Assembly (NCBI GenBank): GCA_022600195.1
Contig: JAHZKX010000059.1
Coordinates: forward strand, 62,001-126,000
DNA length: 64,000 nt
Reading direction: 5' to 3'
Source of the DNA: Planctomycetota bacterium
GTDB taxonomy: Bacteria; Planctomycetota; Planctomycetia; Planctomycetales; Planctomycetaceae
Positions 1 to 64,000 of this stretch are shown in pieces. Below the pieces are notes generated by a model, which saw only the letters and a program-made list of their open reading frames with translations, was not told the DNA's origin and searched no databases. Every line of letters begins with the position of its first letter. Position 1 is the stretch's first letter. Position numbers and translations under genes: made by a program.

Positions 1-1182
1 GGCTGGCGAGAGTCGGACGACCGAGCGGACACCGCGAAAGGTTCCCAGGACCGCAAAGAAAATGCTGATCAGCATTCCCAGCAGAATGATCCGCGGATAA
101 AGCTGATTCGTTAATGAAGGGAATTCGAAAAACTGTCGGTATTGTGCCGTCATGCCTCCTGCCAGTGAATAACCGATGAGAACTCCCAGCAATCCGCCCG
201 CCAGACCAATCAGGAACCCGAACTGAATGAAATGCAGAAACATTTCCCGATTGGAATATCCCAGCGCTTTAAACGTTCCGACCACAGTGCGTTGCTGCTC
301 TGCCATCCGTGACATCAGCAGGTTCAAAGCCAGGGCTGCGACGATCAGAAAGATCGTCGGCAGAATCGTCGCGCTGACTTTCAGCCCATCGATTTCACTT
401 TTTAAAAACCAATGCGAAGATTGTTCTGCTAACGGAGTTTTTGAAATCACGCCATAGTCGTCCAGGTTGAGTTCGAGTTGATCTAGAACCTGACGTACCC
501 GATTCGGGCTTTGAAATTCAGGCGCCAACTGTCCCAAAATCTGGTTGGCAGCCCCTTCGAAGCCGAAGACGTCTTCCATATAGTCGTGTTTCAAATAAAA
601 AACGCCATAACTTTCCGGCTCGGGAACCAGTCCTCCCGGACCAATCAGGTAGACAAATTCAGAACTGATGGCGGTGCCGACAACCAGGAGATCCTGTAGT
701 CGATTATTGAGAATTAACTGAATATGGTCGCCTGGTCGCAGGTTCTGAGCGCGTGCAAATGCATCGTTAAGAATCACTTCTTCCTGCCTCTGGTCGGTGA
801 AGTAACTGCCCTGCTTGATGACGATCCGGTTGATCGAGGCATTTTCATGGGCTGGCATGGAAACCGCTTTTCCTGAAACGGGCTTTTCGACTCCTTCCAG
901 GGCAGCGGTCACTTCAAAGACGATGCGAGGCAGAACATTGATGACACCTGGAATTTCCGTGAGTGTTGTGAGATTACCCACGGGTACTTTTTTGAGCTCG
1001 ACAGAAAAATCAGCCATCTGACACAGTCGATAGTAGCTTTGTCGCGAATATTCCAGATTGTCATACGTCGAAGACATCGCAATAAAACAACCGATGCCAA
1101 CAGCAATGATACTTACGATTGCTGTCAGAACTCCTTTGGCAGCGAATAGTTCTCTTAGTAATTTCCGGTGTAGTACTTTCAT
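1..1182 (-). CDS. ABC transporter permease, FtsX/MacB-like (3' end beyond window)
   Basis: Reading leftward from the ATG at 1182 the frame stays open to base 1, so at least 394 residues are visible and the C-terminus is missing. The protein opens with a short basic segment and a hydrophobic helix (about residues 16-36). A long extracytoplasmic domain of about 240 residues follows, then further membrane helices containing a phrase like QRTVVGTFKALGYS, typical of the FtsX/MacB permease core. Such permeases pair with LolD/MacB-type ATPases to move lipoproteins, peptides or drugs, or to act as mechanotransmitters. The start codon shares one base with the stop of the upstream ATPase (TAATG), so the two are translationally coupled. 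The substrate cannot be read from the sequence. Confidence 0.85.
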   Translation of the reverse strand, partial: MKVLHRKLLRELFAAKGVLTAIVSIIAVGIGCFIAMSSTYDNLEYSRQSYYRLCQMADFSVELKKVPVGNLTTLTEIPGVINVLPRIVFEVTAALEGVEKPVSGKAVSMPAHENASINRIVIKQGSYFTDQRQEEVILNDAFARAQNLRPGDHIQLILNNRLQDLLVVGTAISSEFVYLIGPGGLVPEPESYGVFYLKHDYMEDVFGFEGAANQILGQLAPEFQSPNRVRQVLDQLELNLDDYGVISKTPLAEQSSHWFLKSEIDGLKVSATILPTIFLIVAALALNLLMSRMAEQQRTVVGTFKALGYSNREMFLHFIQFGFLIGLAGGLLGVLIGYSLAGGMTAQYRQFFEFPSLTNQLYPRIILLGMLISIFFAVLGTFRGVRSVVRLSPA

Positions 1183-1934
1183 TACCAGGTAACCAGCCTC
1201 GCAGCAATCGGATCTGGATTGAGTTTCGTTTCGGCAATGGTGCCGGAACCGATGCGAACGACTCTTTGTGCCATCTGCCCGATAGCAGAATTATGTGTAA
1301 TGATGACAATCGTTTTTCCCAGTTCCCGATTCAAATTTCCCAGCACTTCCAGGATCATGCGTCCGGTGGAGAGGTCCAGCGCGCCCGTGGGTTCATCGCA
1401 GAGTAGTAAATCGGGGTTTTTGACCAGCGCGCGGGCAATAGCGACGCGCTGTTGTTCGCCACCTGAGAGTTGCGAGGGGAAGTGATCAACCCGATTTCCC
1501 AGGCCAACGAGTTCCAGGGCTTCCGTCGCAGACATCGGCGATTGACTGATATCCGCGGCGACGATCACGTTTTCCTTAGCGGTGAGCGTGGGAACCAGAT
1601 TATAAAACTGAAACACAAACCCAATATGCTCTCGGCGATACCGGGTGAGTTCCTGTTCGTTGAAGAGAGAAATATTTTGATCTCGAAAAGAAACGCTACC
1701 CTCTGTGGGGACATCAATTCCACCTACGATATTGAGTAAAGTGCTTTTACCAGACCCGGAAGGACCAACGATGACCAGGAATTCACCGGCAAAGACGTCA
1801 AGGTCTACATGATGCAAAACCGGGACTGAGACATCTCCAGTTGTGTAGGTTTTGGAAATGGATTTCAGTGAAAGCAGTATTGGTTTCTCTTCGATGAGAT
1901 TGGCTGGTACTACTTCTGCATCGGGTCCGGGCAT
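1182..1934 (-). CDS. ABC transporter ATP-binding protein, LolD/MacB family
   Basis: A 250-residue single ABC ATPase domain. Walker A is GPSGSGKST (about 57-65), the Q-loop glutamine is near 109, the signature is LSGGEQQR (about 156-163), Walker B is LLLCDEP (about 176-182) and the H-loop histidine is in ITHN (about 214). The EPTGALD sequence after Walker B is typical of the MacB/LolD/FtsE group. It should drive the permease encoded immediately downstream, with which it overlaps by one base. A non-conserved N-terminal stretch of about 20 residues precedes the domain, so the true start could lie slightly further in. The transported substrate is unknown. Confidence 0.93.
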   Translation of the reverse strand: MPGPDAEVVPANLIEEKPILLSLKSISKTYTTGDVSVPVLHHVDLDVFAGEFLVIVGPSGSGKSTLLNIVGGIDVPTEGSVSFRDQNISLFNEQELTRYRREHIGFVFQFYNLVPTLTAKENVIVAADISQSPMSATEALELVGLGNRVDHFPSQLSGGEQQRVAIARALVKNPDLLLCDEPTGALDLSTGRMILEVLGNLNRELGKTIVIITHNSAIGQMAQRVVRIGSGTIAETKLNPDPIAARLVTW

Positions 1935-1972
1935 GTTAGTGATCTCTGAGCAGATTAAATTTTGTCGCAGCT

Positions 1973-2266
1973 CTAAGCGGGCGGAGTCCCTTTTCCACTC
2001 TCAATATACTTTTCTCGTTGTTGCGCATATTCTTCCGCGGTGATGGCCTCTTCGGTCTGGGGTAAATCGCTGGGGTCAGGAGATGCGGATTCCTCAGACT
2101 CTGCGAAGTATCGTTTTAAGTAAGGCACACACCAACCACAACCCGTTCCAGCGCCTCCACACTCACTCAGCTGGCTGGCCCTTCTGGGGCGATGGATGCG
2201 GAGATGATTCAAGATTTTTCGCTTACTGATATGAAAACAGTAACAGACTTTGTCGTCGAGTTTCAC
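1973..2266 (-). CDS. BFD-like [2Fe-2S]-binding protein
   Basis: A small protein of 97 residues starting at GTG. It has CYC near the N-terminus (Cys8, Cys10) and CGWC (Cys43, Cys46), with an extra Cys36. This is the ligand pattern of the BFD-like [2Fe-2S] domain found in bacterioferritin-associated ferredoxin and in NirB/NasB-type proteins. The C-terminal 45 residues are acidic, polar and probably disordered. In BFD the cluster helps mobilise iron from bacterioferritin. No bacterioferritin gene is in the window, so an iron-homeostasis role is only a family inference. It lies 38 bp upstream of the ABC ATPase on the same strand and may share its transcript. Confidence 0.75.
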   Translation of the reverse strand: MKLDDKVCYCFHISKRKILNHLRIHRPRRASQLSECGGAGTGCGWCVPYLKRYFAESEESASPDPSDLPQTEEAITAEEYAQQREKYIESGKGTPPA

Positions 2267-2316
2267 GGTGAATTCTAATTTCGTTTTAGCTCACATTTGA
2301 GTTGATGGTAACGTTT

Positions 2317-3198
2317 TCAGAGAGCTTCTACTCTCTGAATATGAATCTTATTTGATTTCACGGTAAATGTCAGTGCCGCTTTACTTAATATCTGCTTTAA
2401 TAAAATTGAGAGGGTGGTGTTTTTGAGTGAAAACGAAATCGGCGTGTCCAGCAGCCGCGAGTCACTTTTAATATTTTCCGCGACTTGAAATTTGGTATCC
2501 AGCATTTCTTCTAATTGTCGGATCAGTTTTTTCAATGGAATGGCTTCAGGCTGGCGAAACTCAATGATGGGAATTTGCAAGGCGACTGTGACATCAGTTT
2601 CCGGTGAGACCAGCGCCGCTGGTTGAGGTTTCTGCGCTATCAGGGCAGGAGTGTGTTCTGGTTTGACGGCGACTATTTCCTGATCCACAATCGGCAGAGG
2701 GGGAGGGGCAGGTTTTGCTCGAACGATGGGTTCAGGTTCAGGGAGAGCCGGGACCGCGGGCTGCTGCTCTTTGATGTCAGGAGGTTCAAGATTTACAGTC
2801 TCGGATGGAAGGGGTGCGGGAGTTTCTGTTACCGTAGCGGTCTGGTTCAGAGTGGTCGTTTTGTCAGAAGAATTATGATCGATGACCAGCATCAGCAGAA
2901 TCAGAACTGCTCCGCTGCCGGCGACAATCCAGGAAATGAGCACGGGGTTCGAAGTCAAACTTCTACACCCACGTCGTAGTGTCTGCAGCCATGACCCTGC
3001 TTTCAGAGAGTGGGGAGAATCAGCTTTCTCTGCGGGGGCCGCGGTCATCAGGCTGATTTCAGTGGATCCCTCGGCCGTCTGAGATAACTGAAGGAGCTGA
3101 TTGCAATCGGGGCATGGAAAAGTAGAATCCGTTAACCGCTTGCCGCGCAGTCTAAGCACAGTCTGGCATTGAGGACATTGAAACGTGGTGACATCCAT
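2317..3198 (-). CDS. Zinc-ribbon membrane protein with C-terminal STN-like domain
   Basis: A protein of 293 residues. Cys8, Cys11, Cys29 and Cys32 form an N-terminal zinc ribbon, followed by a polar linker. One membrane helix (about 86-106) is followed by a proline-rich segment (about 115-210). The C-terminal domain of about 80 residues (IPLKKLIRQLEEML... to the end) resembles the secretin/TonB short N-terminal (STN) fold. The layout implies a cytoplasmic zinc ribbon and an extracytoplasmic C-terminus. The start is ATG with AGGTGA just upstream. The next gene on this strand side (3235-5313) has the same architecture with identical Cys spacing, so the two are probably paralogues. Function is unknown; a peptidoglycan- or envelope-binding role is possible. 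Confidence 0.7.
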   Translation of the reverse strand: MDVTTFQCPQCQTVLRLRGKRLTDSTFPCPDCNQLLQLSQTAEGSTEISLMTAAPAEKADSPHSLKAGSWLQTLRRGCRSLTSNPVLISWIVAGSGAVLILLMLVIDHNSSDKTTTLNQTATVTETPAPLPSETVNLEPPDIKEQQPAVPALPEPEPIVRAKPAPPPLPIVDQEIVAVKPEHTPALIAQKPQPAALVSPETDVTVALQIPIIEFRQPEAIPLKKLIRQLEEMLDTKFQVAENIKSDSRLLDTPISFSLKNTTLSILLKQILSKAALTFTVKSNKIHIQRVEAL

Positions 3199-3234
3199 TC
3201 GTAATCACCTTCGGACGAAAACTGGCGTGAACTG

Positions 3235-5313
3235 TTATTTTTTTGGCGGAAACACGAATACTTTTAAGTTATTTTGTTTCGCAAAAGGCTTGGATGTGAT
3301 CGTGGCTGTCTTCTTGTTTTGATCGATGACAAGACACATTTGATCCTGGTCTTTGACGTTGAAAATTGCCTGGATTGCATCCAATCCGGAAACCATTCCC
3401 AAATTCATCGTCTGAGCCATGTTTTTGGTATATCCCACCAGTTTCAGCGCTTCGCCATCCAAAATAATGTTCGTTTTCGTTTCCTCACCAATATAATCAA
3501 AAGTTTCATACAGAGGGGTACGCCGAAAATCAATTTCGATTTTCTGCTTGAGCCGATCCACGATCAGGTCTGGTAACTTGGGTCCAGCAGACGGAGCCGT
3601 TTTAACTTTGGCTTTGGCAGAAAAATCGGTTCGCGTCGATTCATCCCAGGTGAGCAAACTGGCCAGGGCCAGATTGGGTGCAGCGCGTTCTGGTAATTTG
3701 CTGACCAGTTGGGCGTAGCGTTCGCCAGCCTGCTGTTGGTTGGCCATACTGAATGCTTTCAACATGGCGGGAAAGCGGCCAATTACTTTTCGGCTGCCTA
3801 CAGTGCCCGGATTCATTTTCTGAACACCTTCCAGAATCTCATGTGGAAGTTGATCCAGACGTTCCTTTAAATTCGTGGCCAGTTTCGAGGCGCGAACCAT
3901 CGTGGAATTTCGGAAAAGAAATTCCGAATAAAAATCATCCTGACCCAGGTGCATGCTCCAGGCAATCGTTTCGACATCATCGCCGAGCCAGTCTAACAGC
4001 TGAATCAAAAATGGGTGCACTTTTTCTGGAACCAGCACTTCCCGCTGGCGGCGGACTTCATTCGGATCGAAGACGATGGTGAAATGTCGATCCCGGTCGG
4101 TCTCTCTCAGAATGGATTCGATTCCAGGTGAGGTGCTGCTTTCAATTTCACGTGATTCTGCCATTTCAGCAGCACGATCTTCTCCCGGAGGACCAATTAC
4201 GTAGGTGTTTTTATCCACGATCATCGAAGAGTGTTTGTCTCCGGAATAGACGGGAAAACTATAGTTATCCAGTCGCTGTCCATCGAATTGCGAAATGAGT
4301 TCCGAGCGTTTTACAGGTTCTGTCAGCCGAACCACGGCAGCATATTCCGGCGGGGCACCTGGTGTTCCTAAAATCAGGCAAAATGTGACTTCACTGATTT
4401 GTGCTGGTTCTTTGAGACAGATTTCTTTGATTTTTTGCTCGGCCCAGATTCCCACGGGACCCAGGCAGGCACGAAACTCTTCTCCTTGCGAACCGGGGGT
4501 CCAAAGTTCGGCTGGTCTCAAATGCAGCATGATGCGAGTTCCCGCCGGTACGTACAAGAGTTGAATCGGTTTCCCAGAGGTGGGGCTGGGAACCTGCTCT
4601 TGTTTCTGGTTGATCAGTGCAACAACCGGTTTAGGATTTTGCGGAACCGGTTTTGACGGAACGGGTGCGGGCGGTTTGGTTACGATGGTCTGTTGCACCT
4701 TCGGCCAGGCAAAATATCCGCCGATACTGATCAGAATGATAAAGGCCAGACCAATCAAAATGGAAAAGTTTCTTCGCTTCGCATTTTTGCGGCGTAATTC
4801 ACGGAGCCGCGCTACTCCAGCATTATCTGTGGATTCTAATTGGACATTGGGAATAATCGAATCCGGTTGACCGGTATCAATGACCTTGGCAGCGGGTTCT
4901 GTTTTCGCTGCGGATGTATCAATTTGCGGAAACTGATTTTGTGGTGCTGTAGGGGGAACAGGTGTCGCTGGTTGAGAAGTTTCTACCGAATCATCGGGAA
5001 TCCATTTGGCAGAGGTTCCTACAATCGGAGCGGAAGGCTGAGCTAGCTCAATTTTTACTTCCTGGTTTTGCTGTGCAGCCTGTGGCGCAACAGGACTTTC
5101 AAGGGGCGCTGCCATCTGTTTGTTGGGAGCCTGATCGGAGGCTGTCTGGATCTGCACAGGGGCAGACGCTTTGGGTTCGGGGGTCGTGACAGGTAGTTGC
5201 AGAACGAACGCATGTTTGCAATTGGGGCAACGCGCTTTTTTTCCGAGCAAACTTTTATCGCGGAGTTTGAGTTTTTTTTTGCACTTTGGACAAGGAACAG
5301 CAATGCCTGTCAT
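3235..5313 (-). CDS. Large zinc-ribbon membrane protein, planctomycete-type, unknown function
   Basis: The ATG at 5313 gives 692 residues. The frame also contains a GTG at 5382, but the zinc ribbon begins right after the ATG, so I prefer the shorter form. Cys8, Cys11, Cys29 and Cys32 match the spacing in the neighbouring 293-residue protein. A disordered P/Q/A-rich stretch follows, then one membrane helix (about 183-202), a large soluble domain of about 330 residues, and a C-terminal region of about 110 residues (LPDLIVDRLKQKIEIDFRR...) that again looks STN-like. The two genes are separated by only 36 bp and are probably co-transcribed. No catalytic motif was recognised. Confidence 0.75.
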   Translation of the reverse strand: MTGIAVPCPKCKKKLKLRDKSLLGKKARCPNCKHAFVLQLPVTTPEPKASAPVQIQTASDQAPNKQMAAPLESPVAPQAAQQNQEVKIELAQPSAPIVGTSAKWIPDDSVETSQPATPVPPTAPQNQFPQIDTSAAKTEPAAKVIDTGQPDSIIPNVQLESTDNAGVARLRELRRKNAKRRNFSILIGLAFIILISIGGYFAWPKVQQTIVTKPPAPVPSKPVPQNPKPVVALINQKQEQVPSPTSGKPIQLLYVPAGTRIMLHLRPAELWTPGSQGEEFRACLGPVGIWAEQKIKEICLKEPAQISEVTFCLILGTPGAPPEYAAVVRLTEPVKRSELISQFDGQRLDNYSFPVYSGDKHSSMIVDKNTYVIGPPGEDRAAEMAESREIESSTSPGIESILRETDRDRHFTIVFDPNEVRRQREVLVPEKVHPFLIQLLDWLGDDVETIAWSMHLGQDDFYSEFLFRNSTMVRASKLATNLKERLDQLPHEILEGVQKMNPGTVGSRKVIGRFPAMLKAFSMANQQQAGERYAQLVSKLPERAAPNLALASLLTWDESTRTDFSAKAKVKTAPSAGPKLPDLIVDRLKQKIEIDFRRTPLYETFDYIGEETKTNIILDGEALKLVGYTKNMAQTMNLGMVSGLDAIQAIFNVKDQDQMCLVIDQNKKTATITSKPFAKQNNLKVFVFPPKK

Positions 5314-5542
5314 GAGTCTGCCTGTTGATACAAGATATCGTAAGTTTAATGGAGGTAGGGAGTAAGGCGGTGTTTGTCTCACCTGCGGTTCCCGTTGAAC
5401 CTGCCTTTATCATACGTTGAGACAAGGAGTACTGCCAAGTCTTTTTAAGGCTTGTTTTTGATTAAGCCCGGTTTCTTTCAGTTGATGATTCGAGACAAAC
5501 AAATTCTGAAAGTCAGCAGATAACGCGACAGGTTGCGGAAGG

Positions 5543-6826
5543 TTATCCAAAGAGGCCTTTAATCACTTCACCACTTTCAACCAGTTTCACAGGACGCCCA
5601 ATGGGAGTGTGTAGTTCCATGTCAGCGTCGATTTGCATCGCCTTGCACATCGAACGGAAGAGGTCATCGACCTGGACTGGTGAGTCAACGATCTCCTGAC
5701 CATTTTCATCAGTTTTACCGATGGCCTGCCCCCCTTTGATGCCGGCACCTGCCATAAGCAGGTTGAAGTTTTTAACCCAGTGATCACGGCCCGGAATCGG
5801 TGGACGTGCATTGATTTTCGGGGTTCGTCCGAATTCGCCCATACAAAGAACCAGCGTTTTTTCTAACAAGCCGCGTTGTTTTAAATCAATGAGCAGTTGA
5901 GATAAACCCTGATCCACATCGGGAGCGCGCCGTTCCATACCCTTAAAGACGTTGTTATGCATATCCCAACCACCGGTGCGCACTTCGACAAAAGGGACAC
6001 CTGCTTCTACAAGCCGCCGCGCCACGAGAAGCCCCTGTCCTGTTTGCGATTTTCCATAGGCCTCTTGCATATTGGTGGGTTCATCATCGAATTGGAACGC
6101 TTTCAACTTGGGTGATTTCATCATCAAGTTGGCTTTTTCGTACAACTTGATGTTTTCTTTAACGAGTGCTTGGGCTCCGGCTTCGGTAAAATCTTTTTCC
6201 TGCTGACTCAATAACGCCAGTCTGCGTTGTTGTCGTGATTCGGGGGTGCTGTTGAAAACATTCGCCGGTAGTTGACCGGGTCTGTCGATAATAAATGGTG
6301 CTACCTGAACTCCCAGAAAGCCGGAACTCAGGGTTTGACCGATACTGACAAAATTGGGAATATCGGATTGAGGATCACCAATTTCTCTGGCAACCACAGA
6401 ACCGAAATGAGGGAACCTTTCAATTCCCAGCATGCGATGGCCTGTATGCAGATGATAGGTGCCCCGTTCGTGTGCCGCTTCTTTTCCCGTCATCGAACGG
6501 ATCAATGCGACATCATTCATCACAGATGCTATCTTTGGCCAGTAGTGGGCAATTTCGACTCCTGGCGTTTGTGTACTGATTTTTTTGGTTTCGCCGCCGT
6601 TCGGTGTGCCTGGTTTGGGATCCCATGTTTCCATTTGGCTCGGCGCACCTGCCAGCCAAAGCAGAATGCAGGACCGACCTTCCTTTTTCAACTCTTCCGC
6701 GTTCAGTTGGAACTGACTCAACAGAGTGGAACCGGCAACGCTCAGAGAAGCCGCCTGTAAAAAATTTCTTCTCGAAATTCCGCCGCGACGATTCAAGTTC
6801 AGATGTAATAGCGCATCTGTATGCAT
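5543..6826 (-). CDS. DUF1501 domain-containing protein with Tat signal
   Basis: A protein of 427 residues. The twin-arginine motif SRRNFL (residues 18-23) precedes a hydrophobic stretch, so export by the Tat pathway is likely. The body is a DUF1501 domain, an alkaline-phosphatase/sulfatase-like fold abundant in planctomycetes. Recognisable phrases are LWLAGAPSQMETWDPKPG, HLHTGHRM, GGWDMHNN and GEFGRTPKIN. GAGGAAC lies just before the ATG. It follows the DUF1549 gene by 27 bp on the same strand, the standard planctomycete pairing. The pair has been proposed to act on sulfated or complex polysaccharides, but biochemical function is not established and cannot be deduced here. Confidence 0.92.
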   Translation of the reverse strand: MHTDALLHLNLNRRGGISRRNFLQAASLSVAGSTLLSQFQLNAEELKKEGRSCILLWLAGAPSQMETWDPKPGTPNGGETKKISTQTPGVEIAHYWPKIASVMNDVALIRSMTGKEAAHERGTYHLHTGHRMLGIERFPHFGSVVAREIGDPQSDIPNFVSIGQTLSSGFLGVQVAPFIIDRPGQLPANVFNSTPESRQQRRLALLSQQEKDFTEAGAQALVKENIKLYEKANLMMKSPKLKAFQFDDEPTNMQEAYGKSQTGQGLLVARRLVEAGVPFVEVRTGGWDMHNNVFKGMERRAPDVDQGLSQLLIDLKQRGLLEKTLVLCMGEFGRTPKINARPPIPGRDHWVKNFNLLMAGAGIKGGQAIGKTDENGQEIVDSPVQVDDLFRSMCKAMQIDADMELHTPIGRPVKLVESGEVIKGLFG

Positions 6827-6853
6827 TTTAATTGTTCCTCAGTTTGAAAAGGA

Positions 6854-8467
6854 CTATCGTTTCGTACGAAATTCCGTGGAATTGATGAGAACCCAGATCA
6901 GATCATCAATGGCTTCAGGGCGCTGTTTTGACTCTTTCAAAAAGTTGACGCTTCGCTCAATTTCCTGATCGGTTGCATGTCTGGCCAGCACATTCAGGTA
7001 AAGCTCCTGCACCATTTCTTCATCTGCAGAGATCGATACCAGTTTTTTCTTCAGGTCACTTGCGGAGAGTTTGGATTGCAGAGTGGTGTTATTCATCAAC
7101 AGCAATGCCTGCTGAATCGATCCTTCCAGCGCACCCTGTGGGAGCGAAGGATTCATATCAAAAACCTCCATGATTTCTTTGCGAAGTTTTTTATCTTCAC
7201 CCGTCAAATTTTTGACCGAGGCTGCCACAACATCGGGTCGTAAGCGTGAAGGTCTGATTGCAGTAAACAGTTCTGAACTCGAGGAAATAGTACGCATTTC
7301 ACGTTGATAGACTTTGGAATTCATAATCAGCCGAAAGACCCATTTGGGATCAAAGTCCTTGTATCTGAAGTTCGCTGCGATCCGGTTTACGACCGGCTTG
7401 TGCATCACATCACTGTCGGGCCCCAGACTGTCTACATCGTAGAAGCCATCGCCGATCACTTCACTCCAGATTCGATTCACATAAGCCCGGGCAAACCAGT
7501 AGTTTTTCGGGTTATATGCCAGATAGGCGGCAATCGAGACGCGTCGCGCATCTGACTTCATTGTTTCGTATGGTTTTTCTCCCAGTAGAAACCGGGGTTT
7601 GACAGTGGTTTTTACTGTTGGATCATCCTTGTCTGGCATTTTATAAGTGTAAGGGTGAAAGAAGGCGGCCAGCTCATGGAATTGTTCGCGTTTCCAGTTA
7701 TCAAAAGGATGGTCATGACATTCAGCACATTTGATGCTGATGCCCATGAAAATACGGGCCGTCTGGGAAGCCAGTTCTGTGGATTTGTTTTCACAAGCCA
7801 GGACAAAATTATTAGGACCGTATTTCTGACCAAAATCATTTCGCACTTTTTTATTCCGCTGTGGAGTTGCCGAAATCAGCATGACGGTAATGTAATCCCA
7901 GGGCGCCCCTTTTTGGAATTGCTCTGTCAGCCAGTCTTCCAGCGCTTTGGGGCTAATTCGATTTTTGTTGGCTTCGCTATCATAAAAAATGACGGAGGTC
8001 CAATAACGGGCCCATTTTCGCGCGTAGGCTTCGGTTTCCAGTAACTCGTCAATCAAAATGGATCGTTTCTTCCGGTTTTGACTTGATGTGAAAGAACTGA
8101 TTCTATTCGGTGAGGGTAGTTCGCCTGTTAAGTCGAGATAGACGCGCCGAATAAAAGTTTCATCATCGATGATCTTTGCGAAGGATTTCGTAGCCGGTCC
8201 GAGTTCCTGCTCAAGTGCTTTATCCAGGTCGGCTGAACTGAAACTGATTCTGCTGCCAATTTTGCGTGTGGGCATCGTTTGCCTGATGTACCCCAGAAGT
8301 TGCATCTTTTGTTCCTGAGTTTTCAGGGGGGGGAGATTGAGTGGGGGGGCTTTTTTCTTTTTTTTCGGTGCTGCTTCCAAAGTTGTTGTAAGAATCAGAC
8401 AAATCAGTGTGACCCAAATGATCAATTGGCTGGAAACAGAATAATTCGATTGACCATGCTTCAACAT
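6854..8467 (-). CDS. DUF1549/DUF1553 domain-containing protein, secreted
   Basis: The ATG at 8467 gives 537 residues beginning MLKHGQS, followed by a hydrophobic signal peptide ending near LEAAP and a lysine-rich patch (KKKKKAPP). A GGAAG lies upstream of this ATG; an in-frame ATG at 8542 would add 25 residues with no ribosome-binding site or signal-like character. The DUF1549 half includes a CAECHDHPFD motif (CxxCH-like). The C-terminal half corresponds to DUF1553 (NRIWSEVIGDGFYDVDSLGP region). There is no separate cytochrome-c-like PSCyt1 domain at the N-terminus, unlike many relatives. It is the first gene of a two-gene operon with the DUF1501 protein. The role is unknown; polysaccharide breakdown is the usual suggestion. 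Confidence 0.9.
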   Translation of the reverse strand: MLKHGQSNYSVSSQLIIWVTLICLILTTTLEAAPKKKKKAPPLNLPPLKTQEQKMQLLGYIRQTMPTRKIGSRISFSSADLDKALEQELGPATKSFAKIIDDETFIRRVYLDLTGELPSPNRISSFTSSQNRKKRSILIDELLETEAYARKWARYWTSVIFYDSEANKNRISPKALEDWLTEQFQKGAPWDYITVMLISATPQRNKKVRNDFGQKYGPNNFVLACENKSTELASQTARIFMGISIKCAECHDHPFDNWKREQFHELAAFFHPYTYKMPDKDDPTVKTTVKPRFLLGEKPYETMKSDARRVSIAAYLAYNPKNYWFARAYVNRIWSEVIGDGFYDVDSLGPDSDVMHKPVVNRIAANFRYKDFDPKWVFRLIMNSKVYQREMRTISSSSELFTAIRPSRLRPDVVAASVKNLTGEDKKLRKEIMEVFDMNPSLPQGALEGSIQQALLLMNNTTLQSKLSASDLKKKLVSISADEEMVQELYLNVLARHATDQEIERSVNFLKESKQRPEAIDDLIWVLINSTEFRTKR

Positions 8468-8763
8468 AAAAAAACCCGCTTCCGATTGAGAATCTCGGAG
8501 AATCGATAATGGAATTGAGTTCAATGAAGAAGATCTCTTCATTGATTTCGACAGGATAGAGAACTGCGGAATTCGGAACGAATTTTACAACGCAGAGACT
8601 GATCCAGCTTCTCTTATGGTATCCACCTTGGAGTAAAGGTAAATAGATTTTGATGAAATCAAATCGGGACGTTTTAAGATATTTTCTGACTGGTGATACA
8701 TGTTCATGTTTTAATGAAATGGCAGTTGGCATCAAAAAGTGAGGCAGGAGCTGAAATAAGTGT

Positions 8764-8796
8764 TGTACATTTTTATGAACAGTGAAAAAATGTACA
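8764..8796. repeat. Perfect 11-bp inverted repeat, possible operator
   Basis: TGTACATTTTT (8764-8774) and its exact reverse complement (8786-8796) are separated by 11 nt. It lies in the divergent spacer between the DUF1549 operon and the sigma factor gene. The AT-rich arms and long spacer fit a protein-binding dyad better than a terminator, since no gene ends nearby. Confidence 0.4.
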
Positions 8797-9078
8797 TTTA
8801 TATGTGGTCTGTGTCTCGCGTTCGAAATGTGAGCAGTTTCACACATTTAATTTCCAAGAGTTGCAGTATTCCATCGAATCACATTCTGTTTGGGAGGGTT
8901 AATATTGGGGAGATGGCAGGGCAATTTACTTTTACGAAACGACATAAGTTGTTGTAATAAAATTAGTTAAATAAATTCATGGTGTGCAGTTTTTGATTGA
9001 ATGCAGCTCGATTCTTAAGTCAAAAAAAGGATTTCAAAAAAATTATTTACGTGTGAACTTTTTCTTCTCAATTTCGTC

Positions 9079-9084
9079 TATAAT
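9079..9084 (+). promoter_or_regulatory. Candidate -10 box of the sigma factor gene
   Basis: A perfect TATAAT sits 89 bp upstream of the chosen ATG. No good -35 hexamer is found at 16-18 nt; GTGAAC lies 20 nt away. The implied 5' leader is about 80 nt. Confidence 0.35.
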
Positions 9085-9172
9085 AGCGTAGTAAGAAGCG
9101 GAACCTTGTGAGAGCTTGCGTGAAGGACGCGTTGGTTGCCAGGGGTGGCTTACAAAATGAGGGGTGGTAGTC

Positions 9173-10843
9173 ATGGTTAGTTCAAAATACAACAATCCGG
9201 CAATGAAGCAGTTAGCCGATCAGCAGATGAAGTTTGCTCCGAGAGAGGTCAAGCTGGAACAGATTAGCCGTTCAGAAGAGTTTTTATCAGAAATTGATCT
9301 GGATCAGGATTATTCCTACCCGGAAATCTGTAAGCAGGTCACCACTTATCGCGGTGAGCTTTATCCCGATCTGGTGGTTTCTGGCAAAGACGTATTTCAT
9401 GATTTACGTTGTTTGATCGAAGACCTGTCTGATAGCGCCCAGATCAATGTTGAAGAAGAAAAAGAGGAGGTTTTGACGGTACAGGACCTCAGTGAAAAAT
9501 TCAATATTTCCACCAAGACCGTTGATCGCTGGCGTGACAAAGGGCTTGTCAGTCGTCGTTTTCGGTTTAACGGGCGAAAGCGGGTTGGCTTTTTGAAATC
9601 GTCAGTCGATCGTTTTTTGCAGAAGAACCGTGGTCATATCATGCGTAGTATGAATTTCAGTCAGTTAAGTGATGAGGACCGGGAAGAAATTCTTCGTCGC
9701 GCCCGACGACTGGCCCGCTATGGAGGTTGTCCTGCAGAAGTCAGTCGCCGCATCGCGCGACATATGAACCGTTCGCCTGAGACCATTCGTTATACGTTGA
9801 AAAACTTTGATCGGGAGAATCCTGAACTGGCGATCTTTCCGAATGCTCCAGAAAAAATTACAGATCAACAGAAACGAGATATCTACAATAGTTCTCGACG
9901 TGGTATTCCGGTCGAAAAACTGGCACGCCGCTACTGTCGAACCAAGGCAAGTATCTATCGGATTATTTCGGAGGCGCGGGCAGTACGTCTGCACGCCCAG
10001 ACGATCGATTACATGTACAGTGACGAATTCGATCTTCCGGATGCCGAGAAACTCATTCTCGGACCTCCTCCTGAAATTGATAAAAGTAAGGAAAAAGTTC
10101 GGACGCCACCCGGGTTACCACCCTATCTGGCAAGCCTGTATTCCATTCCTCTGTTGAGGAGAGAAGAGGAAGCGTATTATTTCCGAAAATTCAATTACTT
10201 GAAGTACAAAGCATTTCAGATTCAGGAGGGTCTGGACCCGAATCGTCCTAAAGCGCGTGACATGGATCGGATCGAAAAACTGATGGATGAAAGTATCGAT
10301 ATCAAAAACTTTCTGATTCGCAGTAACCTTCGTCTGGTTGTCTCGATTGCAAAGCGTCACATTCGGCCAGGAGGCAACTTCTTTGAAATGGTCAGTGATG
10401 GCAACATGTCGCTGATTCGGGCGATCGAGAAATTTGATTACACCAAAGGGAACAAATTCTCGACCTATGCGAGTTGGGCGATCATGAAAAATTATGCTCG
10501 CTCCATTCCGGCAGAATATAAAGTTCTGGATCGGTTCCGGACGGGCAACGAGGAGCTCTTCTTCCAGTCCACGGATGATCGGGAGAGTCAATATGGAGAA
10601 GAGCTGGTCAATCAGAAGCAACATGCTGTGATCATGAGTATTCTGGATCAGTTAGATGGTCGCGAGAAAGATATCTTGATTTATCGTTATGGTCTGAATG
10701 CACGAAATGAACCTCAGACACTTGAGCAGGTAGGCAATCGTTTTGGTGTGACCAAGGAGCGAATCAGGCAGTTGGAGTCTCGTGCTCTGAAAAAGTTACG
10801 TCGGATTACTCAAGTAGAACGTGTTGAAATACCGGGAATTTAA
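9173..10843 (+). CDS. RNA polymerase sigma-70 family factor with N-terminal helix-turn-helix domains
   Basis: A protein of 556 residues from the ATG at 9173, preceded by GAGGGG; a GTG nine bases earlier is also in frame. Residues about 100-155 (LTVQDLSEKFNISTKTVDRW...) form an excisionase/MerR-type helix-turn-helix. Two more HTH-like segments follow: SPETIRYTLKNF near 205 and PVEKLARRYCRTKASIYRII near 250. The C-terminal half is sigma: a region 1.2-like segment (YLASLYSIPLLRREEE), region 2 (NLRLVVSIAKRHI, IRAIEKFDYTKGNKFSTYASWAI) and region 4 (LDGREKDILIYRYGL, TLEQVGNRFGVTKERIRQLE). No clear region 3 is seen between 2 and 4. It is most likely an alternative or specialised sigma factor; its target promoters are unknown. 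It is monocistronic, ended by a terminator at 10899. Confidence 0.9.
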   Translation: MVSSKYNNPAMKQLADQQMKFAPREVKLEQISRSEEFLSEIDLDQDYSYPEICKQVTTYRGELYPDLVVSGKDVFHDLRCLIEDLSDSAQINVEEEKEEVLTVQDLSEKFNISTKTVDRWRDKGLVSRRFRFNGRKRVGFLKSSVDRFLQKNRGHIMRSMNFSQLSDEDREEILRRARRLARYGGCPAEVSRRIARHMNRSPETIRYTLKNFDRENPELAIFPNAPEKITDQQKRDIYNSSRRGIPVEKLARRYCRTKASIYRIISEARAVRLHAQTIDYMYSDEFDLPDAEKLILGPPPEIDKSKEKVRTPPGLPPYLASLYSIPLLRREEEAYYFRKFNYLKYKAFQIQEGLDPNRPKARDMDRIEKLMDESIDIKNFLIRSNLRLVVSIAKRHIRPGGNFFEMVSDGNMSLIRAIEKFDYTKGNKFSTYASWAIMKNYARSIPAEYKVLDRFRTGNEELFFQSTDDRESQYGEELVNQKQHAVIMSILDQLDGREKDILIYRYGLNARNEPQTLEQVGNRFGVTKERIRQLESRALKKLRRITQVERVEIPGI

Positions 10844-10898
10844 GGCAGACTATTCCAGGCCTTTTGGTCTAGATTAGTGAGTGAGTTCTCCCCTTAAG

Positions 10899-10934
10899 AA
10901 CAGGCATGGTTTTGTAAATCATGCCTGTTTTTTG
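10899..10934 (+). terminator. Rho-independent terminator of the sigma factor gene
   Basis: AACAGGCATG pairs exactly with CATGCCTGTT across an 11-nt loop, followed by a T-run. It begins 55 bp after the sigma stop codon. Confidence 0.88.
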
Positions 10935-11155
10935 TTTAGAGCGACTTTTTTCCCTGTGATGGGTGGGAGAACCCTGGTTTGTTCTTTACTAGTCGGAACT
11001 TAGGCTCAGAGGTGTTCAAGTTACTGATCTGTTGTGGAAATGGTACTTTCAGGAGGACAAAAAGTGTGTGCCTTTGGAATGGAAAATCTTAGGCCATATA
11101 GGTATAAATCATGAAGAAAAGATAACAATTTTTCTAATCAGCCTGTCGTTCACAC

Positions 11156-11183
11156 TTGCAAGCAAGTGTCTGATTGCTATATT
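11156..11183 (+). promoter_or_regulatory. Candidate promoter of the tRNA-tuf operon
   Basis: TTGCAA (11156-11161), a 16-nt spacer and TATATT (11178-11183) lie about 105 bp before the first tRNA. It is a fair sigma-70 match by eye in the only gap between the upstream terminator and the tRNA cluster. The rest of 10935-11289 holds no credible gene. Confidence 0.45.
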
Positions 11184-11289
11184 GAGCAGCTTACTGAGTT
11201 TCGACGGGGAAAGTACCTCTTTAGCCAGGCGAGTTGTTCAGGTTGCATGAGGCTTGAAGCCTACTAACTTAGTTTTTTTAGGTTAGCAG

Positions 11290-11362
11290 GCTAGCGTAGC
11301 TCAATCGGCAGAGCATCGGTTTTGTAAACCGAAGGTTGTGGGTTCGATTCCCACCGCTAGCT
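11290..11362 (+). tRNA. tRNA-Thr (anticodon TGT)
   Basis: A complete 73-nt cloverleaf. Acceptor GCTAGCG pairs with CGCTAGC, the anticodon loop is TTTGTAA-type with TGT, and the T-loop is GGTTCGATTCC. CCA is not encoded. It is the first of four tRNA genes ahead of tuf. Confidence 0.96.
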
Positions 11363-11445
11363 CTTTTGCCTTAGAACTGCGGTGCTTTTTGATGTAAAGG
11401 TAGTGCAGTAGTTGGCTTATGGATTCCAGCTTCGGCTGGTTGGGA

Positions 11446-11527
<82 letters not shown>

Positions 11528-11559
11528 ATTGAGAGAGAAGTTTTTACTGGTTACGGTAT

Positions 11560-11630
11560 GCGGGTGTAGCTCAATGGTAGAGCCCCAGCCTTCCAAGCTG
11601 GTTGTGAGGGTTCGATTCCCTTCACCCGCT
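11560..11630 (+). tRNA. tRNA-Gly (anticodon TCC)
   Basis: A 71-nt tRNA. Acceptor GCGGGTG pairs with CACCCGC. The anticodon stem CCAGC/GCTGG encloses TTCCAA with anticodon TCC. Confidence 0.96.
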
Positions 11631-11666
11631 TTTGAATATAAGAAATAAACTTGAACATCAAATAAC

Positions 11667-11741
<75 letters not shown>

Positions 11742-11890
11742 GTAGGTAAGAGTAAAAAGTGGTTTTCAGGAGGTGTGTGCCTCTTGCGTGCGGGGGTTGC
11801 AATTGTTTGTACCTCGCTATTTGTTTTGTTGGTCTTAATTGTTTTGGGTTTGGCTGTGTGCCAGTCCTGAAAAAGGGGTTTTAAAGAGAG

Positions 11891-13087
11891 ATGGCTAAGG
11901 AAGTCTTTGAGCGAACAAAGCCGCACGTAAATGTAGGGACGATTGGGCACATCGACCATGGTAAGACAACTTTGACGACAGCACTGCTGGCTGTTCAGAG
12001 TGAAAAAGGTCTTGCTCAGATGAAGAGTTATGCTGATGTTGCGAAGGGGGGGACCGTTCGTGACGAGACCAAGACAGTGACAATTGCAGTGAGTCACGTG
12101 GAGTACGAGAGCGAAGGTCGCCACTATGCTCATATTGACTGTCCTGGTCACGCTGACTATATCAAAAACATGATCACCGGTGCTGCTCAGATGGATGGTG
12201 CCATCCTGGTAGTATCAGCCGCTGATGGTCCTATGCCTCAGACACGTGAGCACATTCTGCTTGCTCGTCAGGTGGATGTACCGGCTCTGGTTGTCTTTTT
12301 AAACAAGTGCGACCTGGTTGACGATGAAGAGTTGCTTGAACTGGTCGAAATGGAAGTTCGCGACCTGCTGACCAAGTACGGTTTTCCTGGAGATGATATT
12401 GTCATCGTTCGTGGAAATGCCAAAGGGGCACTCGATCATCCTGGCGATGAAGCGTTCAACGCTTGCATCGGTGAATTGATGGATGCATTGGATAACAATA
12501 TTCCCGCTCCAGAGCGTGAAGCTGACAAGCCATTCCTGATGGCGATCGAGGATGTATTCTCTATCGCTGGTCGTGGTACGGTTGTGACAGGTCGAATTGA
12601 GCAGGGTGTTATTACCGTTGGTGATAAGGTTGAGATTGTGGGTCTGCGTGACACACAGGAAACAACTTGTACCGGCGTTGAAATGTTCCAGAAGACCCTG
12701 AATGAGGGGCAGGCCGGTGATAACGTCGGTATTCTGTTGCGTGGAACAAAGAAGGAAGATGTCGAGCGTGGGCAGGTTTTGGCTGCCAAGGGTTCGATTC
12801 CTCCTCATACCAAGTTTGAAGGTCAGGTTTACGTTCTAAGTAAAGATGAAGGTGGTCGTCACACTCCGTTCTTTAACGGATATCGTCCCCAGTTTTACTT
12901 CCGTACTACTGACGTGACAGGTTCAACAACATTGCGGGGTGGTGCAGAAATGTGTATGCCCGGCGATAATGTGGAAGTCGAAGTCGAACTTGGTAAGCCT
13001 ATTGCCATGTCAGAAGGAAGTCGCTTTGCGATTCGCGAAGGTGGTCGCACAGTTGGTTCTGGTGTGGTAACCAAGATTGTAGAGTAG
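11891..13087 (+). CDS. tuf: Translation elongation factor Tu
   Basis: A GTPase of 398 residues that delivers aminoacyl-tRNA to the ribosome. The G1 loop is GHIDHGKT (about 19-26), G3 is DCPGHADY, G4 is NKCD, and the C-terminal barrels end [12 protein letters not shown]. The switch I region is unusual: residues 60-65 read TKTVTI where nearly all EF-Tu have ARGITI. The functional threonine is kept (Thr64) but the Arg-Gly pair is lost. I believe this variant occurs in other planctomycetes, so it is likely functional. AAAGAGAG precedes the ATG. The context (four tRNAs before, rpmG-secE-nusG after) is the classic tufB arrangement. Confidence 0.98.
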
Positions 13088-13117
13088 GATTTTTTCATCC
13101 TGCTATTTAAATAAAAT

Positions 13118-13151
13118 GGTGTCCACTCTGTTTTTGATCGGAGTGGGCACC
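13118..13151 (+). other. Hairpin between tuf and rpmG
   Basis: GGTGTCCACTC pairs with GAGTGGGCACC (11 bp with one G-T) across a 12-nt loop. There is no strong T-run after it, so it may be a partial terminator or a processing site that lowers readthrough from the highly expressed tuf gene. Confidence 0.5.
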
Positions 13152-13204
13152 TTAAGATTTACAGGTTTGTCGTATTTGTTGTCCTTTGGGGCATGAGGTC
13201 GGTT

Positions 13205-13360
13205 ATGGCACGTGAATATGTTTGGTTGGAATGTACTGAAACGGGAATGCGCAACTATCGGGTCAGCAAAGAGACTCGTGGTACAGAGCGACTTGCGTTG
13301 AAGAAGTACTGTCCAAAATTACGGCGTCACACTTTACATAAAGAGTCTCGCAAGAAGTAG
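13205..13360 (+). CDS. rpmG: 50S ribosomal protein L33
   Basis: A short frame of 51 residues: MAREYVWLECTETGMRNY at the start, then KETRGTERLALKKYCPKLRRHT and a basic end. The L33 signature (RNY ... KYCP ... HT) is clear. Each CxxC pair of the zinc-binding form is reduced to a single Cys (ECTETG and YCPKL), so this is a zinc-independent C-minus type. It sits between tuf and tRNA-Trp, a common position for rpmG ahead of secE-nusG. Confidence 0.93.
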   Translation: MAREYVWLECTETGMRNYRVSKETRGTERLALKKYCPKLRRHTLHKESRKK

Positions 13361-13442
13361 GACTTGCTGGCCGGGGTTTTGTGACTGGTGTCAGGTTTTG
13401 AGTTGCTTCCGGTGGTCAAAATGTTTGGTCAGTTCGATTTGA

Positions 13443-13515
13443 ACGGGTGTAGCTCAATTGGCAGAGCACTGGATTCCAAATCCAGCGGTTGGGGGTTCGA
13501 TTCCCTCCGCCCGTG
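13443..13515 (+). tRNA. tRNA-Trp (anticodon CCA)
   Basis: A 73-nt tRNA. Acceptor ACGGGTG pairs with CGCCCGT (one G-T). The stem CTGGA/TCCAG encloses TTCCAAA with anticodon CCA. The discriminator is G, as expected for tRNA-Trp. It lies between rpmG and secE. Confidence 0.96.
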
Positions 13516-13649
13516 TTTTTGTGTGTTGCATTTGCTGCGAAGACTTTACTAAGAGGCAGTAGCCGCTTGCTCTTTAACGAAAGTTTAAAAGCAGGTTTGC
13601 GATTTAATTGTTCGCCTCTGAACTTTGTATTATTTAGTAAATTGGTCCA

Positions 13650-14081
13650 ATGGCTAAATCCAAAACAGTGCAAGGATTTTCCGCTACTTTAGTGAGTAGT
13701 GGTTTATATAAGAGGAATCAAGGGCGTCTGGTGCGTCAGTTGACGGCAATAGGCATGGTGGCAATTGCTATCTTTGGTGCCTATTCGCTTTACAACGTTT
13801 TGCCGATCGGGATGTCCGCCGGAATGCAAAAGGGGATCGCGGTGGCGGTCGTGGTGATTTGTACCTGGTTGTCGTATCGGGTGGTCAATTTTCCACGTTT
13901 TGCTGATTTCCTGATTTCTGTAGAGGCAGAAGTGGGGAAGGTGACCTGGGCGACTTGGGACCAGTTGTGGCGTTCGACTGCTGTGGTTATTGTATTGATG
14001 GTGTTTTTGTCATTTTTGCTGCTGGCCTTTGATGTACTTTGGCAGGCATTCTTCAGATTGATTGGTTTTCTTCAGATTTGA
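13650..14081 (+). CDS. secE: Preprotein translocase subunit SecE
   Basis: A protein of 143 residues and the small essential subunit of the SecYEG channel. The conserved cytoplasmic amphipathic stretch EVGKVTWATWDQLWRST (about 93-109) precedes the last membrane helix. Two further hydrophobic helices lie upstream (about 31-52 and 60-82), giving a three-helix SecE as in E. coli rather than the single-helix form of many bacteria. It lies directly upstream of nusG. Its partner SecY is encoded near 39.5 kb. Confidence 0.92.
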   Translation: MAKSKTVQGFSATLVSSGLYKRNQGRLVRQLTAIGMVAIAIFGAYSLYNVLPIGMSAGMQKGIAVAVVVICTWLSYRVVNFPRFADFLISVEAEVGKVTWATWDQLWRSTAVVIVLMVFLSFLLLAFDVLWQAFFRLIGFLQI

Positions 14082-14256
14082 AGCAGAGGAATTCACCTTT
14101 CAGTGATTTGAAGAGATTTTTGATCTCTGCTTATTGAATTAATTGTGTTTCCTGCTCATTATGGGCGATTCCTGTTTTTTAGCAGTCTCTTTTAATTGCA
14201 GCATTCGAGTGAATTTTGGGGTAACCGTATGTAACGGACCCTGTTAAAGGTGTCTA

Positions 14257-14838
14257 ATGAGTAATGATTCGGATTCTGAACAAACTGAACAAGCTGAAGG
14301 CTCTGGAAATCGCCTTTGGTATGTGTTGAAGGTGCAGAGTAACCGGGAAAAATCGATTCGAGAGGCATTATTAAGAGGGATCAAAAGAGACGGGCTGGAA
14401 GAATACTTTGGGGAAATCATTATTCCCACGGAAAAAGTTGTTGAAACAAAAGGTGGCAAGAAGCGGGTTTTTGAGCGAAAGCTTTATCCTGGTTATCTGA
14501 TGATTCAGGTCGAGTTAAATGATGACAGCTGGTATCTGGTACGGTCAACAAATGGAGTAGGTGACTTCACCGGAGCAGCCGGTAAGCCGATTCCCATGCA
14601 GGAACATGAAATATCCCGGATGTTGGGACGTGAAGAATCTAAAGAAGAGACGCCAGTAAAAATTAAGTTGGATTTCCAGAGTGGTGATATCGTCAAAATC
14701 AAGGATGGTACTTTTGAAGGGTTTGAAGGTACGATCGATACGATTGATGAAGCCAGTGGCAAGGTGACCGTACTGATAGAAATCTTCAGTCGTCCCACTC
14801 CCACAGAATTAGAGTATTGGCAGATTGAAAAAGTCTGA
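14257..14838 (+). CDS. nusG: Transcription termination/antitermination protein NusG
   Basis: A protein of 193 residues. The N-terminal NGN domain starts [20 protein letters not shown] and includes [15 protein letters not shown]. The C-terminal KOW domain is near [19 protein letters not shown]. NusG binds RNA polymerase, reduces pausing, and bridges it to Rho or to ribosomal S10. A polar leader of about 20 residues precedes the NGN domain. It lies between secE and rplK, its usual place. A small hairpin (14835-14859, CTGACA/TGTCAG) overlaps the stop codon but lacks a T-run. Confidence 0.96.
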
Positions 14839-14910
14839 CAGATCTTTCGGTCTTGTCAGTAATAATATTGATTAATGTGTACTTGTTAAAGAGTTTTGAA
14901 AGTCGGTCGA

Positions 14911-15336
14911 ATGGCTAAGCAGCTTGTTGCAGAAATTAAAGTTCAGATTCCCGGTGGTCAGGCGACTCCCGCTCCTCCTGTGGGTACTGCTTTAGGGCCA
15001 CATGGAGTGAATATTGGACAGTTCGTTCAACAGTTTAATGAGCGTACCAAAGATATGGCTGGCACAACCGTTCCTGTTGTGATCAGTGTTTTCAATGATC
15101 GTTCTTTCGATTTTATTATGAAGAGTCCGCCGGCGGCTGTGTTGCTCAAGCAGGCAGCCCAGATTGCGAAAGGGTCCGGTAGCCCTAAAAGTAACAAGGT
15201 GGGTAAAGTGACCATCGATCAGTTAAAAGAAATAGCGAAAACCAAGTTTGAAGATTTGAATGCTTCCGACATTGATCAGGCTGCCAAAATTATCGCTGGC
15301 ACGGCCCGCAGTATGGGGTTAGAAGTCGAAAAGTAA
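14911..15336 (+). CDS. rplK: 50S ribosomal protein L11
   Basis: A protein of 141 residues starting [25 protein letters not shown] at the ATG at 14911; a TTG 15 bases upstream is in frame but unneeded. The proline-rich N-terminal domain and the C-terminal rRNA-binding domain ([11 protein letters not shown]) are complete. L11 forms the GTPase-associated centre with 23S rRNA and L10-L7/L12 and is the thiostrepton site and RelA sensor in other bacteria. It is the first gene of the rplKAJL run. Confidence 0.97.
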
Positions 15337-15424
15337 TCTTTTCAATCAATTTCGAGAAGGGTCTTTGAGACCGATTCTGAGCCAAATCAAGTTAATATAG
15401 AAACCGTTTTTCGGGTAGAGTGTA

Positions 15425-16129
15425 ATGGGAAAACAATCGAAGAGAACCAAATTTTACAAAGAGAAACTGGCGGGACTGAGTTCTGTCAGCCTGGAAGAAG
15501 CCGTTGAGGCATTAAAGTCTCTGGATGGTGGTCTTCCGGCTGCGATCAAGCCGGTTAAGATGGATCAGACTGTGGAGCTGGCCGTCAGACTGGGCGTTGA
15601 TCCACGTCAGGCTGATCAGCTGGTGCGTGGTTCTATCATTCTTCCGCATGGTATCGGGAAAACACAGCGAGTAGTCGTTTTTGCTCAAGGTGCCAACCTG
15701 GAAGCGGCTGAAGCTGCTGGTGCTGATGCTGCCGGTGGTAAAGAATTGGCAGAAAAGATCAAAGGGGGCTGGCTCGATTTTGATGTGGCGATTGCCACGC
15801 CCGATATGATGGGTGTTGTTGGTCCGCTGGGTCGTGTGTTAGGTCCCCGTGGTTTGATGCCTTCTCCTCGTGCGGGTACCGTCACTCAGGATGTGGCCAA
15901 TGCAGTCTCAGAATACAAGGCAGGTAAAGTTGAGTTTCGTGTTGATGCCGGCGGCAATGTGCATTGCCGGGTTGGCAAGATGTCCTTTGATCAGAATCAG
16001 TTGGTAGAGAATATTCAAGCAATGTTGAAGTTTTTAGATTCATTGCGACCCTCATCTGTCAAAGGGACTTATGTGCGAAATATCGCGATTTCCTCAACCA
16101 TGAGCCCCGGGATTGCAATTGCACTCTGA
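15425..16129 (+). CDS. rplA: 50S ribosomal protein L1
   Basis: A protein of 234 residues. The family signature [12 protein letters not shown] is present near residue 140 and the C-terminus has the [17 protein letters not shown] pattern. L1 builds the mobile stalk that guides E-site tRNA. In E. coli it represses its own rplKA message; I did not find a clear mimic of the rRNA site in the 88-nt spacer after rplK. Confidence 0.97.
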
Positions 16130-16204
16130 AACATTGTGAATGCGATTTGCTTCAATCAAAGCAGAGCAACTGCATTCGCCAATCAATAAGCTGAAAGAGA
16201 TCTA

Positions 16205-16723
16205 ATGAGTAAATTCGTAAAAGAAATGATCATCTCTGAGATCGAGTCTCGGATAGGCGATGTCCAGGATTTTGTGATTGTGGACTCTGCAAAATTAGAT
16301 GCGATTACCGATAACGGTTTTCGGGTCAAGTTGCAGGAAAAAGGAATTAGCGCTCTGACAGTGAAGAATTCTCTGGCTCGTCGCGCTTTTGAGAACGCCG
16401 GCGTTGAAGGTTTGGGAGATGTTTTAAGAGGTCCTTCCACACTGGTGTGGGGTGGCGAAGACATTGTCGCGCTTTCAAAAGAGATGTCAAAGTGGGCGAC
16501 TGAGATTGAAGAGCTGGCAATTAAAGGCGGCTTGACTGAAGGGACTTCACTCTCATCAGACGATGTCCAAAAATTAAGTAAGAGTCCTGGTCGAACAGAA
16601 CTGATCGGCGAAATTGTATCCCGTATTCTGGGACCTGGTGCTCAAGTAGCGGGTGCACTTTTAGGTCCTGGTGGAACCGTGGCAGGTCAGATTAAATCAA
16701 TCGCGGATGGGGATGAGTCTTAA
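16205..16723 (+). CDS. rplJ: 50S ribosomal protein L10
   Basis: A protein of 172 residues that anchors L7/L12 dimers to the ribosome. The N-terminal L10 domain includes VKNSLARRAFE, and the C-terminal helix (PGAQVAGALLGPGGTVAGQIKSI) provides the L12 docking sites. The spacer after rplA is only 75 nt, so there is no long leader of the kind used for L10 autoregulation in E. coli. Confidence 0.96.
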   Translation: MSKFVKEMIISEIESRIGDVQDFVIVDSAKLDAITDNGFRVKLQEKGISALTVKNSLARRAFENAGVEGLGDVLRGPSTLVWGGEDIVALSKEMSKWATEIEELAIKGGLTEGTSLSSDDVQKLSKSPGRTELIGEIVSRILGPGAQVAGALLGPGGTVAGQIKSIADGDES

Positions 16724-16858
16724 AACGTTGATCCGTTTCAAGATGGATCAAATGTGTGTTGGTATTTGTAACAACTGCTGCTCAGGCGATGCAGCGTTGG
16801 TTTGATTTATAGTGTTGAGAGATTTTATTTTACGCATTCGTGCGAAAGGAAAGAGAAG

Positions 16859-17269
16859 ATGGCGACGGCCGAAGCAACAACTGAGTTTAGTGACGATAGC
16901 AAAGCACTGGGTGACAAAATTGCTGGATTGACTTTGCTCCAGGCTAAAGAACTGGCTGACTACCTTGATGAAGTTCATGGTATTAAAGCTGCCGCTGGCG
17001 GAGCTGTAATGGTAGCTTCCGGTGGAGATGGTGGTGGTGGAGAAGCTGCTGCCGAACAGACCGAATTCGATGTCATTCTGACTGGTTTTGGTGACGCTAA
17101 GATTCCCGTGATCAAAGTGGTCCGCGCTGCAACAGGTCTCGGCCTGAAAGAAGCAAAGGATCTGGTCGAAGGGGCTCCCAAGCCGCTGAAAGAAGCTGTC
17201 TCGAAAGAAGATGCCGAATCTCTGGTTAAAGAGGTTGAAGAAGCAGGTGGTACTGCTGAGGTGAAATAA
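16859..17269 (+). CDS. rplL: 50S ribosomal protein L7/L12
   Basis: A protein of 136 residues from the ATG at 16859 ([11 protein letters not shown]), with GAAAGGAAAGAG just upstream. The N-terminal dimerisation domain ([17 protein letters not shown]) is followed by an Ala/Gly hinge ([15 protein letters not shown]) and the C-terminal factor-binding domain ([27 protein letters not shown]). It recruits EF-Tu, EF-G and IF2. It is separated from rpoB by 530 bp, longer than most spacers in this cluster. Confidence 0.97.
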
Positions 17270-17799
17270 GTAGTTTCGGGAAAAACCGTCCCTGATGACC
17301 CTGTGCTGAAATGATTTTGGCACAGGGGAGTGGGTTGCAGTATATGTATGTTTATTGCCGGTTTTTTTCTTCGTGCAATTGAAGTGTTCTGTTACGCTGT
17401 TTAGAATAGGCTGTGTTTGCTGATTGGCTCTGTTGAGTCGATTATGGTACCGTAGCCTTCAAATTGTGTTCTCAGAAGCTTGTTTCATTGGTTGCATGAA
17501 CTGCTTAAGGTTTGTTTCTGTAAGTTTATCTGCTTCGATCAGTCATCGTTTCAGTCCCACTTGGTCTAAGCAATCGACTCATTGTACTCTCTTTTGAATA
17601 GCAAAGTCGTATTGAGCGATTTATCAGGCTTTGAATTAGTCGAGCGATTCGCCTTTAATGCAGCAGTCGGGGCTGTATTCTCTCGAGGTACGCGCTGCTG
17701 TTCCTCGCTATTCTTGGTTTGTGCTCTGTCAGGTTTATATCATCACTCGCAAAGCGCATTTCCACATCTGGCACCAGGTAAGTAGAAAAGATCATCTTA
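17270..17799 (+). other. Long rplL-rpoB intergenic region with a hairpin
   Basis: A 530-bp spacer. CCCTGTGC (17299-17306) pairs with GCACAGGG (17320-17327) across 13 nt, without a T-run. In E. coli the equivalent spacer carries an attenuator and an RNase III site that lower rpoBC relative to ribosomal proteins; this hairpin could do the same, but that is inference. I see no convincing gene and no strong promoter in the remainder. Confidence 0.5.
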
Positions 17800-20700
17800 A
17801 TGCCGATTCCAGCACAGCGAACGATTCCAACAAATACTGTCAAAAACTTTGGTAAGATTGAGCATAGTTTTGAATTGTCTGATCTGACACAGATTCAGAC
17901 CTCTTCCTATGCTAAATTTCTCCAGGCAGATAAATCGCCTCGAGAAAGAAAGAACCAGGGGCTTGAGGAAATATTGCGAGAAATATTTCCGATCGAAAGC
18001 TATCAGGGGCAGTACCAGTTAGAGTATGTCAAGTATGAACTGGGCAAGACCCGATACACTCCCACCGAATGTCGCCAGCTCCGGATGACCTATGGTCGTC
18101 CCTTCCGCGTCTGGCTGCGTCTGGTAAAAGAGCAGCCTATCGAAGAAGAAGTCTACCTGGGTGACTTGCCGATCATGATTGGTGGCGGTGAGTTTATTAT
18201 CAATGGTGCGGAACGCTGTATTGTCAGTCAGTTGCACCGTTCTCCCGGCGTAGACTTTGTACTGAGTTCAGAACCCGGTGAGAAGAAAGAATATTCTTGT
18301 CGCGTGATTCCGGAACGAGGTAGCTGGATTGAGTTGGTTGTTGGTAAAAAAGATACACTGGGTGTGCGTATCGACCAAAGCGGTAAGTTCTCTGCAATGA
18401 CTTTATTGCGGGCGATGTCAAAAGAGTATTCATCCGATACTGATTTGGTCAAAATGTTTTACAAAACCAAATCGGAAAAAATCGTCAAGTCTTCTGCCGC
18501 TGAGAAACTGACTGGAAAAATTGTTGCAGAAGATATCGTTTATCCTGCCGGGCATGAACGCTGCGGGGAAGTGATTCTGGATTGTTGTGGAACGATCACA
18601 GAAGAATTGATTGATGAGATCTGCGATACCGGTTTGAAAACGATTGAAATCGTCCTGGATGTCGCTGACGTCCTGGTTCTGCAGAGTATTGCAGAAGACC
18701 CGACTTCGACACACGAAGAAGCATTGTTGCGGATTTATTCACGTTTACGTCCCGGTAACCCTCCGCAACTGGAACGCGCCATTGATTTGTTCAAGGAAAA
18801 ATTCTTTGATGTCAACCGTTATCGATTGGGACGCGTTGGGCGATTCCGGATCAATCGAAAGTTCAAGCAGGATGTGCCTGATACCGAGATGACATTGCGT
18901 CCGGAAGATTTTATTAATTCCATTCGTTATCTCGTACGACTTCGCGTTGGTGACACTTCCGCTTACGTTGACGATATCGACAATCTGGGTAACAGACGTT
19001 TGCGAACAATTGATGAGTTGGCAGCTGATGAAATTCGTAAAGGGTTTCTCAAGTTACGGCGTACTGTGCAGGAACGGATGACACAAAAAGACGTAGAGGA
19101 AATGTCACCGCGCACCTTGATCAATCCGAAAAGTGTTTCTGCGGCGATTGACTTCTTCTTTGGTCGTAGTGAACTCTCTCAGGTGGTTGACCAGACCAAT
19201 CCACTTTCCATGTTGACTCACGAACGTCGGTTGAGTGCCCTGGGGCCTGGTGGTTTGAATCGAAAGCGTGCGGGTTTTGAAGTCCGCGATGTTCACATTT
19301 CCCACTATGGGCGAATTTGTCCGATTGAGACTCCTGAAGGTACCAACATTGGTCTGATTTCCAGTTTGAGTATTTTCTCCAAAGTCGATGATTACGGATT
19401 TCTGGTTACCCCTTATCGGTGTGTCAAAAAAGGAAAACTAACAGACGAAGTCCACTGGATGCGTGCAGATGAAGAAGCTGAAGTGCATGTGGCTCCAGCT
19501 GACACACCGGTCCTGAATGGTAAATTCGCTGAAGACCGTGTGATGGCCCGGTTCCGCGATGATGTTGTCTGGATCTCTGGAAGTGATGTCGATTACATCG
19601 ACGTGGACCCCGCACAGATGGTGGGGATTTCTGCCGGTTTGATTCCCTTCCTCGAACACGACGATGCAAACCGTGCCTTAATGGGTTCTAACATGCAACG
19701 TCAGGCGGTGCCTCTGTTAATTGCAGAGCCACCTTTGGTTGGTACAGGGATGGAAGTCGCGGTAGCTCAAAACTCTGGAATGGTTGTGCGAGCTGAAAAA
19801 GCGGGCAAGGTGACTTATGTTGACGGCAATGTCGTTGAAGTTGCCGGTAAAAAATATCACTTGCGGAAATATGAAGGTCTTAACGAACGCACCTGTTTGA
19901 ATCAGACACCTGCCGTTCAGATTGGAGATCAGGTCAAAAAAGATCAGATCCTTTGTAACAGTGCTGCTGCATCCGATGGATTGCTGGCACTCGGCCGAAA
20001 CGTGCTTGTGGGCTTCATGTCCTGGGATGGTTATAACTACGAAGACGCGATCATTCTTTCAGAACGTCTTGTGAAAGAAGACGTTTATACTTCGATTCAC
20101 ATTGATGAATTCGATGTGGAGATTCGTGAAACAAAACTGGGTCGCGAAGAGTTCACTCGCGATATCCCTAATGTGAGTGAAAAAGCATTAAGGCATATCA
20201 CTGAAGAGGGGATTATCAAGGTTGGAACCCGCGTTCGTCAGGGAGATATTCTTGTCGGAAAGGTTTCGCCGAAAGCCAAGGCGGAACTCACGCCAGAAGA
20301 AAAACTGCTGCATGCTATCTTTGGCCGTGCAGGTGAAGATGTTAAGAACGAATCGCTGGAAGCATCCAGTGGCGTTGAAGGAATCGTCATTCATACTGAA
20401 AAATTTGCACGTCGGATGAGTCTGACGGACTTAGATCGCAAAAAATATGACGAAGAACTTGCAAAGGTGGAAGAGCAGGGCAATCAGGAAATTGCTGCCG
20501 AATTCCGTGAATTTTTGAAAACATTTGAAGCCGCCCTGGGGCAACCTATGGTTGACGACGATGGTCGTAAAATTCGTGATATTCCTGAAGACAAATTTGT
20601 GTCGCAGTATGCTCATGATTTTCTATCTCATCTGGATAATCTTGATATACGCAGCCCGCAGAAAAAGGCGGACTGTCGTGCTATCATTGACGATTCATGG

Positions 20701-21516
20701 CCTCTCATGGAGGACGTGATTGAAACCTGTGACCAGCGCGTCAACAGTATGAAACGCGGCGAAGAATTGCCCAATGGTGTGCTGCAGATGGTGAAAGTCT
20801 ATGTGGCTTCCAAGCGCCAGATTTCAGTGGGCGACAAGATGGCGGGGCGTCATGGAAATAAAGGGGTGATTTCAAAAGTATTACCGATTGAAGATATGCC
20901 CTTTACGGAAGATGGTACTCCCATTGACATCATGTTAAATCCGCTGGGTGTTCCCAGTCGTATGAATGTGGGGCAGATTCTGGAAACCCATTTGGGCTGG
21001 GCTGCTGAGAAGCATGGCTTCCGTGCCGTTTGTCCGGTATTTGATGGGGCCAAAGAGTCACAGATCATGGAGTTTCTGGATACATGCGGTCTACCCGCTG
21101 ATGGCAAGGCACAGTTGTATGATGGTCGTACCGGTGAAGCTTACGAACAGAAAACGACAGTGGGCCAGATTTACATGTTGAAACTGCATCACCTGGTGGA
21201 TGATAAAGTTCATGCTCGATCGACGGGTCCTTACTCATTGATTACTCAGCAGCCTTTGGGTGGTAAAGCCCGGTTTGGTGGTCAACGATTTGGGGAAATG
21301 GAAGTCTGGGCACTGGAAGCCTATGGTGCAGCTTACATTCTGCAGGAACTGTTAACAGTGAAGAGTGACGATGTAGAAGGCCGTACTAAGATTTATGAAT
21401 CAATGGTAAATGGTGAGAATACATTGGAAGCAGGTACGCCAGCCAGCTTTGACGTGCTAAACAACGAAATTCGTGGACTTGGTTTGAATCTACAGCTGGA
21501 AAAGAATCCCGGTTGA
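17800..21516 (+). CDS. rpoB: DNA-directed RNA polymerase subunit beta
   Basis: A protein of 1238 residues. Landmarks are [48 protein letters not shown], the [10 protein letters not shown] motif and the C-terminal [23 protein letters not shown]. The rifampicin pocket keeps the usual Gln, Asp, His and Ser residues (LSQ, VDQ, THE, LSAL), with Asn518 of E. coli replaced by Thr, so no classical resistance change is seen. It shares an operon with rpoC after a 101-nt gap. Confidence 0.98.
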
Positions 21517-21617
21517 TGCCTGATCCTTCATAGCGGGGATCTGGTTTCAAAGTGAAGAATTCTTTTTCAGGATCAATGTCTGATCATAATTAGTTCAGAA
21601 AATAAGGAGCGTGCAGA

Positions 21618-24600
21618 GTGAGTGTTGCACAGACAGCTTACGAGCGGATTAACGATTACGGTTCCGTAAAAATTGGTTTGGCTAGTCCACACGATATTCG
21701 GAGTTGGTCATTCGGCGAAGTGAAAAAGCCGGAAACGATCAATTATCGAACCTACCGGCCTGAGCGCGATGGTTTATTCTGCGAACGGATTTTTGGTCCT
21801 GAAAAAGACTGGGAATGTGCCTGCGGAAAATATCGGGGCATGAAATACAAAGGCATGATCTGCGATCGATGTGGTGTTAAAGTGACACACAGTCGTGTTC
21901 GTAGAAAACGAATGGGTCACATCGAACTGGCTGCGCCCATCGTGCATATCTGGTTCTTCAAATCAATGCCCAGCCGTCTGGGTGCTTTGTTGAATATGAA
22001 GACGACCGCCTTGGAAAAGGTGGTTTACTTCCAGGACTATGTGGTCACCGATCCGGGGGATACACCTTTGGAACTTTGCCAGACCATGACTGAGGAGGAG
22101 GCGCGTCAGAATCAGGCCAAGTATGGGCCTGGCGCATTTGAAATTGATATGGGTGCAGAAGCGATCAGGAAACTCCTGATGGGTCTGAATCTGGTAGAGA
22201 TTTCTGAACGACTTCGAAAAGAGTTATTCGAAACAGCCAGTCAGCAGAAACGAAAAGACTATATCAAGCGTTTGAAAATTGTGGAATCGTTGCGCGATAG
22301 CGATAATCGTCCCGAATGGATGGTTCTGGAAGTCATTCCCGTGATTCCACCCGACCTGCGTCCGTTGGTGCTTTTAGATTCCGGTAACTTCGCGACAAGC
22401 GATTTGAATGATCTGTACCGGAGAATCATTAACCGCAATAACCGCTTGAAGAAACTGGTTGACCTGAATGCACCGGAAGTGATTGTACGCAACGAAAAGC
22501 GAATGTTGCAGCAGTCTGTAGATGCATTGTTTGACAATAATCGTTGTAAGCGACCCGTCCTTGGTTCTTCCAACCGTCCTTTAAAATCTTTGACTGATAT
22601 GATCAAAGGTAAGCAGGGGCGTTTCCGTGAAAACCTGCTTGGAAAACGTGTTGATTATTCTGCACGTAGTGTGATTGTTGTTGGTCCGGAATTAAAACTG
22701 CACCAGTGTGGTCTTCCCAAGAAAATCGCATTGGAACTGTTCCAGCCCTTTATTATTCGTCGGCTGAAGGACAGTGGTCACGCTGATACGATCAAATCTG
22801 CCAAGCGAATGTTGGAGCGCAAAGATGAAGATGTGTGGGATATTCTGGATGAAGTCATTCAAAATCACCCCGTGCTTTTGAATCGAGCCCCTACATTGCA
22901 CCGTATGGGGATTCAGGCATTTGAGCCGATTCTGGTTGAAGGGAATGCGATTCGTATTCACCCGCTGGTTTGTACCGGATTCAATGCTGACTTTGATGGT
23001 GACCAGATGGCGGTACACTTGCCGCTTTCGATTGAAGCTCAGGTGGAAGCAACGACATTGATGCTTGCCACAAATAATATTTTCAGTCCTTCCGATGGTG
23101 CACCGATCATTCGTCCTTCACAGGATATCGTGATGGGTTGTTACTATCTGACCCTCAAAAAACCTGATCGTAAGGGTGAAGGGATGGTCTTTTCCGGCGT
23201 GAGTGAAGTGCATGCAGCATTTCAGCAACATAAGCTGGATCGTCACGCCATTATCAAAGTTCGTATGCCTTCTGATCGTCGGATCAAAGGGGATGGGGCT
23301 GAAGAGCACAAAACGGGAGGCTTAATTGAAACCACCGTGGGGCGCGTGATTTTCGATGATATTCTGCCTAAGAAAATGGCCTTCTATAATATCACAATGA
23401 AAGGCCGTGACCTTTCAAATGTGATTTCTGACTGTTATCTGGAACTGGGTCGGCGTGAAACCATTAACCTGCTCGACAAAATGAAAGAAACCGGATTCCG
23501 GGAATCGACATTGAGTGGACTTTCCTTTGGTACCAGCGATTTGAAAACGGCCCCGAACAAAGCGAAGGTAATTGGAGATTCCGAAAAAACGGTTCTGCAA
23601 AAAACCAAGCTTTATGAGCGTGGTCTGATTACAGCAGAAGAACGTTATAATCAGGTGCTCGATACCTGGACTCATGCCCGTGAAGAAATTACGACTTCCA
23701 TGATGCATGAACTGGAAAATGATTATCGGGATGGAGGCCGTTATGTGAACCCGATTTATCTGATGTCGAATTCCGGTGCCCGTGGTGGTATCGAACAGAT
23801 GCGTCAGTTGGGTGGTATGCGTGGGTTGATGGCTAAGCCAAGTGGAGAAATTATTGAAACTCCCATTAAGGCAAACTTCCGTGAAGGTCTGACTGTGCTG
23901 GAGTACTTCAGTTCCACTCACGGTGCTCGCAAAGGTTTGGCCGATACTGCATTGAAAACTGCAGACTCTGGATACCTGACACGTAAGCTGGCAGATATCT
24001 GTCAGAACGTGGTCGTCACAGAACATGACTGCGGTACTGCACAGGGAATGACGCGTGGTGTTCTCTATCGAGGTGAAAAGGTCGAAATGAGCTTGACCGA
24101 TGCGATCCGTGGTCGTGTCAGTCGAACCAATATTGTGGATCCGATTACCGATGAAGTGATCGTACGCGAAAACGATCTGATCACCGTAGAAATCGCACGC
24201 CGTATTGAGGCGATGGGCCTGGAAAAAATTCAGGTACGCAGCCCGATGACCTGTGAATCATCGTTGGGTCTTTGTCGGCTCTGTTACGGGATGGACCTCT
24301 CCACTGGTTCGCTTGTGGAAGAAGGATTGGCCGTCGGTATTATCGCCGCACAAAGTGTGGGTGAACCGGGAACCCAGTTGACGATGCGTACTTTCCATAT
24401 TGGTGGAACAGCGTCTCGTGAAGTAGAAGAAAATGAAATTCGCACACGTCGTGCTGGTAAAGCAACGTTTGCCCGCATTCGGTCGGTTGTAAACAGCGAA
24501 GGTCTGAGTGTGATCCTGACCCGAAATGGTGAGGTCGTGATCAACGATACGAAAGGCCGCGAGCTGGAACGCTATACGATTCCCAACGGTGCGACTTTGA

Positions 24601-26075
24601 TGGTCAATGAAGGGGATGAGCTGAAAGAGGGTCAGGTGATCTGTCAGTGGGACCCTCACTCCATCTCCATTCTGGCAGAAGTGGGTGGGCGTGTTCGGTT
24701 TGAAGAATGTGTCGAAGGCAAAACCATTCGCACTGACAAAGATCCCAGTGGTCACGTTCGTCGTTCGATTATTGAACATAAAGGCGAATTACACCCACAG
24801 ATTATTATCGAAGATGGTACCGGCAAAATTCTGGACTTCTATTATCTTCCTGAAAAAGCAAGTATCGAAGTGGAAGAAGGAACGCAGATTACCGCAGGTA
24901 CTGTGGTTGCCAAGAACCCTCGTGAATCTTCTGGTACGCAGGATATTACCGGCGGTTTACCTCGTGTGACAGAGTTGTTTGAAGCAAGACGCCCCAAAGA
25001 TCCTTCCGTGTTAGCGGAAATCGATGGTGAAGTCGAGTTCGTCCCTGAAAAGAAACGTGGAAAGCGAATCGTGATCGTTCGCGGAGAAGATGGTACCGAA
25101 GTGGAACACGTGATTCCGCATGGTAAGCATCTGCTGGTTCACGCAGGTGACCTGGTGAAAGCCGGCGACGCTCTGGTTCGCGGACCTCTCGTGCCACACG
25201 ACATTTTACGAGTCAGTGGAACGGAAGCGGTTCAGCAATATTTACTGCATGAAATCCAGAACGTATATCGTGCTCAACGTGTGACAATCGATGATAAACA
25301 CCTTGAAATTATTATCTCCCGCATGTTAAGCAAAGTGATGGTTGAAAATGTGGGTGATACAAACTTATTGCCGGGAATTGTTCTCGATAAATTGACGTTC
25401 CAGAAAATCAATGAAGAGACCATCGCCTGCGTTAAGGTAGTCGATGCGGGTGATACCGACTTCCAGCCGGACGACCTTGTTCCTCTGGCAACAATTGAAG
25501 AAGTGAATGCACAGGTAGAATTGGTGGGGCAGGCTCCTGCCAGCTTTACCAAGCCTAAGCCGGCATCAGCCAGTTCGCAGCTTCTGGGGATTACAAAAGC
25601 ATCAGTGCAAAGTGAAAGCTTTATCTCTGCTGCGAGTTTCCAGGAAACCACGAAGGTACTTACTGAAGCGGCACTCGCCGGTCGTGTTGACTATCTTGTC
25701 GGTCTGAAGGAAAACGTGATTCTAGGTCACCTGGTTCCAGCGGGAACCGGGTTCTATCAACATCAGAATTCAGAAGTTCGAATTCGACCAGAAGCTCTGG
25801 AAGAGTTAAAGGCTGAGAAAGAACGAATTCTGGCGGCACGAATGAGCTTATTGAATGAAATTCAGCCCGATAAACCGGTTCCCTTAGGGGGCGGCCAGGA
25901 TATTGTTCAGGATATCGTGCAAGAAACCATTCAAGAAACGATCCAAGAGACCATTCAAGAAACGATTCAAGAGACCATTCAAGAAACCATAAAAGAGGTA
26001 GAGAAGTTTGGCCAGGGAGAGCTGGATTCTCCGATTGAGAATACACCACCCAGCCCGAATCCCATTGATGAGTAG
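21618..26075 (+). CDS. rpoC: DNA-directed RNA polymerase subunit beta' with repeat tail
   Basis: A protein of 1485 residues starting at GTG, with AAGGAG upstream. The N-terminal zinc site is [20 protein letters not shown], the catalytic loop is [12 protein letters not shown], and the second zinc cluster is [13 protein letters not shown]. Trigger-loop and clamp regions look complete. The last about 60 residues are not typical: six copies of QETI follow two of QDIV, then an acidic, proline-rich end. They are encoded by eight 12-bp tandem units (25896-25991). The repeat would form a charged helix or coiled coil beyond the normal C-terminus near the omega/clamp side. Confidence 0.98.
25896..25991 (+). 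repeat. Eight tandem 12-bp repeats at the 3' end of rpoC
   Basis: In-frame units such as CAAGAAACCATT repeat eight times with third-position changes (CAGGATATTGTT, CAAGAGACCATT and similar), encoding QDIV QDIV then QETI x6. The silent divergence between units suggests selection on the peptide. Confidence 0.92.
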
Positions 26076-26223
26076 GTGGGGTGGGGTTGTCTGATTCTCT
26101 GGTGAGAGTCCTTAAATGGATTTGGTGTGAGACTTGACGGATCTATGTGGGCTGGATACATTGTCCCGTTCCGGTCTCTGAAGAGAGCGTAATATTAGCG
26201 TAAATAGGTGGCCATACGTATCT

Positions 26224-26252
26224 TTGGCCATGTTTTATAGAGTATTTATTGT
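26224..26252 (+). promoter_or_regulatory. Weak candidate promoter of rpsL-rpsG
   Basis: TTGGCC, a 17-nt spacer and TATTGT (4/6 each) lie 34 bp upstream of rpsL. The -35 overlaps the second of two TGGCCA palindromes (26211 and 26225), which could be a binding site. Support is modest. Confidence 0.28.
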
Positions 26253-26285
26253 AGTTCATGCGTTGAACGAAGATGGGTTGTTTTG

Positions 26286-26657
26286 ATGCCGACGATTAAT
26301 CAGTTAATTCGTAAACCGAGAAAAAAACCGATTTCCAAGAGTAAAACTCCTTTACTGGAGGGTTGTCCTCAGAAGCGTGGAGTCTGTTTAAATGTGAAAA
26401 CGGTGACTCCCAAGAAGCCTAACTCGGCGCTACGTAAAGTGGCACGTGTTCGTCTCTCTAACGGGAAAGAGTTGACTGCTTATATTCCAGGTGAAGGCCA
26501 TAACCTGCAGGAGCACTCGATTGTTCTGGTACGCGGCGGTCGTGTTCGTGACTTGCCTGGTGTGCGTTACAAAGTGATCCGTGGTGTGCTCGACACGCTG
26601 GGTGTGAGTGATCGCCGTCAGGCACGTAGTCGTTATGGAACCAAGCGTCCTAAATAG
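26286..26657 (+). CDS. rpsL: 30S ribosomal protein S12 (Arg88 variant)
   Basis: A protein of 123 residues from the ATG at 26286; the preceding TTG is in frame but unneeded. The alignment to E. coli S12 around both decoding loops is gap-free by eye. Loop [11 protein letters not shown] keeps Lys43, but [13 protein letters not shown] has Arg at position 88 (Met counted as 1) where Lys is usual. Lys-to-Arg at this site gives streptomycin resistance in E. coli and Mycobacterium. Asp89, the RimO methylthiolation target elsewhere, is kept. It pairs with rpsG downstream. Confidence 0.97.
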
Positions 26658-26747
26658 ACATTCTTTTTAGATCAATCTTCAGGTATTTGATTACATCAGT
26701 CGGTGCCCTGTCCGGGCATTGAAATTAAAGTTAGAGGAAAAGTTGGA

Positions 26748-27227
26748 ATGGGCAAAAAGTTTACCGCCAGTGTATCACAGCTAAAGCCAGATCCACGGTT
26801 TAATTCACTGTTGGCATCCAAGTTTGTGAACTGCCTGATGCACGATGGCAAGAAAAGTGTTGCTCAAAACGTTTTTTATTCTGCCTTGGATCGCATCAAG
26901 GATCGGGTACCTGATGTAGAGCCAATCGAGGTTTTCACACAGGCTGTCGAGAATGTGAAGCCAGGAATTGAAGTACGGTCTAAGCGAGTCGGTGGGGCCA
27001 CCTATCAGGTTCCGACTCCCGTCAGTCCCAAGCGTCAGCAGACTTTGGCAATTCGCTGGATTCTGGCTGCGATTCGCGGGAAAAAAGGGCGACCGATGGA
27101 TATTCGGTTGGCAGATGAAATTTTGTCTGCTCATAAGAAGGAAGGTGTTGCCATGACGACTCGTGAGAATATTCATCGTATGGCAGAAGCGAACAAGGCG
27201 TTTGCTCATTTCGCCTTCTCTCGCTAA
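26748..27227 (+). CDS. rpsG: 30S ribosomal protein S7
   Basis: A protein of 159 residues from the ATG at 26748 with AGAGGAAA upstream. S7 landmarks are [34 protein letters not shown] and [32 protein letters not shown]. It organises the 16S 3' major domain and contacts E-site tRNA. A strong terminator follows, so fusA is probably transcribed separately. Confidence 0.97.
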
Positions 27228-27247
27228 GGCAACTTCAGAACTATCTG

Positions 27248-27296
27248 GACGCACTGGTAAGACTTTCGAGTCATTACTTCGTGCGTCTTTTTTTTT
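27248..27296 (+). terminator. Rho-independent terminator after rpsL-rpsG
   Basis: GACGCAC pairs with GTGCGTC, enclosing a second stem (GTAAGACT / AGTCATTAC with one bulge) capped by a TTCG tetraloop. Nine T residues follow. It starts 20 nt after the rpsG stop. Confidence 0.88.
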
Positions 27297-27456
27297 GATA
27301 GGACAAATATTTGATATTGTGGTTTCAGGTAGATTTGTAAACGATACAGAAGAGCTGGTTTGCTTGAAGGCGCTGATCGCCTGTGCTTCCAGCGATAAAA
27401 TGTTTTTGTGTGAATTCTGTTAAGCGATGATTTTGCAGATGGGATTGAAGGGTAAG

Positions 27457-29568
27457 ATGTCAGCTTCCATAGAGAAAATCAGAAATATTGGGATTATTGC
27501 TCACATTGACGCGGGTAAAACGACAACTTCCGAACGGATTTTGTTTTATACCGGTGCCTCACATCGTATGGGGAATGTTGATGAGGGCACGACCATCACA
27601 GACTTTGATGAAGAGGAGGCCCGGCGCGGCATCACGATCTATTCCGCTGCGATTTCTTGTGAGTGGAAAGATTATGCCATCAACATTATCGATACGCCGG
27701 GCCATGTTGATTTTACAGCCGAGGTCGAGCGCAGCCTGCGTGTACTGGATGGCGCCGTTGTTGTTTTCAGTGCTATGGAAGGTGTTGAAGCCCAGAGCGA
27801 AACGGTCTGGCGTCAGGCGGATAAATATCATGTGCCTCGCATCTGCTTTATCAATAAAATGGATCGGATCGGAGCCAGCTTTCTGAGGACATTTCAGGAA
27901 ATTGAGCGTCGTTTGGCGGCCAAGCCTGTTGCGATGCAGATACCCATTGGCGAAGGTTCCACGTCTACCGGTGATTCTTTTCAGGGTGTGATTGATTTGA
28001 TCACAATGAAAGCCTTGTACTATGACTTGGATACTAAAGGTGCCAATTTTGAGGCCAGGGAAATTCCCGATGCCTATCTGGAGCAGGCGCAAGAATGGCG
28101 AGGTAAGCTGCTGGAGGCCGTTGCTGAACTGGATGATCAAGTTCTTGAGCAATACTATGAGACAGAAGAGATTGCCGAAGAAGATATCCATCGCCTGCTG
28201 AGAGAAGCTACATTGCGTGGAGAGTTACAACCGACCTACTGTGGTTCTTCCTTGAATTACATCGGCGTGCAACCTGTATTGGACGCGGTGGGAACCTATC
28301 TGCCCAGTCCGCTGGATCGCCCGCCGGTGGAGGGAACCAATCCTCAACCGGTAAAGAAGAGAGGGCCGGTATCGAATAAAGTGATCTCCAGGTCGCCTGT
28401 GATCGACGAACCGGTGTGTGGACTGGTTTTCAAGATTCAGACAGACAAGCACGGCGATTTGTGTTTTATGCGCGTCTATTCCGGGCAGTTAAAAAGTGGG
28501 AGTCGTTTACTGAATGCCCGAACCGGCAAGAAAGAGCTGATCAGCCAGCTATGGCGTGTGCACGCTGATTCCCGGGAGAAAGTGGAGACGGACTGTATTG
28601 ACGCTGGCGATATTGCTGGAGTGATTGGTCCGAAGGAGGCCGTCACGGGTGACACGCTGTGTGATATCAAGCATCCGATTTTGCTGGAAAGTATTTCCTT
28701 TCCAGAGACAGTGATTTCGATGGCCGTTGAACCCGAGTCGAGTGCCGATCGGAAAAAACTGGAAGAAACTCTTCAAAAGCTGTCCAGGCAGGATCCCACT
28801 TTTAAGGCGGTTCCGAATGAGGAAACAGGGCAAACTATTGTTTCGGGAATGGGTGAGTTGCATCTGGAAGTTCTACGGAATCGTATGCAAACCGAATTTA
28901 ATCTGAGCGTGCGCGTGCATAAGCCGCGGGTCAGTTATCGTGAGACCGTATTGGCGGCGATCGAAAAAGAGGTGGAGTTCAGCCGTCCCTCTGCGAACGG
29001 CGATCTGTATTTCAAAGTGAAGTTACGGCTAGAGCCCTTTAAGGGAGAGGCCCCGCTGTCCATTGTGAGTCAGTTGAAGCCAGATGCACCAGAGGCATTG
29101 GATCCTGCATTGCAAAGTGTCATGATGGAAACATTAAAAATGGGAGTAGAAGGGGGCGGGCAAGTCGGTTTTCCTTTGATGAATGTGCAATTTGTTGTGC
29201 TGAGTGTGGAGTCTCGGGATGGTGAAACAAATGAAGTTGCTGTGGAGGCTGCTGTTTCGGAGGCACTACATGCTTGTATTATGGATGCGAAGATGCAGCT
29301 GCTGGAGCCGATCATGAAAATGGAAGTGGTGACTCCCGATGAGTTTCGAGGTAATATTCAGGCGGATCTCAGTTCCCGGCACGCTGCTGTCCATAATACA
29401 GAGTGGCGAAGCGATTTGTGTGTGATGGAAGTGGAGTCGCCTTTATCGCAGTTGTTTGGCTATTCGACCCAGATTCGCAGTCTTTCTCAGGGCCGGGCTT
29501 CTTTTTCGATGGAGCCTTTGAAATACGCGCCGGCTCCTCCCAGCGTATTAAAAGAGATGATTGGTTGA
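27457..29568 (+). CDS. fusA: Translation elongation factor G
   Basis: A GTPase of 703 residues for translocation and ribosome recycling. From the ATG at 27457 (GAAGGG upstream) it reads MSASIEKIRNIGIIAHIDAGKTTT. ATGs at 27427 and 27439 are possible but less well placed. G1 is AHIDAGKT, switch I is EEARRGITIYSAA, G3 is DTPGHVDF and G4 is NKMDR. Domain IV follows HKPRVSYRET and the C-terminus has GYSTQIRSLSQGRASFSMEP. Unlike EF-Tu in this window, it keeps the RGIT motif. It is isolated from rpsG by a terminator and from rpsJ by a promoter. Confidence 0.96.
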   Translation: MSASIEKIRNIGIIAHIDAGKTTTSERILFYTGASHRMGNVDEGTTITDFDEEEARRGITIYSAAISCEWKDYAINIIDTPGHVDFTAEVERSLRVLDGAVVVFSAMEGVEAQSETVWRQADKYHVPRICFINKMDRIGASFLRTFQEIERRLAAKPVAMQIPIGEGSTSTGDSFQGVIDLITMKALYYDLDTKGANFEAREIPDAYLEQAQEWRGKLLEAVAELDDQVLEQYYETEEIAEEDIHRLLREATLRGELQPTYCGSSLNYIGVQPVLDAVGTYLPSPLDRPPVEGTNPQPVKKRGPVSNKVISRSPVIDEPVCGLVFKIQTDKHGDLCFMRVYSGQLKSGSRLLNARTGKKELISQLWRVHADSREKVETDCIDAGDIAGVIGPKEAVTGDTLCDIKHPILLESISFPETVISMAVEPESSADRKKLEETLQKLSRQDPTFKAVPNEETGQTIVSGMGELHLEVLRNRMQTEFNLSVRVHKPRVSYRETVLAAIEKEVEFSRPSANGDLYFKVKLRLEPFKGEAPLSIVSQLKPDAPEALDPALQSVMMETLKMGVEGGGQVGFPLMNVQFVVLSVESRDGETNEVAVEAAVSEALHACIMDAKMQLLEPIMKMEVVTPDEFRGNIQADLSSRHAAVHNTEWRSDLCVMEVESPLSQLFGYSTQIRSLSQGRASFSMEPLKYAPAPPSVLKEMIG

Positions 29569-29741
29569 TTTTTGAAAAAGGTGCGGTTCGGCGCTTGGTA
29601 TCCCGTCGCTGAATGGGTACGTTGTCTCCTCTGTGAATCGGGACCAAAAGTGTTTTGTGTTCACATGGGCAGTGTTTGGCTGGCTTTCAATATGAGAATG
29701 TCGTAATTTCGAAAAAAGCGTTTTAAGCTTTCTTGGGGTTG

Positions 29742-29770
29742 TTGACAACCAGCAATGGTCTCATTAGTAT
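29742..29770 (+). promoter_or_regulatory. Promoter of the S10 ribosomal protein operon
   Basis: TTGACA (29742-29747), exactly 17 nt, then TAGTAT (29765-29770). It is the best sigma-70 match in the window. It sits between fusA and rpsJ with a predicted start near 29777, giving a leader of about 64 nt. The 29569-29741 stretch before it holds nothing recognisable. Confidence 0.72.
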
Positions 29771-29779
29771 TGCTCGCTT

Positions 29780-29808
29780 CCCCGCTGGGATTAGGTATCT
29801 GAGCGGGG
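29780..29808 (+). other. Hairpin at the 5' end of the S10 operon leader
   Basis: CCCCGCT pairs with AGCGGGG across a 15-nt loop, beginning within a few bases of the predicted transcription start. It could stabilise the message or serve as a binding site for a regulatory ribosomal protein such as L4. Confidence 0.5.
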
Positions 29809-29840
29809 TTTGAGTCTAATTTTAGTGAAGGAAATTATTG

Positions 29841-30173
29841 GTGGCCGTTGCGAGTCAAGAGCGAATTAGAATTCGCATGGAAGCTTATGATCACTCCGTT
29901 TTGGATCAATCAGCAGCAGATATTGTTGATACAGCGAAGCGAACCGGTGCGATTGTGCATGGCCCTATTCCGTTGCCCACACGAATTGAGCGATATACGG
30001 TTCTGAAGGGGCCGCACATCGATAAAAAGTCGCGTGAGCAATTTGAAATTCGGACTCATAAGCGTTTGGTTGATATTTTGTCTCCGACGGGTAAGACGAT
30101 TGATGCTTTGAATAAATTGTCTTTACCAGCAGGAGTTGATATTAAAATTAAGGCGTCCGCTGGCGGAAACTAG
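29841..30173 (+). CDS. rpsJ: 30S ribosomal protein S10
   Basis: A protein of 110 residues from GTG at 29841, eight bases after AAGGAA; TTG at 29838 would add one residue. The core [53 protein letters not shown] and [10 protein letters not shown] are classic S10. Besides its 30S role it is NusE, the NusG/NusB partner. It is the first gene of the S10 block. Confidence 0.97.
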
Positions 30174-30330
30174 TCTTTAAAAGTTTTCGTTATGATGCTC
30201 GCGGATCTGGATAACCAGGTTTGCTTGATTGGTTAGGGATCCAGCATTAGCTGGTGGTGCTATGCTTCTTGCTGCTCTGTATGGGCGGGTTTCGAAGAGG
30301 CTTTGTTCCCATTGTTTAAGGGTGATGAGT

Positions 30331-31020
30331 ATGCCTGTCGGTCTACTAGGTAAAAAGGTCGGAATGACGCAAGTTTATGATGATGGGGTAATGGTTCCCG
30401 TCACTGTAATTCAGGCTGGTCCTTGTCCTGTGTTGCAGGTTCGTACGGTAGACACTGATGGGTACGAGGCAGTTCAGCTTGGTTTTGGGGATAAACCTCG
30501 TCGACTGTCTGCTCGTAGTGAGCGCGGTCATGTGACTGCCCTGGATAGCAAGCGACAAAAAAAGCGTGCAGAATCAGGGGTTGCCGTTGTAGAAAAGGCA
30601 GGCTGTGAGCCTAAGCGATTTATCAAAGAGTTTCGGACTGATGGTGAATCGCATGGTTGTGAAGTCGGGAATGAGTTAACGGTTTCTCACTTTGCGGAAG
30701 TTCCTTTCATTGATGTGATTGGCACGAGTAAAGGTCGCGGTTTTGCAGGTGTAATGAAAAGACATAATTTTTCTGGTCAGCGTGCCACTCATGGTGTGAA
30801 GCGTGTGCACCGTCATGGTGGTTCGATTGGTCAGAGTGCGGATCCTGCTCGCGTCATGAAGGGGACTCGCATGGGCGGTCGTTATGGCGGAAAGCAGATT
30901 ACAGTCAGGCATTTGAAGGTGGTTCGCATTGATGAGGAGAATGGTCTTCTGCTCGTGCGAGGCGCAGTGCCAGGCCCCAATGGTGGTGATCTGGTGATTC
31001 GGCATACCAATAAGTATTAG
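30331..31020 (+). CDS. rplC: 50S ribosomal protein L3
   Basis: A protein of 229 residues from the ATG at 30331 (MPVGLLGKKVGMTQVY) with AAGGGTGA upstream; an ATG six bases earlier is possible. The W-finger/loop region reads KGRGFAGVMKRHNFSGQRATHG. The 157-nt spacer after rpsJ can fold with GGATC/GATCC and TAACC/GGTTA arms (30203-30242), a possible leader structure. Confidence 0.97.
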   Translation: MPVGLLGKKVGMTQVYDDGVMVPVTVIQAGPCPVLQVRTVDTDGYEAVQLGFGDKPRRLSARSERGHVTALDSKRQKKRAESGVAVVEKAGCEPKRFIKEFRTDGESHGCEVGNELTVSHFAEVPFIDVIGTSKGRGFAGVMKRHNFSGQRATHGVKRVHRHGGSIGQSADPARVMKGTRMGGRYGGKQITVRHLKVVRIDEENGLLLVRGAVPGPNGGDLVIRHTNKY

Positions 31021-31076
31021 TATTTAGAGTATTTGAAGTAGTAAGATCGTTCTGCCTTATATAAATGGTGTCAAAA

Positions 31077-31706
31077 ATGATTTCTGTTGCAATTCAAGAT
31101 AAAGCTGGAAAAGAAGTGGGCAAATATGAATTTGACTCCACCGAGTTAGCCAGTGGTGTGAATCGTCAGTTATTGCACGATGTTGTCGTGATGTATGAGG
31201 CAAACAAGCGGATTGGCTCTTCCAAAACCAAGAGTCGTGGCATGGTCAGAGGTAGTACTGCAAAACTGTATCGACAAAAGGGAACTGGGCGTGCTCGTGC
31301 CGGTAGTGCTCGAGGTCCCGTTCGTCGAGGTGGTGGTCATACTTTTGCGAAGACTCCGAAAGACTGGAGTTATCGGTTGCCAAAAAAGGCAGTCAAATTG
31401 GCCACGCGAATGGCAATTTTAAGTAAATTTGAAGATGAGCAGGTCACGCTGGTAGACGAGTTGGCGCTGGAAGTGCCTAAGACCAAAGAGGTCACAGGTA
31501 TGCTGGCTGCTTTGGGTCTGACTGACACCAGTTGTTTGTTGACGATCGATGGTCATGATCCAGTGGTTTGGAAGTCTGCTCGCAATATAGAAAAAGTACA
31601 AGTATCACCGGCTGCTGATTTGAATGCTTACGATGTTCTGCGTCAGCGCCAAATGGTGTTAACCAAGTCTGCCTTAGATCGGTTGCTTGGTCGTTCTGAA
31701 GCTTAG
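31077..31706 (+). CDS. rplD: 50S ribosomal protein L4
   Basis: About 209 residues starting MISVAIQDKAG. The ATG at 31065 would add four residues and neither start has a strong ribosome-binding site. The tunnel-lining loop is KLYRQKGTGRARAGSARGPVRRGGGHTFAKTPKDW (residues about 60-95). L4 represses the S10 operon in E. coli; whether it does so here is unknown. Confidence 0.96.
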   Translation: MISVAIQDKAGKEVGKYEFDSTELASGVNRQLLHDVVVMYEANKRIGSSKTKSRGMVRGSTAKLYRQKGTGRARAGSARGPVRRGGGHTFAKTPKDWSYRLPKKAVKLATRMAILSKFEDEQVTLVDELALEVPKTKEVTGMLAALGLTDTSCLLTIDGHDPVVWKSARNIEKVQVSPAADLNAYDVLRQRQMVLTKSALDRLLGRSEA

Positions 31707-31760
31707 TTATTACGAGAATTTTGGTTTAATAATCCAGTCTGAGTATTGAGGTTAGTTGTT

Positions 31761-32069
31761 ATGTCGGATGGTTCAAAAAAAGGCGTTCAGCTGAAGCCGT
31801 ATCAGGTCGTCATCCGGCCATTGGTTACAGAAAAAGGGACTCACCTGTCTGAGTCGTTTAATGCATACACGTTTGTGGTGGATAAGTCTGCTACAAAAAC
31901 AGATATTAAGAATGCCGTAGCGGATTTGTGGAATGTGCGAGTGGTTTCTGTTCGAACTCAGAACCGACTCGGAAAGCCGCGTCGTCACAAGCACAAAATC
32001 GGTTATACAAAATCGTGGAAAAAAGCAATTGTCGAACTTCATGAAGATGATCGAATTTCATTCTTCTAA
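31761..32069 (+). CDS. rplW: 50S ribosomal protein L23
   Basis: A protein of 102 residues from the ATG at 31761 with GAGG upstream. The sequence LKPYQVVIRPLVTEKGT and KTDIKNAVADLWNVRVVSVRTQNRLGKPRR is typical. L23 lies at the tunnel exit and docks trigger factor and SRP. An upstream in-frame TTG (31746) is not needed. Confidence 0.97.
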   Translation: MSDGSKKGVQLKPYQVVIRPLVTEKGTHLSESFNAYTFVVDKSATKTDIKNAVADLWNVRVVSVRTQNRLGKPRRHKHKIGYTKSWKKAIVELHEDDRISFF

Positions 32070-32152
32070 AATTGAAGTTTAACAAAGCGTTTGAGTGAAG
32101 ATAATTTAAGAAGCGGTTTTGAAGCCGACAGAATATCGAGGGAGTATTTTTA

Positions 32153-33010
32153 ATGGGTATCCGATTCTACAAGCCAGTAACACCCGGTCGACGTGGTGCA
32201 TCGGTGAGTGATTTTGCGGCCATTACCGATCGTAAAAAAGCTCCTGAAAAATCTCTGTTGAAGCGATACAAGAAAAAAGGTGGTCGTAATAACCAGGGGG
32301 TGATTACAGCACGTCACCGTGGCGGCGGACACAAGCGTATGTATCGCCAGATTGATTTTCGGCGAGGCAAAGATGGTGTGCCTGCAAAGGTGAATGGAAT
32401 TGAGTATGATCCGAATCGATCTGCACGTATTGCTCTGTTGCATTATGTAGATGGAGAGAAACGATACATTCTTGCTCCTGAAGGTTTGGTTGCCGGCGAT
32501 ACAGTAATAAGTGGTGATAAAGTAGAGCCCAATGTTGGGAATTGCATGCAGTTGTTAAACATGCCTCTTAACTCATTGATACATAATGTAGAAATGCAAC
32601 CTGGTCGTGGTGGTCAGCTTTGCCGCAGTGCAGGGACCTCTGCTGTGTTGAATGCACGTGAGGATAGCTGGGCTCAGATTACTCTGCCTTCCGGTGAAGT
32701 CAGGCGTATTCCGAGCAGCTGTCGTGCTACGATTGGTGAAATTGGAAATTCAGAACATACAAAAGTTGTCTTAGGTAAAGCCGGGCGTAAACGATGGATG
32801 GGGCGGCGTCCCCATGTTCGTGGAACCTGTATGAATCCGGTTGCTCACCCCATGGGGGGGGGCGAAGGTCGTAACTCTGGTGGACGTCATCCTTGTAGTC
32901 CTACTGGAAAGCTTGCCAAAGGGGGAAAGACCCGCAAGAGAAGAAAGGCTTCTTCGAAAGCCATTATTCGGCGTCGTAAGTCGCGTCGTTATGGTCAGCT
33001 GAAGCTCTGA
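32153..33010 (+). CDS. rplB: 50S ribosomal protein L2
   Basis: A protein of 285 residues with GAGGGAG upstream of its ATG. The family core is present ([38 protein letters not shown], the Lys/Arg-rich tail). Near the peptidyl-transferase centre it reads [13 protein letters not shown] where E. coli has NPVDHPHGGGEGR: the critical His229 is kept but Asp228 is Ala and His231 is Met. The codons for MGGG include a run of nine G. Confidence 0.97.
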
Positions 33011-33072
33011 TTTTGTGGTTGGAAAAATTTTAACGTATTAACTATCTGTTTTGATGATAGAGGACAAGTTTT

Positions 33073-33339
33073 ATGGGTCGCTCACTGAAAAAAGGGCCTT
33101 ATGTTGATGTGAAGCTTCTTAAGAAGATTGAGAAGCTGAACGAATCGGGTAAAAAAGAATCGATTAAGACATGGGCTCGATCTTCAACAATCGCTCCGGA
33201 ATTTGTAGGTCATACATTTCTGGTGCATAACGGGCGTGCTCACTTAAGTGTGTATGTAACGGAAGAAATGGTCGGTCATAAGTTGGGTGAGTTTTCATTA
33301 ACCCGCACCTTCCGGGGCCATACCGCCAGGAAGAAATAA
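33073..33339 (+). CDS. rpsS: 30S ribosomal protein S19
   Basis: A protein of 88 residues ([22 protein letters not shown] ... [21 protein letters not shown]). AGAGGACA precedes the ATG. S19 forms a dimer with S13 in the 30S head. Normal length and motifs. Confidence 0.97.
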
Positions 33340-33416
33340 ACGTTTGTTTGATGTCGTTACGACTGTGACAGTCGTGGCCTATAAGAATAATGCAATAGTG
33401 AAGTGGAGTAATTGTC

Positions 33417-33761
33417 ATGGGGCAAGTTCGAGCAACGCATCGATTTGCACGAATTTCAGCGACTAAAGTTCGCCCTTTTGCGGATCTGGTTCGAGGGATG
33501 ACAACTTCTGAAGGTTTGGATTCATTGAAATACCATCCAAATCGAGGAGCGAGATTCCTTGAAAAAGTCATTAAAAGTGCGGTAGCAAATGCTGAAGACA
33601 AGGGTGCTCGTAATGTAGAAGGTTTGAAGATTACAGAGGCACGCGTTGATGGCGGGCCAATGTTCAAACGCATTCAGCCCCGTGCCAGAGGTATGGCTTA
33701 TACGATTCGTCGTCGGATGTCACACATTCATATTGCAATTGAAGCACCAGAGCTTCCGTAG
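33417..33761 (+). CDS. rplV: 50S ribosomal protein L22
   Basis: A protein of 114 residues. ATHRFARISATKVRPFADLVRG at the start and RIQPRARGMAYTIRRRMSHIHI at the C-terminus, the latter including the tunnel beta-hairpin contacted by macrolides. GTGGAG lies upstream. Confidence 0.97.
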   Translation: MGQVRATHRFARISATKVRPFADLVRGMTTSEGLDSLKYHPNRGARFLEKVIKSAVANAEDKGARNVEGLKITEARVDGGPMFKRIQPRARGMAYTIRRRMSHIHIAIEAPELP

Positions 33762-33830
33762 TAGTAAACATTTTTTGGTTTTTAAGATCACTCATACTTA
33801 ATCTGAAATACTTAAAGGATAACCTGTATC

Positions 33831-34532
33831 ATGGGGCAAAAAGTTCGACCAACCGGATTTCGAGTCGGCGTGGTAGAAGACTGGAGAAGTCGCTGGTATG
33901 CCTCCAAGAAAGATTTTGGGGCGCTGTTACTTGAGGATCAAAAAGTACGAAAGTTTATTCATACAAAATACAAATTTGCCGGCATTCCTAAAGTCGAGAT
34001 CGAACGAACTCGAGACCAGGTTGTTGTGCATTTATTCACGGCTCGTCCAGGGATCATTATTGGTCGTAAAGGACAGGAAGTGGATCGGCTGAAAGCCGAG
34101 CTGGAAGATCTGACCGGACGTCGGATGGAATTAAAGATTATTGAAGTTGATAATGCTCTGCAAAGTGCAGCATTGGTAGCGGAAGATATCGCGCAACAGT
34201 TATCCAAGCGTGGTAGTTTTCGTAGAACGATTAAACGTGCCCTGGACCAGGTGATGGAAACGGGCGTTCACGGAATTAAGATCGAACTTTCCGGTCGATT
34301 GGGTGGAGCAGAAATGTCACGGCGTGAAAAAGCCAGCCGTGGTTCTATTCCACTTTCGACTTTGCAACGACACATTGACTACGGACTTCGCGAGGCACAC
34401 ACCACCTTCGGAGTCATCGGAGTGAAAGTTTGGATCGACCTTGGTGATTATTCAGATGAGGAGAATCGCGATGGCGCTAATGCCAAAGCGGGTCAAGCAC
34501 CGCAAAAGCCAAAGAGGACGCATAAAAGGTAA
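33831..34532 (+). CDS. rpsC: 30S ribosomal protein S3
   Basis: A protein of 233 residues. The KH domain has GIIIGRKGQEV and the C-terminal domain has GRLGGAEMSRREKASRGSIPLSTLQRHIDYG. The final about 30 residues are a polar tail (DGANAKAGQAPQKPKRTHKR) encoded by DNA that is also the start of rplP in another frame (62-nt overlap). S3 helps form the mRNA entry helicase site. Confidence 0.97.
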   Translation: MGQKVRPTGFRVGVVEDWRSRWYASKKDFGALLLEDQKVRKFIHTKYKFAGIPKVEIERTRDQVVVHLFTARPGIIIGRKGQEVDRLKAELEDLTGRRMELKIIEVDNALQSAALVAEDIAQQLSKRGSFRRTIKRALDQVMETGVHGIKIELSGRLGGAEMSRREKASRGSIPLSTLQRHIDYGLREAHTTFGVIGVKVWIDLGDYSDEENRDGANAKAGQAPQKPKRTHKR

Positions 34533-34890
34533 TGCGACACGTGGTAACACTGTTGCCTTTGGTGAATGGGGCTTACAATCTCTGGACCCTGGGCACATAA
34601 CAGCACAAACCATTGAAGCCTGCCGAATTGCAGCGACACAATATATTCGAGGTGAAGGTAAACTTTATATCCGGATCTTTCCTCAGAAGTCGGTTACATC
34701 CCGACCTCTGGAAACCCGTATGGGTAAAGGAAAAGGGGAGCCGGATCACTGGGTTGCCGTCATTAAGCCGGGAACTGTGTTGTTCGAATTGGCAGGAGTT
34801 TCGCACGAAGCTGCAAAACGTTGTTTTGCACGTGTGGCACATAAGTTACCAGTGAATGTCAGGTTGGTCGAACGTCGTCCTTCTCTCTGA
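34471..34890 (+). CDS. rplP: 50S ribosomal protein L16
   Basis: A protein of 139 residues from the ATG at 34471, seven bases after GAGGAG (34458-34463); the next ATG (34480, MPKRVKHRK) is an alternative. Either way the start lies inside rpsC. The body includes MPKRVKHRKSQRGRIKG, GEGKLYIRIFPQKSVTSRPLETRMGKGKG and ELAGVSHEAAKRCFARVAHKLP. L16 contacts the A-site tRNA. Confidence 0.96.
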   Translation: MALMPKRVKHRKSQRGRIKGNATRGNTVAFGEWGLQSLDPGHITAQTIEACRIAATQYIRGEGKLYIRIFPQKSVTSRPLETRMGKGKGEPDHWVAVIKPGTVLFELAGVSHEAAKRCFARVAHKLPVNVRLVERRPSL

Positions 34891-34979
34891 TCTGGTTGAA
34901 TATCGAGTTAATAATTTTTAATCACTTTAGTTCTGTCTGCTTAGTTCAAACAGGCTAAAAACATCATTGGGTTTTACTG

Positions 34980-35189
34980 ATGACCAAAGCGAGTGAATTA
35001 CGCGAGATGAATGATGAGCAATTATCATTTGCTCTGCAGGAAACACAGAAAGAGCTGTTTCAGTTGCGGTTTCAAGCGGCAACCGAACGGCTCGATGCAC
35101 CGAGTAATATTAAGCGGTTAAGACGTGAGATTGCTCGAATTCAGACACTCCGTCGTGAACGTGAATTAAGTCAGCAAAAGAACGCTTAA
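34980..35189 (+). CDS. rpmC: 50S ribosomal protein L29
   Basis: A protein of 69 residues (TKASELREMNDEQLSFALQETQKELFQLRFQAAT ... RIQTLRRERE). The two-helix L29 pattern is complete. Weak ribosome-binding site; it follows rplP by 89 nt. Confidence 0.95.
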   Translation: MTKASELREMNDEQLSFALQETQKELFQLRFQAATERLDAPSNIKRLRREIARIQTLRRERELSQQKNA

Positions 35190-35213
35190 TATCAGGCTCG
35201 TTGAGGTAAGAAA

Positions 35214-35459
35214 ATGCGAAAAATAATGACCGGCACTGTAGAAAGTGCCAAAATGGACAAAACATTACGAGTTGAAATTCAGCGACGTTATCGTCATCCG
35301 ATGTACGGTAAGACGGTTCGTGGCCGGACTGTTTGTCATGTCCATGATGAAAAAAATGAAGCACAGGAAGGTGACACTGTCGAGATTATCGAAAGTCGTC
35401 CCCGTTCCAAAACAAAGCGTTGGGATTTAATCCGAATTGTAGAGAAGAAAAAAGACTAG
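35214..35459 (+). CDS. rpsQ: 30S ribosomal protein S17
   Basis: A protein of 81 residues with GAGGTAAG upstream. Signature: GTVESAKMDKTLRVEIQRRYRHPMYGKTV and GDTVEIIESRPRSKTKRWDLI. Last gene of the S10 block; rplN begins 92 bp later with no visible terminator. Confidence 0.96.
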   Translation: MRKIMTGTVESAKMDKTLRVEIQRRYRHPMYGKTVRGRTVCHVHDEKNEAQEGDTVEIIESRPRSKTKRWDLIRIVEKKKD

Positions 35460-35551
35460 GGCTTTTGAGACTGACTACGATTGGGATTCTTTAAGTTTTA
35501 CAAAGATTAGGTTTACCTCATCTTTCAGGTTGATAAGGAACAGGCAAAGCC

Positions 35552-35920
35552 ATGATTCAGATGCAAACCGATCTGGATGTATGTGATAATTCGGGTGCCA
35601 AGGTAGCGCGCTGCATTAAAGTGCTGGGCGGTACGGGGCGTCGGACTGCTGAAGTGGGCGATGTGATTGTCGTGAGTATTCAGAAGACTCTGGCGGGTAG
35701 TGGTATCAAAAAAGGTCAGGTGCTCCGAGGTGTGATTGTCCGAACAAAGTATCCTTGTCGTCGTGATGATGGAAGCTATGTGAGATTTGACAGTAATGCG
35801 ATGGTTCTGCTGGATGCTGAGGGAAACCCTCGAGGAACACGTATATTTGGCGCAGTGGCTCGTGAGCTTCGAGAACGCAAATACATGAAAATTATTAGTT
35901 TGGCAAACGAGGTAGTCTGA
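35552..35920 (+). CDS. rplN: 50S ribosomal protein L14
   Basis: A protein of 122 residues ([27 protein letters not shown] ... [19 protein letters not shown]). Standard length. It is followed by rplX after only 2 nt, so the two are likely translationally coupled. Confidence 0.97.
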
Positions 35921-35922
35921 CA

Positions 35923-36276
35923 ATGAAGATACGACGTGGCGATTCAGTAATCGTAACTACCGGAGCAGACGCAGGCGAGACACCTCGACGTGTGTTAAAG
36001 GTGATGAGTGGTACTAATAAAATCACGGTTGAAGGTGTCAATCGTGTATTTAAGCATGTTAAGCGTGGGCATCCCAAGAGTCCTCAAGGGGGACGACTGG
36101 AAGTGGAAATGCCCATCGATGCTTCTAATGTTCAGTTTTTCTGTGAAGCGTGTAGTTCAAAAACGCGGATCGGTTATCGCTATGCAGATGATGGAAGCAA
36201 AGAACGCTTTTGTAAGTCTTGTACTGCTTCCATCGGGACGATTAGTCCTGCCAAAGCAAAGTATCAGAAACAATAA
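35923..36276 (+). CDS. rplX: 50S ribosomal protein L24
   Basis: A protein of 117 residues. The KOW start (MKIRRGDSVIVTTGADAGETPRRVLKV) is followed by a C-terminal CEACSSKTRIGYR ... RFCKSC zinc-knuckle-like pattern, found in many L24. L24 nucleates 50S assembly. It starts 2 nt after rplN. Confidence 0.96.
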   Translation: MKIRRGDSVIVTTGADAGETPRRVLKVMSGTNKITVEGVNRVFKHVKRGHPKSPQGGRLEVEMPIDASNVQFFCEACSSKTRIGYRYADDGSKERFCKSCTASIGTISPAKAKYQKQ

Positions 36277-36339
36277 TCAGATTTTGTAGTATTCATTAAG
36301 GAAGGTTGTCCCGAAGTTCGGCCAATCTGAAACAAGCCA

Positions 36340-36885
36340 ATGGCAATACCAACATTATTAAAACAATATCGTGAAGAAATTGTTCCTGTCCTGAAAGAGA
36401 AATTAGGACGCGCCAATGTGCATTCACTGCCACAAATTGAAAAAGTGGTAGTCAGCATGGGGATTGGAGCGGCTGCCCAGGATCGGAAACGACTTTCAGA
36501 AGCCGCCGACCATCTGACATTGTTGGCCGGTCAGAAATCTCAGATCACTCGTGCACGTAAATCAGTTGCTGGTTTTAAGTTGCGTGAAGGTCAGGAGATT
36601 GGTTGTCGCGTGACTCTGAGAGGTACGCGGATGTATGAGTTCCTGGAACGATTGCTTTCTCTGGCCTTACCTCGTGTGCGTGACTTTCGTGGTGTGAATC
36701 CGAAAGCCTTCGATGGTGCGGGAAATTACAGTCTGGGTTTAAATGAACAATCGGTCTTCCTGGAAATTGATCCCGATAGCGTGCATTATACACAGGGTAT
36801 GAACATTACCATCGTGACGAGTGCTCCCAACAATGAAGAAGGATTACTGTTGTTGCAAGAGTTCGGCATGCCGTTTCGCAAGTAA
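36340..36885 (+). CDS. rplE: 50S ribosomal protein L5
   Basis: A protein of 181 residues, binding 5S rRNA. Landmarks: VVVSMGIGAAAQDRK, LAGQKSQITRARKSVAGFKLREGQEIGCRVTLRG and RDFRGVNPKAFDGAGNYSLGL. rpsH follows after 82 nt; rpsN (S14), usually between them, is missing. Confidence 0.97.
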   Translation: MAIPTLLKQYREEIVPVLKEKLGRANVHSLPQIEKVVVSMGIGAAAQDRKRLSEAADHLTLLAGQKSQITRARKSVAGFKLREGQEIGCRVTLRGTRMYEFLERLLSLALPRVRDFRGVNPKAFDGAGNYSLGLNEQSVFLEIDPDSVHYTQGMNITIVTSAPNNEEGLLLLQEFGMPFRK

Positions 36886-36967
36886 ACCATATTGAGTTGT
36901 TTATAAACAATTAAAATACCAACCATAAAGTAGATTGTCGGAGAATTACAGTGAGGGTAGCCAGCTA

Positions 36968-37363
36968 ATGATGACAGACCCTATTGCAGATATGCTGACA
37001 CGAATTCGTAATGCACTGCAGATCGAACGTCCTTTTGTAGATATTCCTGCTTCCAAAATTAAGGAATCCATCGCGGCTGCTTTACAGCGTGAAGGATTTA
37101 TCTGGGATTTTGAGATTGTAGAAAACAGTCCTCAAAATATCCTGCGGGTGAATTTGAAGTATGGTCCGAATGGCGAACGTGTGATCCAGAAGATCACTCG
37201 TGAAAGTAAGCCTGGTCGCCGTACTTATCAGGATGTTCGATCAATGCCCGAAGTACTGCAGGGTTTGGGAATCAGTATTCTCTCAACCAGCAAGGGCGTG
37301 CTCAGTAATCGTGAAGCAAAAAAAGAGGGTGTTGGCGGCGAATTGCTTTGTACGATCTGGTAA
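36968..37363 (+). CDS. rpsH: 30S ribosomal protein S8
   Basis: A protein of 131 residues, MMTDPIADMLTRIRNALQI..., with GAGGG ten bases before the first of two adjacent ATGs; starting at 36971 gives one residue less. The C-terminal STSKGVLSNREAKKEGVGGELLCTIW is diagnostic. In E. coli S8 represses the spc operon. Confidence 0.96.
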   Translation: MMTDPIADMLTRIRNALQIERPFVDIPASKIKESIAAALQREGFIWDFEIVENSPQNILRVNLKYGPNGERVIQKITRESKPGRRTYQDVRSMPEVLQGLGISILSTSKGVLSNREAKKEGVGGELLCTIW

Positions 37364-37429
37364 TATTAAAGTATACACAGGCTGTCTGATTTCGATTGGC
37401 GGCGTTTTATTTAAGTGGAATTTGAACTT

Positions 37430-37975
37430 ATGTCTCGAATCGGTAAAAAACCAGTTCCCGTTCCCAGCGGAGTGGAAGTCAAACTGGATGGCCCAACGTT
37501 TTCTGTTAAAGGAAAACATGGAGAGTTATCCTTTGCGCCCCACCCCTCAATGAAAGTGGAAATTGATTCGGAAACGAATGTGATCACAGTAGTTCGCCCT
37601 AATGACGATCGTCAAAGCCGTGCGTTGCATGGTTTGACTCGCGCATTGATTGCCAATATGGTCCAGGGTGTTGTGACTCCGTTCGAGAAAAAACTGGAAA
37701 TTCAAGGCGTAGGTTATCAGGCAACATTGAATGGTCAAAAGTTGAGTCTGCAGGTTGGGTTTGCAAATACAATCGTTCTGGATGTTCCAGCGGGTGTGAC
37801 TTGCGTCCTTCCCAACAGTACCAGCATCATTTTGACCGGGGCAGACAAACAGGCCGTTGGTCAGTTTGCTGCTGTGATTCGTGGCGTGCGTCCTCCGGAG
37901 CCTTACAAAGGTAAGGGGATTCGTTACGAAGGTGAATATGTACGGCGTAAAGCTGGAAAGGCCTTTGCCAGCTAA
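37430..37975 (+). CDS. rplF: 50S ribosomal protein L6
   Basis: A protein of 181 residues from the ATG at 37430 (MSRIGKKPVPVPSGVEVKL). The two repeated domains and GKGIRYEGEYVRRKAGKA at the C-terminus are intact. Binds the sarcin-ricin region of 23S rRNA. Confidence 0.97.
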   Translation: MSRIGKKPVPVPSGVEVKLDGPTFSVKGKHGELSFAPHPSMKVEIDSETNVITVVRPNDDRQSRALHGLTRALIANMVQGVVTPFEKKLEIQGVGYQATLNGQKLSLQVGFANTIVLDVPAGVTCVLPNSTSIILTGADKQAVGQFAAVIRGVRPPEPYKGKGIRYEGEYVRRKAGKAFAS

Positions 37976-38056
37976 TCGTTTTCAACTGCTTGTTTCAAGT
38001 AGTCTGTTGATGGTCTGGTTGTCAGGTTGAACTGTTTTTGAAAAGATGACGGTAAA

Positions 38057-38422
38057 ATGAAATTAGAAAAAACTCTGAAAAAACAGAAACAACGACGTGA
38101 GTTCCGTATCCGTAAGGTGGTGCGCAATGCGGGTCGTTATCGTTTGTCTGTTTATCGAAGTAACAATCATATTTATGCCCAGCTCATTGATGACACAGCA
38201 GGTGTGACATTGGTTTCCGCCAGCACGCAAGACAAAAGCATTGCCAGTGAAATCAAAAATGGTGGCAACATCGCTGCTGCCGAGAAGGTTGGGAAATTGA
38301 TTGGTGAACGGGCCGTCGAAAAGGGGATTAAAGAAGTCGCCTTTGATCGTGGTTCGTTTCGCTATCATGGACGCGTTGCTGCATTGGCTGATTCAGCCCG
38401 GCAGGCCGGTTTAGATTTTTAA
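38057..38422 (+). CDS. rplR: 50S ribosomal protein L18
   Basis: A protein of 121 residues. [29 protein letters not shown] and [26 protein letters not shown] mark L18, which binds 5S rRNA with L5. Normal length. Confidence 0.97.
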
Positions 38423-38458
38423 TAGAGATATCACTCAATACGGGTTGGAGAAGATACC

Positions 38459-38938
38459 GTGTCAAAAGATGGTAATAAGCAAACGCCAGAAACAGTCATT
38501 CAAATCCGCCGTTGTGCCTGTGTGGTCAAAGGGGGCCGTCGGTTCAGTTTTACGGCCCTGGTTGTCGTCGGAGACAAAAACGGTCGTGTTGGCTGGGGAT
38601 ATGGCAAAGCCATCGAAGTACCTCTGGCAGTGGATAAGGCTGTTAAGCAGGCAAATCGCAGTATGATTCAGGTTCACGTATTGGAAAATACAGTACCACA
38701 CGAAGTTGTGGGACGATTTGGTTCTGCAAGAGTTTTATTATTACCCGCTCGTCCTGGTACAGGTATTATTGCGGGAGCTGGTGTTCGAGCTGTTGTAGAA
38801 GCAGTAGGAATTACCGACATTTACACAAAGAGTCGTGGTTCCAATAATCCGATCAATGTTGTGAAGGCCACTCTTGATGGACTCTCAAAATTGCGAACCC
38901 GGGAAGATGTTGCTCGTTTGAGAGGAGTGGAAGTCTAA
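38459..38938 (+). CDS. rpsE: 30S ribosomal protein S5
   Basis: A protein of 159 residues starting at GTG with TTGGAG upstream. [35 protein letters not shown] and [20 protein letters not shown] are diagnostic. The stop overlaps the rplO start (TAATG), so rpmD (L30), often between them, is missing. Confidence 0.97.
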
Positions 38939-39390
38939 TGATTATTGATGATGTACATCGCGGTATCAAGAAACACAAGAAACGCAAACGCGTTGGTCGT
39001 GGTCCGGGTTCGGGTCATGGCAAGACTTCGACTCGAGGTCACAACGGTTATGGTAGCCGTTCGGGTTCTTCTCGACGTACCAGCTTTGAAGGGGGTCAGA
39101 CTCCTCTGGCGTTACGCGTTGCCAAACGCGGATTTAACAATAAACAGTTTGCCAGTAAAGTGGCTGTCGTCAATGTCGCTGCTTTAGAGTTGGCTTTCGA
39201 AAATGGCGACGAAATTACCCCGGAAATACTGGCTGAAAAAGGTCTGGCTAAAGGGCGTTTCGATCAGGTTAAAATTTTAGGTAACGGCGATCTCAGTAAA
39301 AAGTTAACTGTGGCCGCTCATTTATTTTCCCAGTCAGCTGAAACGAAGATTGAAGCTGCCGGGGGTACTGTTAGTCGAATTCTGTCATAA
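38938..39390 (+). CDS. rplO: 50S ribosomal protein L15
   Basis: A protein of 150 residues. The Gly/Arg-rich N-terminus KKRKRVGRGPGSGHGKTSTRGHNGYGSRSG and QTPLALRVAKRGFNN are classic. Start overlaps rpsE stop by one base. Confidence 0.96.
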   Translation: MIIDDVHRGIKKHKKRKRVGRGPGSGHGKTSTRGHNGYGSRSGSSRRTSFEGGQTPLALRVAKRGFNNKQFASKVAVVNVAALELAFENGDEITPEILAEKGLAKGRFDQVKILGNGDLSKKLTVAAHLFSQSAETKIEAAGGTVSRILS

Positions 39391-39519
39391 GCAATTATTC
39401 AAAGGACTTGATTTCAGCGGCAAGCTGTGAGATTCTTACATTCTCAATCAGATGAAGATTGATCTGATAACAATTACATTGAAGCTTCTGCTGAGTTATG
39501 ACACAAAGGACCGCTACTT

Positions 39520-40884
39520 ATGCTCGGTAAATTATTAGTTCTCTTCAAAATCCCCGAGCTGCGCAACAAGATCCTGCTGACTTTGGGTCTGTTAGCCATT
39601 TATCGAATGGGTTTCTGGATTGCTCTGCCTTTTGTCAATCAGGAGCTGTTAACAGAAACACTCAAAGACTTATCAACTCAGTCAGGCGGTCTGGGACAGG
39701 TCATGCAGGTGATCTCGTTGTTTTCTGCCTCGAATATTGGCCAGAGCACGATTTTTGGTCTGGGCATCATGCCTTATATCTCTGCTTCGATTATCTTTCA
39801 GCTGATGGGGACGGTTTATCCACCTCTGGAACGCCTTCAAAAAGAGGGTGAAGCGGGTCGAAAGAAAATCAATGAATATACACGTTACGCGACGGTCGTC
39901 ATCTGTCTGGCACAGAGCTTTTTCTGGATTCGGACTCTCTCCGGTGGTTTCGGTTCGGGAACAAGTTTGATCTTACCTGGTTATGAGGGCCTGTATTATC
40001 AGTTGGTCGCGACGATCACGATGACGGCAGGCACCGTTTTCCTGATGTGGATTGGTGAGCAAATTGATGCCTATGGAATTGGCAACGGGATCAGTTTATT
40101 AATTATGGCGGGTATTCTGGCCAGAATGCCTCAGGCAGGCTGGAGTTTAATTGAGCCCGCCTTTGAAAAAGGGATTGCGTTAGGAACTGATACTGGTATT
40201 GACCGGTTGATGATATTGGCACTGGTGTTTGTATTCGTGGTGGTCTGGGTGATTGCGATTACGCAGGGACAGAGACGGATTCCGATTCAGAGTGCGAAAC
40301 ATGTGCGGGGCCGAAAGGTTTCTGGCGGACAGCGTCAGTCACTTCCTCTACGAGTCAATCAGGCGGGTGTGATGCCGATCATCTTTGCTTCCAGCCTGTT
40401 GATGTTCCCCTATTTTGTATTTCACTGGTTAAGCCAGGTTTGGACCAGTTCCACGTTTCTATCGATGCTGGATGAAGCGTTCCAGCCAATGAGTCGTGGT
40501 TTTGTTTATACAATGTCATATGTGGTATTGATTTACTTCTTCTGTTATTTCTGGACGGCGATTACATTTAACCCGAAGGACATGGCAGAAAATTTGAAAG
40601 ATTACGGTTCTTTTATTCCCGGTTATCGACCGGGGGCGAGAACAGCCGCTTATCTGGAACAGGTGATGGTGCGGATTACCTATGTGGGAGCCGCGTTCCT
40701 GTCACTTGTGGCGATTATTCCGACACTGGTTTCGACCTGGTTGGGGGTCGATTTCCTGGTGGCGAGTTTTTACGGTGGAACCGGTTTACTAATTGTGGTT
40801 TCTGTGGTGCTGGATCTGGTCAATAAAATAGACAGTCATCTGGTCATGCGGAACTACTCAGGACTACTTGAGAGTGATCTGTAA
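39520..40884 (+). CDS. secY: Preprotein translocase subunit SecY
   Basis: A protein of 454 residues forming the ten-helix Sec channel. Recognisable: FGLGIMPYISASIIFQL, IGNGISLLIMAGILARMP, GGQRQSLPLRVNQAGVMPIIFASSLL and FIPGYRPGARTAAYLEQVMVRITYVGA. AAAGGA lies upstream. A hairpin (40906-40935, GCGAA...CACC/GGTG...TTCGC) follows in the 254-nt spacer before rpmJ, which holds no adk, map or infA. Confidence 0.97.
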   Translation: MLGKLLVLFKIPELRNKILLTLGLLAIYRMGFWIALPFVNQELLTETLKDLSTQSGGLGQVMQVISLFSASNIGQSTIFGLGIMPYISASIIFQLMGTVYPPLERLQKEGEAGRKKINEYTRYATVVICLAQSFFWIRTLSGGFGSGTSLILPGYEGLYYQLVATITMTAGTVFLMWIGEQIDAYGIGNGISLLIMAGILARMPQAGWSLIEPAFEKGIALGTDTGIDRLMILALVFVFVVVWVIAITQGQRRIPIQSAKHVRGRKVSGGQRQSLPLRVNQAGVMPIIFASSLLMFPYFVFHWLSQVWTSSTFLSMLDEAFQPMSRGFVYTMSYVVLIYFFCYFWTAITFNPKDMAENLKDYGSFIPGYRPGARTAAYLEQVMVRITYVGAAFLSLVAIIPTLVSTWLGVDFLVASFYGGTGLLIVVSVVLDLVNKIDSHLVMRNYSGLLESDL

Positions 40885-41138
40885 AGAATAAATGGGCAAG
40901 TCACTGCGAATATCACCAAAAAGGGGGTGTTTCGCTTGTCGATTTGCGTTTGTGCAGTTTATAATTTCCTGAATCACTCCACTCCAGGATATGTATACGT
41001 ATGTTGCATGTCTGGTGTGAGCTCAAATTACGAGCGCAATCAATTAAATTTACACGGGTTACAACGCAGCATTTTCAAAGTGCCTCCCGTTGTTGATTCG
41101 AAAATCGTGAACCAAAGTTATAGAGAAGTCGTAGTACG

Positions 41139-41255
41139 ATGAAAGTCCGAGCTAGTGTCAAGCGGATTTGTGAAAACTGTAAAGTCATCCGGCGTAAAGG
41201 GCGGGTTTATGTGATTTGCTCTTCTAACCCGCGCCATAAGCAGCGGCAAGGGTAA
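41139..41255 (+). CDS. rpmJ: 50S ribosomal protein L36
   Basis: A short frame of 38 residues: [19 protein letters not shown], then [16 protein letters not shown]. The zinc ligands Cys11, Cys14, Cys27 and His33 are all present, so this is the zinc-binding form, in contrast to L33 in this window. First gene of the alpha block. Confidence 0.95.
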
Positions 41256-41321
41256 TCGTTTCGTGTTGTGCCTGTTTGATTTTATTTTTTCAGTTTTTAC
41301 ATCCAGTGGAGTGAAATAAAA

Positions 41322-41708
41322 ATGCCTCGTATTCTCGGTGTTGATATTCCAAACGAAAAACCTGTCTATGTTTCGTTGACCTATATGTATGGGATCGGAA
41401 CGAAGACAGCCCTTGATATCTGTCATAAATTAAAGATCAATCCTCAGTTAAAAGCAAAAGATCTGACCGATGATGAGTTAAGTCGGATCGTGAACATGTT
41501 AGATACCGATTATTCCGTGGAAGGTCAGTTGCGTCGGGCTACACAACAGGATATTGCCCGCCTGCGTGATATTCAGTCTTACCGTGGCATTCGGCATCGT
41601 CGAGGTCTTCCCGTGCGTGGTCAGAATACACAAACAAATGCCCGTACCCGTAAGGGTGGTAAGAAAACCGTTGCTGGTAAAAAAGGTGTTAAAGACGCCC
41701 GTAACTAG
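41322..41708 (+). CDS. rpsM: 30S ribosomal protein S13
   Basis: A protein of 128 residues ([26 protein letters not shown] ... [22 protein letters not shown]). The Lys-rich tail reaches toward the P site. A 170-nt spacer with a 15-bp tandem repeat follows before rpsK. Confidence 0.97.
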
Positions 41709-41710
41709 GC

Positions 41711-41740
41711 GATGGAAACCACAGAGATGGAAACCACAGA
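41711..41740 (+). repeat. Two perfect tandem 15-bp repeats in the rpsM-rpsK spacer
   Basis: GATGGAAACCACAGA occurs twice in direct succession, starting 3 nt after the rpsM stop. It encodes METTEMETTD in an open frame of 64 codons (41712-41906) that runs into rpsK in another frame. Confidence 0.9.
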
Positions 41741-41878
41741 TCAGTGGTCTTCATCTGATCAAGAATCAAGTAAATCAGAATTGGTCGCTTCAAGTTTGAG
41801 CGACGTTGGTTATAAAAAATTCCCAAAATCAGTTTCCGTTTCTGAATCGAATTCGACAGAAACCTCAGGAGTGACAGA

Positions 41879-42259
41879 GTGGCTAAAGTCAAACGAAAAA
41901 AAGTGAAGCGTCATATTACGAAGGCGGTTGCTTACATTAAAGCAACGTTTAACAACACCACTGTTACGATTACAGATTTGAATGGTGATGTACTCTGTTG
42001 GGCAACAGCGGGCACCTCCGGTTTCAAAGGAAGTCGTAAGAGCACACCTTTTGCTGCACAGCGTGCTGCAGAAACCTGTGCAGAAAAAGCTGCCAAGTTT
42101 GGTGTGAAAGAGATGGAAATTCGTGTCAAGGGTCCCGGTTCGGGACGCGAGAGTGCGATCACTGGTTTGCAGACTGCCGGAATTACGATCAGAGCGATCG
42201 AAGATATTACCCCACTGCCTCATAACGGCTGTCGACCACCTAAAAAACGAAGAGTCTGA
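41879..42259 (+). CDS. rpsK: 30S ribosomal protein S11
   Basis: A protein of 126 residues starting at GTG with AGGAG upstream. [46 protein letters not shown] and [26 protein letters not shown] are typical. S11 forms the platform near the mRNA exit. rpsD, frequently next, is absent. Confidence 0.97.
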
Positions 42260-42387
42260 ATCGCCTGCCTTCGAGTAGCGATATGACACATTTTTTGTGT
42301 ATGCAGGAAATGTGAGATTTTAAAATAACAAGAACTATGATTTAAAAATCATAATTCAATTGGCTGTGTTCTTTGGAGATAATTTCA

Positions 42388-43404
42388 ATGCGAATCCGTT
42401 GGCGAGGACTGGAATTACCAAGCCGTGTCATCCCTGAGCGGGACTCAATGACATCTACATATGGTATGTTTGTAGCCGAACCATTTGAACGTGGGTTCGG
42501 TGCGACCATTGCCAACAGTTTACGTCGTATTCTGCTTTCCAGTCTGGAAGGTAGTTCGGTGACGCGTGTTAAAATTCAAGGCATCCAGCACGAATTCACA
42601 ACGATTCCCGGCGTGGTAGAAGACATCACCGAGATTTGTTTGAATTTGAAGTCGTTGATTGTCAAAAATTCCAGCTCCACTTCCAAAACGCTGCGGATTG
42701 AAAGACATGAACGAGGAGTCGTAACTGGCGCCGACGTGATAACCGACGATCAGGTAGACGTGATCAATAAAGATCTGGTGATTGCCACCATGACGGATGA
42801 TGTTCCTCTCAACATGGAAATTACCGTTGAAAATGGTCGTGGCTATTCACCTGCTGCAGAGCATGCAGAACATGATATGGAAGTTGGCGTGATTCCTCTG
42901 GATGCGACCTACTCTCCTGTGGTACGCGTACGTTACAAAATCGAAGACACTCGTGTTGGACAGCGTACAAACTACGACAAGCTGAATCTGGAGATTTGGA
43001 CAAACGGAACCGTCAAACCCGATATGGCTTTGGTGGAAGCTTCCAAAATTCTGCGGAAGCACCTCAATCCCTTTATCACCTATCGGGAACCAGGTCCGGA
43101 AATGCCACCCGAGGGTGGTCTCAAAGGTATGCTGGATACGACCGGATATGCTCCGATCGATCTTGAGCTGGAAGAAAAACTGAACCAGAGTCTGGCTGAG
43201 TTGAATCTTTCCGTGCGTGCTACCAACTGTCTCGAATCTGAGGGAATTAACACGGTGCGTGATCTGGTTGGTAAGTCAGAAGATCACCTGCTACACGTAC
43301 GAAACTTTGGAGAAACCACTTTAGTTGAGGTTCGCGAACGACTGAGTCAAATTGGTCTGCGTCTGGGTATGAAGATTCCCAGTTCCTCAACACAAACGCG
43401 ATAA
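42388..43404 (+). CDS. rpoA: DNA-directed RNA polymerase subunit alpha
   Basis: A protein of 338 residues from the ATG at 42388 with TTGGAGAT upstream. The N-terminal dimerisation domain has [25 protein letters not shown]. The C-terminal domain has [37 protein letters not shown], keeping the Arg used for UP-element contact. Part of the alpha block between rpsK and rplQ. Confidence 0.98.
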
Positions 43405-43484
43405 TCTTGATTGATTCGCGTTTGGACAGATAATAATCAACGAGTCATTTACTCTTAGCAATCAGAAGAATTCAGAGTTCAGTC

Positions 43485-44177
43485 ATGCGACATAGAATGA
43501 GAGGCCGAAAATTAGGCCGCAATTCATCACACCGTAAGGCCATGTTCAAAAATATGGCAGTGAGTCTCATTAAGACGGTCAGAATTGATGAGGAAGCAGA
43601 GAATGCTCCTAAGGTTTCAGGTCGTATCATCACGACCGTTCAAAAAGCCAAGGAACTTCGTCCGATTATCGAAAAGCTGATCACATTGGCTAAGAAAGCC
43701 AAGCCACATTCAGAGAACGCCGCCCAGTACGCCACGTCTGCTGAGAAAAACTCAAGCGAGTGGAAGACCTGGCGTGAGTCTGAACAGTGGAATCAATGGA
43801 ATCAGGCATTGGCCCCTGCTTTGAGTTATCGACGGCGGGCGTTTGCTGAGCTTCGCGACAATGAAGCAGTTGATATTCTTTTTGATGAGCTGGCCGAGCG
43901 ATTTGAAGAACGCACCGGTGGTTACACTCGCATTGTCCGACTGGCGACCGTTCGTCTGGGAGATGCCGGCGTGCAGGCCATTATTGAGTTTGTGGGCGAA
44001 CGTGACCGCGTGAAGCCGAAAAAACGCAGTGCCAGCCTGGATTCTGAAACCAGCACAGAGGAATCAGAGGCAGCAACAGAAGAAGAAGCTGCAGCCGAGG
44101 AAGTCGCTGAAGAAACAGCTGAAACGGAAGCAGAAGCAACCGATTCAGAAGAATCTGAGGAAACGAAAGAGGGCTAA
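43485..44177 (+). CDS. rplQ: 50S ribosomal protein L17, extended form
   Basis: A protein of 230 residues; L17 is usually near 120. The start [29 protein letters not shown] and the later [32 protein letters not shown] are normal L17. Between them is an insertion of about 40 residues (roughly 74-117, with [18 protein letters not shown]). After the core comes an acidic tail of about 50 residues made almost only of E, A, T and S. Last gene of the supercluster, ended by a strong terminator. Confidence 0.95.
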
Positions 44178-44234
44178 ACGCCCGGTTTTGATTTTCGGGC
44201 TTTCCTGAAAACCGTGTTCCCGCTAATATTAATA

Positions 44235-44280
44235 AGCTAAGAGCATTTCAACTGAATGAAAATGCTCTTAGCTTTTTTTA
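44235..44280 (+). terminator. Rho-independent terminator of the ribosomal supercluster
   Basis: AGCTAAGAGCATTT pairs perfectly (14 bp) with AAATGCTCTTAGCT across 11 nt, followed by seven T. It lies 58 bp after rplQ. The rest of the 222-nt spacer before the next gene shows no clear promoter. Confidence 0.93.
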
Positions 44281-44399
44281 CGTCTATTAGAGAAGCCTCA
44301 AATCGAAGGGCCACAAGCTCAATTGGAACAAAGCGATGTTACTTTCTGAGATGAGCTTGTGTTGTTGTAAAGTTGTAGCGGAAAGGATTCTGGCTCAGC

Positions 44400-44993
44400 A
44401 TGTCAACGAAGCAACCATTTAATTTCAGTCACGCCATGTATCATCTTTGCCGTGACATTTCAGCGCGGCTTCCGGAATTCCAGCACGTCGATATGGATCG
44501 TATCGCGGTGGCATTCGCACAAGCGCGTCGCAATGTGCCTTATGGCATGCAGGCAAAATTAACACCTTTACGATTTGAAAACGGTGCAACACATACAACC
44601 CGCTATGGTCGCAAATGGACGGCCCAGCGAATTTATCAGGATCAAGAGGAGATGCTGTATATCCTGACATTTTATCTGCCTCGTTTTCTGAACCATTCTC
44701 TGAAAGAGAAGCTGATCACTGTCGTGCACGAACTGTATCATATCAGCCCTGCCTTTGATGGAGATATTCGTCGCCTGGAAGGGCACTACCATGTGCATTC
44801 CCATAGCCAGAAAGAATATGATGCTCAGATGGAGGTGCTTGTGAATCGTTATCTGAAGATGAATCCTCCCGCCGCCCTCTATTCATTTTTGAAGTGTCGG
44901 TTTTCCACACTGAAAAAGAAACACGGCGGCGTTGTCGGCCTGCAGGTGCCGATTCCGAAACTGCTTCCCGTCGATGAATCACAGTCCGCTTAG
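44400..44993 (+). CDS. Putative zinc metallopeptidase (HExxH)
   Basis: A protein of 197 residues. HELYH near residue 109 fits the HExxH zinc site, and later His residues (GHYHVHSH) or Glu could give the third ligand. No signal peptide or membrane helix, so it is likely cytoplasmic. It resembles small putative metallopeptidases found singly in many genomes and phages; the substrate is unknown. It stands alone after the ribosomal terminator. The nearest AAGGAT is 16 bases before the ATG, so the ribosome-binding site is weak. Confidence 0.75.
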   Translation: MSTKQPFNFSHAMYHLCRDISARLPEFQHVDMDRIAVAFAQARRNVPYGMQAKLTPLRFENGATHTTRYGRKWTAQRIYQDQEEMLYILTFYLPRFLNHSLKEKLITVVHELYHISPAFDGDIRRLEGHYHVHSHSQKEYDAQMEVLVNRYLKMNPPAALYSFLKCRFSTLKKKHGGVVGLQVPIPKLLPVDESQSA

Positions 44994-45087
44994 TCACGCG
45001 TCGCATCCGAGAGACTCATCGGGTAAGTTTTATTTTTAATTTTACAGCACAACGCAAAATAATGAGTGCGCCCTTTTGCATTGTTTT

Positions 45088-45573
45088 TCAAAGCCAGGGT
45101 TCATTCCACACAGGCGTCGGCGCGTCGGGCAGGAAGAAGGCGGGGATGCCGTCACAGGTGGCGAAGGCGGCCTGGGGGCCGCATTTCTGGGAGAGTTCCT
45201 GGGCAATGCGCATGGTGAGTGTGATGTCGCCGTGAAAACTGAGGGACGGGGGTTGCTGTTCAGGATTGAGCCGGTCGATGGTGACTGACTCCTTCGGGCT
45301 GGTATGCGTGCCGCCGAAAGCTTTGTTCATGAGCGGGTCGGCGGTCTCGTATTGCCAGTCGTATGTATCGATGGAATCGACCTGGGCGTTGAATTGGTCT
45401 TCCGTGCCGCGCACGTTAAAGGTGAAGCCCTCTAAGGATTCCAGTATGTCAGTGAGATCGGCCATGCTGGCCGCATATCCATTTGGGGTGTCCAGCGAAA
45501 TCGGCACATCGCACTGTTGGCCCCATTCCAGGAGCTGCTGTGTGACGGGGAGAACAATATAGCTAATACTCAT
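45088..45573 (-). CDS. Hypothetical protein
   Basis: The ATG at 45573 gives 161 residues (MSISYIVLPVTQQLLEW) with GGAGAG upstream; the frame is open to an ATG at 45651 but with no ribosome-binding site. No recognised domain, signal or helix. The end is PTPVWNEPWL. Local G+C appears higher than in neighbours and stop-free stretches exist on both strands, but codon usage and start context favour the minus strand. It might be recently acquired; function unknown. Confidence 0.55.
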   Translation of the reverse strand: MSISYIVLPVTQQLLEWGQQCDVPISLDTPNGYAASMADLTDILESLEGFTFNVRGTEDQFNAQVDSIDTYDWQYETADPLMNKAFGGTHTSPKESVTIDRLNPEQQPPSLSFHGDITLTMRIAQELSQKCGPQAAFATCDGIPAFFLPDAPTPVWNEPWL

Positions 45574-45800
45574 GTGACTCTCCATGACCGGATCACCAGC
45601 CTCAAGGTGAGTTGAATGTGTATTGTAATTGTTCATCCTGGCACTTTTCAAGTTCCGGTATCTTGAGTGTCAGTGAGCAGCTTAACGCAAACGGCTGGTA
45701 AGACATGGGAGACAGAAATACGGTGGCAAGCGCGGTACTGGTTAAAAGTGGTAGCTTCGACATGCAGAGTGATCGTGCTCTAGCTGACGTCTTGTATTCC

Positions 45801-45849
45801 AGCGCATGCGAAAGCCGATGATTCTTTCACCCGGTAAAAATCATCGGCT
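45801..45849. repeat. 49-bp hairpin repeat, copy 1
   Basis: Begins AGCGCATGCG, contains AGCCGATGATT (45813-45823) and its reverse complement (45839-45849) around a 15-nt loop. Copy 2 at 46842-46890 differs at one base. This copy overlaps the stop codon of the leftward methyltransferase and probably serves as its terminator, though the T-run after it is weak. Confidence 0.85.
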
Positions 45850-46617
45850 TTGTTCGTGCTTCTTTCTGGCAATGAAAAACTGATAACCATACGAATTCCC
45901 AAATCGTCGCCGACATTCTATTTCATTTTCCGTCATAGAGATGATCGCGAGGGCTTCTGCATCCTCTGCATACTTCTGTTTCAGCGTGGGAAGTTTTGCC
46001 AGCAACGGAGTGTAATAGTCTTCCCACCAGGCGGCATCTGGTAGTGTAAAGTCACCGATGATCTCGTAGCCAGCACTCTGGATCATATCCTTGATGGAGC
46101 TGCTATTCGTCATGGCCGGGTATTCATTGCCAAAGAATTCAGCGACCTCAGTAGGGCGGTTCTCTTCGAGCCAGACTAATTCTGTGAAGGCAAGAACACC
46201 GTGGTCGCGCAGCAAGGGTCTCCAGGTCTTCAGCGCATCGGGCACTCCCATGATGTAGGCGGCACCTTCACACCAGATGAGATCGAAGCTGGCATTTGCA
46301 AAATAGAGATCACTCATGTCGGCATTGATGATTTTTACTCGATCCATCAGCTCTGCTTCGGTAACCCGTTGATGCAAAATTTCCAGATACTCGTCGTAAT
46401 TGTCAACGGCAGTCAAGTTTCCCCGACAAGCCTTTGCCAAAGCGATTGTCTGCATGCCGGGGCCGCAGCCGATGTCGAGAATTACAGGGCTATCAGGCAG
46501 ACTGGTGCAGAGCGAAAGTGCCTGGAGGGTGCATTCATTATTTCCGGGGCCTTGTCGCGGTAAGCCTCGTTGCACTTCGAGAAAGATTTCAAAGAGCCGG
46601 GCATTCACTTCATCCAT
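45841..46617 (-). CDS. Class I SAM-dependent methyltransferase
   Basis: A protein of 258 residues. Motif I is VILDIGCGPGMQT (about 40-52), followed by an acidic end of strand 2 (TAVDNYDE), INADMSDLYF and SFDLIWCEGAAYIMG. This is a Rossmann-type methyltransferase; the substrate is not predictable. GAGGAAT precedes the ATG. The last two codons and the stop fall inside copy 1 of a 49-bp hairpin repeat, with copy 2 226 bp upstream of the start, so the gene lies between direct repeats. Confidence 0.85.
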   Translation of the reverse strand: MDEVNARLFEIFLEVQRGLPRQGPGNNECTLQALSLCTSLPDSPVILDIGCGPGMQTIALAKACRGNLTAVDNYDEYLEILHQRVTEAELMDRVKIINADMSDLYFANASFDLIWCEGAAYIMGVPDALKTWRPLLRDHGVLAFTELVWLEENRPTEVAEFFGNEYPAMTNSSSIKDMIQSAGYEIIGDFTLPDAAWWEDYYTPLLAKLPTLKQKYAEDAEALAIISMTENEIECRRRFGNSYGYQFFIARKKHEQSR

Positions 46618-46841
46618 AGGGATTCCTCAAAGCAGAGTGTTTGAGAGGGTACACGCTAATCTCAACGCAATCTTACACTCTCGAAGTCAAATTGACACAC
46701 GGTATGCCAGAAAGGTTCAGGTTTGTCAGGTATCGCGTCGCAGGGAAAATCGTCGAACTAAGATCGAAAACATTAGTAGGCAACGCTAATCAGAAAACAA
46801 CGGTAGTGATTGTCTGAACGCTTCGGATCTATTTTTTATTG

Positions 46842-46890
46842 AGCGCATGCGAAAGCCGATGATTCTTTCACCCGGTAAGAATCATCGGCT
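46842..46890. repeat. 49-bp hairpin repeat, copy 2
   Basis: Same orientation and one mismatch (46879 G for A) relative to copy 1, exactly 1041 bp away. Arms are 46854-46864 and 46880-46890. It lies 54 bp past the end of the leftward lipoprotein gene and could terminate it. The 46618-46841 stretch holds nothing else I recognise. Confidence 0.85.
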
Positions 46891-46943
46891 CTGCGGTGGG
46901 TAGGTTGTTATCTTGTGTTCAGAGAACTTTGTTCTTCTGAAAA

Positions 46944-47528
46944 TCAGTCAGACTGAGGTCCCGCACATCGGATCAAGTGATCGTGGTCAATGTAAACCAC
47001 TTCTTTTGTTTGATCACTGCTGGAGAAGGGGACAGGCCAGTCAGATCGAATTGTTTTGTCGTAGTAGACTGTGCACTTATAGTGACAGTGATGTTGACGA
47101 GCTGGTCCGACCATCGGATAGAAACGACATTCGCTGATCCGGTCAACAATGGGTTCGACAACCATGCGAACGTTGTTGCGAGTTGTCTCTGCCAGGAACC
47201 AGACACCGCCACCTGTTTTATCAGGTAAGGCGCGAATGACTTCATCCGGGCTGGGTGGATCGAGGCAAAACAAGGGGGCATGTTCGCCTTCGACCGGATC
47301 CAGAATCTGGACTTTGGTGTAGCGTTCTTCCTCCCAGTATGTGTCCTCAATCAATTGTGACCAGTAGGCGGTGACTGGAATCAAAGGTGTGGTACGCCAG
47401 AAGACTGAGCCGGCATATGTCACTTCGATTGCGCCTTTGAGCAGCGTACAGCCACTGCAATTGAGTGTTACTAAGCAGGCACAGCCCAAAAGCAAAGCAC
47501 GGCTGAATTGCTTCCCGTTTTTGAACAT
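46944..47528 (-). CDS. Putative lipoprotein, unknown function
   Basis: A protein of 194 residues. A signal peptide (FSRALLLGCACLVTLNCSGC) ends in a lipobox-like LNCSGC, implying lipid attachment. The mature part has no recognised domain; it contains several Cys and His residues (RQHHCHYKC). GGAGGAAGAAGG lies just before the ATG. Monocistronic, with the hairpin repeat copy 2 downstream. Confidence 0.65.
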   Translation of the reverse strand: MFKNGKQFSRALLLGCACLVTLNCSGCTLLKGAIEVTYAGSVFWRTTPLIPVTAYWSQLIEDTYWEEERYTKVQILDPVEGEHAPLFCLDPPSPDEVIRALPDKTGGGVWFLAETTRNNVRMVVEPIVDRISECRFYPMVGPARQHHCHYKCTVYYDKTIRSDWPVPFSSSDQTKEVVYIDHDHLIRCAGPQSD

Positions 47529-47796
47529 CCTTCTTCCTCCGGGTGATTTTAACGAAGTTTTGAAAAGGGGAGAACTTCGTTTTCAGTGTTAGAGAGCATT
47601 ATGCTCTGGTAAGGAGATGTCATGTTCTGTCATTCGGCTTCCTGCCAGTTACAGTAAGAACATGATCCCATATTCTTCTTATCGGTCCGTTCGTTCGGTA
47701 ATCTTGTGGGAATTTGACGATTTTAACGATTTAAAGGATAAACCAGTTAGAGTGTCGTATTCCGTTTTGTTGCTTGGAGTTATGTTTGACCAGGTG

Positions 47797-47836
47797 TCAA
47801 AAATGCCTTCCAGAAATTGTTTTCTGAAAGGCATTT
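47797..47836 (-). terminator. Rho-independent terminator of the BON-domain gene
   Basis: On the minus strand AAATGCCTT/AAGGCATTT arms plus CAGAAA/TTTCTG form a hairpin followed by TTTTTG. It starts 27 bp after the stop of the gene at 47863-49017. Confidence 0.75.
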
Positions 47837-47862
47837 CGAATGGTCTGTGATAACTGTCACTG

Positions 47863-49017
47863 TTACCAGTTTTTGGGATTCATGAACCACCACCAGCGTT
47901 CTGTACGTGGTCGGAAGTTTAATTTCCAAGATCCGTCATCCCATTCCAGTTGAGCTTCTCGCCATCCCAGTGGAACCTGTGGATAAGGGTAGAATGGCCC
48001 GATGTAAGGGAATGCACTGGCACTGTATTCGCTTGGATAAGAGACTTGTGCATAGTTTGGATAGTTTGCATAAGTCGGCCAAGCCCCTTCTGGCAAGTGA
48101 GGACTGTTGTAAACGTTGTTTGCAGCTCCCATGCCAGGTTGTGGAGCACCACCTTGACCCGGATGAGGAGCCATTGCAGGATGTCCGCCCTGTCCCGGAT
48201 GAGGAGCCTGGTAGTTCTTGTAGTTTGTTGGCTGAATCATCGAGGTTTGCTGAGGAGCAGATTGTAATACCTGCAAACGATTGTCAATCTTTCGGACACC
48301 GGGAACACGTTGGGCAATTTGAGTTGCCATTTGTTTTTCCCGAGGACTTCCAATTGCTCCCTGAAGAATAGCGGTTCCGTTTTTGAAGCGAATTTCCACA
48401 TCATGAGCAGAAGCCAGCACTGGTCCCAATGCTTTTGCAATCTGTTCAGCCATTTGCTGGTTATTTACAGCAGGACGACGCGATTCCTTGTGCGAAATCG
48501 TTTGAACATTTGAGCCCTGATTTTCAGCAGATCGTTCAAATTGGGCCTGTTTTAGAGAGCCTTTCAGAAACGGATCTGATACCGAAGCCTGCGTGATGTC
48601 CCCTGGTTTACGGAAGGGATTCAGGCTCGATTTTTTCGTTTGTTTGCCCAACGTGGGGACCTGATTCGTGGCAGGCTGGCTGACTTCCAGACGGTTGTCG
48701 ACACGAGAGACACCATTGATTCTCGAAAGTAATCTGGTGGCCTGCGTTTTTTGAGCGGCAGTCGGAATTTTTCCCGTAAGTACTGCAACGCCTTTATTAT
48801 ATTCGATTTCCATGTTGTAACCGGTTAACCGGGCTTTTCTCAGAGTGTCTGCGATTTCATTCGCAACTCTCTGATTCGTTGATAGTTTACCGGATACAGC
48901 GGTCGAGCTTGTCTCTTCAGATTTCTTGTTCAAGAAATCAAAGGGCCCGGCCATTGTGATACCGGGAGTCACCGCCATGATTCCCAGCGTCAAGACCCAC
49001 TTACGATACCGTTTCAT
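47863..49017 (-). CDS. Exported protein with two BON domains
   Basis: The ATG at 49017 (GGAG upstream) gives 384 residues with a signal peptide (KWVLTLGIMAVTPGITMAG). Two BON domains follow: about 40-105 (NEIADTLRKARLTGYNMEI ... RVDNRLEV) and about 195-260 (AEQIAKALGPVLASAHDVEI ... KIDNRLQVL). The last third is Pro/Gly-rich with HPGQGG repeats and ends in an aromatic segment (RWWWFMNPKNW). BON domains bind phospholipid or peptidoglycan, so an envelope role is likely. Monocistronic with its own terminator. Confidence 0.8.
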   Translation of the reverse strand: MKRYRKWVLTLGIMAVTPGITMAGPFDFLNKKSEETSSTAVSGKLSTNQRVANEIADTLRKARLTGYNMEIEYNKGVAVLTGKIPTAAQKTQATRLLSRINGVSRVDNRLEVSQPATNQVPTLGKQTKKSSLNPFRKPGDITQASVSDPFLKGSLKQAQFERSAENQGSNVQTISHKESRRPAVNNQQMAEQIAKALGPVLASAHDVEIRFKNGTAILQGAIGSPREKQMATQIAQRVPGVRKIDNRLQVLQSAPQQTSMIQPTNYKNYQAPHPGQGGHPAMAPHPGQGGAPQPGMGAANNVYNSPHLPEGAWPTYANYPNYAQVSYPSEYSASAFPYIGPFYPYPQVPLGWREAQLEWDDGSWKLNFRPRTERWWWFMNPKNW

Positions 49018-49572
49018 GAACAACTCCGTTCCCAATTGAGTTTATTTGATTTCGTCCATTACGAGAGAGCCATATCTAATGATTTAGTTTACACGGTGAG
49101 TCATTCCTGCTGCGCAAACGAAACAATTAGATTGCTATCCTTTTTGATCGGTTATTGAGGTCCGGTTAAATAAGTTATTCTGATTATTTCGAAGAAAATG
49201 GTTAAATGTTCTTGAGAACTTCAGGCTGAAAACGCTGTAAATACCTGATATGGAATGAGATACCATGATTATTGAATCAACGGCGATCAAAGCCAGCAGA
49301 ATCAGAGATTTCATACACATCGAGTATAGTGCGTGAAACCTATACAAACGCTGCCATGAATGTGTATGGTCCTTATTGATCATGGGGGGGTGATTTTGAC
49401 AGATGACCTGGAATGGTGTGCAATTTCTACTTTGAAATTAAAAAAATGCCTTCTTCATTCACTGAGTAGTTCTTTGTGCGTAGTCATTCCAGAAATGAAA
49501 TGTTATGCTAGCGATTCAAGGTATTTCAAAATCAACTACTCATTAAAGTTCCATTTTACTAAAGAATAAACA
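49018..49572. other. Divergent intergenic region
   Basis: About 550 bp between the leftward BON gene and the rightward Lys-rich gene. AT-rich, no credible coding frame, no clear promoter pair or repeat by eye. Confidence 0.5.
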
Positions 49573-49992
49573 ATGGCTCGAAAGTCTCCCAGTCGTCTGG
49601 AAATGCGCCGTCAGGCAGAAGCGGCAGAAGCAGCCGATACTGATACTAAAAAAAGTCCCAAGAAAAAAGCGGCCAAAAGAAAAAAGGCCACTCGCAAGAA
49701 GAAAGCAGCCAAAGCTGAAGTTCGTCGGCGCTTGATGTGGGGAGTTTTTACCGGGAGTATGAAAGAAGAATCTCGTTTTTCCTATGACCAGCGTGAAGCG
49801 GCCGTGGAACGAATTGAGCAGTTGCGTGCCAAAAACGCCAAGAAATTATACTTCATTCAACCCATTAAAGAGCCTCTGGATGGTGAAGTCAGCGTCGCGA
49901 AAGTGGCCGTCGATGAAGAAGAGGACGAAGTCGAAAAGCCAAAAAGTGTCGTAGACGATGAAGCTGAAGAAGCCGAAGAGGAACTTGAGTGA
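49573..49992 (+). CDS. Lys-rich/acidic two-part protein, unknown function
   Basis: A protein of 139 residues. Residues about 25-52 are a Lys/Ala-rich block (KKSPKKKAAKRKKATRKKK) like bacterial histone-H1-type DNA-binding tails. A short conserved-looking middle follows (RRLMWGVFTGSMKEESRFSYDQREAAVERIEQLRAKN), then an acidic tail (DEEEDEVEKP ... EEAEEELE). This suggests nucleic-acid binding or a self-masking basic/acidic module, but no family was recognised. A strong terminator lies 38 bp after the stop. Confidence 0.65.
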   Translation: MARKSPSRLEMRRQAEAAEAADTDTKKSPKKKAAKRKKATRKKKAAKAEVRRRLMWGVFTGSMKEESRFSYDQREAAVERIEQLRAKNAKKLYFIQPIKEPLDGEVSVAKVAVDEEEDEVEKPKSVVDDEAEEAEEELE

Positions 49993-50029
49993 GTTCACAT
50001 TTCCGTCATCACTAAATTGAGATATAATC

Positions 50030-50072
50030 ATCCCTACGATTCCTATTGGAATTGTGGGGATTTTTCTTTTTT
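50030..50072 (+). terminator. Rho-independent terminator, possibly an attenuator
   Basis: ATCCCTACGATTCC pairs over 14 bp (three G-T) with GGAATTGTGGGGAT around TATT, then TTTTTCTTTTTT. It ends the Lys-rich gene and finishes only 7 nt before the start of the next gene; a TATAAT lies at 50023. Confidence 0.85.
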
Positions 50073-50079
50073 AGGGACA

Positions 50080-51660
50080 ATGGTTTGGGACATGCAGATG
50101 CTATTCGACCGAAGAAATCCAGATCGGATGATATTTTCGCTTCTCTGGCTGAGCATGGCCTGGTTCTTAATTGGGATGAGTGCTTGCTCGCCCGATCCTG
50201 CCATCGAGAGTGAGGCAAAGGCGGCCCAGAAAACGAAAGTAGAAGACGAAGAGATCTGGCAGGTGGTTTACGTGAATAACCAGCGTATTGGCTATGCTTA
50301 TACGCAAATTCGGTTTGAAGACCAGGCTGGCACGAAATTGATGCACACCCAGAGTGATTCCTTTTTGAAATTCAAGAGATTTGGGCAAGTATTGAATCTG
50401 GAGCGGCATTTACAGACAACAGAAACGGCAAACGGGGAGTTGCTGTCTTACATTTTCCAAATGAAGAATCCACCTGCCGACTCAACTGATTCCAAGGGGG
50501 TCGTTGAGGATCATCAACTAAAAATAGAAACAAAAATTGCGAGTCAATCAAGCCGATCTCAACTGAAATGGAATTCTGAATTCCATTCACCAAGCTATCT
50601 CGAACGTGTTTTCAAAAAGATCACTCTGAAGCCGGGAGAAGTGAATTCGTTTTCCATGTTGCTTCCGGAATACAATAAAGTTACCGAGGTCCATCTGGCA
50701 GCTCTGGATTACGAAGAGGTTGAGCTGCATGGAGGTCGTCGTCACAAATGCTTACATGTCAAGATGAAACAGTCATTACTGCCTGGGATGGTGGTTGACC
50801 TTTACGTGACTGAAGAGGGTGAGATACCAAAAACGACGGCTGATTTTCTAGGGGCTTCGATGCTGACCTATACAGTGAGTAAAGAGGTGGCGTTAGAAGA
50901 AATTTCAGGTGAGGAACTGGACCTGGCCGTGCAGACGTTGATTAAAGTTTCTCCGATTCCGAATGCGCACGGTACGAATAAAGTGGTTTATAAAGTCACT
51001 TTACAGGATAATGATCCCGCAAAATTCCTTTCCCGGGGAGCTGGCCAGCGTATTAAGCAACTGGATGAGCGGAGCGTCGAATTGACCGTAGTTAAAGTGC
51101 CCGAAGGCGGCCGGTTGTCTGATCAAAAAGTGGAGTCAGCGTATGTCGTGCCGACACAATTCATTCAGTCTGATGATCCACGCATTGTGAAGTATGCGGA
51201 AGAGGCTGTAAAAAGTGAGAAAGATCCCTGGAAAAAAGCGAAGTTGATGGAACGTTATGTCTATCAAAACTTGAGAAAAAAGAATTTTTCAACGGCGCTG
51301 GCTTCGGCATCTGAAGTTGCGAAAAATATGGAAGGGGATTGTACCGAACATGCTGTCTTACTGGCGGCGATGTTACGGGCACAGAAATTACCCTCTCGTG
51401 TTGTGGTGGGGCTGGTCTACATTCAGAGTCGTTCCAGCTTTGGCGGTCATATGTGGACAGAGGTATTTCTGGACAATCGCTGGATCCCCCTCGATGGCAC
51501 TCTGGGAAAAGGGGGGATTGGAGCGGGGCACATAAAGTTAGCCGATTCCGGACTGGCCGAGAATTCACCTGCCCCTTTATCGCTCTTTCTACCTTTGCTG
51601 CAGGCGGTAGGAAAACTTTCGATCGAAGTGATCGAGATCGACCCCAAATCTGTGAAATAA
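50080..51660 (+). CDS. Transglutaminase-like lipoprotein
   Basis: From the ATG at 50080 it is 526 residues; ATGs at 50092 and 50098 are also possible, and the upstream ATG at 50017 is excluded because a terminator lies after it. An N-terminal hydrophobic stretch ends at GMSAC, a lipobox. The C-terminal third is a transglutaminase-like domain with the triad Cys in GDCTEHAVLLAAML, His in GGHMWTEVF and Asp in WIPLDGT. Such exported domains act as peptidases or crosslinking enzymes; the substrate is unknown. Confidence 0.8.
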   Translation: MVWDMQMLFDRRNPDRMIFSLLWLSMAWFLIGMSACSPDPAIESEAKAAQKTKVEDEEIWQVVYVNNQRIGYAYTQIRFEDQAGTKLMHTQSDSFLKFKRFGQVLNLERHLQTTETANGELLSYIFQMKNPPADSTDSKGVVEDHQLKIETKIASQSSRSQLKWNSEFHSPSYLERVFKKITLKPGEVNSFSMLLPEYNKVTEVHLAALDYEEVELHGGRRHKCLHVKMKQSLLPGMVVDLYVTEEGEIPKTTADFLGASMLTYTVSKEVALEEISGEELDLAVQTLIKVSPIPNAHGTNKVVYKVTLQDNDPAKFLSRGAGQRIKQLDERSVELTVVKVPEGGRLSDQKVESAYVVPTQFIQSDDPRIVKYAEEAVKSEKDPWKKAKLMERYVYQNLRKKNFSTALASASEVAKNMEGDCTEHAVLLAAMLRAQKLPSRVVVGLVYIQSRSSFGGHMWTEVFLDNRWIPLDGTLGKGGIGAGHIKLADSGLAENSPAPLSLFLPLLQAVGKLSIEVIEIDPKSVK

Positions 51661-51736
51661 GGGACGACAATCATAACCAGAGGAACCTGGTTTTCATTGT
51701 AAGTCTTACACATCTGAGCCAATTTAGAGGTTTTCC

Positions 51737-51755
51737 CATTGCAATTCTTGCAATG
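51737..51755. promoter_or_regulatory. Perfect dyad, candidate enhancer-binding site for the sigma-54 promoter
   Basis: CATTGCA, five bases, then TGCAATG. Its centre is about 141 bp upstream of the predicted start, the usual range for bacterial enhancer-binding protein sites. No other gene starts nearby on the plus strand. Confidence 0.5.
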
Positions 51756-51860
51756 ATTGAAAACCGGGAAAATTGTCCAAAGAAGTGAAATGATTTAATT
51801 CCCTTTTATTTAAGAGTTTAAGCAAGCTTTTGTAAAATCGAATGGAATTAGGTAATTGAT

Positions 51861-51876
51861 TGGCACGGTTACTGCA
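51861..51876 (+). promoter_or_regulatory. Sigma-54 (-24/-12) promoter
   Basis: TGGCACGGTTACTGCA matches the consensus TGGCACG-N4-TTGCW at every defined position but one (C for T before TGC). GG and GC are at the required spacing. Start predicted near 51887. Confidence 0.8.
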
Positions 51877-51886
51877 TTATCAGTCA

Positions 51887-52064
51887 GTGGGTAAAGAGAG
51901 AGACCCATCGAATTTTAAAGAGTTGAGAGACTTTAAAATTCAAGAGAGAAGAGACAATCCCACCGACCCGTGGAGGCGGGTCAGCCCACCCAGGGCCACT
52001 CCAAAACATCATCCCCATCTTAGAGCCGAGAGAATTCCCGTATTCTCTCGGCCCTTTCTATTTA
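51887..52064 (+). ncRNA. Candidate sigma-54-dependent small RNA
   Basis: About 178 nt from the predicted start to the end of a terminator-like hairpin. No ATG occurs on the plus strand. Stems: TGGGT/ACCCA (51888-51907), a perfect 11-bp stem GAATTTTAAAG/CTTTAAAATTC (51910-51941), GACCCG/CGGGTC (51965-51982, with an alternative TGGAG/CTCCA fold), then the 3' hairpin. The loops of the first two stems are purine-rich with GAGAGA. An unpaired stretch CATCATCCCCATC (52007-52019) is complementary to a Shine-Dalgarno-plus-start pattern (GGGGATGATG). It lies between the transglutaminase gene and the convergent rnc gene. A GTG-started frame runs through (to 52096) but has no ribosome-binding site and passes through the terminator, so I favour RNA. 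Confidence 0.6.
52025..52064 (+). terminator. Terminator-like hairpin of the candidate small RNA
   Basis: GCCGAGAGAAT pairs perfectly with ATTCTCTCGGC across six bases, followed by CCTTTCTATTT. The T-tract is imperfect but positioned as a terminator. Confidence 0.7.
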
Positions 52065-52128
52065 TAGACCAGAAAATCGGTAATTATCGGCGTTGATTTC
52101 AGTTGAAGCGCATGTAACCTGAGTCAAT

Positions 52129-52872
52129 TCAAATGGCGTCTGGTAGTGCGGGAAGTTCCCATTCCTCATCCTTTTCATTCACGCGTAATGCATTAAAAGC
52201 GGCGCGTTGCTCTGCCTCTTTTTTGGTAGAGCCCCAGGCTGGTTCATAATGATGATCACCAATAATGGCAGTGACCTGGAAAAATTTGGAATGATCGGGG
52301 CCTTTTTCATCCAGCAATTGATAGATGGGAGTCTGTGCGAACTTCTTTTGTGAGTATTGCTGCAGCAGGCTTTTATAATTGAAACTATGAACAGAGAGGG
52401 ATGCCGTAGCGTTCTCGCGTTCGATCAGCGGGTCCAAAAAATCATGTACGGGGTCGATGCCTCCGTCCAGGAAGATACCGGCAATGAGTGCTTCAAACAT
52501 CCCCGCTAATAAAGATTCTGGCAGGGACTCGGTCATGGCCAGCCCTTTGCCCACGAACAGAAATTGATCCAGGCATTTTTCGCGTGCCAGTTTGGTACAG
52601 GTATTACGGCTGACAACGGCTGATTTGATACGCGTCAATTCCCCTTCTGGTGAATTGGGAAATTGACGAAAAAGCTGTTCACAAACAACTGATCCAAGAA
52701 TGGCATCGCCCAGGAATTCCAGTCGTTCATTGGAATCCGTACGCGTCTTAGCGGCAGAAGTATGTGTCAGGCAGCACTTCAACAATTCGACATCTGAAAA
52801 GTGATATCCCAGACTACGCTGGCACTCCTCCAGGAGTTGATCGATCTCTGCGGGGTTGAGATCGTATAACAT
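52129..52872 (-). CDS. rnc: Ribonuclease III
   Basis: From the ATG at 52872, preceded by a strong AGGAGG, it is 247 residues. The longer frame (start 53073) has no ribosome-binding site and atypical sequence. The RNase III signature NERLEFLGDAILGSVV carries the catalytic Glu/Asp residues. The C-terminal double-stranded RNA-binding domain runs YKSLLQQYSQKKFAQTPIYQ ... AAFNAL. It cleaves dsRNA in rRNA precursors and small RNA duplexes. The candidate small RNA ends 65 bp from its 3' end, convergently. Confidence 0.94.
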   Translation of the reverse strand: MLYDLNPAEIDQLLEECQRSLGYHFSDVELLKCCLTHTSAAKTRTDSNERLEFLGDAILGSVVCEQLFRQFPNSPEGELTRIKSAVVSRNTCTKLAREKCLDQFLFVGKGLAMTESLPESLLAGMFEALIAGIFLDGGIDPVHDFLDPLIERENATASLSVHSFNYKSLLQQYSQKKFAQTPIYQLLDEKGPDHSKFFQVTAIIGDHHYEPAWGSTKKEAEQRAAFNALRVNEKDEEWELPALPDAI

Positions 52873-53394
52873 ATAAGCCTCCTCTTGGTTCATTTCGTTG
52901 AAATACGTTAAGTGAGCGCTAGACGTATTCAACCGATATGGCCCGCAGTGAATTATTTTTAGCTTCCCTAAGTAAAGAATTATACTACCACTAGTGTCGT
53001 AACGAAGAAAACCAAAAAAGCAAGTTTCATGAGATTGGTCAAAAAATATCCAATTTTTCAGCGGTTTATCCAATTACAATTGCTCATCCGGAAAAAAACA
53101 GGTTGTGGAATCCATTTTTTTTGAAGCGTTCCCAACACATTACGTCTCTGAACTCGTAGTACAAGAAGTCCAGCCGTTTGAAACAAATCATCCATGCTCT
53201 TCTCGATGTGCACATACCTTGATCTGATTGGTTTGAATCGGGGTGATCTGAGTATTGCTAAGTTGTTTTGTAACAGACAGTTGAATTGCAAGTAAATTTC
53301 GGGATTGTAAATGATGGTCTTTATTTTGTATTAATTTGATAAAAGAAATGGCCTGAGGCGAACCTTTAAGTCATTCAAATTAGGAGGGTAAGTA
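52873..53394. other. Divergent spacer between rnc and htrA
   Basis: About 520 bp, AT-rich, with frames that look non-coding. No strong promoter was pinned down by eye; promoters for both genes are expected here. Confidence 0.5.
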
Positions 53395-54900
53395 ATGAGA
53401 GCTTTAACAGGGAATCGAAGCTGGATGTTCGCTCTGATAGGTAGCGCATGTCTGGTTGGTGCAGCGGTGGGGATGGCTCAAAAAGATAACAGTCCTGAGT
53501 TTCCAGCCGTCGCGACGGTAAATGATCTATCGAATGTTTTTCGCGAAGTCAGTCGCAAGGCAATGCCAGCGATCGTCGCCATTGAAACCGTCAATAAAAC
53601 GTCACAGGTCTCTGGCGAAAAGTCTTTACCATTTGGTGAGAATTCTCCCTTTGGGGATCAATTCAAAAATGATCCACGGTTCAAAGACTTCTTCAAGCAA
53701 TTTCAAAATCAGCCTCGGAGAGCACCTCGTAAAATGGGTACCGGTTCTGGATTTGTGATCAATAAGTCCGGTCTGATTATGACGAATTCCCACGTGGTTC
53801 GTGGTGCTGATGTGGTCAAAGTGATTTTAAACGATGGTCGTGAATTTACAGCGACTGATATTCGAATGGACCCCCGTTCTGATGTTGCGGTCATTAAGAT
53901 TGATGCACCAGACCTGCATGCCATTCCTATGGGCGACAGCTCTAAAATGGAAATTGGTGATTGGGTGCTGGCGATTGGGAATCCGTTTGGCATTGGTATG
54001 AGTGTGACAAATGGAATCATCAGTGCGAAAGGTCGCGGTCCGGGAATCAACGACCGGGAAGACTACTTACAGACAGATGCTGCCATCAATCCTGGTAACA
54101 GCGGTGGTCCTCTGTTGAATTTAAGAGGTGAAGTCATCGGCATTAACACAGCCATTTCCAGCCGCAGTGGTGGATATGACGGTGTGGGGTTTGCGATCCC
54201 CGTGAATATGGCTCGGTGGGTATCCGGTCAGCTGATAGATCATGGTAAGGTGAAACGCGCATTTTTGGGCGTAGGCATCCAGCCTATCAGTAGTGATCTG
54301 TCTAAATCCTTCGACATCAAAGTGGGGCAGGGAGCAATTGTGACTCAGGTGATGGATGATTCTCCCGCTGATGCAGCAGGTTTGAAGACGGGCGATATCA
54401 TACTGAAATTAGCCGGTAAAGATGTCACAGGTCCTCGTAACTTGCAGGGAATTGTTGAACAACTGGTCGTTGGTAAGTCCTACGTGATGGAATTATTGCG
54501 AGATGGGAAACGCATCAACCAGGATATCAGCATGAAGGAAATGCCCAAGAGCTTCTCTGTGGCAAAAGATGAGAAACCACTTGAAGACACGAAAAAAGAG
54601 AAGCAGAAAACCAGTGTCAATGTATTGAAGATTGAAGTACAGCCTATCACGCAAGAGTTGGCTCAACAGTTAGGATATTCTGACAGTGTGAAAGGTGTTG
54701 TCATCACCGCTGTTGAACCTGGTAGTGCTGCTGAAGAAGCTGGATTGATGAAAGGTATGATCATCGAAAAGATCGGAACTACAGAAGTTTCCACAATGGA
54801 TGATTTCAATCAAGGGTTGAAATTATCCAAAGATAAGAAAAATGTATTGCTGCTGGTGAGAAACCACAGTGGTGCCCGCTTCGTCGTGGTTCCCAAGTAG
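53395..54900 (+). CDS. htrA: Do-like HtrA serine protease with two PDZ domains
   Basis: A protein of 501 residues with AGGAGGGTAAGTA immediately before the ATG, one of the best ribosome-binding sites here. A hydrophobic N-terminus (WMFALIGSACLVGAAVGMA) directs export. The trypsin-like domain has His in TNSHVV, Asp in RSDVAVIKID and Ser in NPGNSGGPLLN. Two PDZ domains follow (FLGVGIQP... and near GYSDSVKGVVITAVEPGSAAEEAG). It degrades or refolds misfolded envelope proteins. A strong terminator follows. Confidence 0.95.
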   Translation: MRALTGNRSWMFALIGSACLVGAAVGMAQKDNSPEFPAVATVNDLSNVFREVSRKAMPAIVAIETVNKTSQVSGEKSLPFGENSPFGDQFKNDPRFKDFFKQFQNQPRRAPRKMGTGSGFVINKSGLIMTNSHVVRGADVVKVILNDGREFTATDIRMDPRSDVAVIKIDAPDLHAIPMGDSSKMEIGDWVLAIGNPFGIGMSVTNGIISAKGRGPGINDREDYLQTDAAINPGNSGGPLLNLRGEVIGINTAISSRSGGYDGVGFAIPVNMARWVSGQLIDHGKVKRAFLGVGIQPISSDLSKSFDIKVGQGAIVTQVMDDSPADAAGLKTGDIILKLAGKDVTGPRNLQGIVEQLVVGKSYVMELLRDGKRINQDISMKEMPKSFSVAKDEKPLEDTKKEKQKTSVNVLKIEVQPITQELAQQLGYSDSVKGVVITAVEPGSAAEEAGLMKGMIIEKIGTTEVSTMDDFNQGLKLSKDKKNVLLLVRNHSGARFVVVPK

Positions 54901-55030
54901 TTTCGTGACTGTACTCTCCTGAAAGGGTGCCTGGTGCAAGTCTCTGGTAAAGGGGGCTTGTGCCGGTCACCAGGAGCGGAAAGAGGCTTCTTCATTGTTA
55001 TTCCTCACCGCATTGTATGCGGTTCCGCGT

Positions 55031-55077
55031 GGCGTCTCGATGGCATTCTTGGAAATGCTGTCGAGGCGTCTTTTTTT
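55031..55077 (+). terminator. Rho-independent terminator of htrA
   Basis: A 17-bp stem (GGCGTCTCGATGGCATT with AATGCTGTCGAGGCGTC, four G-T pairs) around CTTGGA, then seven T. About 130 bp after the htrA stop. Confidence 0.92.
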
Positions 55078-55129
55078 ATGAGGTGGCTGTGCTGATGGAT
55101 ATTACGTCAGCGAGTGTCTGCCAGCAGGA

Positions 55130-56794
55130 TCAACTGGTGGGTAGTGCTTCTTTCGTTAGTGAAGGGCTTTCTGCCTGGATCTGATCACTGTTAAACACGA
55201 CCTCAATCAATGTTGTGACCCCGCGATAGGAGACCGGATTGTATCCTTTGCGTAATTGCAGTCTCCAGACGAGTTCCCCTTTCAGCGAGTCAATTCCTGC
55301 TTCATTCGTGGCGATATACGTTTCAAAACTTTCGCCAGGGCCCAGCTTTTGTGATAACGTTTCCTGATTGATATTTTGACCTTTGAGATTCCACTCCCAG
55401 GAGGGTGGCATGTCATAAACCAGAACCCGTTCCGCATCGGTGCGCTTCTGATCGACGCGACAGACAAAATTATTTGCACGTAGTTGTGACTCTGATGTTT
55501 TGCCTGCCACGCGTATTAAAAGCAGTTTTTGATCAAGGGGTTCAAAAGTCTGGTCGCGGGAGACATTTTCAAATTTTAAATGCAGTTTCAATACGTCTTT
55601 TGAAGGGGACCGCGTTTTGGTGGCGTCGCCTGTGTAGTGTTCGAATTCTATCGGACCACGGGTGACGCGGAGCGGGGTGACCAATACATTTCCGAAACGT
55701 CGTCCGGGGCCACCAAGTTGCAGAGTATGACCGGCGGGCAATTTGGCATTCTCAGGAACTAACTGCAAAGCAATTTCGTCATTTTTCACGGGCGGTTTCA
55801 AGTCGGGCAGACTTTCTAACTGATGCGGGTCTCCAAGATATTTAGCATAAAGCAGCATGCCTACCAGTATGGTGGCTGCGATCGCATAAGTGAGCGTCAG
55901 AGTGAATAAGCGTTTGGGGACGACTTTTCCTTTGCGGTAGTTTTGTGGAACGACGGGACTTGCCGGTTCCGCACTGGTTTCTGCAGAGGATGTTTCTTCT
56001 GTTTTCGTTTCTGCAACGGCTGCTACTTCCGTAATCGTTTCATCGACGCCCGTTTCTTCGGTGGTCGTTTCCTCGGTGGCTGTTTCCTCTGCCGTGATTT
56101 CTTCAGTTGTTGTTTCTTCTGCAGAAGTGGTTTCTGAACCGCTTTCTTCAGCGTCAGATTCTACTGTGGGAGATTCATCAACGGGAGATTCTTCAGGGGC
56201 AGTATTCTCAGAAATCGTTTCTTCTGAAGTGGTATCTGCGGAGCCTGCTTCCGGAACTGCGTCTGCTTCTGTTGAAATTATTTCTTCAGCCGTTCCCGTG
56301 TTTACTTCGGGAACGGTCTCTACGGATATTGCATCTGATGAGGCTTCTATCGTCTCTGTTGTTGGTTCAGCTTCTTCAGAATCGTCGTTCCCGCCGGGAA
56401 GAAATGAAAAATTGGTGGCAGGTCGAACCGGTTTCGCTTTTTCAGATTTCGTCTGGTTCCCGCCAGGCAGAAATGCGAAAGGAGATGCTTCCTTTGCATC
56501 ATCCTGTATTTCCTCCGATTCCCCGCTGTCCGGAGTTGCGTCTGTCGGTGATTCCAAGTCCCCTGTTGTGGCGTCTGCTTCCGCCGTTTCAGTGGACTCC
56601 TCTGGTGCGGTCTCTGCTTCTGAATTTTGAGTTTCTGATTCCTCTTCCTCAGTACCTTCTGATACCAGAACAGGTTCATTCGTCTCGGGATTGATTTCCA
56701 GATGCATCTGGCAGAGGGGACACTCTACGACTTCCGACACATTTTCGATTTGGATGGATCCCCCACAGGCAGGGCAGGCAACTTCAATACTCAT
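55130..56794 (-). CDS. Zinc-ribbon membrane protein with long acidic linker
   Basis: A protein of 554 residues. CPACGG near residue 8 and CPLCQM near 26 form an N-terminal zinc ribbon. A very long E/T/S-rich linker (about 45-285) contains imperfect repeats of the type TEET and two copies of FAFLPGGNQT/FSFLPGGND. One membrane helix follows (about 295-315, TLTYAIAATILVGMLLYAKYL), then a C-terminal domain of about 230 residues without known motifs. GGAGAAATGG is the ribosome-binding site. Third protein of this general plan in the window; function unknown. Confidence 0.75.
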   Translation of the reverse strand: MSIEVACPACGGSIQIENVSEVVECPLCQMHLEINPETNEPVLVSEGTEEEESETQNSEAETAPEESTETAEADATTGDLESPTDATPDSGESEEIQDDAKEASPFAFLPGGNQTKSEKAKPVRPATNFSFLPGGNDDSEEAEPTTETIEASSDAISVETVPEVNTGTAEEIISTEADAVPEAGSADTTSEETISENTAPEESPVDESPTVESDAEESGSETTSAEETTTEEITAEETATEETTTEETGVDETITEVAAVAETKTEETSSAETSAEPASPVVPQNYRKGKVVPKRLFTLTLTYAIAATILVGMLLYAKYLGDPHQLESLPDLKPPVKNDEIALQLVPENAKLPAGHTLQLGGPGRRFGNVLVTPLRVTRGPIEFEHYTGDATKTRSPSKDVLKLHLKFENVSRDQTFEPLDQKLLLIRVAGKTSESQLRANNFVCRVDQKRTDAERVLVYDMPPSWEWNLKGQNINQETLSQKLGPGESFETYIATNEAGIDSLKGELVWRLQLRKGYNPVSYRGVTTLIEVVFNSDQIQAESPSLTKEALPTS

Positions 56795-56921
56795 CCATTT
56801 CTCCGTTTAATTTCATTCACAGTTAGTATTAAGCGATTCCACAAAGTAGACCCATTCGGTTGAAAGTCCGCAATTCGGGGATGATTTCACTCGATGGGGG
56901 TCACGCTGATTTGACGTCAAA

Positions 56922-57647
56922 TCAGAAGTGGCCAGATGAGAGCTGGCACCAGTCTATTCTGTCCTCAGTCTGGTAGTGAAGCAAGTTCGACCGCCATTCA
57001 AAGGGGACAAAAGATAAAACGGGAACGGTCGTCCATTGCTGAATCTGAGCGGCATTTGACGTCCGAGATTCATCACTGCGTTCTGAATCAACGTCATTCA
57101 GGATCAGTCCAGCAATGAGAAGCCCTCGTTTTTGTAATACTTCGATGGTCAACAGGCTATGATTAATGGTTCCCAGCCCCGCCCGGGCCACGATCAGAAT
57201 GGGATAATTCAACGCGGCGGCAAAGTCAGCGACGAGCAGATTTTCTGTGAGTGGGCAGAGGATACCCCCCACTCCTTCCACAATCAAAAAATCGGCCTGA
57301 TCCTGCCACCAGAGGGCTCCCTGCCTTAAGAGTGATTCATCTACCTTTGTATCCTCTTTTCGGGCGGCCACTGGTGGGGCCAATGGTGCATGGAATTTTT
57401 GCGGGCAGATTCGTTCTCTGGGGAAATTTTGGTCGATGGCCTGGGCAAGCAGTTCGACATCTTCCCAATAAGGGGCACCTGTTTCGTCTTCTATCAGGCT
57501 TCCGCTACAGGCTGGTTTATAGACGCCGGTATGCTTGCCTTCTGAGATGAGTTGTCTGGCAATAGCGCAGGAAATATATGTTTTGCCGACACCGGTATCC
57601 GTACCCACAATCATCAGCCCGGGGATTTTTAATGGAAAAACGTCCAC
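56922..57647 (-). CDS. bioD: Dethiobiotin synthetase
   Basis: A protein of 241 residues starting at GTG. The P-loop is GTDTGVGKT (about 16-24), the Lys/Asp region KPACSG and the later VEGVGGILCPL match BioD, which makes dethiobiotin from 7,8-diaminopelargonate, CO2 and ATP in biotin synthesis. No other bio genes are in the window, so it is a lone locus. Upstream about 215 bp hold no gene. Confidence 0.92.
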   Translation of the reverse strand: MDVFPLKIPGLMIVGTDTGVGKTYISCAIARQLISEGKHTGVYKPACSGSLIEDETGAPYWEDVELLAQAIDQNFPRERICPQKFHAPLAPPVAARKEDTKVDESLLRQGALWWQDQADFLIVEGVGGILCPLTENLLVADFAAALNYPILIVARAGLGTINHSLLTIEVLQKRGLLIAGLILNDVDSERSDESRTSNAAQIQQWTTVPVLSFVPFEWRSNLLHYQTEDRIDWCQLSSGHF

Positions 57648-57862
57648 AATAGTTTCCAGTTTGGGATAGTCATCTTGTTACATTTTAGGAACAACCGTTG
57701 TTCTCAACTTGCGATGTGGCCTCTCTCGCTTTTATGATTATACAGTATCACAGATCAACTGCATCCGATGCCACGGTCGAAATGATCTAACGGAAGCAGT
57801 TAAGAAAAAATAACAGAAAACGGAATCAAATCCAAATTCATCAGTAGAACTCAGCTAAAGAA

Positions 57863-58969
57863 ATGAAACGTAGAAAAAGATCATCCGGTGGTGCCAGCCT
57901 CGATTCGCTGTTAGACACGATGACCAACGTGGTTGGAATTCTGGTCATTATGTTAACGGTGACTCAGTTAGGCGTTGGTGAAGCTGTCGAGCGGATTAAA
58001 GAGGCATTACCGGAGATCACTGATGAGGACATGGACCGTTCCAGGAAGCAGGTGGAAGATCTTGAATCACTGCTGAAGTTGGAGAAAGAGCAGCTGCAAA
58101 CGGTGAAAGATCTGACGCAGCAGAAGAAGAATGCCAATCTTAACGAACAGAAAGCATTGATTGACAAGCTGAAGAAAGAGCTGGAGAAATTAAAAGAGAT
58201 TCAGATCAATATCGTCGCGTTGAAGAAACAGATTTCCGAACGAGATCAGCAGGTCAAGTCAATTGAGAAGACGATTGTTGAGAAGGAAACGGAATTAGCT
58301 GAGATCAAAGCCAAACTGGCAAAAACTCCCGATCCAGGCCCAACGCCGGATGCCAAGATTGTGAATCTTCCCAACCCGCGCGATGCCCCCAAAGAAGCTA
58401 AGCCGATCGAATATGTTTGCCGAGGTGGGCGAGTGATACACGTTGATATCCCACTGCTACAGAATATCGCCCTGAAGGCGATTGCACAAAGTCGCCTGGT
58501 GACGGCACAGTCGCAGGCTGTCGACTGTGACAAGCTGGTAAAATTATTTCAAAATCGTAATGTGGGGAACCGGGACTGGAGAATCAGGTTAAAGCCAGCC
58601 GGTGGTGTACCTTACCTTGTATTGGAATTGCGAAAAGGGCGCGGTGAGACATCAGAACGATTGAGGAAATCGTCGGCTCTGTTTCGAAACCAAATTCAGA
58701 AAGTGAATCCGCAACTGTTTTATTTGAACTTTCGGGTCTGGTCAGACAGTTACGATACCTATCTGGTGGCACGGGAATATACCACTCAACGAGGTGTCCT
58801 CGCAGGCTGGGTCGCCCTTGATTCCAATTCCGAGTTTCGGGTTCCGCTGGGAGGCAATCTCAAGTTGACCTGTCAGGGATATGTAGCACCACCTGCAACA
58901 CCCAAAGCCGCAGCCCCCGATCTGCCTCCTCCGACTCAGCGAAAGCTGCCGGGGAATAAGATTGACTGA
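57863..58969 (+). CDS. ExbD/TolR-like membrane protein with coiled coil
   Basis: A protein of 368 residues. The N-terminus RRKRSSGGASLDSLLDTMTNVVGILVIMLTVTQLG is a basic flank plus a single membrane helix with an Asp, like ExbD/TolR. A coiled coil follows (about 55-150, rich in K/E/Q/L), then a periplasmic domain of about 190 residues (YVCRGGRVIHVDIPLLQN onward). No ExbB/TolQ partner is seen in the window. It may belong to a proton-driven envelope machine or be a stand-alone anchor; unproven. Confidence 0.7.
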   Translation: MKRRKRSSGGASLDSLLDTMTNVVGILVIMLTVTQLGVGEAVERIKEALPEITDEDMDRSRKQVEDLESLLKLEKEQLQTVKDLTQQKKNANLNEQKALIDKLKKELEKLKEIQINIVALKKQISERDQQVKSIEKTIVEKETELAEIKAKLAKTPDPGPTPDAKIVNLPNPRDAPKEAKPIEYVCRGGRVIHVDIPLLQNIALKAIAQSRLVTAQSQAVDCDKLVKLFQNRNVGNRDWRIRLKPAGGVPYLVLELRKGRGETSERLRKSSALFRNQIQKVNPQLFYLNFRVWSDSYDTYLVAREYTTQRGVLAGWVALDSNSEFRVPLGGNLKLTCQGYVAPPATPKAAAPDLPPPTQRKLPGNKID

Positions 58970-59178
58970 GATCCGATTCTGGTTCTCTGGAAATCACGAG
59001 CAAGGCTGTTTTACCGGGTTAAAGTCGCAAAATTTCTGATGAATGAATTAGTATATCCTCTCCAAATTCTCTTTGAAATCGCCTCAACAATTCAGGCAGA
59101 GATGGGGCTGAGGTGTTTCCTTTATTAACAGGCATCTATAAATCCTCTGATGCAAATAAATTATTTATAGTTCCTATT

Positions 59179-59207
59179 TTGTCTGTAAGGGCCTTGTCTG
59201 GTATAGT
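59179..59207 (+). promoter_or_regulatory. Candidate promoter of the FHA gene
   Basis: TTGTCT, 17 nt, then TATAGT lie about 190 bp before the GTG start, within a 430-bp spacer (58970-59398) that otherwise holds nothing clear. Confidence 0.4.
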
Positions 59208-59398
59208 TTTATTTTAACTAATCGTTACAAAATCTGCTTTAAATGGGGTTTAAACGCATTGAGGAATTTTGATCAATTAGTAACTGGAACGTTTTCTCAT
59301 GCTTACCTCGGGAGACGGTCGATTCAGTACTATGTGGCTTTGAAATAGAGCCCCAAGGAATCACAAAGTTCCTGTTTCGACATGAGGTTGATAAGTCT

Positions 59399-60235
59399 GT
59401 GGTCGTAAAATCTTCCCATCAGTATTCTCTGGAAATCACCAAAGGGAAAACAGAATTTCCCATCCGGCCTATTCAGGATCACCGCCTGACCATTGGGGCA
59501 GGCTCTTGTTGTGGTCTCCAGTTGGCCGGTCATGACATGCCCATTCTGCATACTGTGATCCAGGTCGATGCTCAGGAAGTTCAGATCAAGGCCATTTCGC
59601 CTCAACCAAAATTATTATTAAATGGGACCCCCATTCATGGATCGACTCTTTCTGATGGCGATCGTATTTCGATTGGGCCCCTCGAATTTGTATTCCGTCT
59701 AACCTGTCCCCAAATTGCAACGAGCATATCCAACGCAGGCTTATCTGGCTCGCCGTTTGAGACGAGCGTTCATATCACCCCAGATAAAAGAGATCACTCA
59801 ATGACGAATGAAACTACTCTCAAAGAACTTTCTGCATCTGAATTAATCGACCTGATCGAGCAGGACTTCCAACTGATCGAACAATTTGAGTCAAGAAGGG
59901 AACAGGGAGCCGCTGCGTTACTGTCACACATTCGTCAGACAAAAGAAGATCAGGATGAGCAACTTGAAGCTCAGGAATCACTTTCTGATCTGGAACAATT
60001 TGAATTACTGTCTGATCTCGAAGGCATGATGGAAGAACTTACCAAGTTTTCTGAAGTCCTTCACCAGCGGGCCGACCAGTTAACGACTCGTGAAAAACAG
60101 TATGAAGTTGCTGCCGCTTCTCTATTGGAAACGCAGGAAAAACTGGCCTCTCAGCTTGATCGAACCCTGGATCATGTGGGAACGATCAAGAATGATCAGA
60201 AAGAGGATGGCGGCTCGCAACGTGCGATTGCCTGA
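59399..60235 (+). CDS. FHA domain protein with C-terminal coiled coil
   Basis: A protein of 278 residues from a GTG start, 11 nt after GAGG. An FHA fold is suggested by RLTIGAGSCCGLQL, HTVIQVDAQ, LLNGTPI and LSDGDRISIGPLEFVF (about 25-100). The rest is an acidic, Gln-rich coiled coil (QEQDEQLEAQESLSDLEQF and similar). FHA domains bind phosphothreonine, hinting at Ser/Thr kinase signalling. The frame is open upstream to 59273 with coding-like sequence but no ATG, so the N-terminus is uncertain. Confidence 0.7.
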   Translation: MVVKSSHQYSLEITKGKTEFPIRPIQDHRLTIGAGSCCGLQLAGHDMPILHTVIQVDAQEVQIKAISPQPKLLLNGTPIHGSTLSDGDRISIGPLEFVFRLTCPQIATSISNAGLSGSPFETSVHITPDKRDHSMTNETTLKELSASELIDLIEQDFQLIEQFESRREQGAAALLSHIRQTKEDQDEQLEAQESLSDLEQFELLSDLEGMMEELTKFSEVLHQRADQLTTREKQYEVAAASLLETQEKLASQLDRTLDHVGTIKNDQKEDGGSQRAIA

Positions 60236-60252
60236 ACGGGTATAGTTACAAC

Positions 60253-60297
60253 AAAATCCTGTGTGAGATCAGTCTATTGATTCGCAAAGGATTTTTT
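60253..60297 (+). terminator. Probable terminator after the FHA gene
   Basis: AAAATCCT and AGGATTTT arms with an inner GATCA/TGATT stem, followed by a T-run. It starts 18 bp after the stop. Confidence 0.6.
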
Positions 60298-60410
60298 TAT
60301 TGCTATTGGAAGACAGGCCGATTGTCACCTTTTCAGATCTGGCTTTGTGATTGATCTGCTGCAATCCATCCTGTTATATCAGAGTTTTGATCAGTCAGAG
60401 CCCTGAACAA

Positions 60411-61346
60411 TCAGGAAGCTTCACGAAACCTTAGCGAAGGTTTTTCGATGGTGACAATCGTGTTGGGCAGCACGCTTTTCATAAGTGAAACACTGGCACC
60501 AATGACCGCATCCTGGCCGATCACGGTATCGCCACCCAGAATTGTGGCATTTGCATAAATGACAACTCCCTTCTCGATGGTGGGATGTCGTTTTTGTTCA
60601 CGAATAATGCGGCCTTCCGCATCTTTGGGAAAGCTCAATGCACCCAGTGTGACCCCTTGATAGATTTTGACGTTTTCGGCAATGTCGCACGTTTCACCAA
60701 TGACCACACCGGTACCGTGGTCGATGAAAAACGAATGTCCAATCGTGGCGCCAGGGTGAATGTCGATTCCTGTCTGAGCGTGTGCCCATTCTGAAAGCAT
60801 ACGTGGGATGATGGGAACCTGCATGTTGTAAAGTTCGTGTGCAATCCGGTAGATGGTGATGGCTTCCAGGCCTGGATAGCAGAAAATGATTTCATCAGCG
60901 CAGGTCGCTGCCGGGTCACCGTCTAAGGCTGCCTGAACGTCGGTGGCCAGTGCTCGTCTGATTTCGGGAATCGTTTCCAAAAACTGAATTGTTTTCTTTT
61001 GGCCTTCTGCTTCAAAATCAATATTGGGAAGTTTCTCACAATCGGCACCATGCTTTTGCACATACTGGTGTCGCATTGCGCGGCCGATCTGCATGGTCAG
61101 GATATCATGGAGAGAGTCGACAATATTCCCCACATGATAAATGACATTGCCCATATGTAAATTTTGACGACGGCGGTAGCCGGGAAAAATCAATTCTTTC
61201 AGTTCCTGCCCCGCTTTGATCACCGCGTCCTGACTTGGAAGCGGACAATGGCCTAAATGGTGAATCGTACCAATCTCATGATAGGTCTCCACTATACGGT
61301 CTGTAATTTCAGGAAGTCGCTCTTTTTGCTGGAAATCCGTAGCCAT
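60411..61346 (-). CDS. cysE: Serine O-acetyltransferase
   Basis: A protein of 311 residues. The N-terminal helical domain is followed by a left-handed beta-helix with hexapeptide repeats ([44 protein letters not shown]). The [10 protein letters not shown] phrase is the CysE active-site loop. It acetylates L-serine with acetyl-CoA for cysteine synthesis. The N-terminus of about 130 residues is longer than in classical CysE, similar to EpsC-type enzymes. GGGAA lies upstream. Confidence 0.9.
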
Positions 61347-61879
61347 GAGAATATTCCCGCTCGTCAGTTGGGGTCGAAATGGATTTTGAAAACTGATTTC
61401 AGTCCTGATTCATACAGGACACAGTTTATCAGTAAATGTTCTGTATTTTGCCTTAAGTCACAGGCACGTAACTTGAATTCTATGCACGCCTATGAAAGTT
61501 CGACAAGTAGTTAAGTGAAATAATGCCCTTTAGTCACAAATCGGCGTGTTTATGGCTGGAAATTGAGAGATTCTTACAATCGAACCTTTCGACTTAAATA
61601 ATACACTGCGCGCAAGCGGAAAAGTCGATTCAACTTAAAAACATGAGAAAGGAAGTCTCGTCAGGGTGTGCCTCTGTTTCTGAATGGTAAGAGATGTCAG
61701 AGTAAGGTGATAAGCACAAATTCTCCAGTAGTTTACCCAGTCCGAAATCATTCAATCTATTCAATGCCTCCCCTCTGAACGACCGATAAAAAAGCTGACA
61801 GGTATCCTTAAATCCTTCGTATTCCAATGATTGATGTTACGAGTTTTCTCCAGATAGTTTCTTCGGGCAGTAAAGAATA
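61347..61879. other. Divergent spacer between cysE and the HD-GYP gene
   Basis: About 530 bp without a credible gene. TTACAA-17 nt-AATAAT (61574-61602) is a weak candidate promoter for the rightward pair. Confidence 0.4.
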
Positions 61880-63160
61880 GTGAATCATTCTACCAGATTA
61901 CTCCGCTGGCTTGTTCCCTCGATTCGTCAGGAACGCGATGAATGGACGGCTCTCCGTTCCAAATCGCAACAGACAGAACAGATTGATCGAGAAGGGGAGT
62001 CCTGTCTCAGACTCAGAAATCTGTATCGCGAATTGAGCCAACAGAATCGTGAGCTCAATATTTCTTCGCCGCAGCGGACGCTGAATCAGCTTCAGGAGCG
62101 CGTCGGAGTGATTCTCCAGCGTTGTCGACTTTATCTGGATTCAACTCCCTGCCATCCGCTTTCGCAGGAGCAATTACCGATTCTGGAACGAATTCTCAAT
62201 TCGGTTCAGGAGGAGCAGCAATACATCAGACAGCAACTGTTACTCACTCAGACCTCGTTACATTATCTCAAGCAGTTGCAGGAAGCATCACAGGAAATCT
62301 GGACGAAGCCCTATTGCAATCCGAATTATTTATTGAATCTGTTGCGGAAAATAGAAATTGATGACCTGCATCTAAGACATCCTGGTGAGTTACTCTTTAT
62401 TTCGCTGGATGATTTCGTCGGTGTTGCGAATCTACAATTCCCCGGTACCGATCTGACAGTTTATGCGCGCGGTCTGGAGACAGCCCGTTTGATTCACTTC
62501 GTCAGTCGACAGCACACAGAGTGGCAGGAAAATCGTGATCTATTATTAATGGCGGGTTTACTGCATGATTTTGGCTGGTTGATGTTAAAGCAGGAAGAAA
62601 CAGACACAACCGTTGATCAAAATCTCAGTCTGGCTGAACAGGCTGAACACCCCGTGGTAGGTGCCGCCCTGCTGGGAGGGTTGCGTGGTTTTTCCGGTGA
62701 CTCTTACCTTTCTGAAGTGGTTTCTCAACATCACGAGCGGCTGGATGGTACGGGGTATCCCCGTCGATTGCATACCCACTCATTGAGTGAGCATTCAAGA
62801 AGGTTCGCTGTGATCTGTCGATTTCTGGAACTGAAAAACAGTCGCCGGGAATTAACGGGTGACGGACTTCGAACCTATGACATTGAAGAAATCGCTTTTG
62901 CGGCAGCATTGCAACTCTACCGGGAAATGAAGCGTAGTGAATGGGATGAAACGGCTGTCACGCAGATTTTGTCGGCTCTCGACCCGGATTTGCAGGAGGA
63001 ATTGAGGCTTTCCGATCAGCAGAATGATCTCTTTTCGCTCAGACGGTTTCAGCACTATCGACGGGATGAAGCACATCTGCATCTGAAACAGCCACACATT
63101 CATCCCGGCTCCCCTTCTGCTGTGACCAGGACCTTAACTGATAGTCAACGTGAGCCATGA
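61880..63160 (+). CDS. HD-GYP domain protein
   Basis: A protein of 426 residues starting at GTG. A helical/coiled-coil N-terminal part (Gln/Glu/Leu-rich, about 30-140) is followed by an HD domain with LLHDFGW (His-Asp pair) and HHERLDGTGYPRRLH, the HD-GYP signature of cyclic-di-GMP phosphodiesterases. No receiver or membrane domain is visible. The stop overlaps the next start by four bases (ATGA), coupling it to the downstream protease gene. Enzymatic activity is likely but unproven. Confidence 0.85.
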   Translation: MNHSTRLLRWLVPSIRQERDEWTALRSKSQQTEQIDREGESCLRLRNLYRELSQQNRELNISSPQRTLNQLQERVGVILQRCRLYLDSTPCHPLSQEQLPILERILNSVQEEQQYIRQQLLLTQTSLHYLKQLQEASQEIWTKPYCNPNYLLNLLRKIEIDDLHLRHPGELLFISLDDFVGVANLQFPGTDLTVYARGLETARLIHFVSRQHTEWQENRDLLLMAGLLHDFGWLMLKQEETDTTVDQNLSLAEQAEHPVVGAALLGGLRGFSGDSYLSEVVSQHHERLDGTGYPRRLHTHSLSEHSRRFAVICRFLELKNSRRELTGDGLRTYDIEEIAFAAALQLYREMKRSEWDETAVTQILSALDPDLQEELRLSDQQNDLFSLRRFQHYRRDEAHLHLKQPHIHPGSPSAVTRTLTDSQREP

Positions 63161-63921
63161 CGAGCAAAAACAATTCTCAAAATGAGATGGCTCTGGACTA
63201 TGACAGTTATTGGTCCGAAGCCCGCCAGCCGCTGGTCTGTCTGGTATTTCTTGCGCCTTTACTGGTCATCTATGAGTGGGGTGTGCTCTCGATAGGGGGC
63301 AGTCAACCGGAGTTGATTCGCAATGGTGCGGATTATTGGATGCGCAGCTGGTTATCTCAACTGGGTTTCACGCAGACGTTTCTTCTGCCTGCATTGATTG
63401 TGGGAACTCTGTTGATGTGGCACATCTTGTGTAAACATCCCTGGAAAATATCCGGTGAGACATTGATCGGGATGTTTGCGGAAAGTCTGCTGTTTGCCTT
63501 TTGTCTGATCGTGCTGGGACAGGTACAGGATCTTGCTTTTCAGCAATTGCCGAATCAGACGTTGATGTTTATCGAGCGTGAATCTGCCTCGCGTGTTGTC
63601 AGTTTTGTGGGCGCCGGCGTTTATGAGGAAGTCATGTTTCGTCTGCTTCTGCTTCCACTGTGTTATCTGCTGTTTCGAGGTATGCTGTTTCAGGTGCGCT
63701 GGTCTGCCATCCTGGCGATTATTTCCACCAGCCTGATTTTTTCTTCGGCCCATTACATCGGTGCCTCAGGCGATCAGTTTTCCCTCTTTAGTTTCACATT
63801 TCGCACAGTGGCGGGCCTGTTTTTTGCGGGTCTGTTTTTTCTGCGTGGATTTGGAATCACAGTTGGCGCGCACGCGACCTACGATATCATCGTGGGAGTC
63901 ATGCTGGAAACCAGTGCCTGA
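63157..63921 (+). CDS. CPBP-family intramembrane metalloprotease
   Basis: A protein of 254 residues with about six hydrophobic helices. The EEVMFR motif (about 153-158), SSAHYIG and HATYD supply the Glu, His and His/Asp typical of CPBP (CAAX-like) proteases. Coupled to the HD-GYP gene by an ATGA overlap. Members process or tether membrane proteins; the substrate here is unknown. Confidence 0.88.
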   Translation: MTSKNNSQNEMALDYDSYWSEARQPLVCLVFLAPLLVIYEWGVLSIGGSQPELIRNGADYWMRSWLSQLGFTQTFLLPALIVGTLLMWHILCKHPWKISGETLIGMFAESLLFAFCLIVLGQVQDLAFQQLPNQTLMFIERESASRVVSFVGAGVYEEVMFRLLLLPLCYLLFRGMLFQVRWSAILAIISTSLIFSSAHYIGASGDQFSLFSFTFRTVAGLFFAGLFFLRGFGITVGAHATYDIIVGVMLETSA

Positions 63922-63950
63922 AGCAGTTTTTGCGAAACGGTAGCGGACTC

Positions 63951-64000
63951 TTACCAGAAGCGATAGTAACTGCCCCGACCGTATCCGACATTGTATCCGG
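63951..64000 (-). CDS. C-terminal end of a leftward gene (start beyond window)
   Basis: On the minus strand the last 15 codons plus TAA read GYNVGYGRGSYYRFW. The Gly/Tyr/Arg-rich end ending in W is like several secreted planctomycete proteins. Only the tail is visible, so nothing more can be said. Confidence 0.55.
   Translation of the reverse strand, partial: GYNVGYGRGSYYRFW

Follow-up and report, generated by a model that had tools for sequence, protein, structure and literature searches.

The locus and its promoter

The window, by which we mean the whole stretch of DNA that was analysed (64,000 nucleotides), comes from a planctomycete genome that very probably belongs to the genus Gimesia. 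At positions 51861-52064 of its plus strand, downstream of a transglutaminase gene, lies a stretch that very probably encodes a small regulatory RNA, so far undescribed, with its own sigma-54 promoter and an upstream activator site. The neighbour on the other side, rnc (RNase III), is convergent with the RNA gene. The predicted -24/-12 promoter, TGGCACGGTTACTGCA (51861..51876, plus strand), starts 200 nt past the transglutaminase stop and is the best such site of the window. When the 64 kb were searched on both strands for TGGCACGN4TTGCW with at most one mismatch, this was the single site found. An earlier sequence-only reading of the locus had proposed it as a -24/-12 match. The promoter core, TGGCAC and CTGC, is unvarying in all 17 genomes of the genus. 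The genome carries one Sigma54_DBD match (E 1.2e-61), and rpoN is therefore present. Taken as a whole, the observation in that reading was borne out: the site, the stems, the terminator and the loops that it described are all there.

Putative upstream activator sites

Aligning the 17 genus genomes brought out two conserved palindrome blocks 5′ of the promoter that the sequence-only reading did not contain. Putative activator site 1, TTGTAAGTCTTACAC (51697..51711, plus strand), is an imperfect palindrome of the TTGYAA-N3-TTRCAA type placed 164 nt before the -24 element, and it is conserved as TTGTAA-N3-TTACA in 17/17 genomes. Putative site 2, TTGCAATTCTTGCAA (51739..51753, plus strand), is made up of two palindromic half-sites, lies 122 nt ahead of the -24 element and reads TTGCAA-N3-TTGCAA in all 17. 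Throughout the genus, site 1 starts 42-43 bp ahead of site 2, and the spacing of the blocks to the RNA differs by no more than 3 nt. The 6.58-Mb genome has the exact pattern TTGCAAN3TTGCAA at a single place, compared with 2 per strand for the reversed pattern. Sigma-54 promoters require palindromes so placed if an enhancer-binding protein is to switch them on, and these are probably the site of the activating one. Similar palindromes stand at comparable distance in other genera. The promoter is conserved across genera along with the RNA, and the two-site enhancer footprint strengthens the original promoter claim.

A wider regulon of the upstream palindrome was sought and rejected: 20 regions around other occurrences in the genus, a sample among the matches listed, gave two borderline sigma-54 sites (score 9.5). 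The upstream palindrome alone is not diagnostic. Perfect TTGTAAN3TTACAA palindromes were also seen at five loci of two genomes (L182, L183 and L188-L190; G002 and G014), some recurring between species and with no sigma-54 site nearby; another regulator may use them.

Structure of the RNA

The predicted non-coding RNA spans 51886..52064 on the plus strand. Its start is placed about 12 nt past the -12 GC, the model match covers 51889-52062, three covariance models (R1, R2 and R3) describe it, and it contains no conserved frame. The predicted fold has an energy of -58.6 kcal/mol (z = -5.07), and none of 200 shuffled sequences was as stable. The several stems of the sequence-only reading, a perfect 11-bp one among them, resolve into two 11-bp helices, one helix of 6-7 bp and two of 4 bp; the GAGAGA that it placed in two loops is found in the first two. 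The absence of ATG, to which it also pointed, holds for 51887-52064 and means little alone, as 6% of shuffles also lack one.

Helix 1 (51889..51906, plus strand) pairs GGGU with ACCC around the loop AAAGAGAGAG. Helix 2 (51910..51941, plus strand; 51910-51920 with 51931-51941) has 11 bp and the loop AGUUGAGAGA; four of its 11 pairs have changed on both sides, and 98.8% of its cells are paired. Helix 3 (51965..51982, plus strand), GACCCG-UGGAGG-CGGGUC, has 6-7 bp, GGA in its loop and UCCCACC just 5′ of it. Across the family, five of six helix-3 pairs show two-sided changes among 50 distinct sequences; within the genus, six of seven never vary. Helix 4 (51984..51996, plus strand), GCCC/GGGC, falls outside the family model. 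Helices 1 and 4 are without covariation support, because both are invariant in the genus, and RNAalifold pairs the 5′ stretch of helix 1 with the 3′ tail instead.

A C-rich single-stranded linker, CACTCCAAAACATCATCCCCATCTTAGA (51997..52024, plus strand), follows. Within it CATCATCCCCATCTT is unvarying in 17/17 genus genomes, as is CATCATCCCCATC (52007-52019), a segment that the sequence-only reading had described as an unpaired seed; it is indeed unpaired in the minimum-energy fold. In other genera that segment did not turn up in the linkers; what these have in common is the C-rich motif CACNTC. The RNA closes with an intrinsic terminator (52025..52064, plus strand), whose 11-bp stem (52025-52035 with 52042-52052) carries the loop UCCCGU and is followed by CCTTTCTATT; the tail is U-rich. 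The hairpin had been noted as terminator-like, and across genera nine of its 11 pairs show two-sided changes. A contact between the helix-3 loop and either the linker or the terminator loop was considered by eye and dropped, as several genera break it.

Conservation within and beyond the genus

The element is present in 17/17 genus genomes, the other 16 being 88-97% identical over the aligned part of a 236-base query; the same search in 42 genomes of other genera returned short matches alone, at E 0.004 or worse. Two-sided changes within the genus affect five of 37 pairs (14 cells), four of them in helix 2 and one in the terminator, while slid controls gave 0 each and shuffles 2.1 pairs on average. 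The number of further pair types in the genus was no higher than in shuffles. Together, the 88-97% identity in 16 other genomes, the covarying pairs and the invariant promoter core place the element beyond chance.

The family was reached with covariance models free of promoter sequence. R1, built from the transcript alone, matches 34 of 170 family genomes at E<=1, 17 from the genus and 17 others. R2, built from the 3′ domain of 10 sequences of seven genera, matches 83/170 family genomes at E<=0.1 (74 of them at E<=1e-4) and 111/397 class genomes at E<=0.1. The 96/170 family genomes with no R2 match at E<=1e-4 are not proof of absence, because only a few candidates per genome were scored. In the two main helices of the family alignment, 14/17 pairs and 137 cells show two-sided changes among the 50 distinct sequences; slid controls gave 3-19 such cells and shuffles a mean of 33.6. 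Pairing percentages from this alignment are inflated, as it was fitted to the structure. The covariance search of relatives, which the sequence-only reading had suggested as a check, found stems and terminator conserved across genera, at loci where the promoter, which was no part of the models, was scored separately.

Beyond the family, three genomes from other families of the class (G420, G422 and G193) each have promoter and palindromes and look genuine. Among the 20 other-family class hits whose regions were fetched, eight had a -24/-12 site scoring at least 9.5 and three an upstream match at 11/12 positions; the rest look like chance. Loci L163, L166 and L241 of family f5 gave related terminator-domain hits, each with two TTGYAA-N3-TTRCA-like sites and good -24/-12 sites, which suggests that the predicted system reaches past the window's family. 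R3 listed 13 out-of-class hits at E<=0.01, of which ten were examined (all but L251, L252 and L253) and rejected as chance terminators, having no good -24/-12 site (best 9.0) and no upstream site (best 9/12). One genome, G169, carries two strong copies of the RNA (G169:C149:24517-24631, E 8.2e-16; G169:C126:44587-44701, E 2.1e-14), which by analogy with the qrr genes are perhaps redundant.

A promoter test independent of the RNA models

Promoter and palindromes were scored at 35 loci from 23 genera, taken from the 58 genomes that belong to the family but not to the genus and gave R2 hits at E<1e-3. The set comprises the loci whose regions were fetched and includes G080 and G184, both used to build R2; the window's own genome, from which the finding came, and the weak hits L142-L145 (E>1e-3) were left out. 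A -24/-12 site scoring at least 9.5 lies within 300 nt upstream at 34/35 loci (22/23 genera), compared with 233/5902 controls in the same DNA. At a distance of 95-190 nt ahead of the -24/-12 site, 29/35 loci have a palindrome with 10 or more of its 12 positions matched, against 100/5902 controls; at 11 of 12 positions the count of loci drops to 17/35. Promoter and palindrome occur together at 28/35 loci (19 genera) and in 0/5902 controls; these exact counts are optimistic, as the score and distance limits were chosen after the loci had been viewed, and the gap is large still. Among the four weak hits, none had the promoter. It is comparison of this kind that shows the predicted RNA, its structure, its promoter and its upstream sites.

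Proposed mode of action

Transcription of the RNA, the action of an enhancer-binding protein and the function of the RNA we infer. Bound to the two palindromes, which precede the -24 element by about 120 and 165 nt, an enhancer-binding protein would cause sigma-54 RNA polymerase to make a non-coding transcript of about 175 nt, with its 3′ end at the RNA's own terminator. Acting in trans, the RNA would use its purine hairpin loops (GGAG/UGAG) to hold an RNA-binding protein off its messages for as long as the activator is on. The protein so held would most plausibly be one of the dozen CsrA-type proteins of the genome. A sigma-54- and enhancer-switched RNA that titrates a CsrA-type protein is the best explanation we can offer from the sequences, and we regard it as evenly poised between right and wrong.

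The genome has the proteins that such a circuit would draw on. Of its 21 enhancer-binding protein matches 12 are strong, and the CsrA domain is matched 13 times, in 12 frames. No Hfq match was found in the genome by a search that, run as a control, recovered Hfq from 5/14 genomes, including those of E. coli and B. subtilis. So many CsrA frames, with no Hfq match beside them, make up an unusual set of RNA-binding proteins. In the RNA itself, the loops resemble one another and are rich in purines; the helix-3 loop region contains GAG in 49/51 and GGA in 42/51 relatives. GGAG or UGAG (KGAG) stands in the loop of 40/174 predicted hairpins of 36 RNAs, which are related and so not independent, against 0-3 per set in 20 shuffled sets. 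In one relative (L128, genome G089) the 5′ part of the homologous RNA, between the -12 element and the core, is predicted to form five hairpins in succession, each with the loop UUGGAGAG (GGAG) (z -6.66), a CsrB-like array. Such GGA hairpin arrays are how CsrB-type RNAs hold CsrA.

Against titration, the window's RNA offers a single loop with GGA, that of helix 3, and a single one with UGAG, that of helix 2, few for a titrating RNA; 9/51 relatives lack GGA in the helix-3 loop region; and GAGAG lies inside hairpin loops in 6/83 cases and mostly outside them. Extending the claim to a planctomycete RNA that is found through much of its family and in parts of its class, is driven by sigma-54 with a dedicated enhancer-binding protein and titrates CsrA-type proteins gives a tentative proposal, more doubtful than titration at this locus.

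The main rival is an antisense regulator, in which the C-rich linkers and the CCCGC terminator loop would base-pair with mRNAs at their purine-rich ribosome-binding regions, in the manner of Qrr RNAs. CACNTC is present in 37/50 distinct family linkers, where shuffles would lead one to expect 7.5, and CACCTC, which is complementary to the Shine-Dalgarno-like string GAGGTG, in 24/50 (3.6 expected); CCCG[CT] lies in or beside the terminator loop in 42/51. Set against these counts are the window's exact seed, which is not kept outside the genus, the lack of an Hfq match in the genome, and the repeated purine loops, which antisense pairing leaves unexplained. The pairing of CATCATCCCCATC with a Shine-Dalgarno-plus-start pattern, on which the sequence-only reading had rested its regulatory proposal, is not supported, the seed being confined to the genus. 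Antisense action is possible, if somewhat unlikely; titration is preferred to it, and both may hold.

Four of the 13 csrA matches were inspected for the control region of the RNA, and none has the upstream site or a convincing -24/-12 site (best score 8.5). In the leader of L233, the CsrA gene with the highest score, TGAGAGAGAA, a purine run as in the RNA, stands just before the start codon and after a hairpin-like GGATGC...GCATCC. Naming the activator by co-occurrence, with the window's genome compared with G158 and G117, decided nothing: G117, a genome that the models do not hit, shares most of the orthologues (the comparison left out the G117 protein L224 and seven of the 25 G158 matches). 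Two enhancer-binding proteins of the window's genome, L041 and L042, are 50% identical, and by eye their N-terminal parts look like unusual receiver domains; L042 shares a contig with the RNA gene, roughly 16 kb away from it.

Other readings of the locus

The promoter-like site could be read by another factor, with the RNA made independently of sigma-54. We consider this very unlikely, since the -24/-12 core and the upstream palindromes at a set distance, which constitute the sigma-54 arrangement, are conserved jointly in many genera.

The element could also act in cis, as the leader or 3′ end of a neighbouring transcript from the transglutaminase gene or rnc. The distance from the transglutaminase stop to the promoter is 200 nt, and at 12/35 other-genera loci a transglutaminase gene again lies upstream; it was not found at the remaining loci, and many loci have other neighbours. 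Among 60 loci tested, rnc is a neighbour at the own locus only, the sole genus member among them, and nearness to it is therefore unlikely to matter. With rnc convergent, and with a conserved promoter and terminator belonging to the RNA itself, a cis element is highly improbable. The RNA probably acts in trans, as its own promoter and terminator are kept while its neighbours change.

Least likely of all, to the point of being dismissed, is a small-protein mRNA, with a TTG or GTG frame over 51860-52096 translated under sigma-54 control: a 78-aa frame is open in the window, but it has no ATG and no Pfam match, the corresponding frame is open in 5/17 genus genomes, the aligned genus transcripts (174-179 nt) differ by indels that are not multiples of three, and conservation falls on the structure instead. 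The coding reading was rejected on the unconserved frame and the missing Pfam match, and the non-coding claim of the sequence-only reading, which had named a GTG frame at 51887-52096 as the one to watch, is upheld, that frame not being conserved.

Relation to known systems

Rfam gave no match in positions 50000-54000 of the window up to E 5 and none at gathering score in the loci of 20 relatives. As far as we searched, the RNA is not described in the literature on planctomycete or Gimesia small RNAs, the sigma-54 regulon, structured RNAs or CsrA/CsrB. What is supported of the sequence-only interpretation is a sigma-54-type promoter and a structured non-coding RNA with its own terminator, undescribed as searched; what lacks support is the pairing of its seed with a Shine-Dalgarno-plus-start pattern. 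In its promoter logic the predicted RNA works like Qrr and CrcZ, and it is a member of neither group.

Qrr RNAs need Hfq, which was not found in the window's genome, and Rfam presumably holds a Qrr model, to which the window's RNA gave no match. Qrr1-5 of Vibrio, under LuxO and sigma-54, otherwise offer a close parallel: a sigma-54 promoter, upstream palindromic enhancer sites and an intergenic RNA. The LuxO sites on qrr genes are often paired, and those of V. fluvialis qrr1 are predicted at -119 and -89, according to passages of PMC10162802 and PMC11443567. The LuxO half-site TTGCA also occurs inside site 2 of the window. The LuxO palindrome given in the same passages has 13 bp, TTGCAW3TGCAA (PMC10162802, PMC11443567), whereas that of the window has 15 bp, TTGYAA-N3-TTRCAA; the window's TTGCAA-N3-TTGCAA, two bases longer, does not match the LuxO site.

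In Pseudomonas, sigma-54 and CbrB drive CrcZ/CrcY, RNAs that hold an RNA-binding protein, as part of PMC8871633 describes. The likeness lies in control by sigma-54 and an enhancer-binding protein, which is predicted for the window's RNA. CrcZ sequesters Hfq/Crc, and no Hfq match was found in the window's genome. The CrcZ motif is A-rich, whereas the window's family repeats GGAG/UGAG in hairpin loops. Nor did CrcZ/CrcY appear as an Rfam match, if a model for them exists, in positions 50000-54000 of the window or in the 20 loci.

The CsrB/RsmZ group resembles the window's family in the hairpin array with GGA loops of one relative (L128) and in the presence of CsrA-type proteins in the window's genome. 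It differs in that the window's own RNA has one GGA loop and gave no Rfam match. We know of no CsrB/RsmZ RNA that is switched by sigma-54. Passages of PMC4682653 describe sequestration of CsrA by CsrB-type RNAs and, together with parts of PMC8871633, the switching of known CsrB/RsmZ RNAs by BarA-UvrY/GacA.

The Rhodopirellula-1 motif is also a candidate structured RNA of Planctomycetes, and we set it beside the window's RNA by description alone. Its table row, '? y ?', we take to mean a doubtful RNA that is likely cis-regulatory. The row stands in Weinberg 2010 (PMC2864571), where the motif is reported from groups including Planctomycetes and has no Rfam accession in the table.

Implications

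The small RNAs known from Planctomycetes seem to be few: a table in the review PMC9029176 lists 8 across the PVC group as a whole and 345 for Proteobacteria, numbers that we take as small RNA counts. Sigma-54 genes in Planctomycetia have been predicted, with csrA enriched among the predicted sigma-54-controlled genes, in PMC12316311, in the main text of which the terms sRNA, small RNA, non-coding and Gimesia do not occur. The RNA would tie the many enhancer-binding proteins to this reported csrA enrichment, and would open a view on RNA regulation where no Hfq was found. Because the control region is complete and conserved and the structure fixed, a cultured Gimesia would allow joint tests of promoter, activator and targets. 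If titration is true, the RNA would be a central RNA regulator of bacteria that seemingly lack Hfq and have about a dozen CsrA paralogues, and would join the promoter logic of LuxO and qrr to the mode of action of CsrB.
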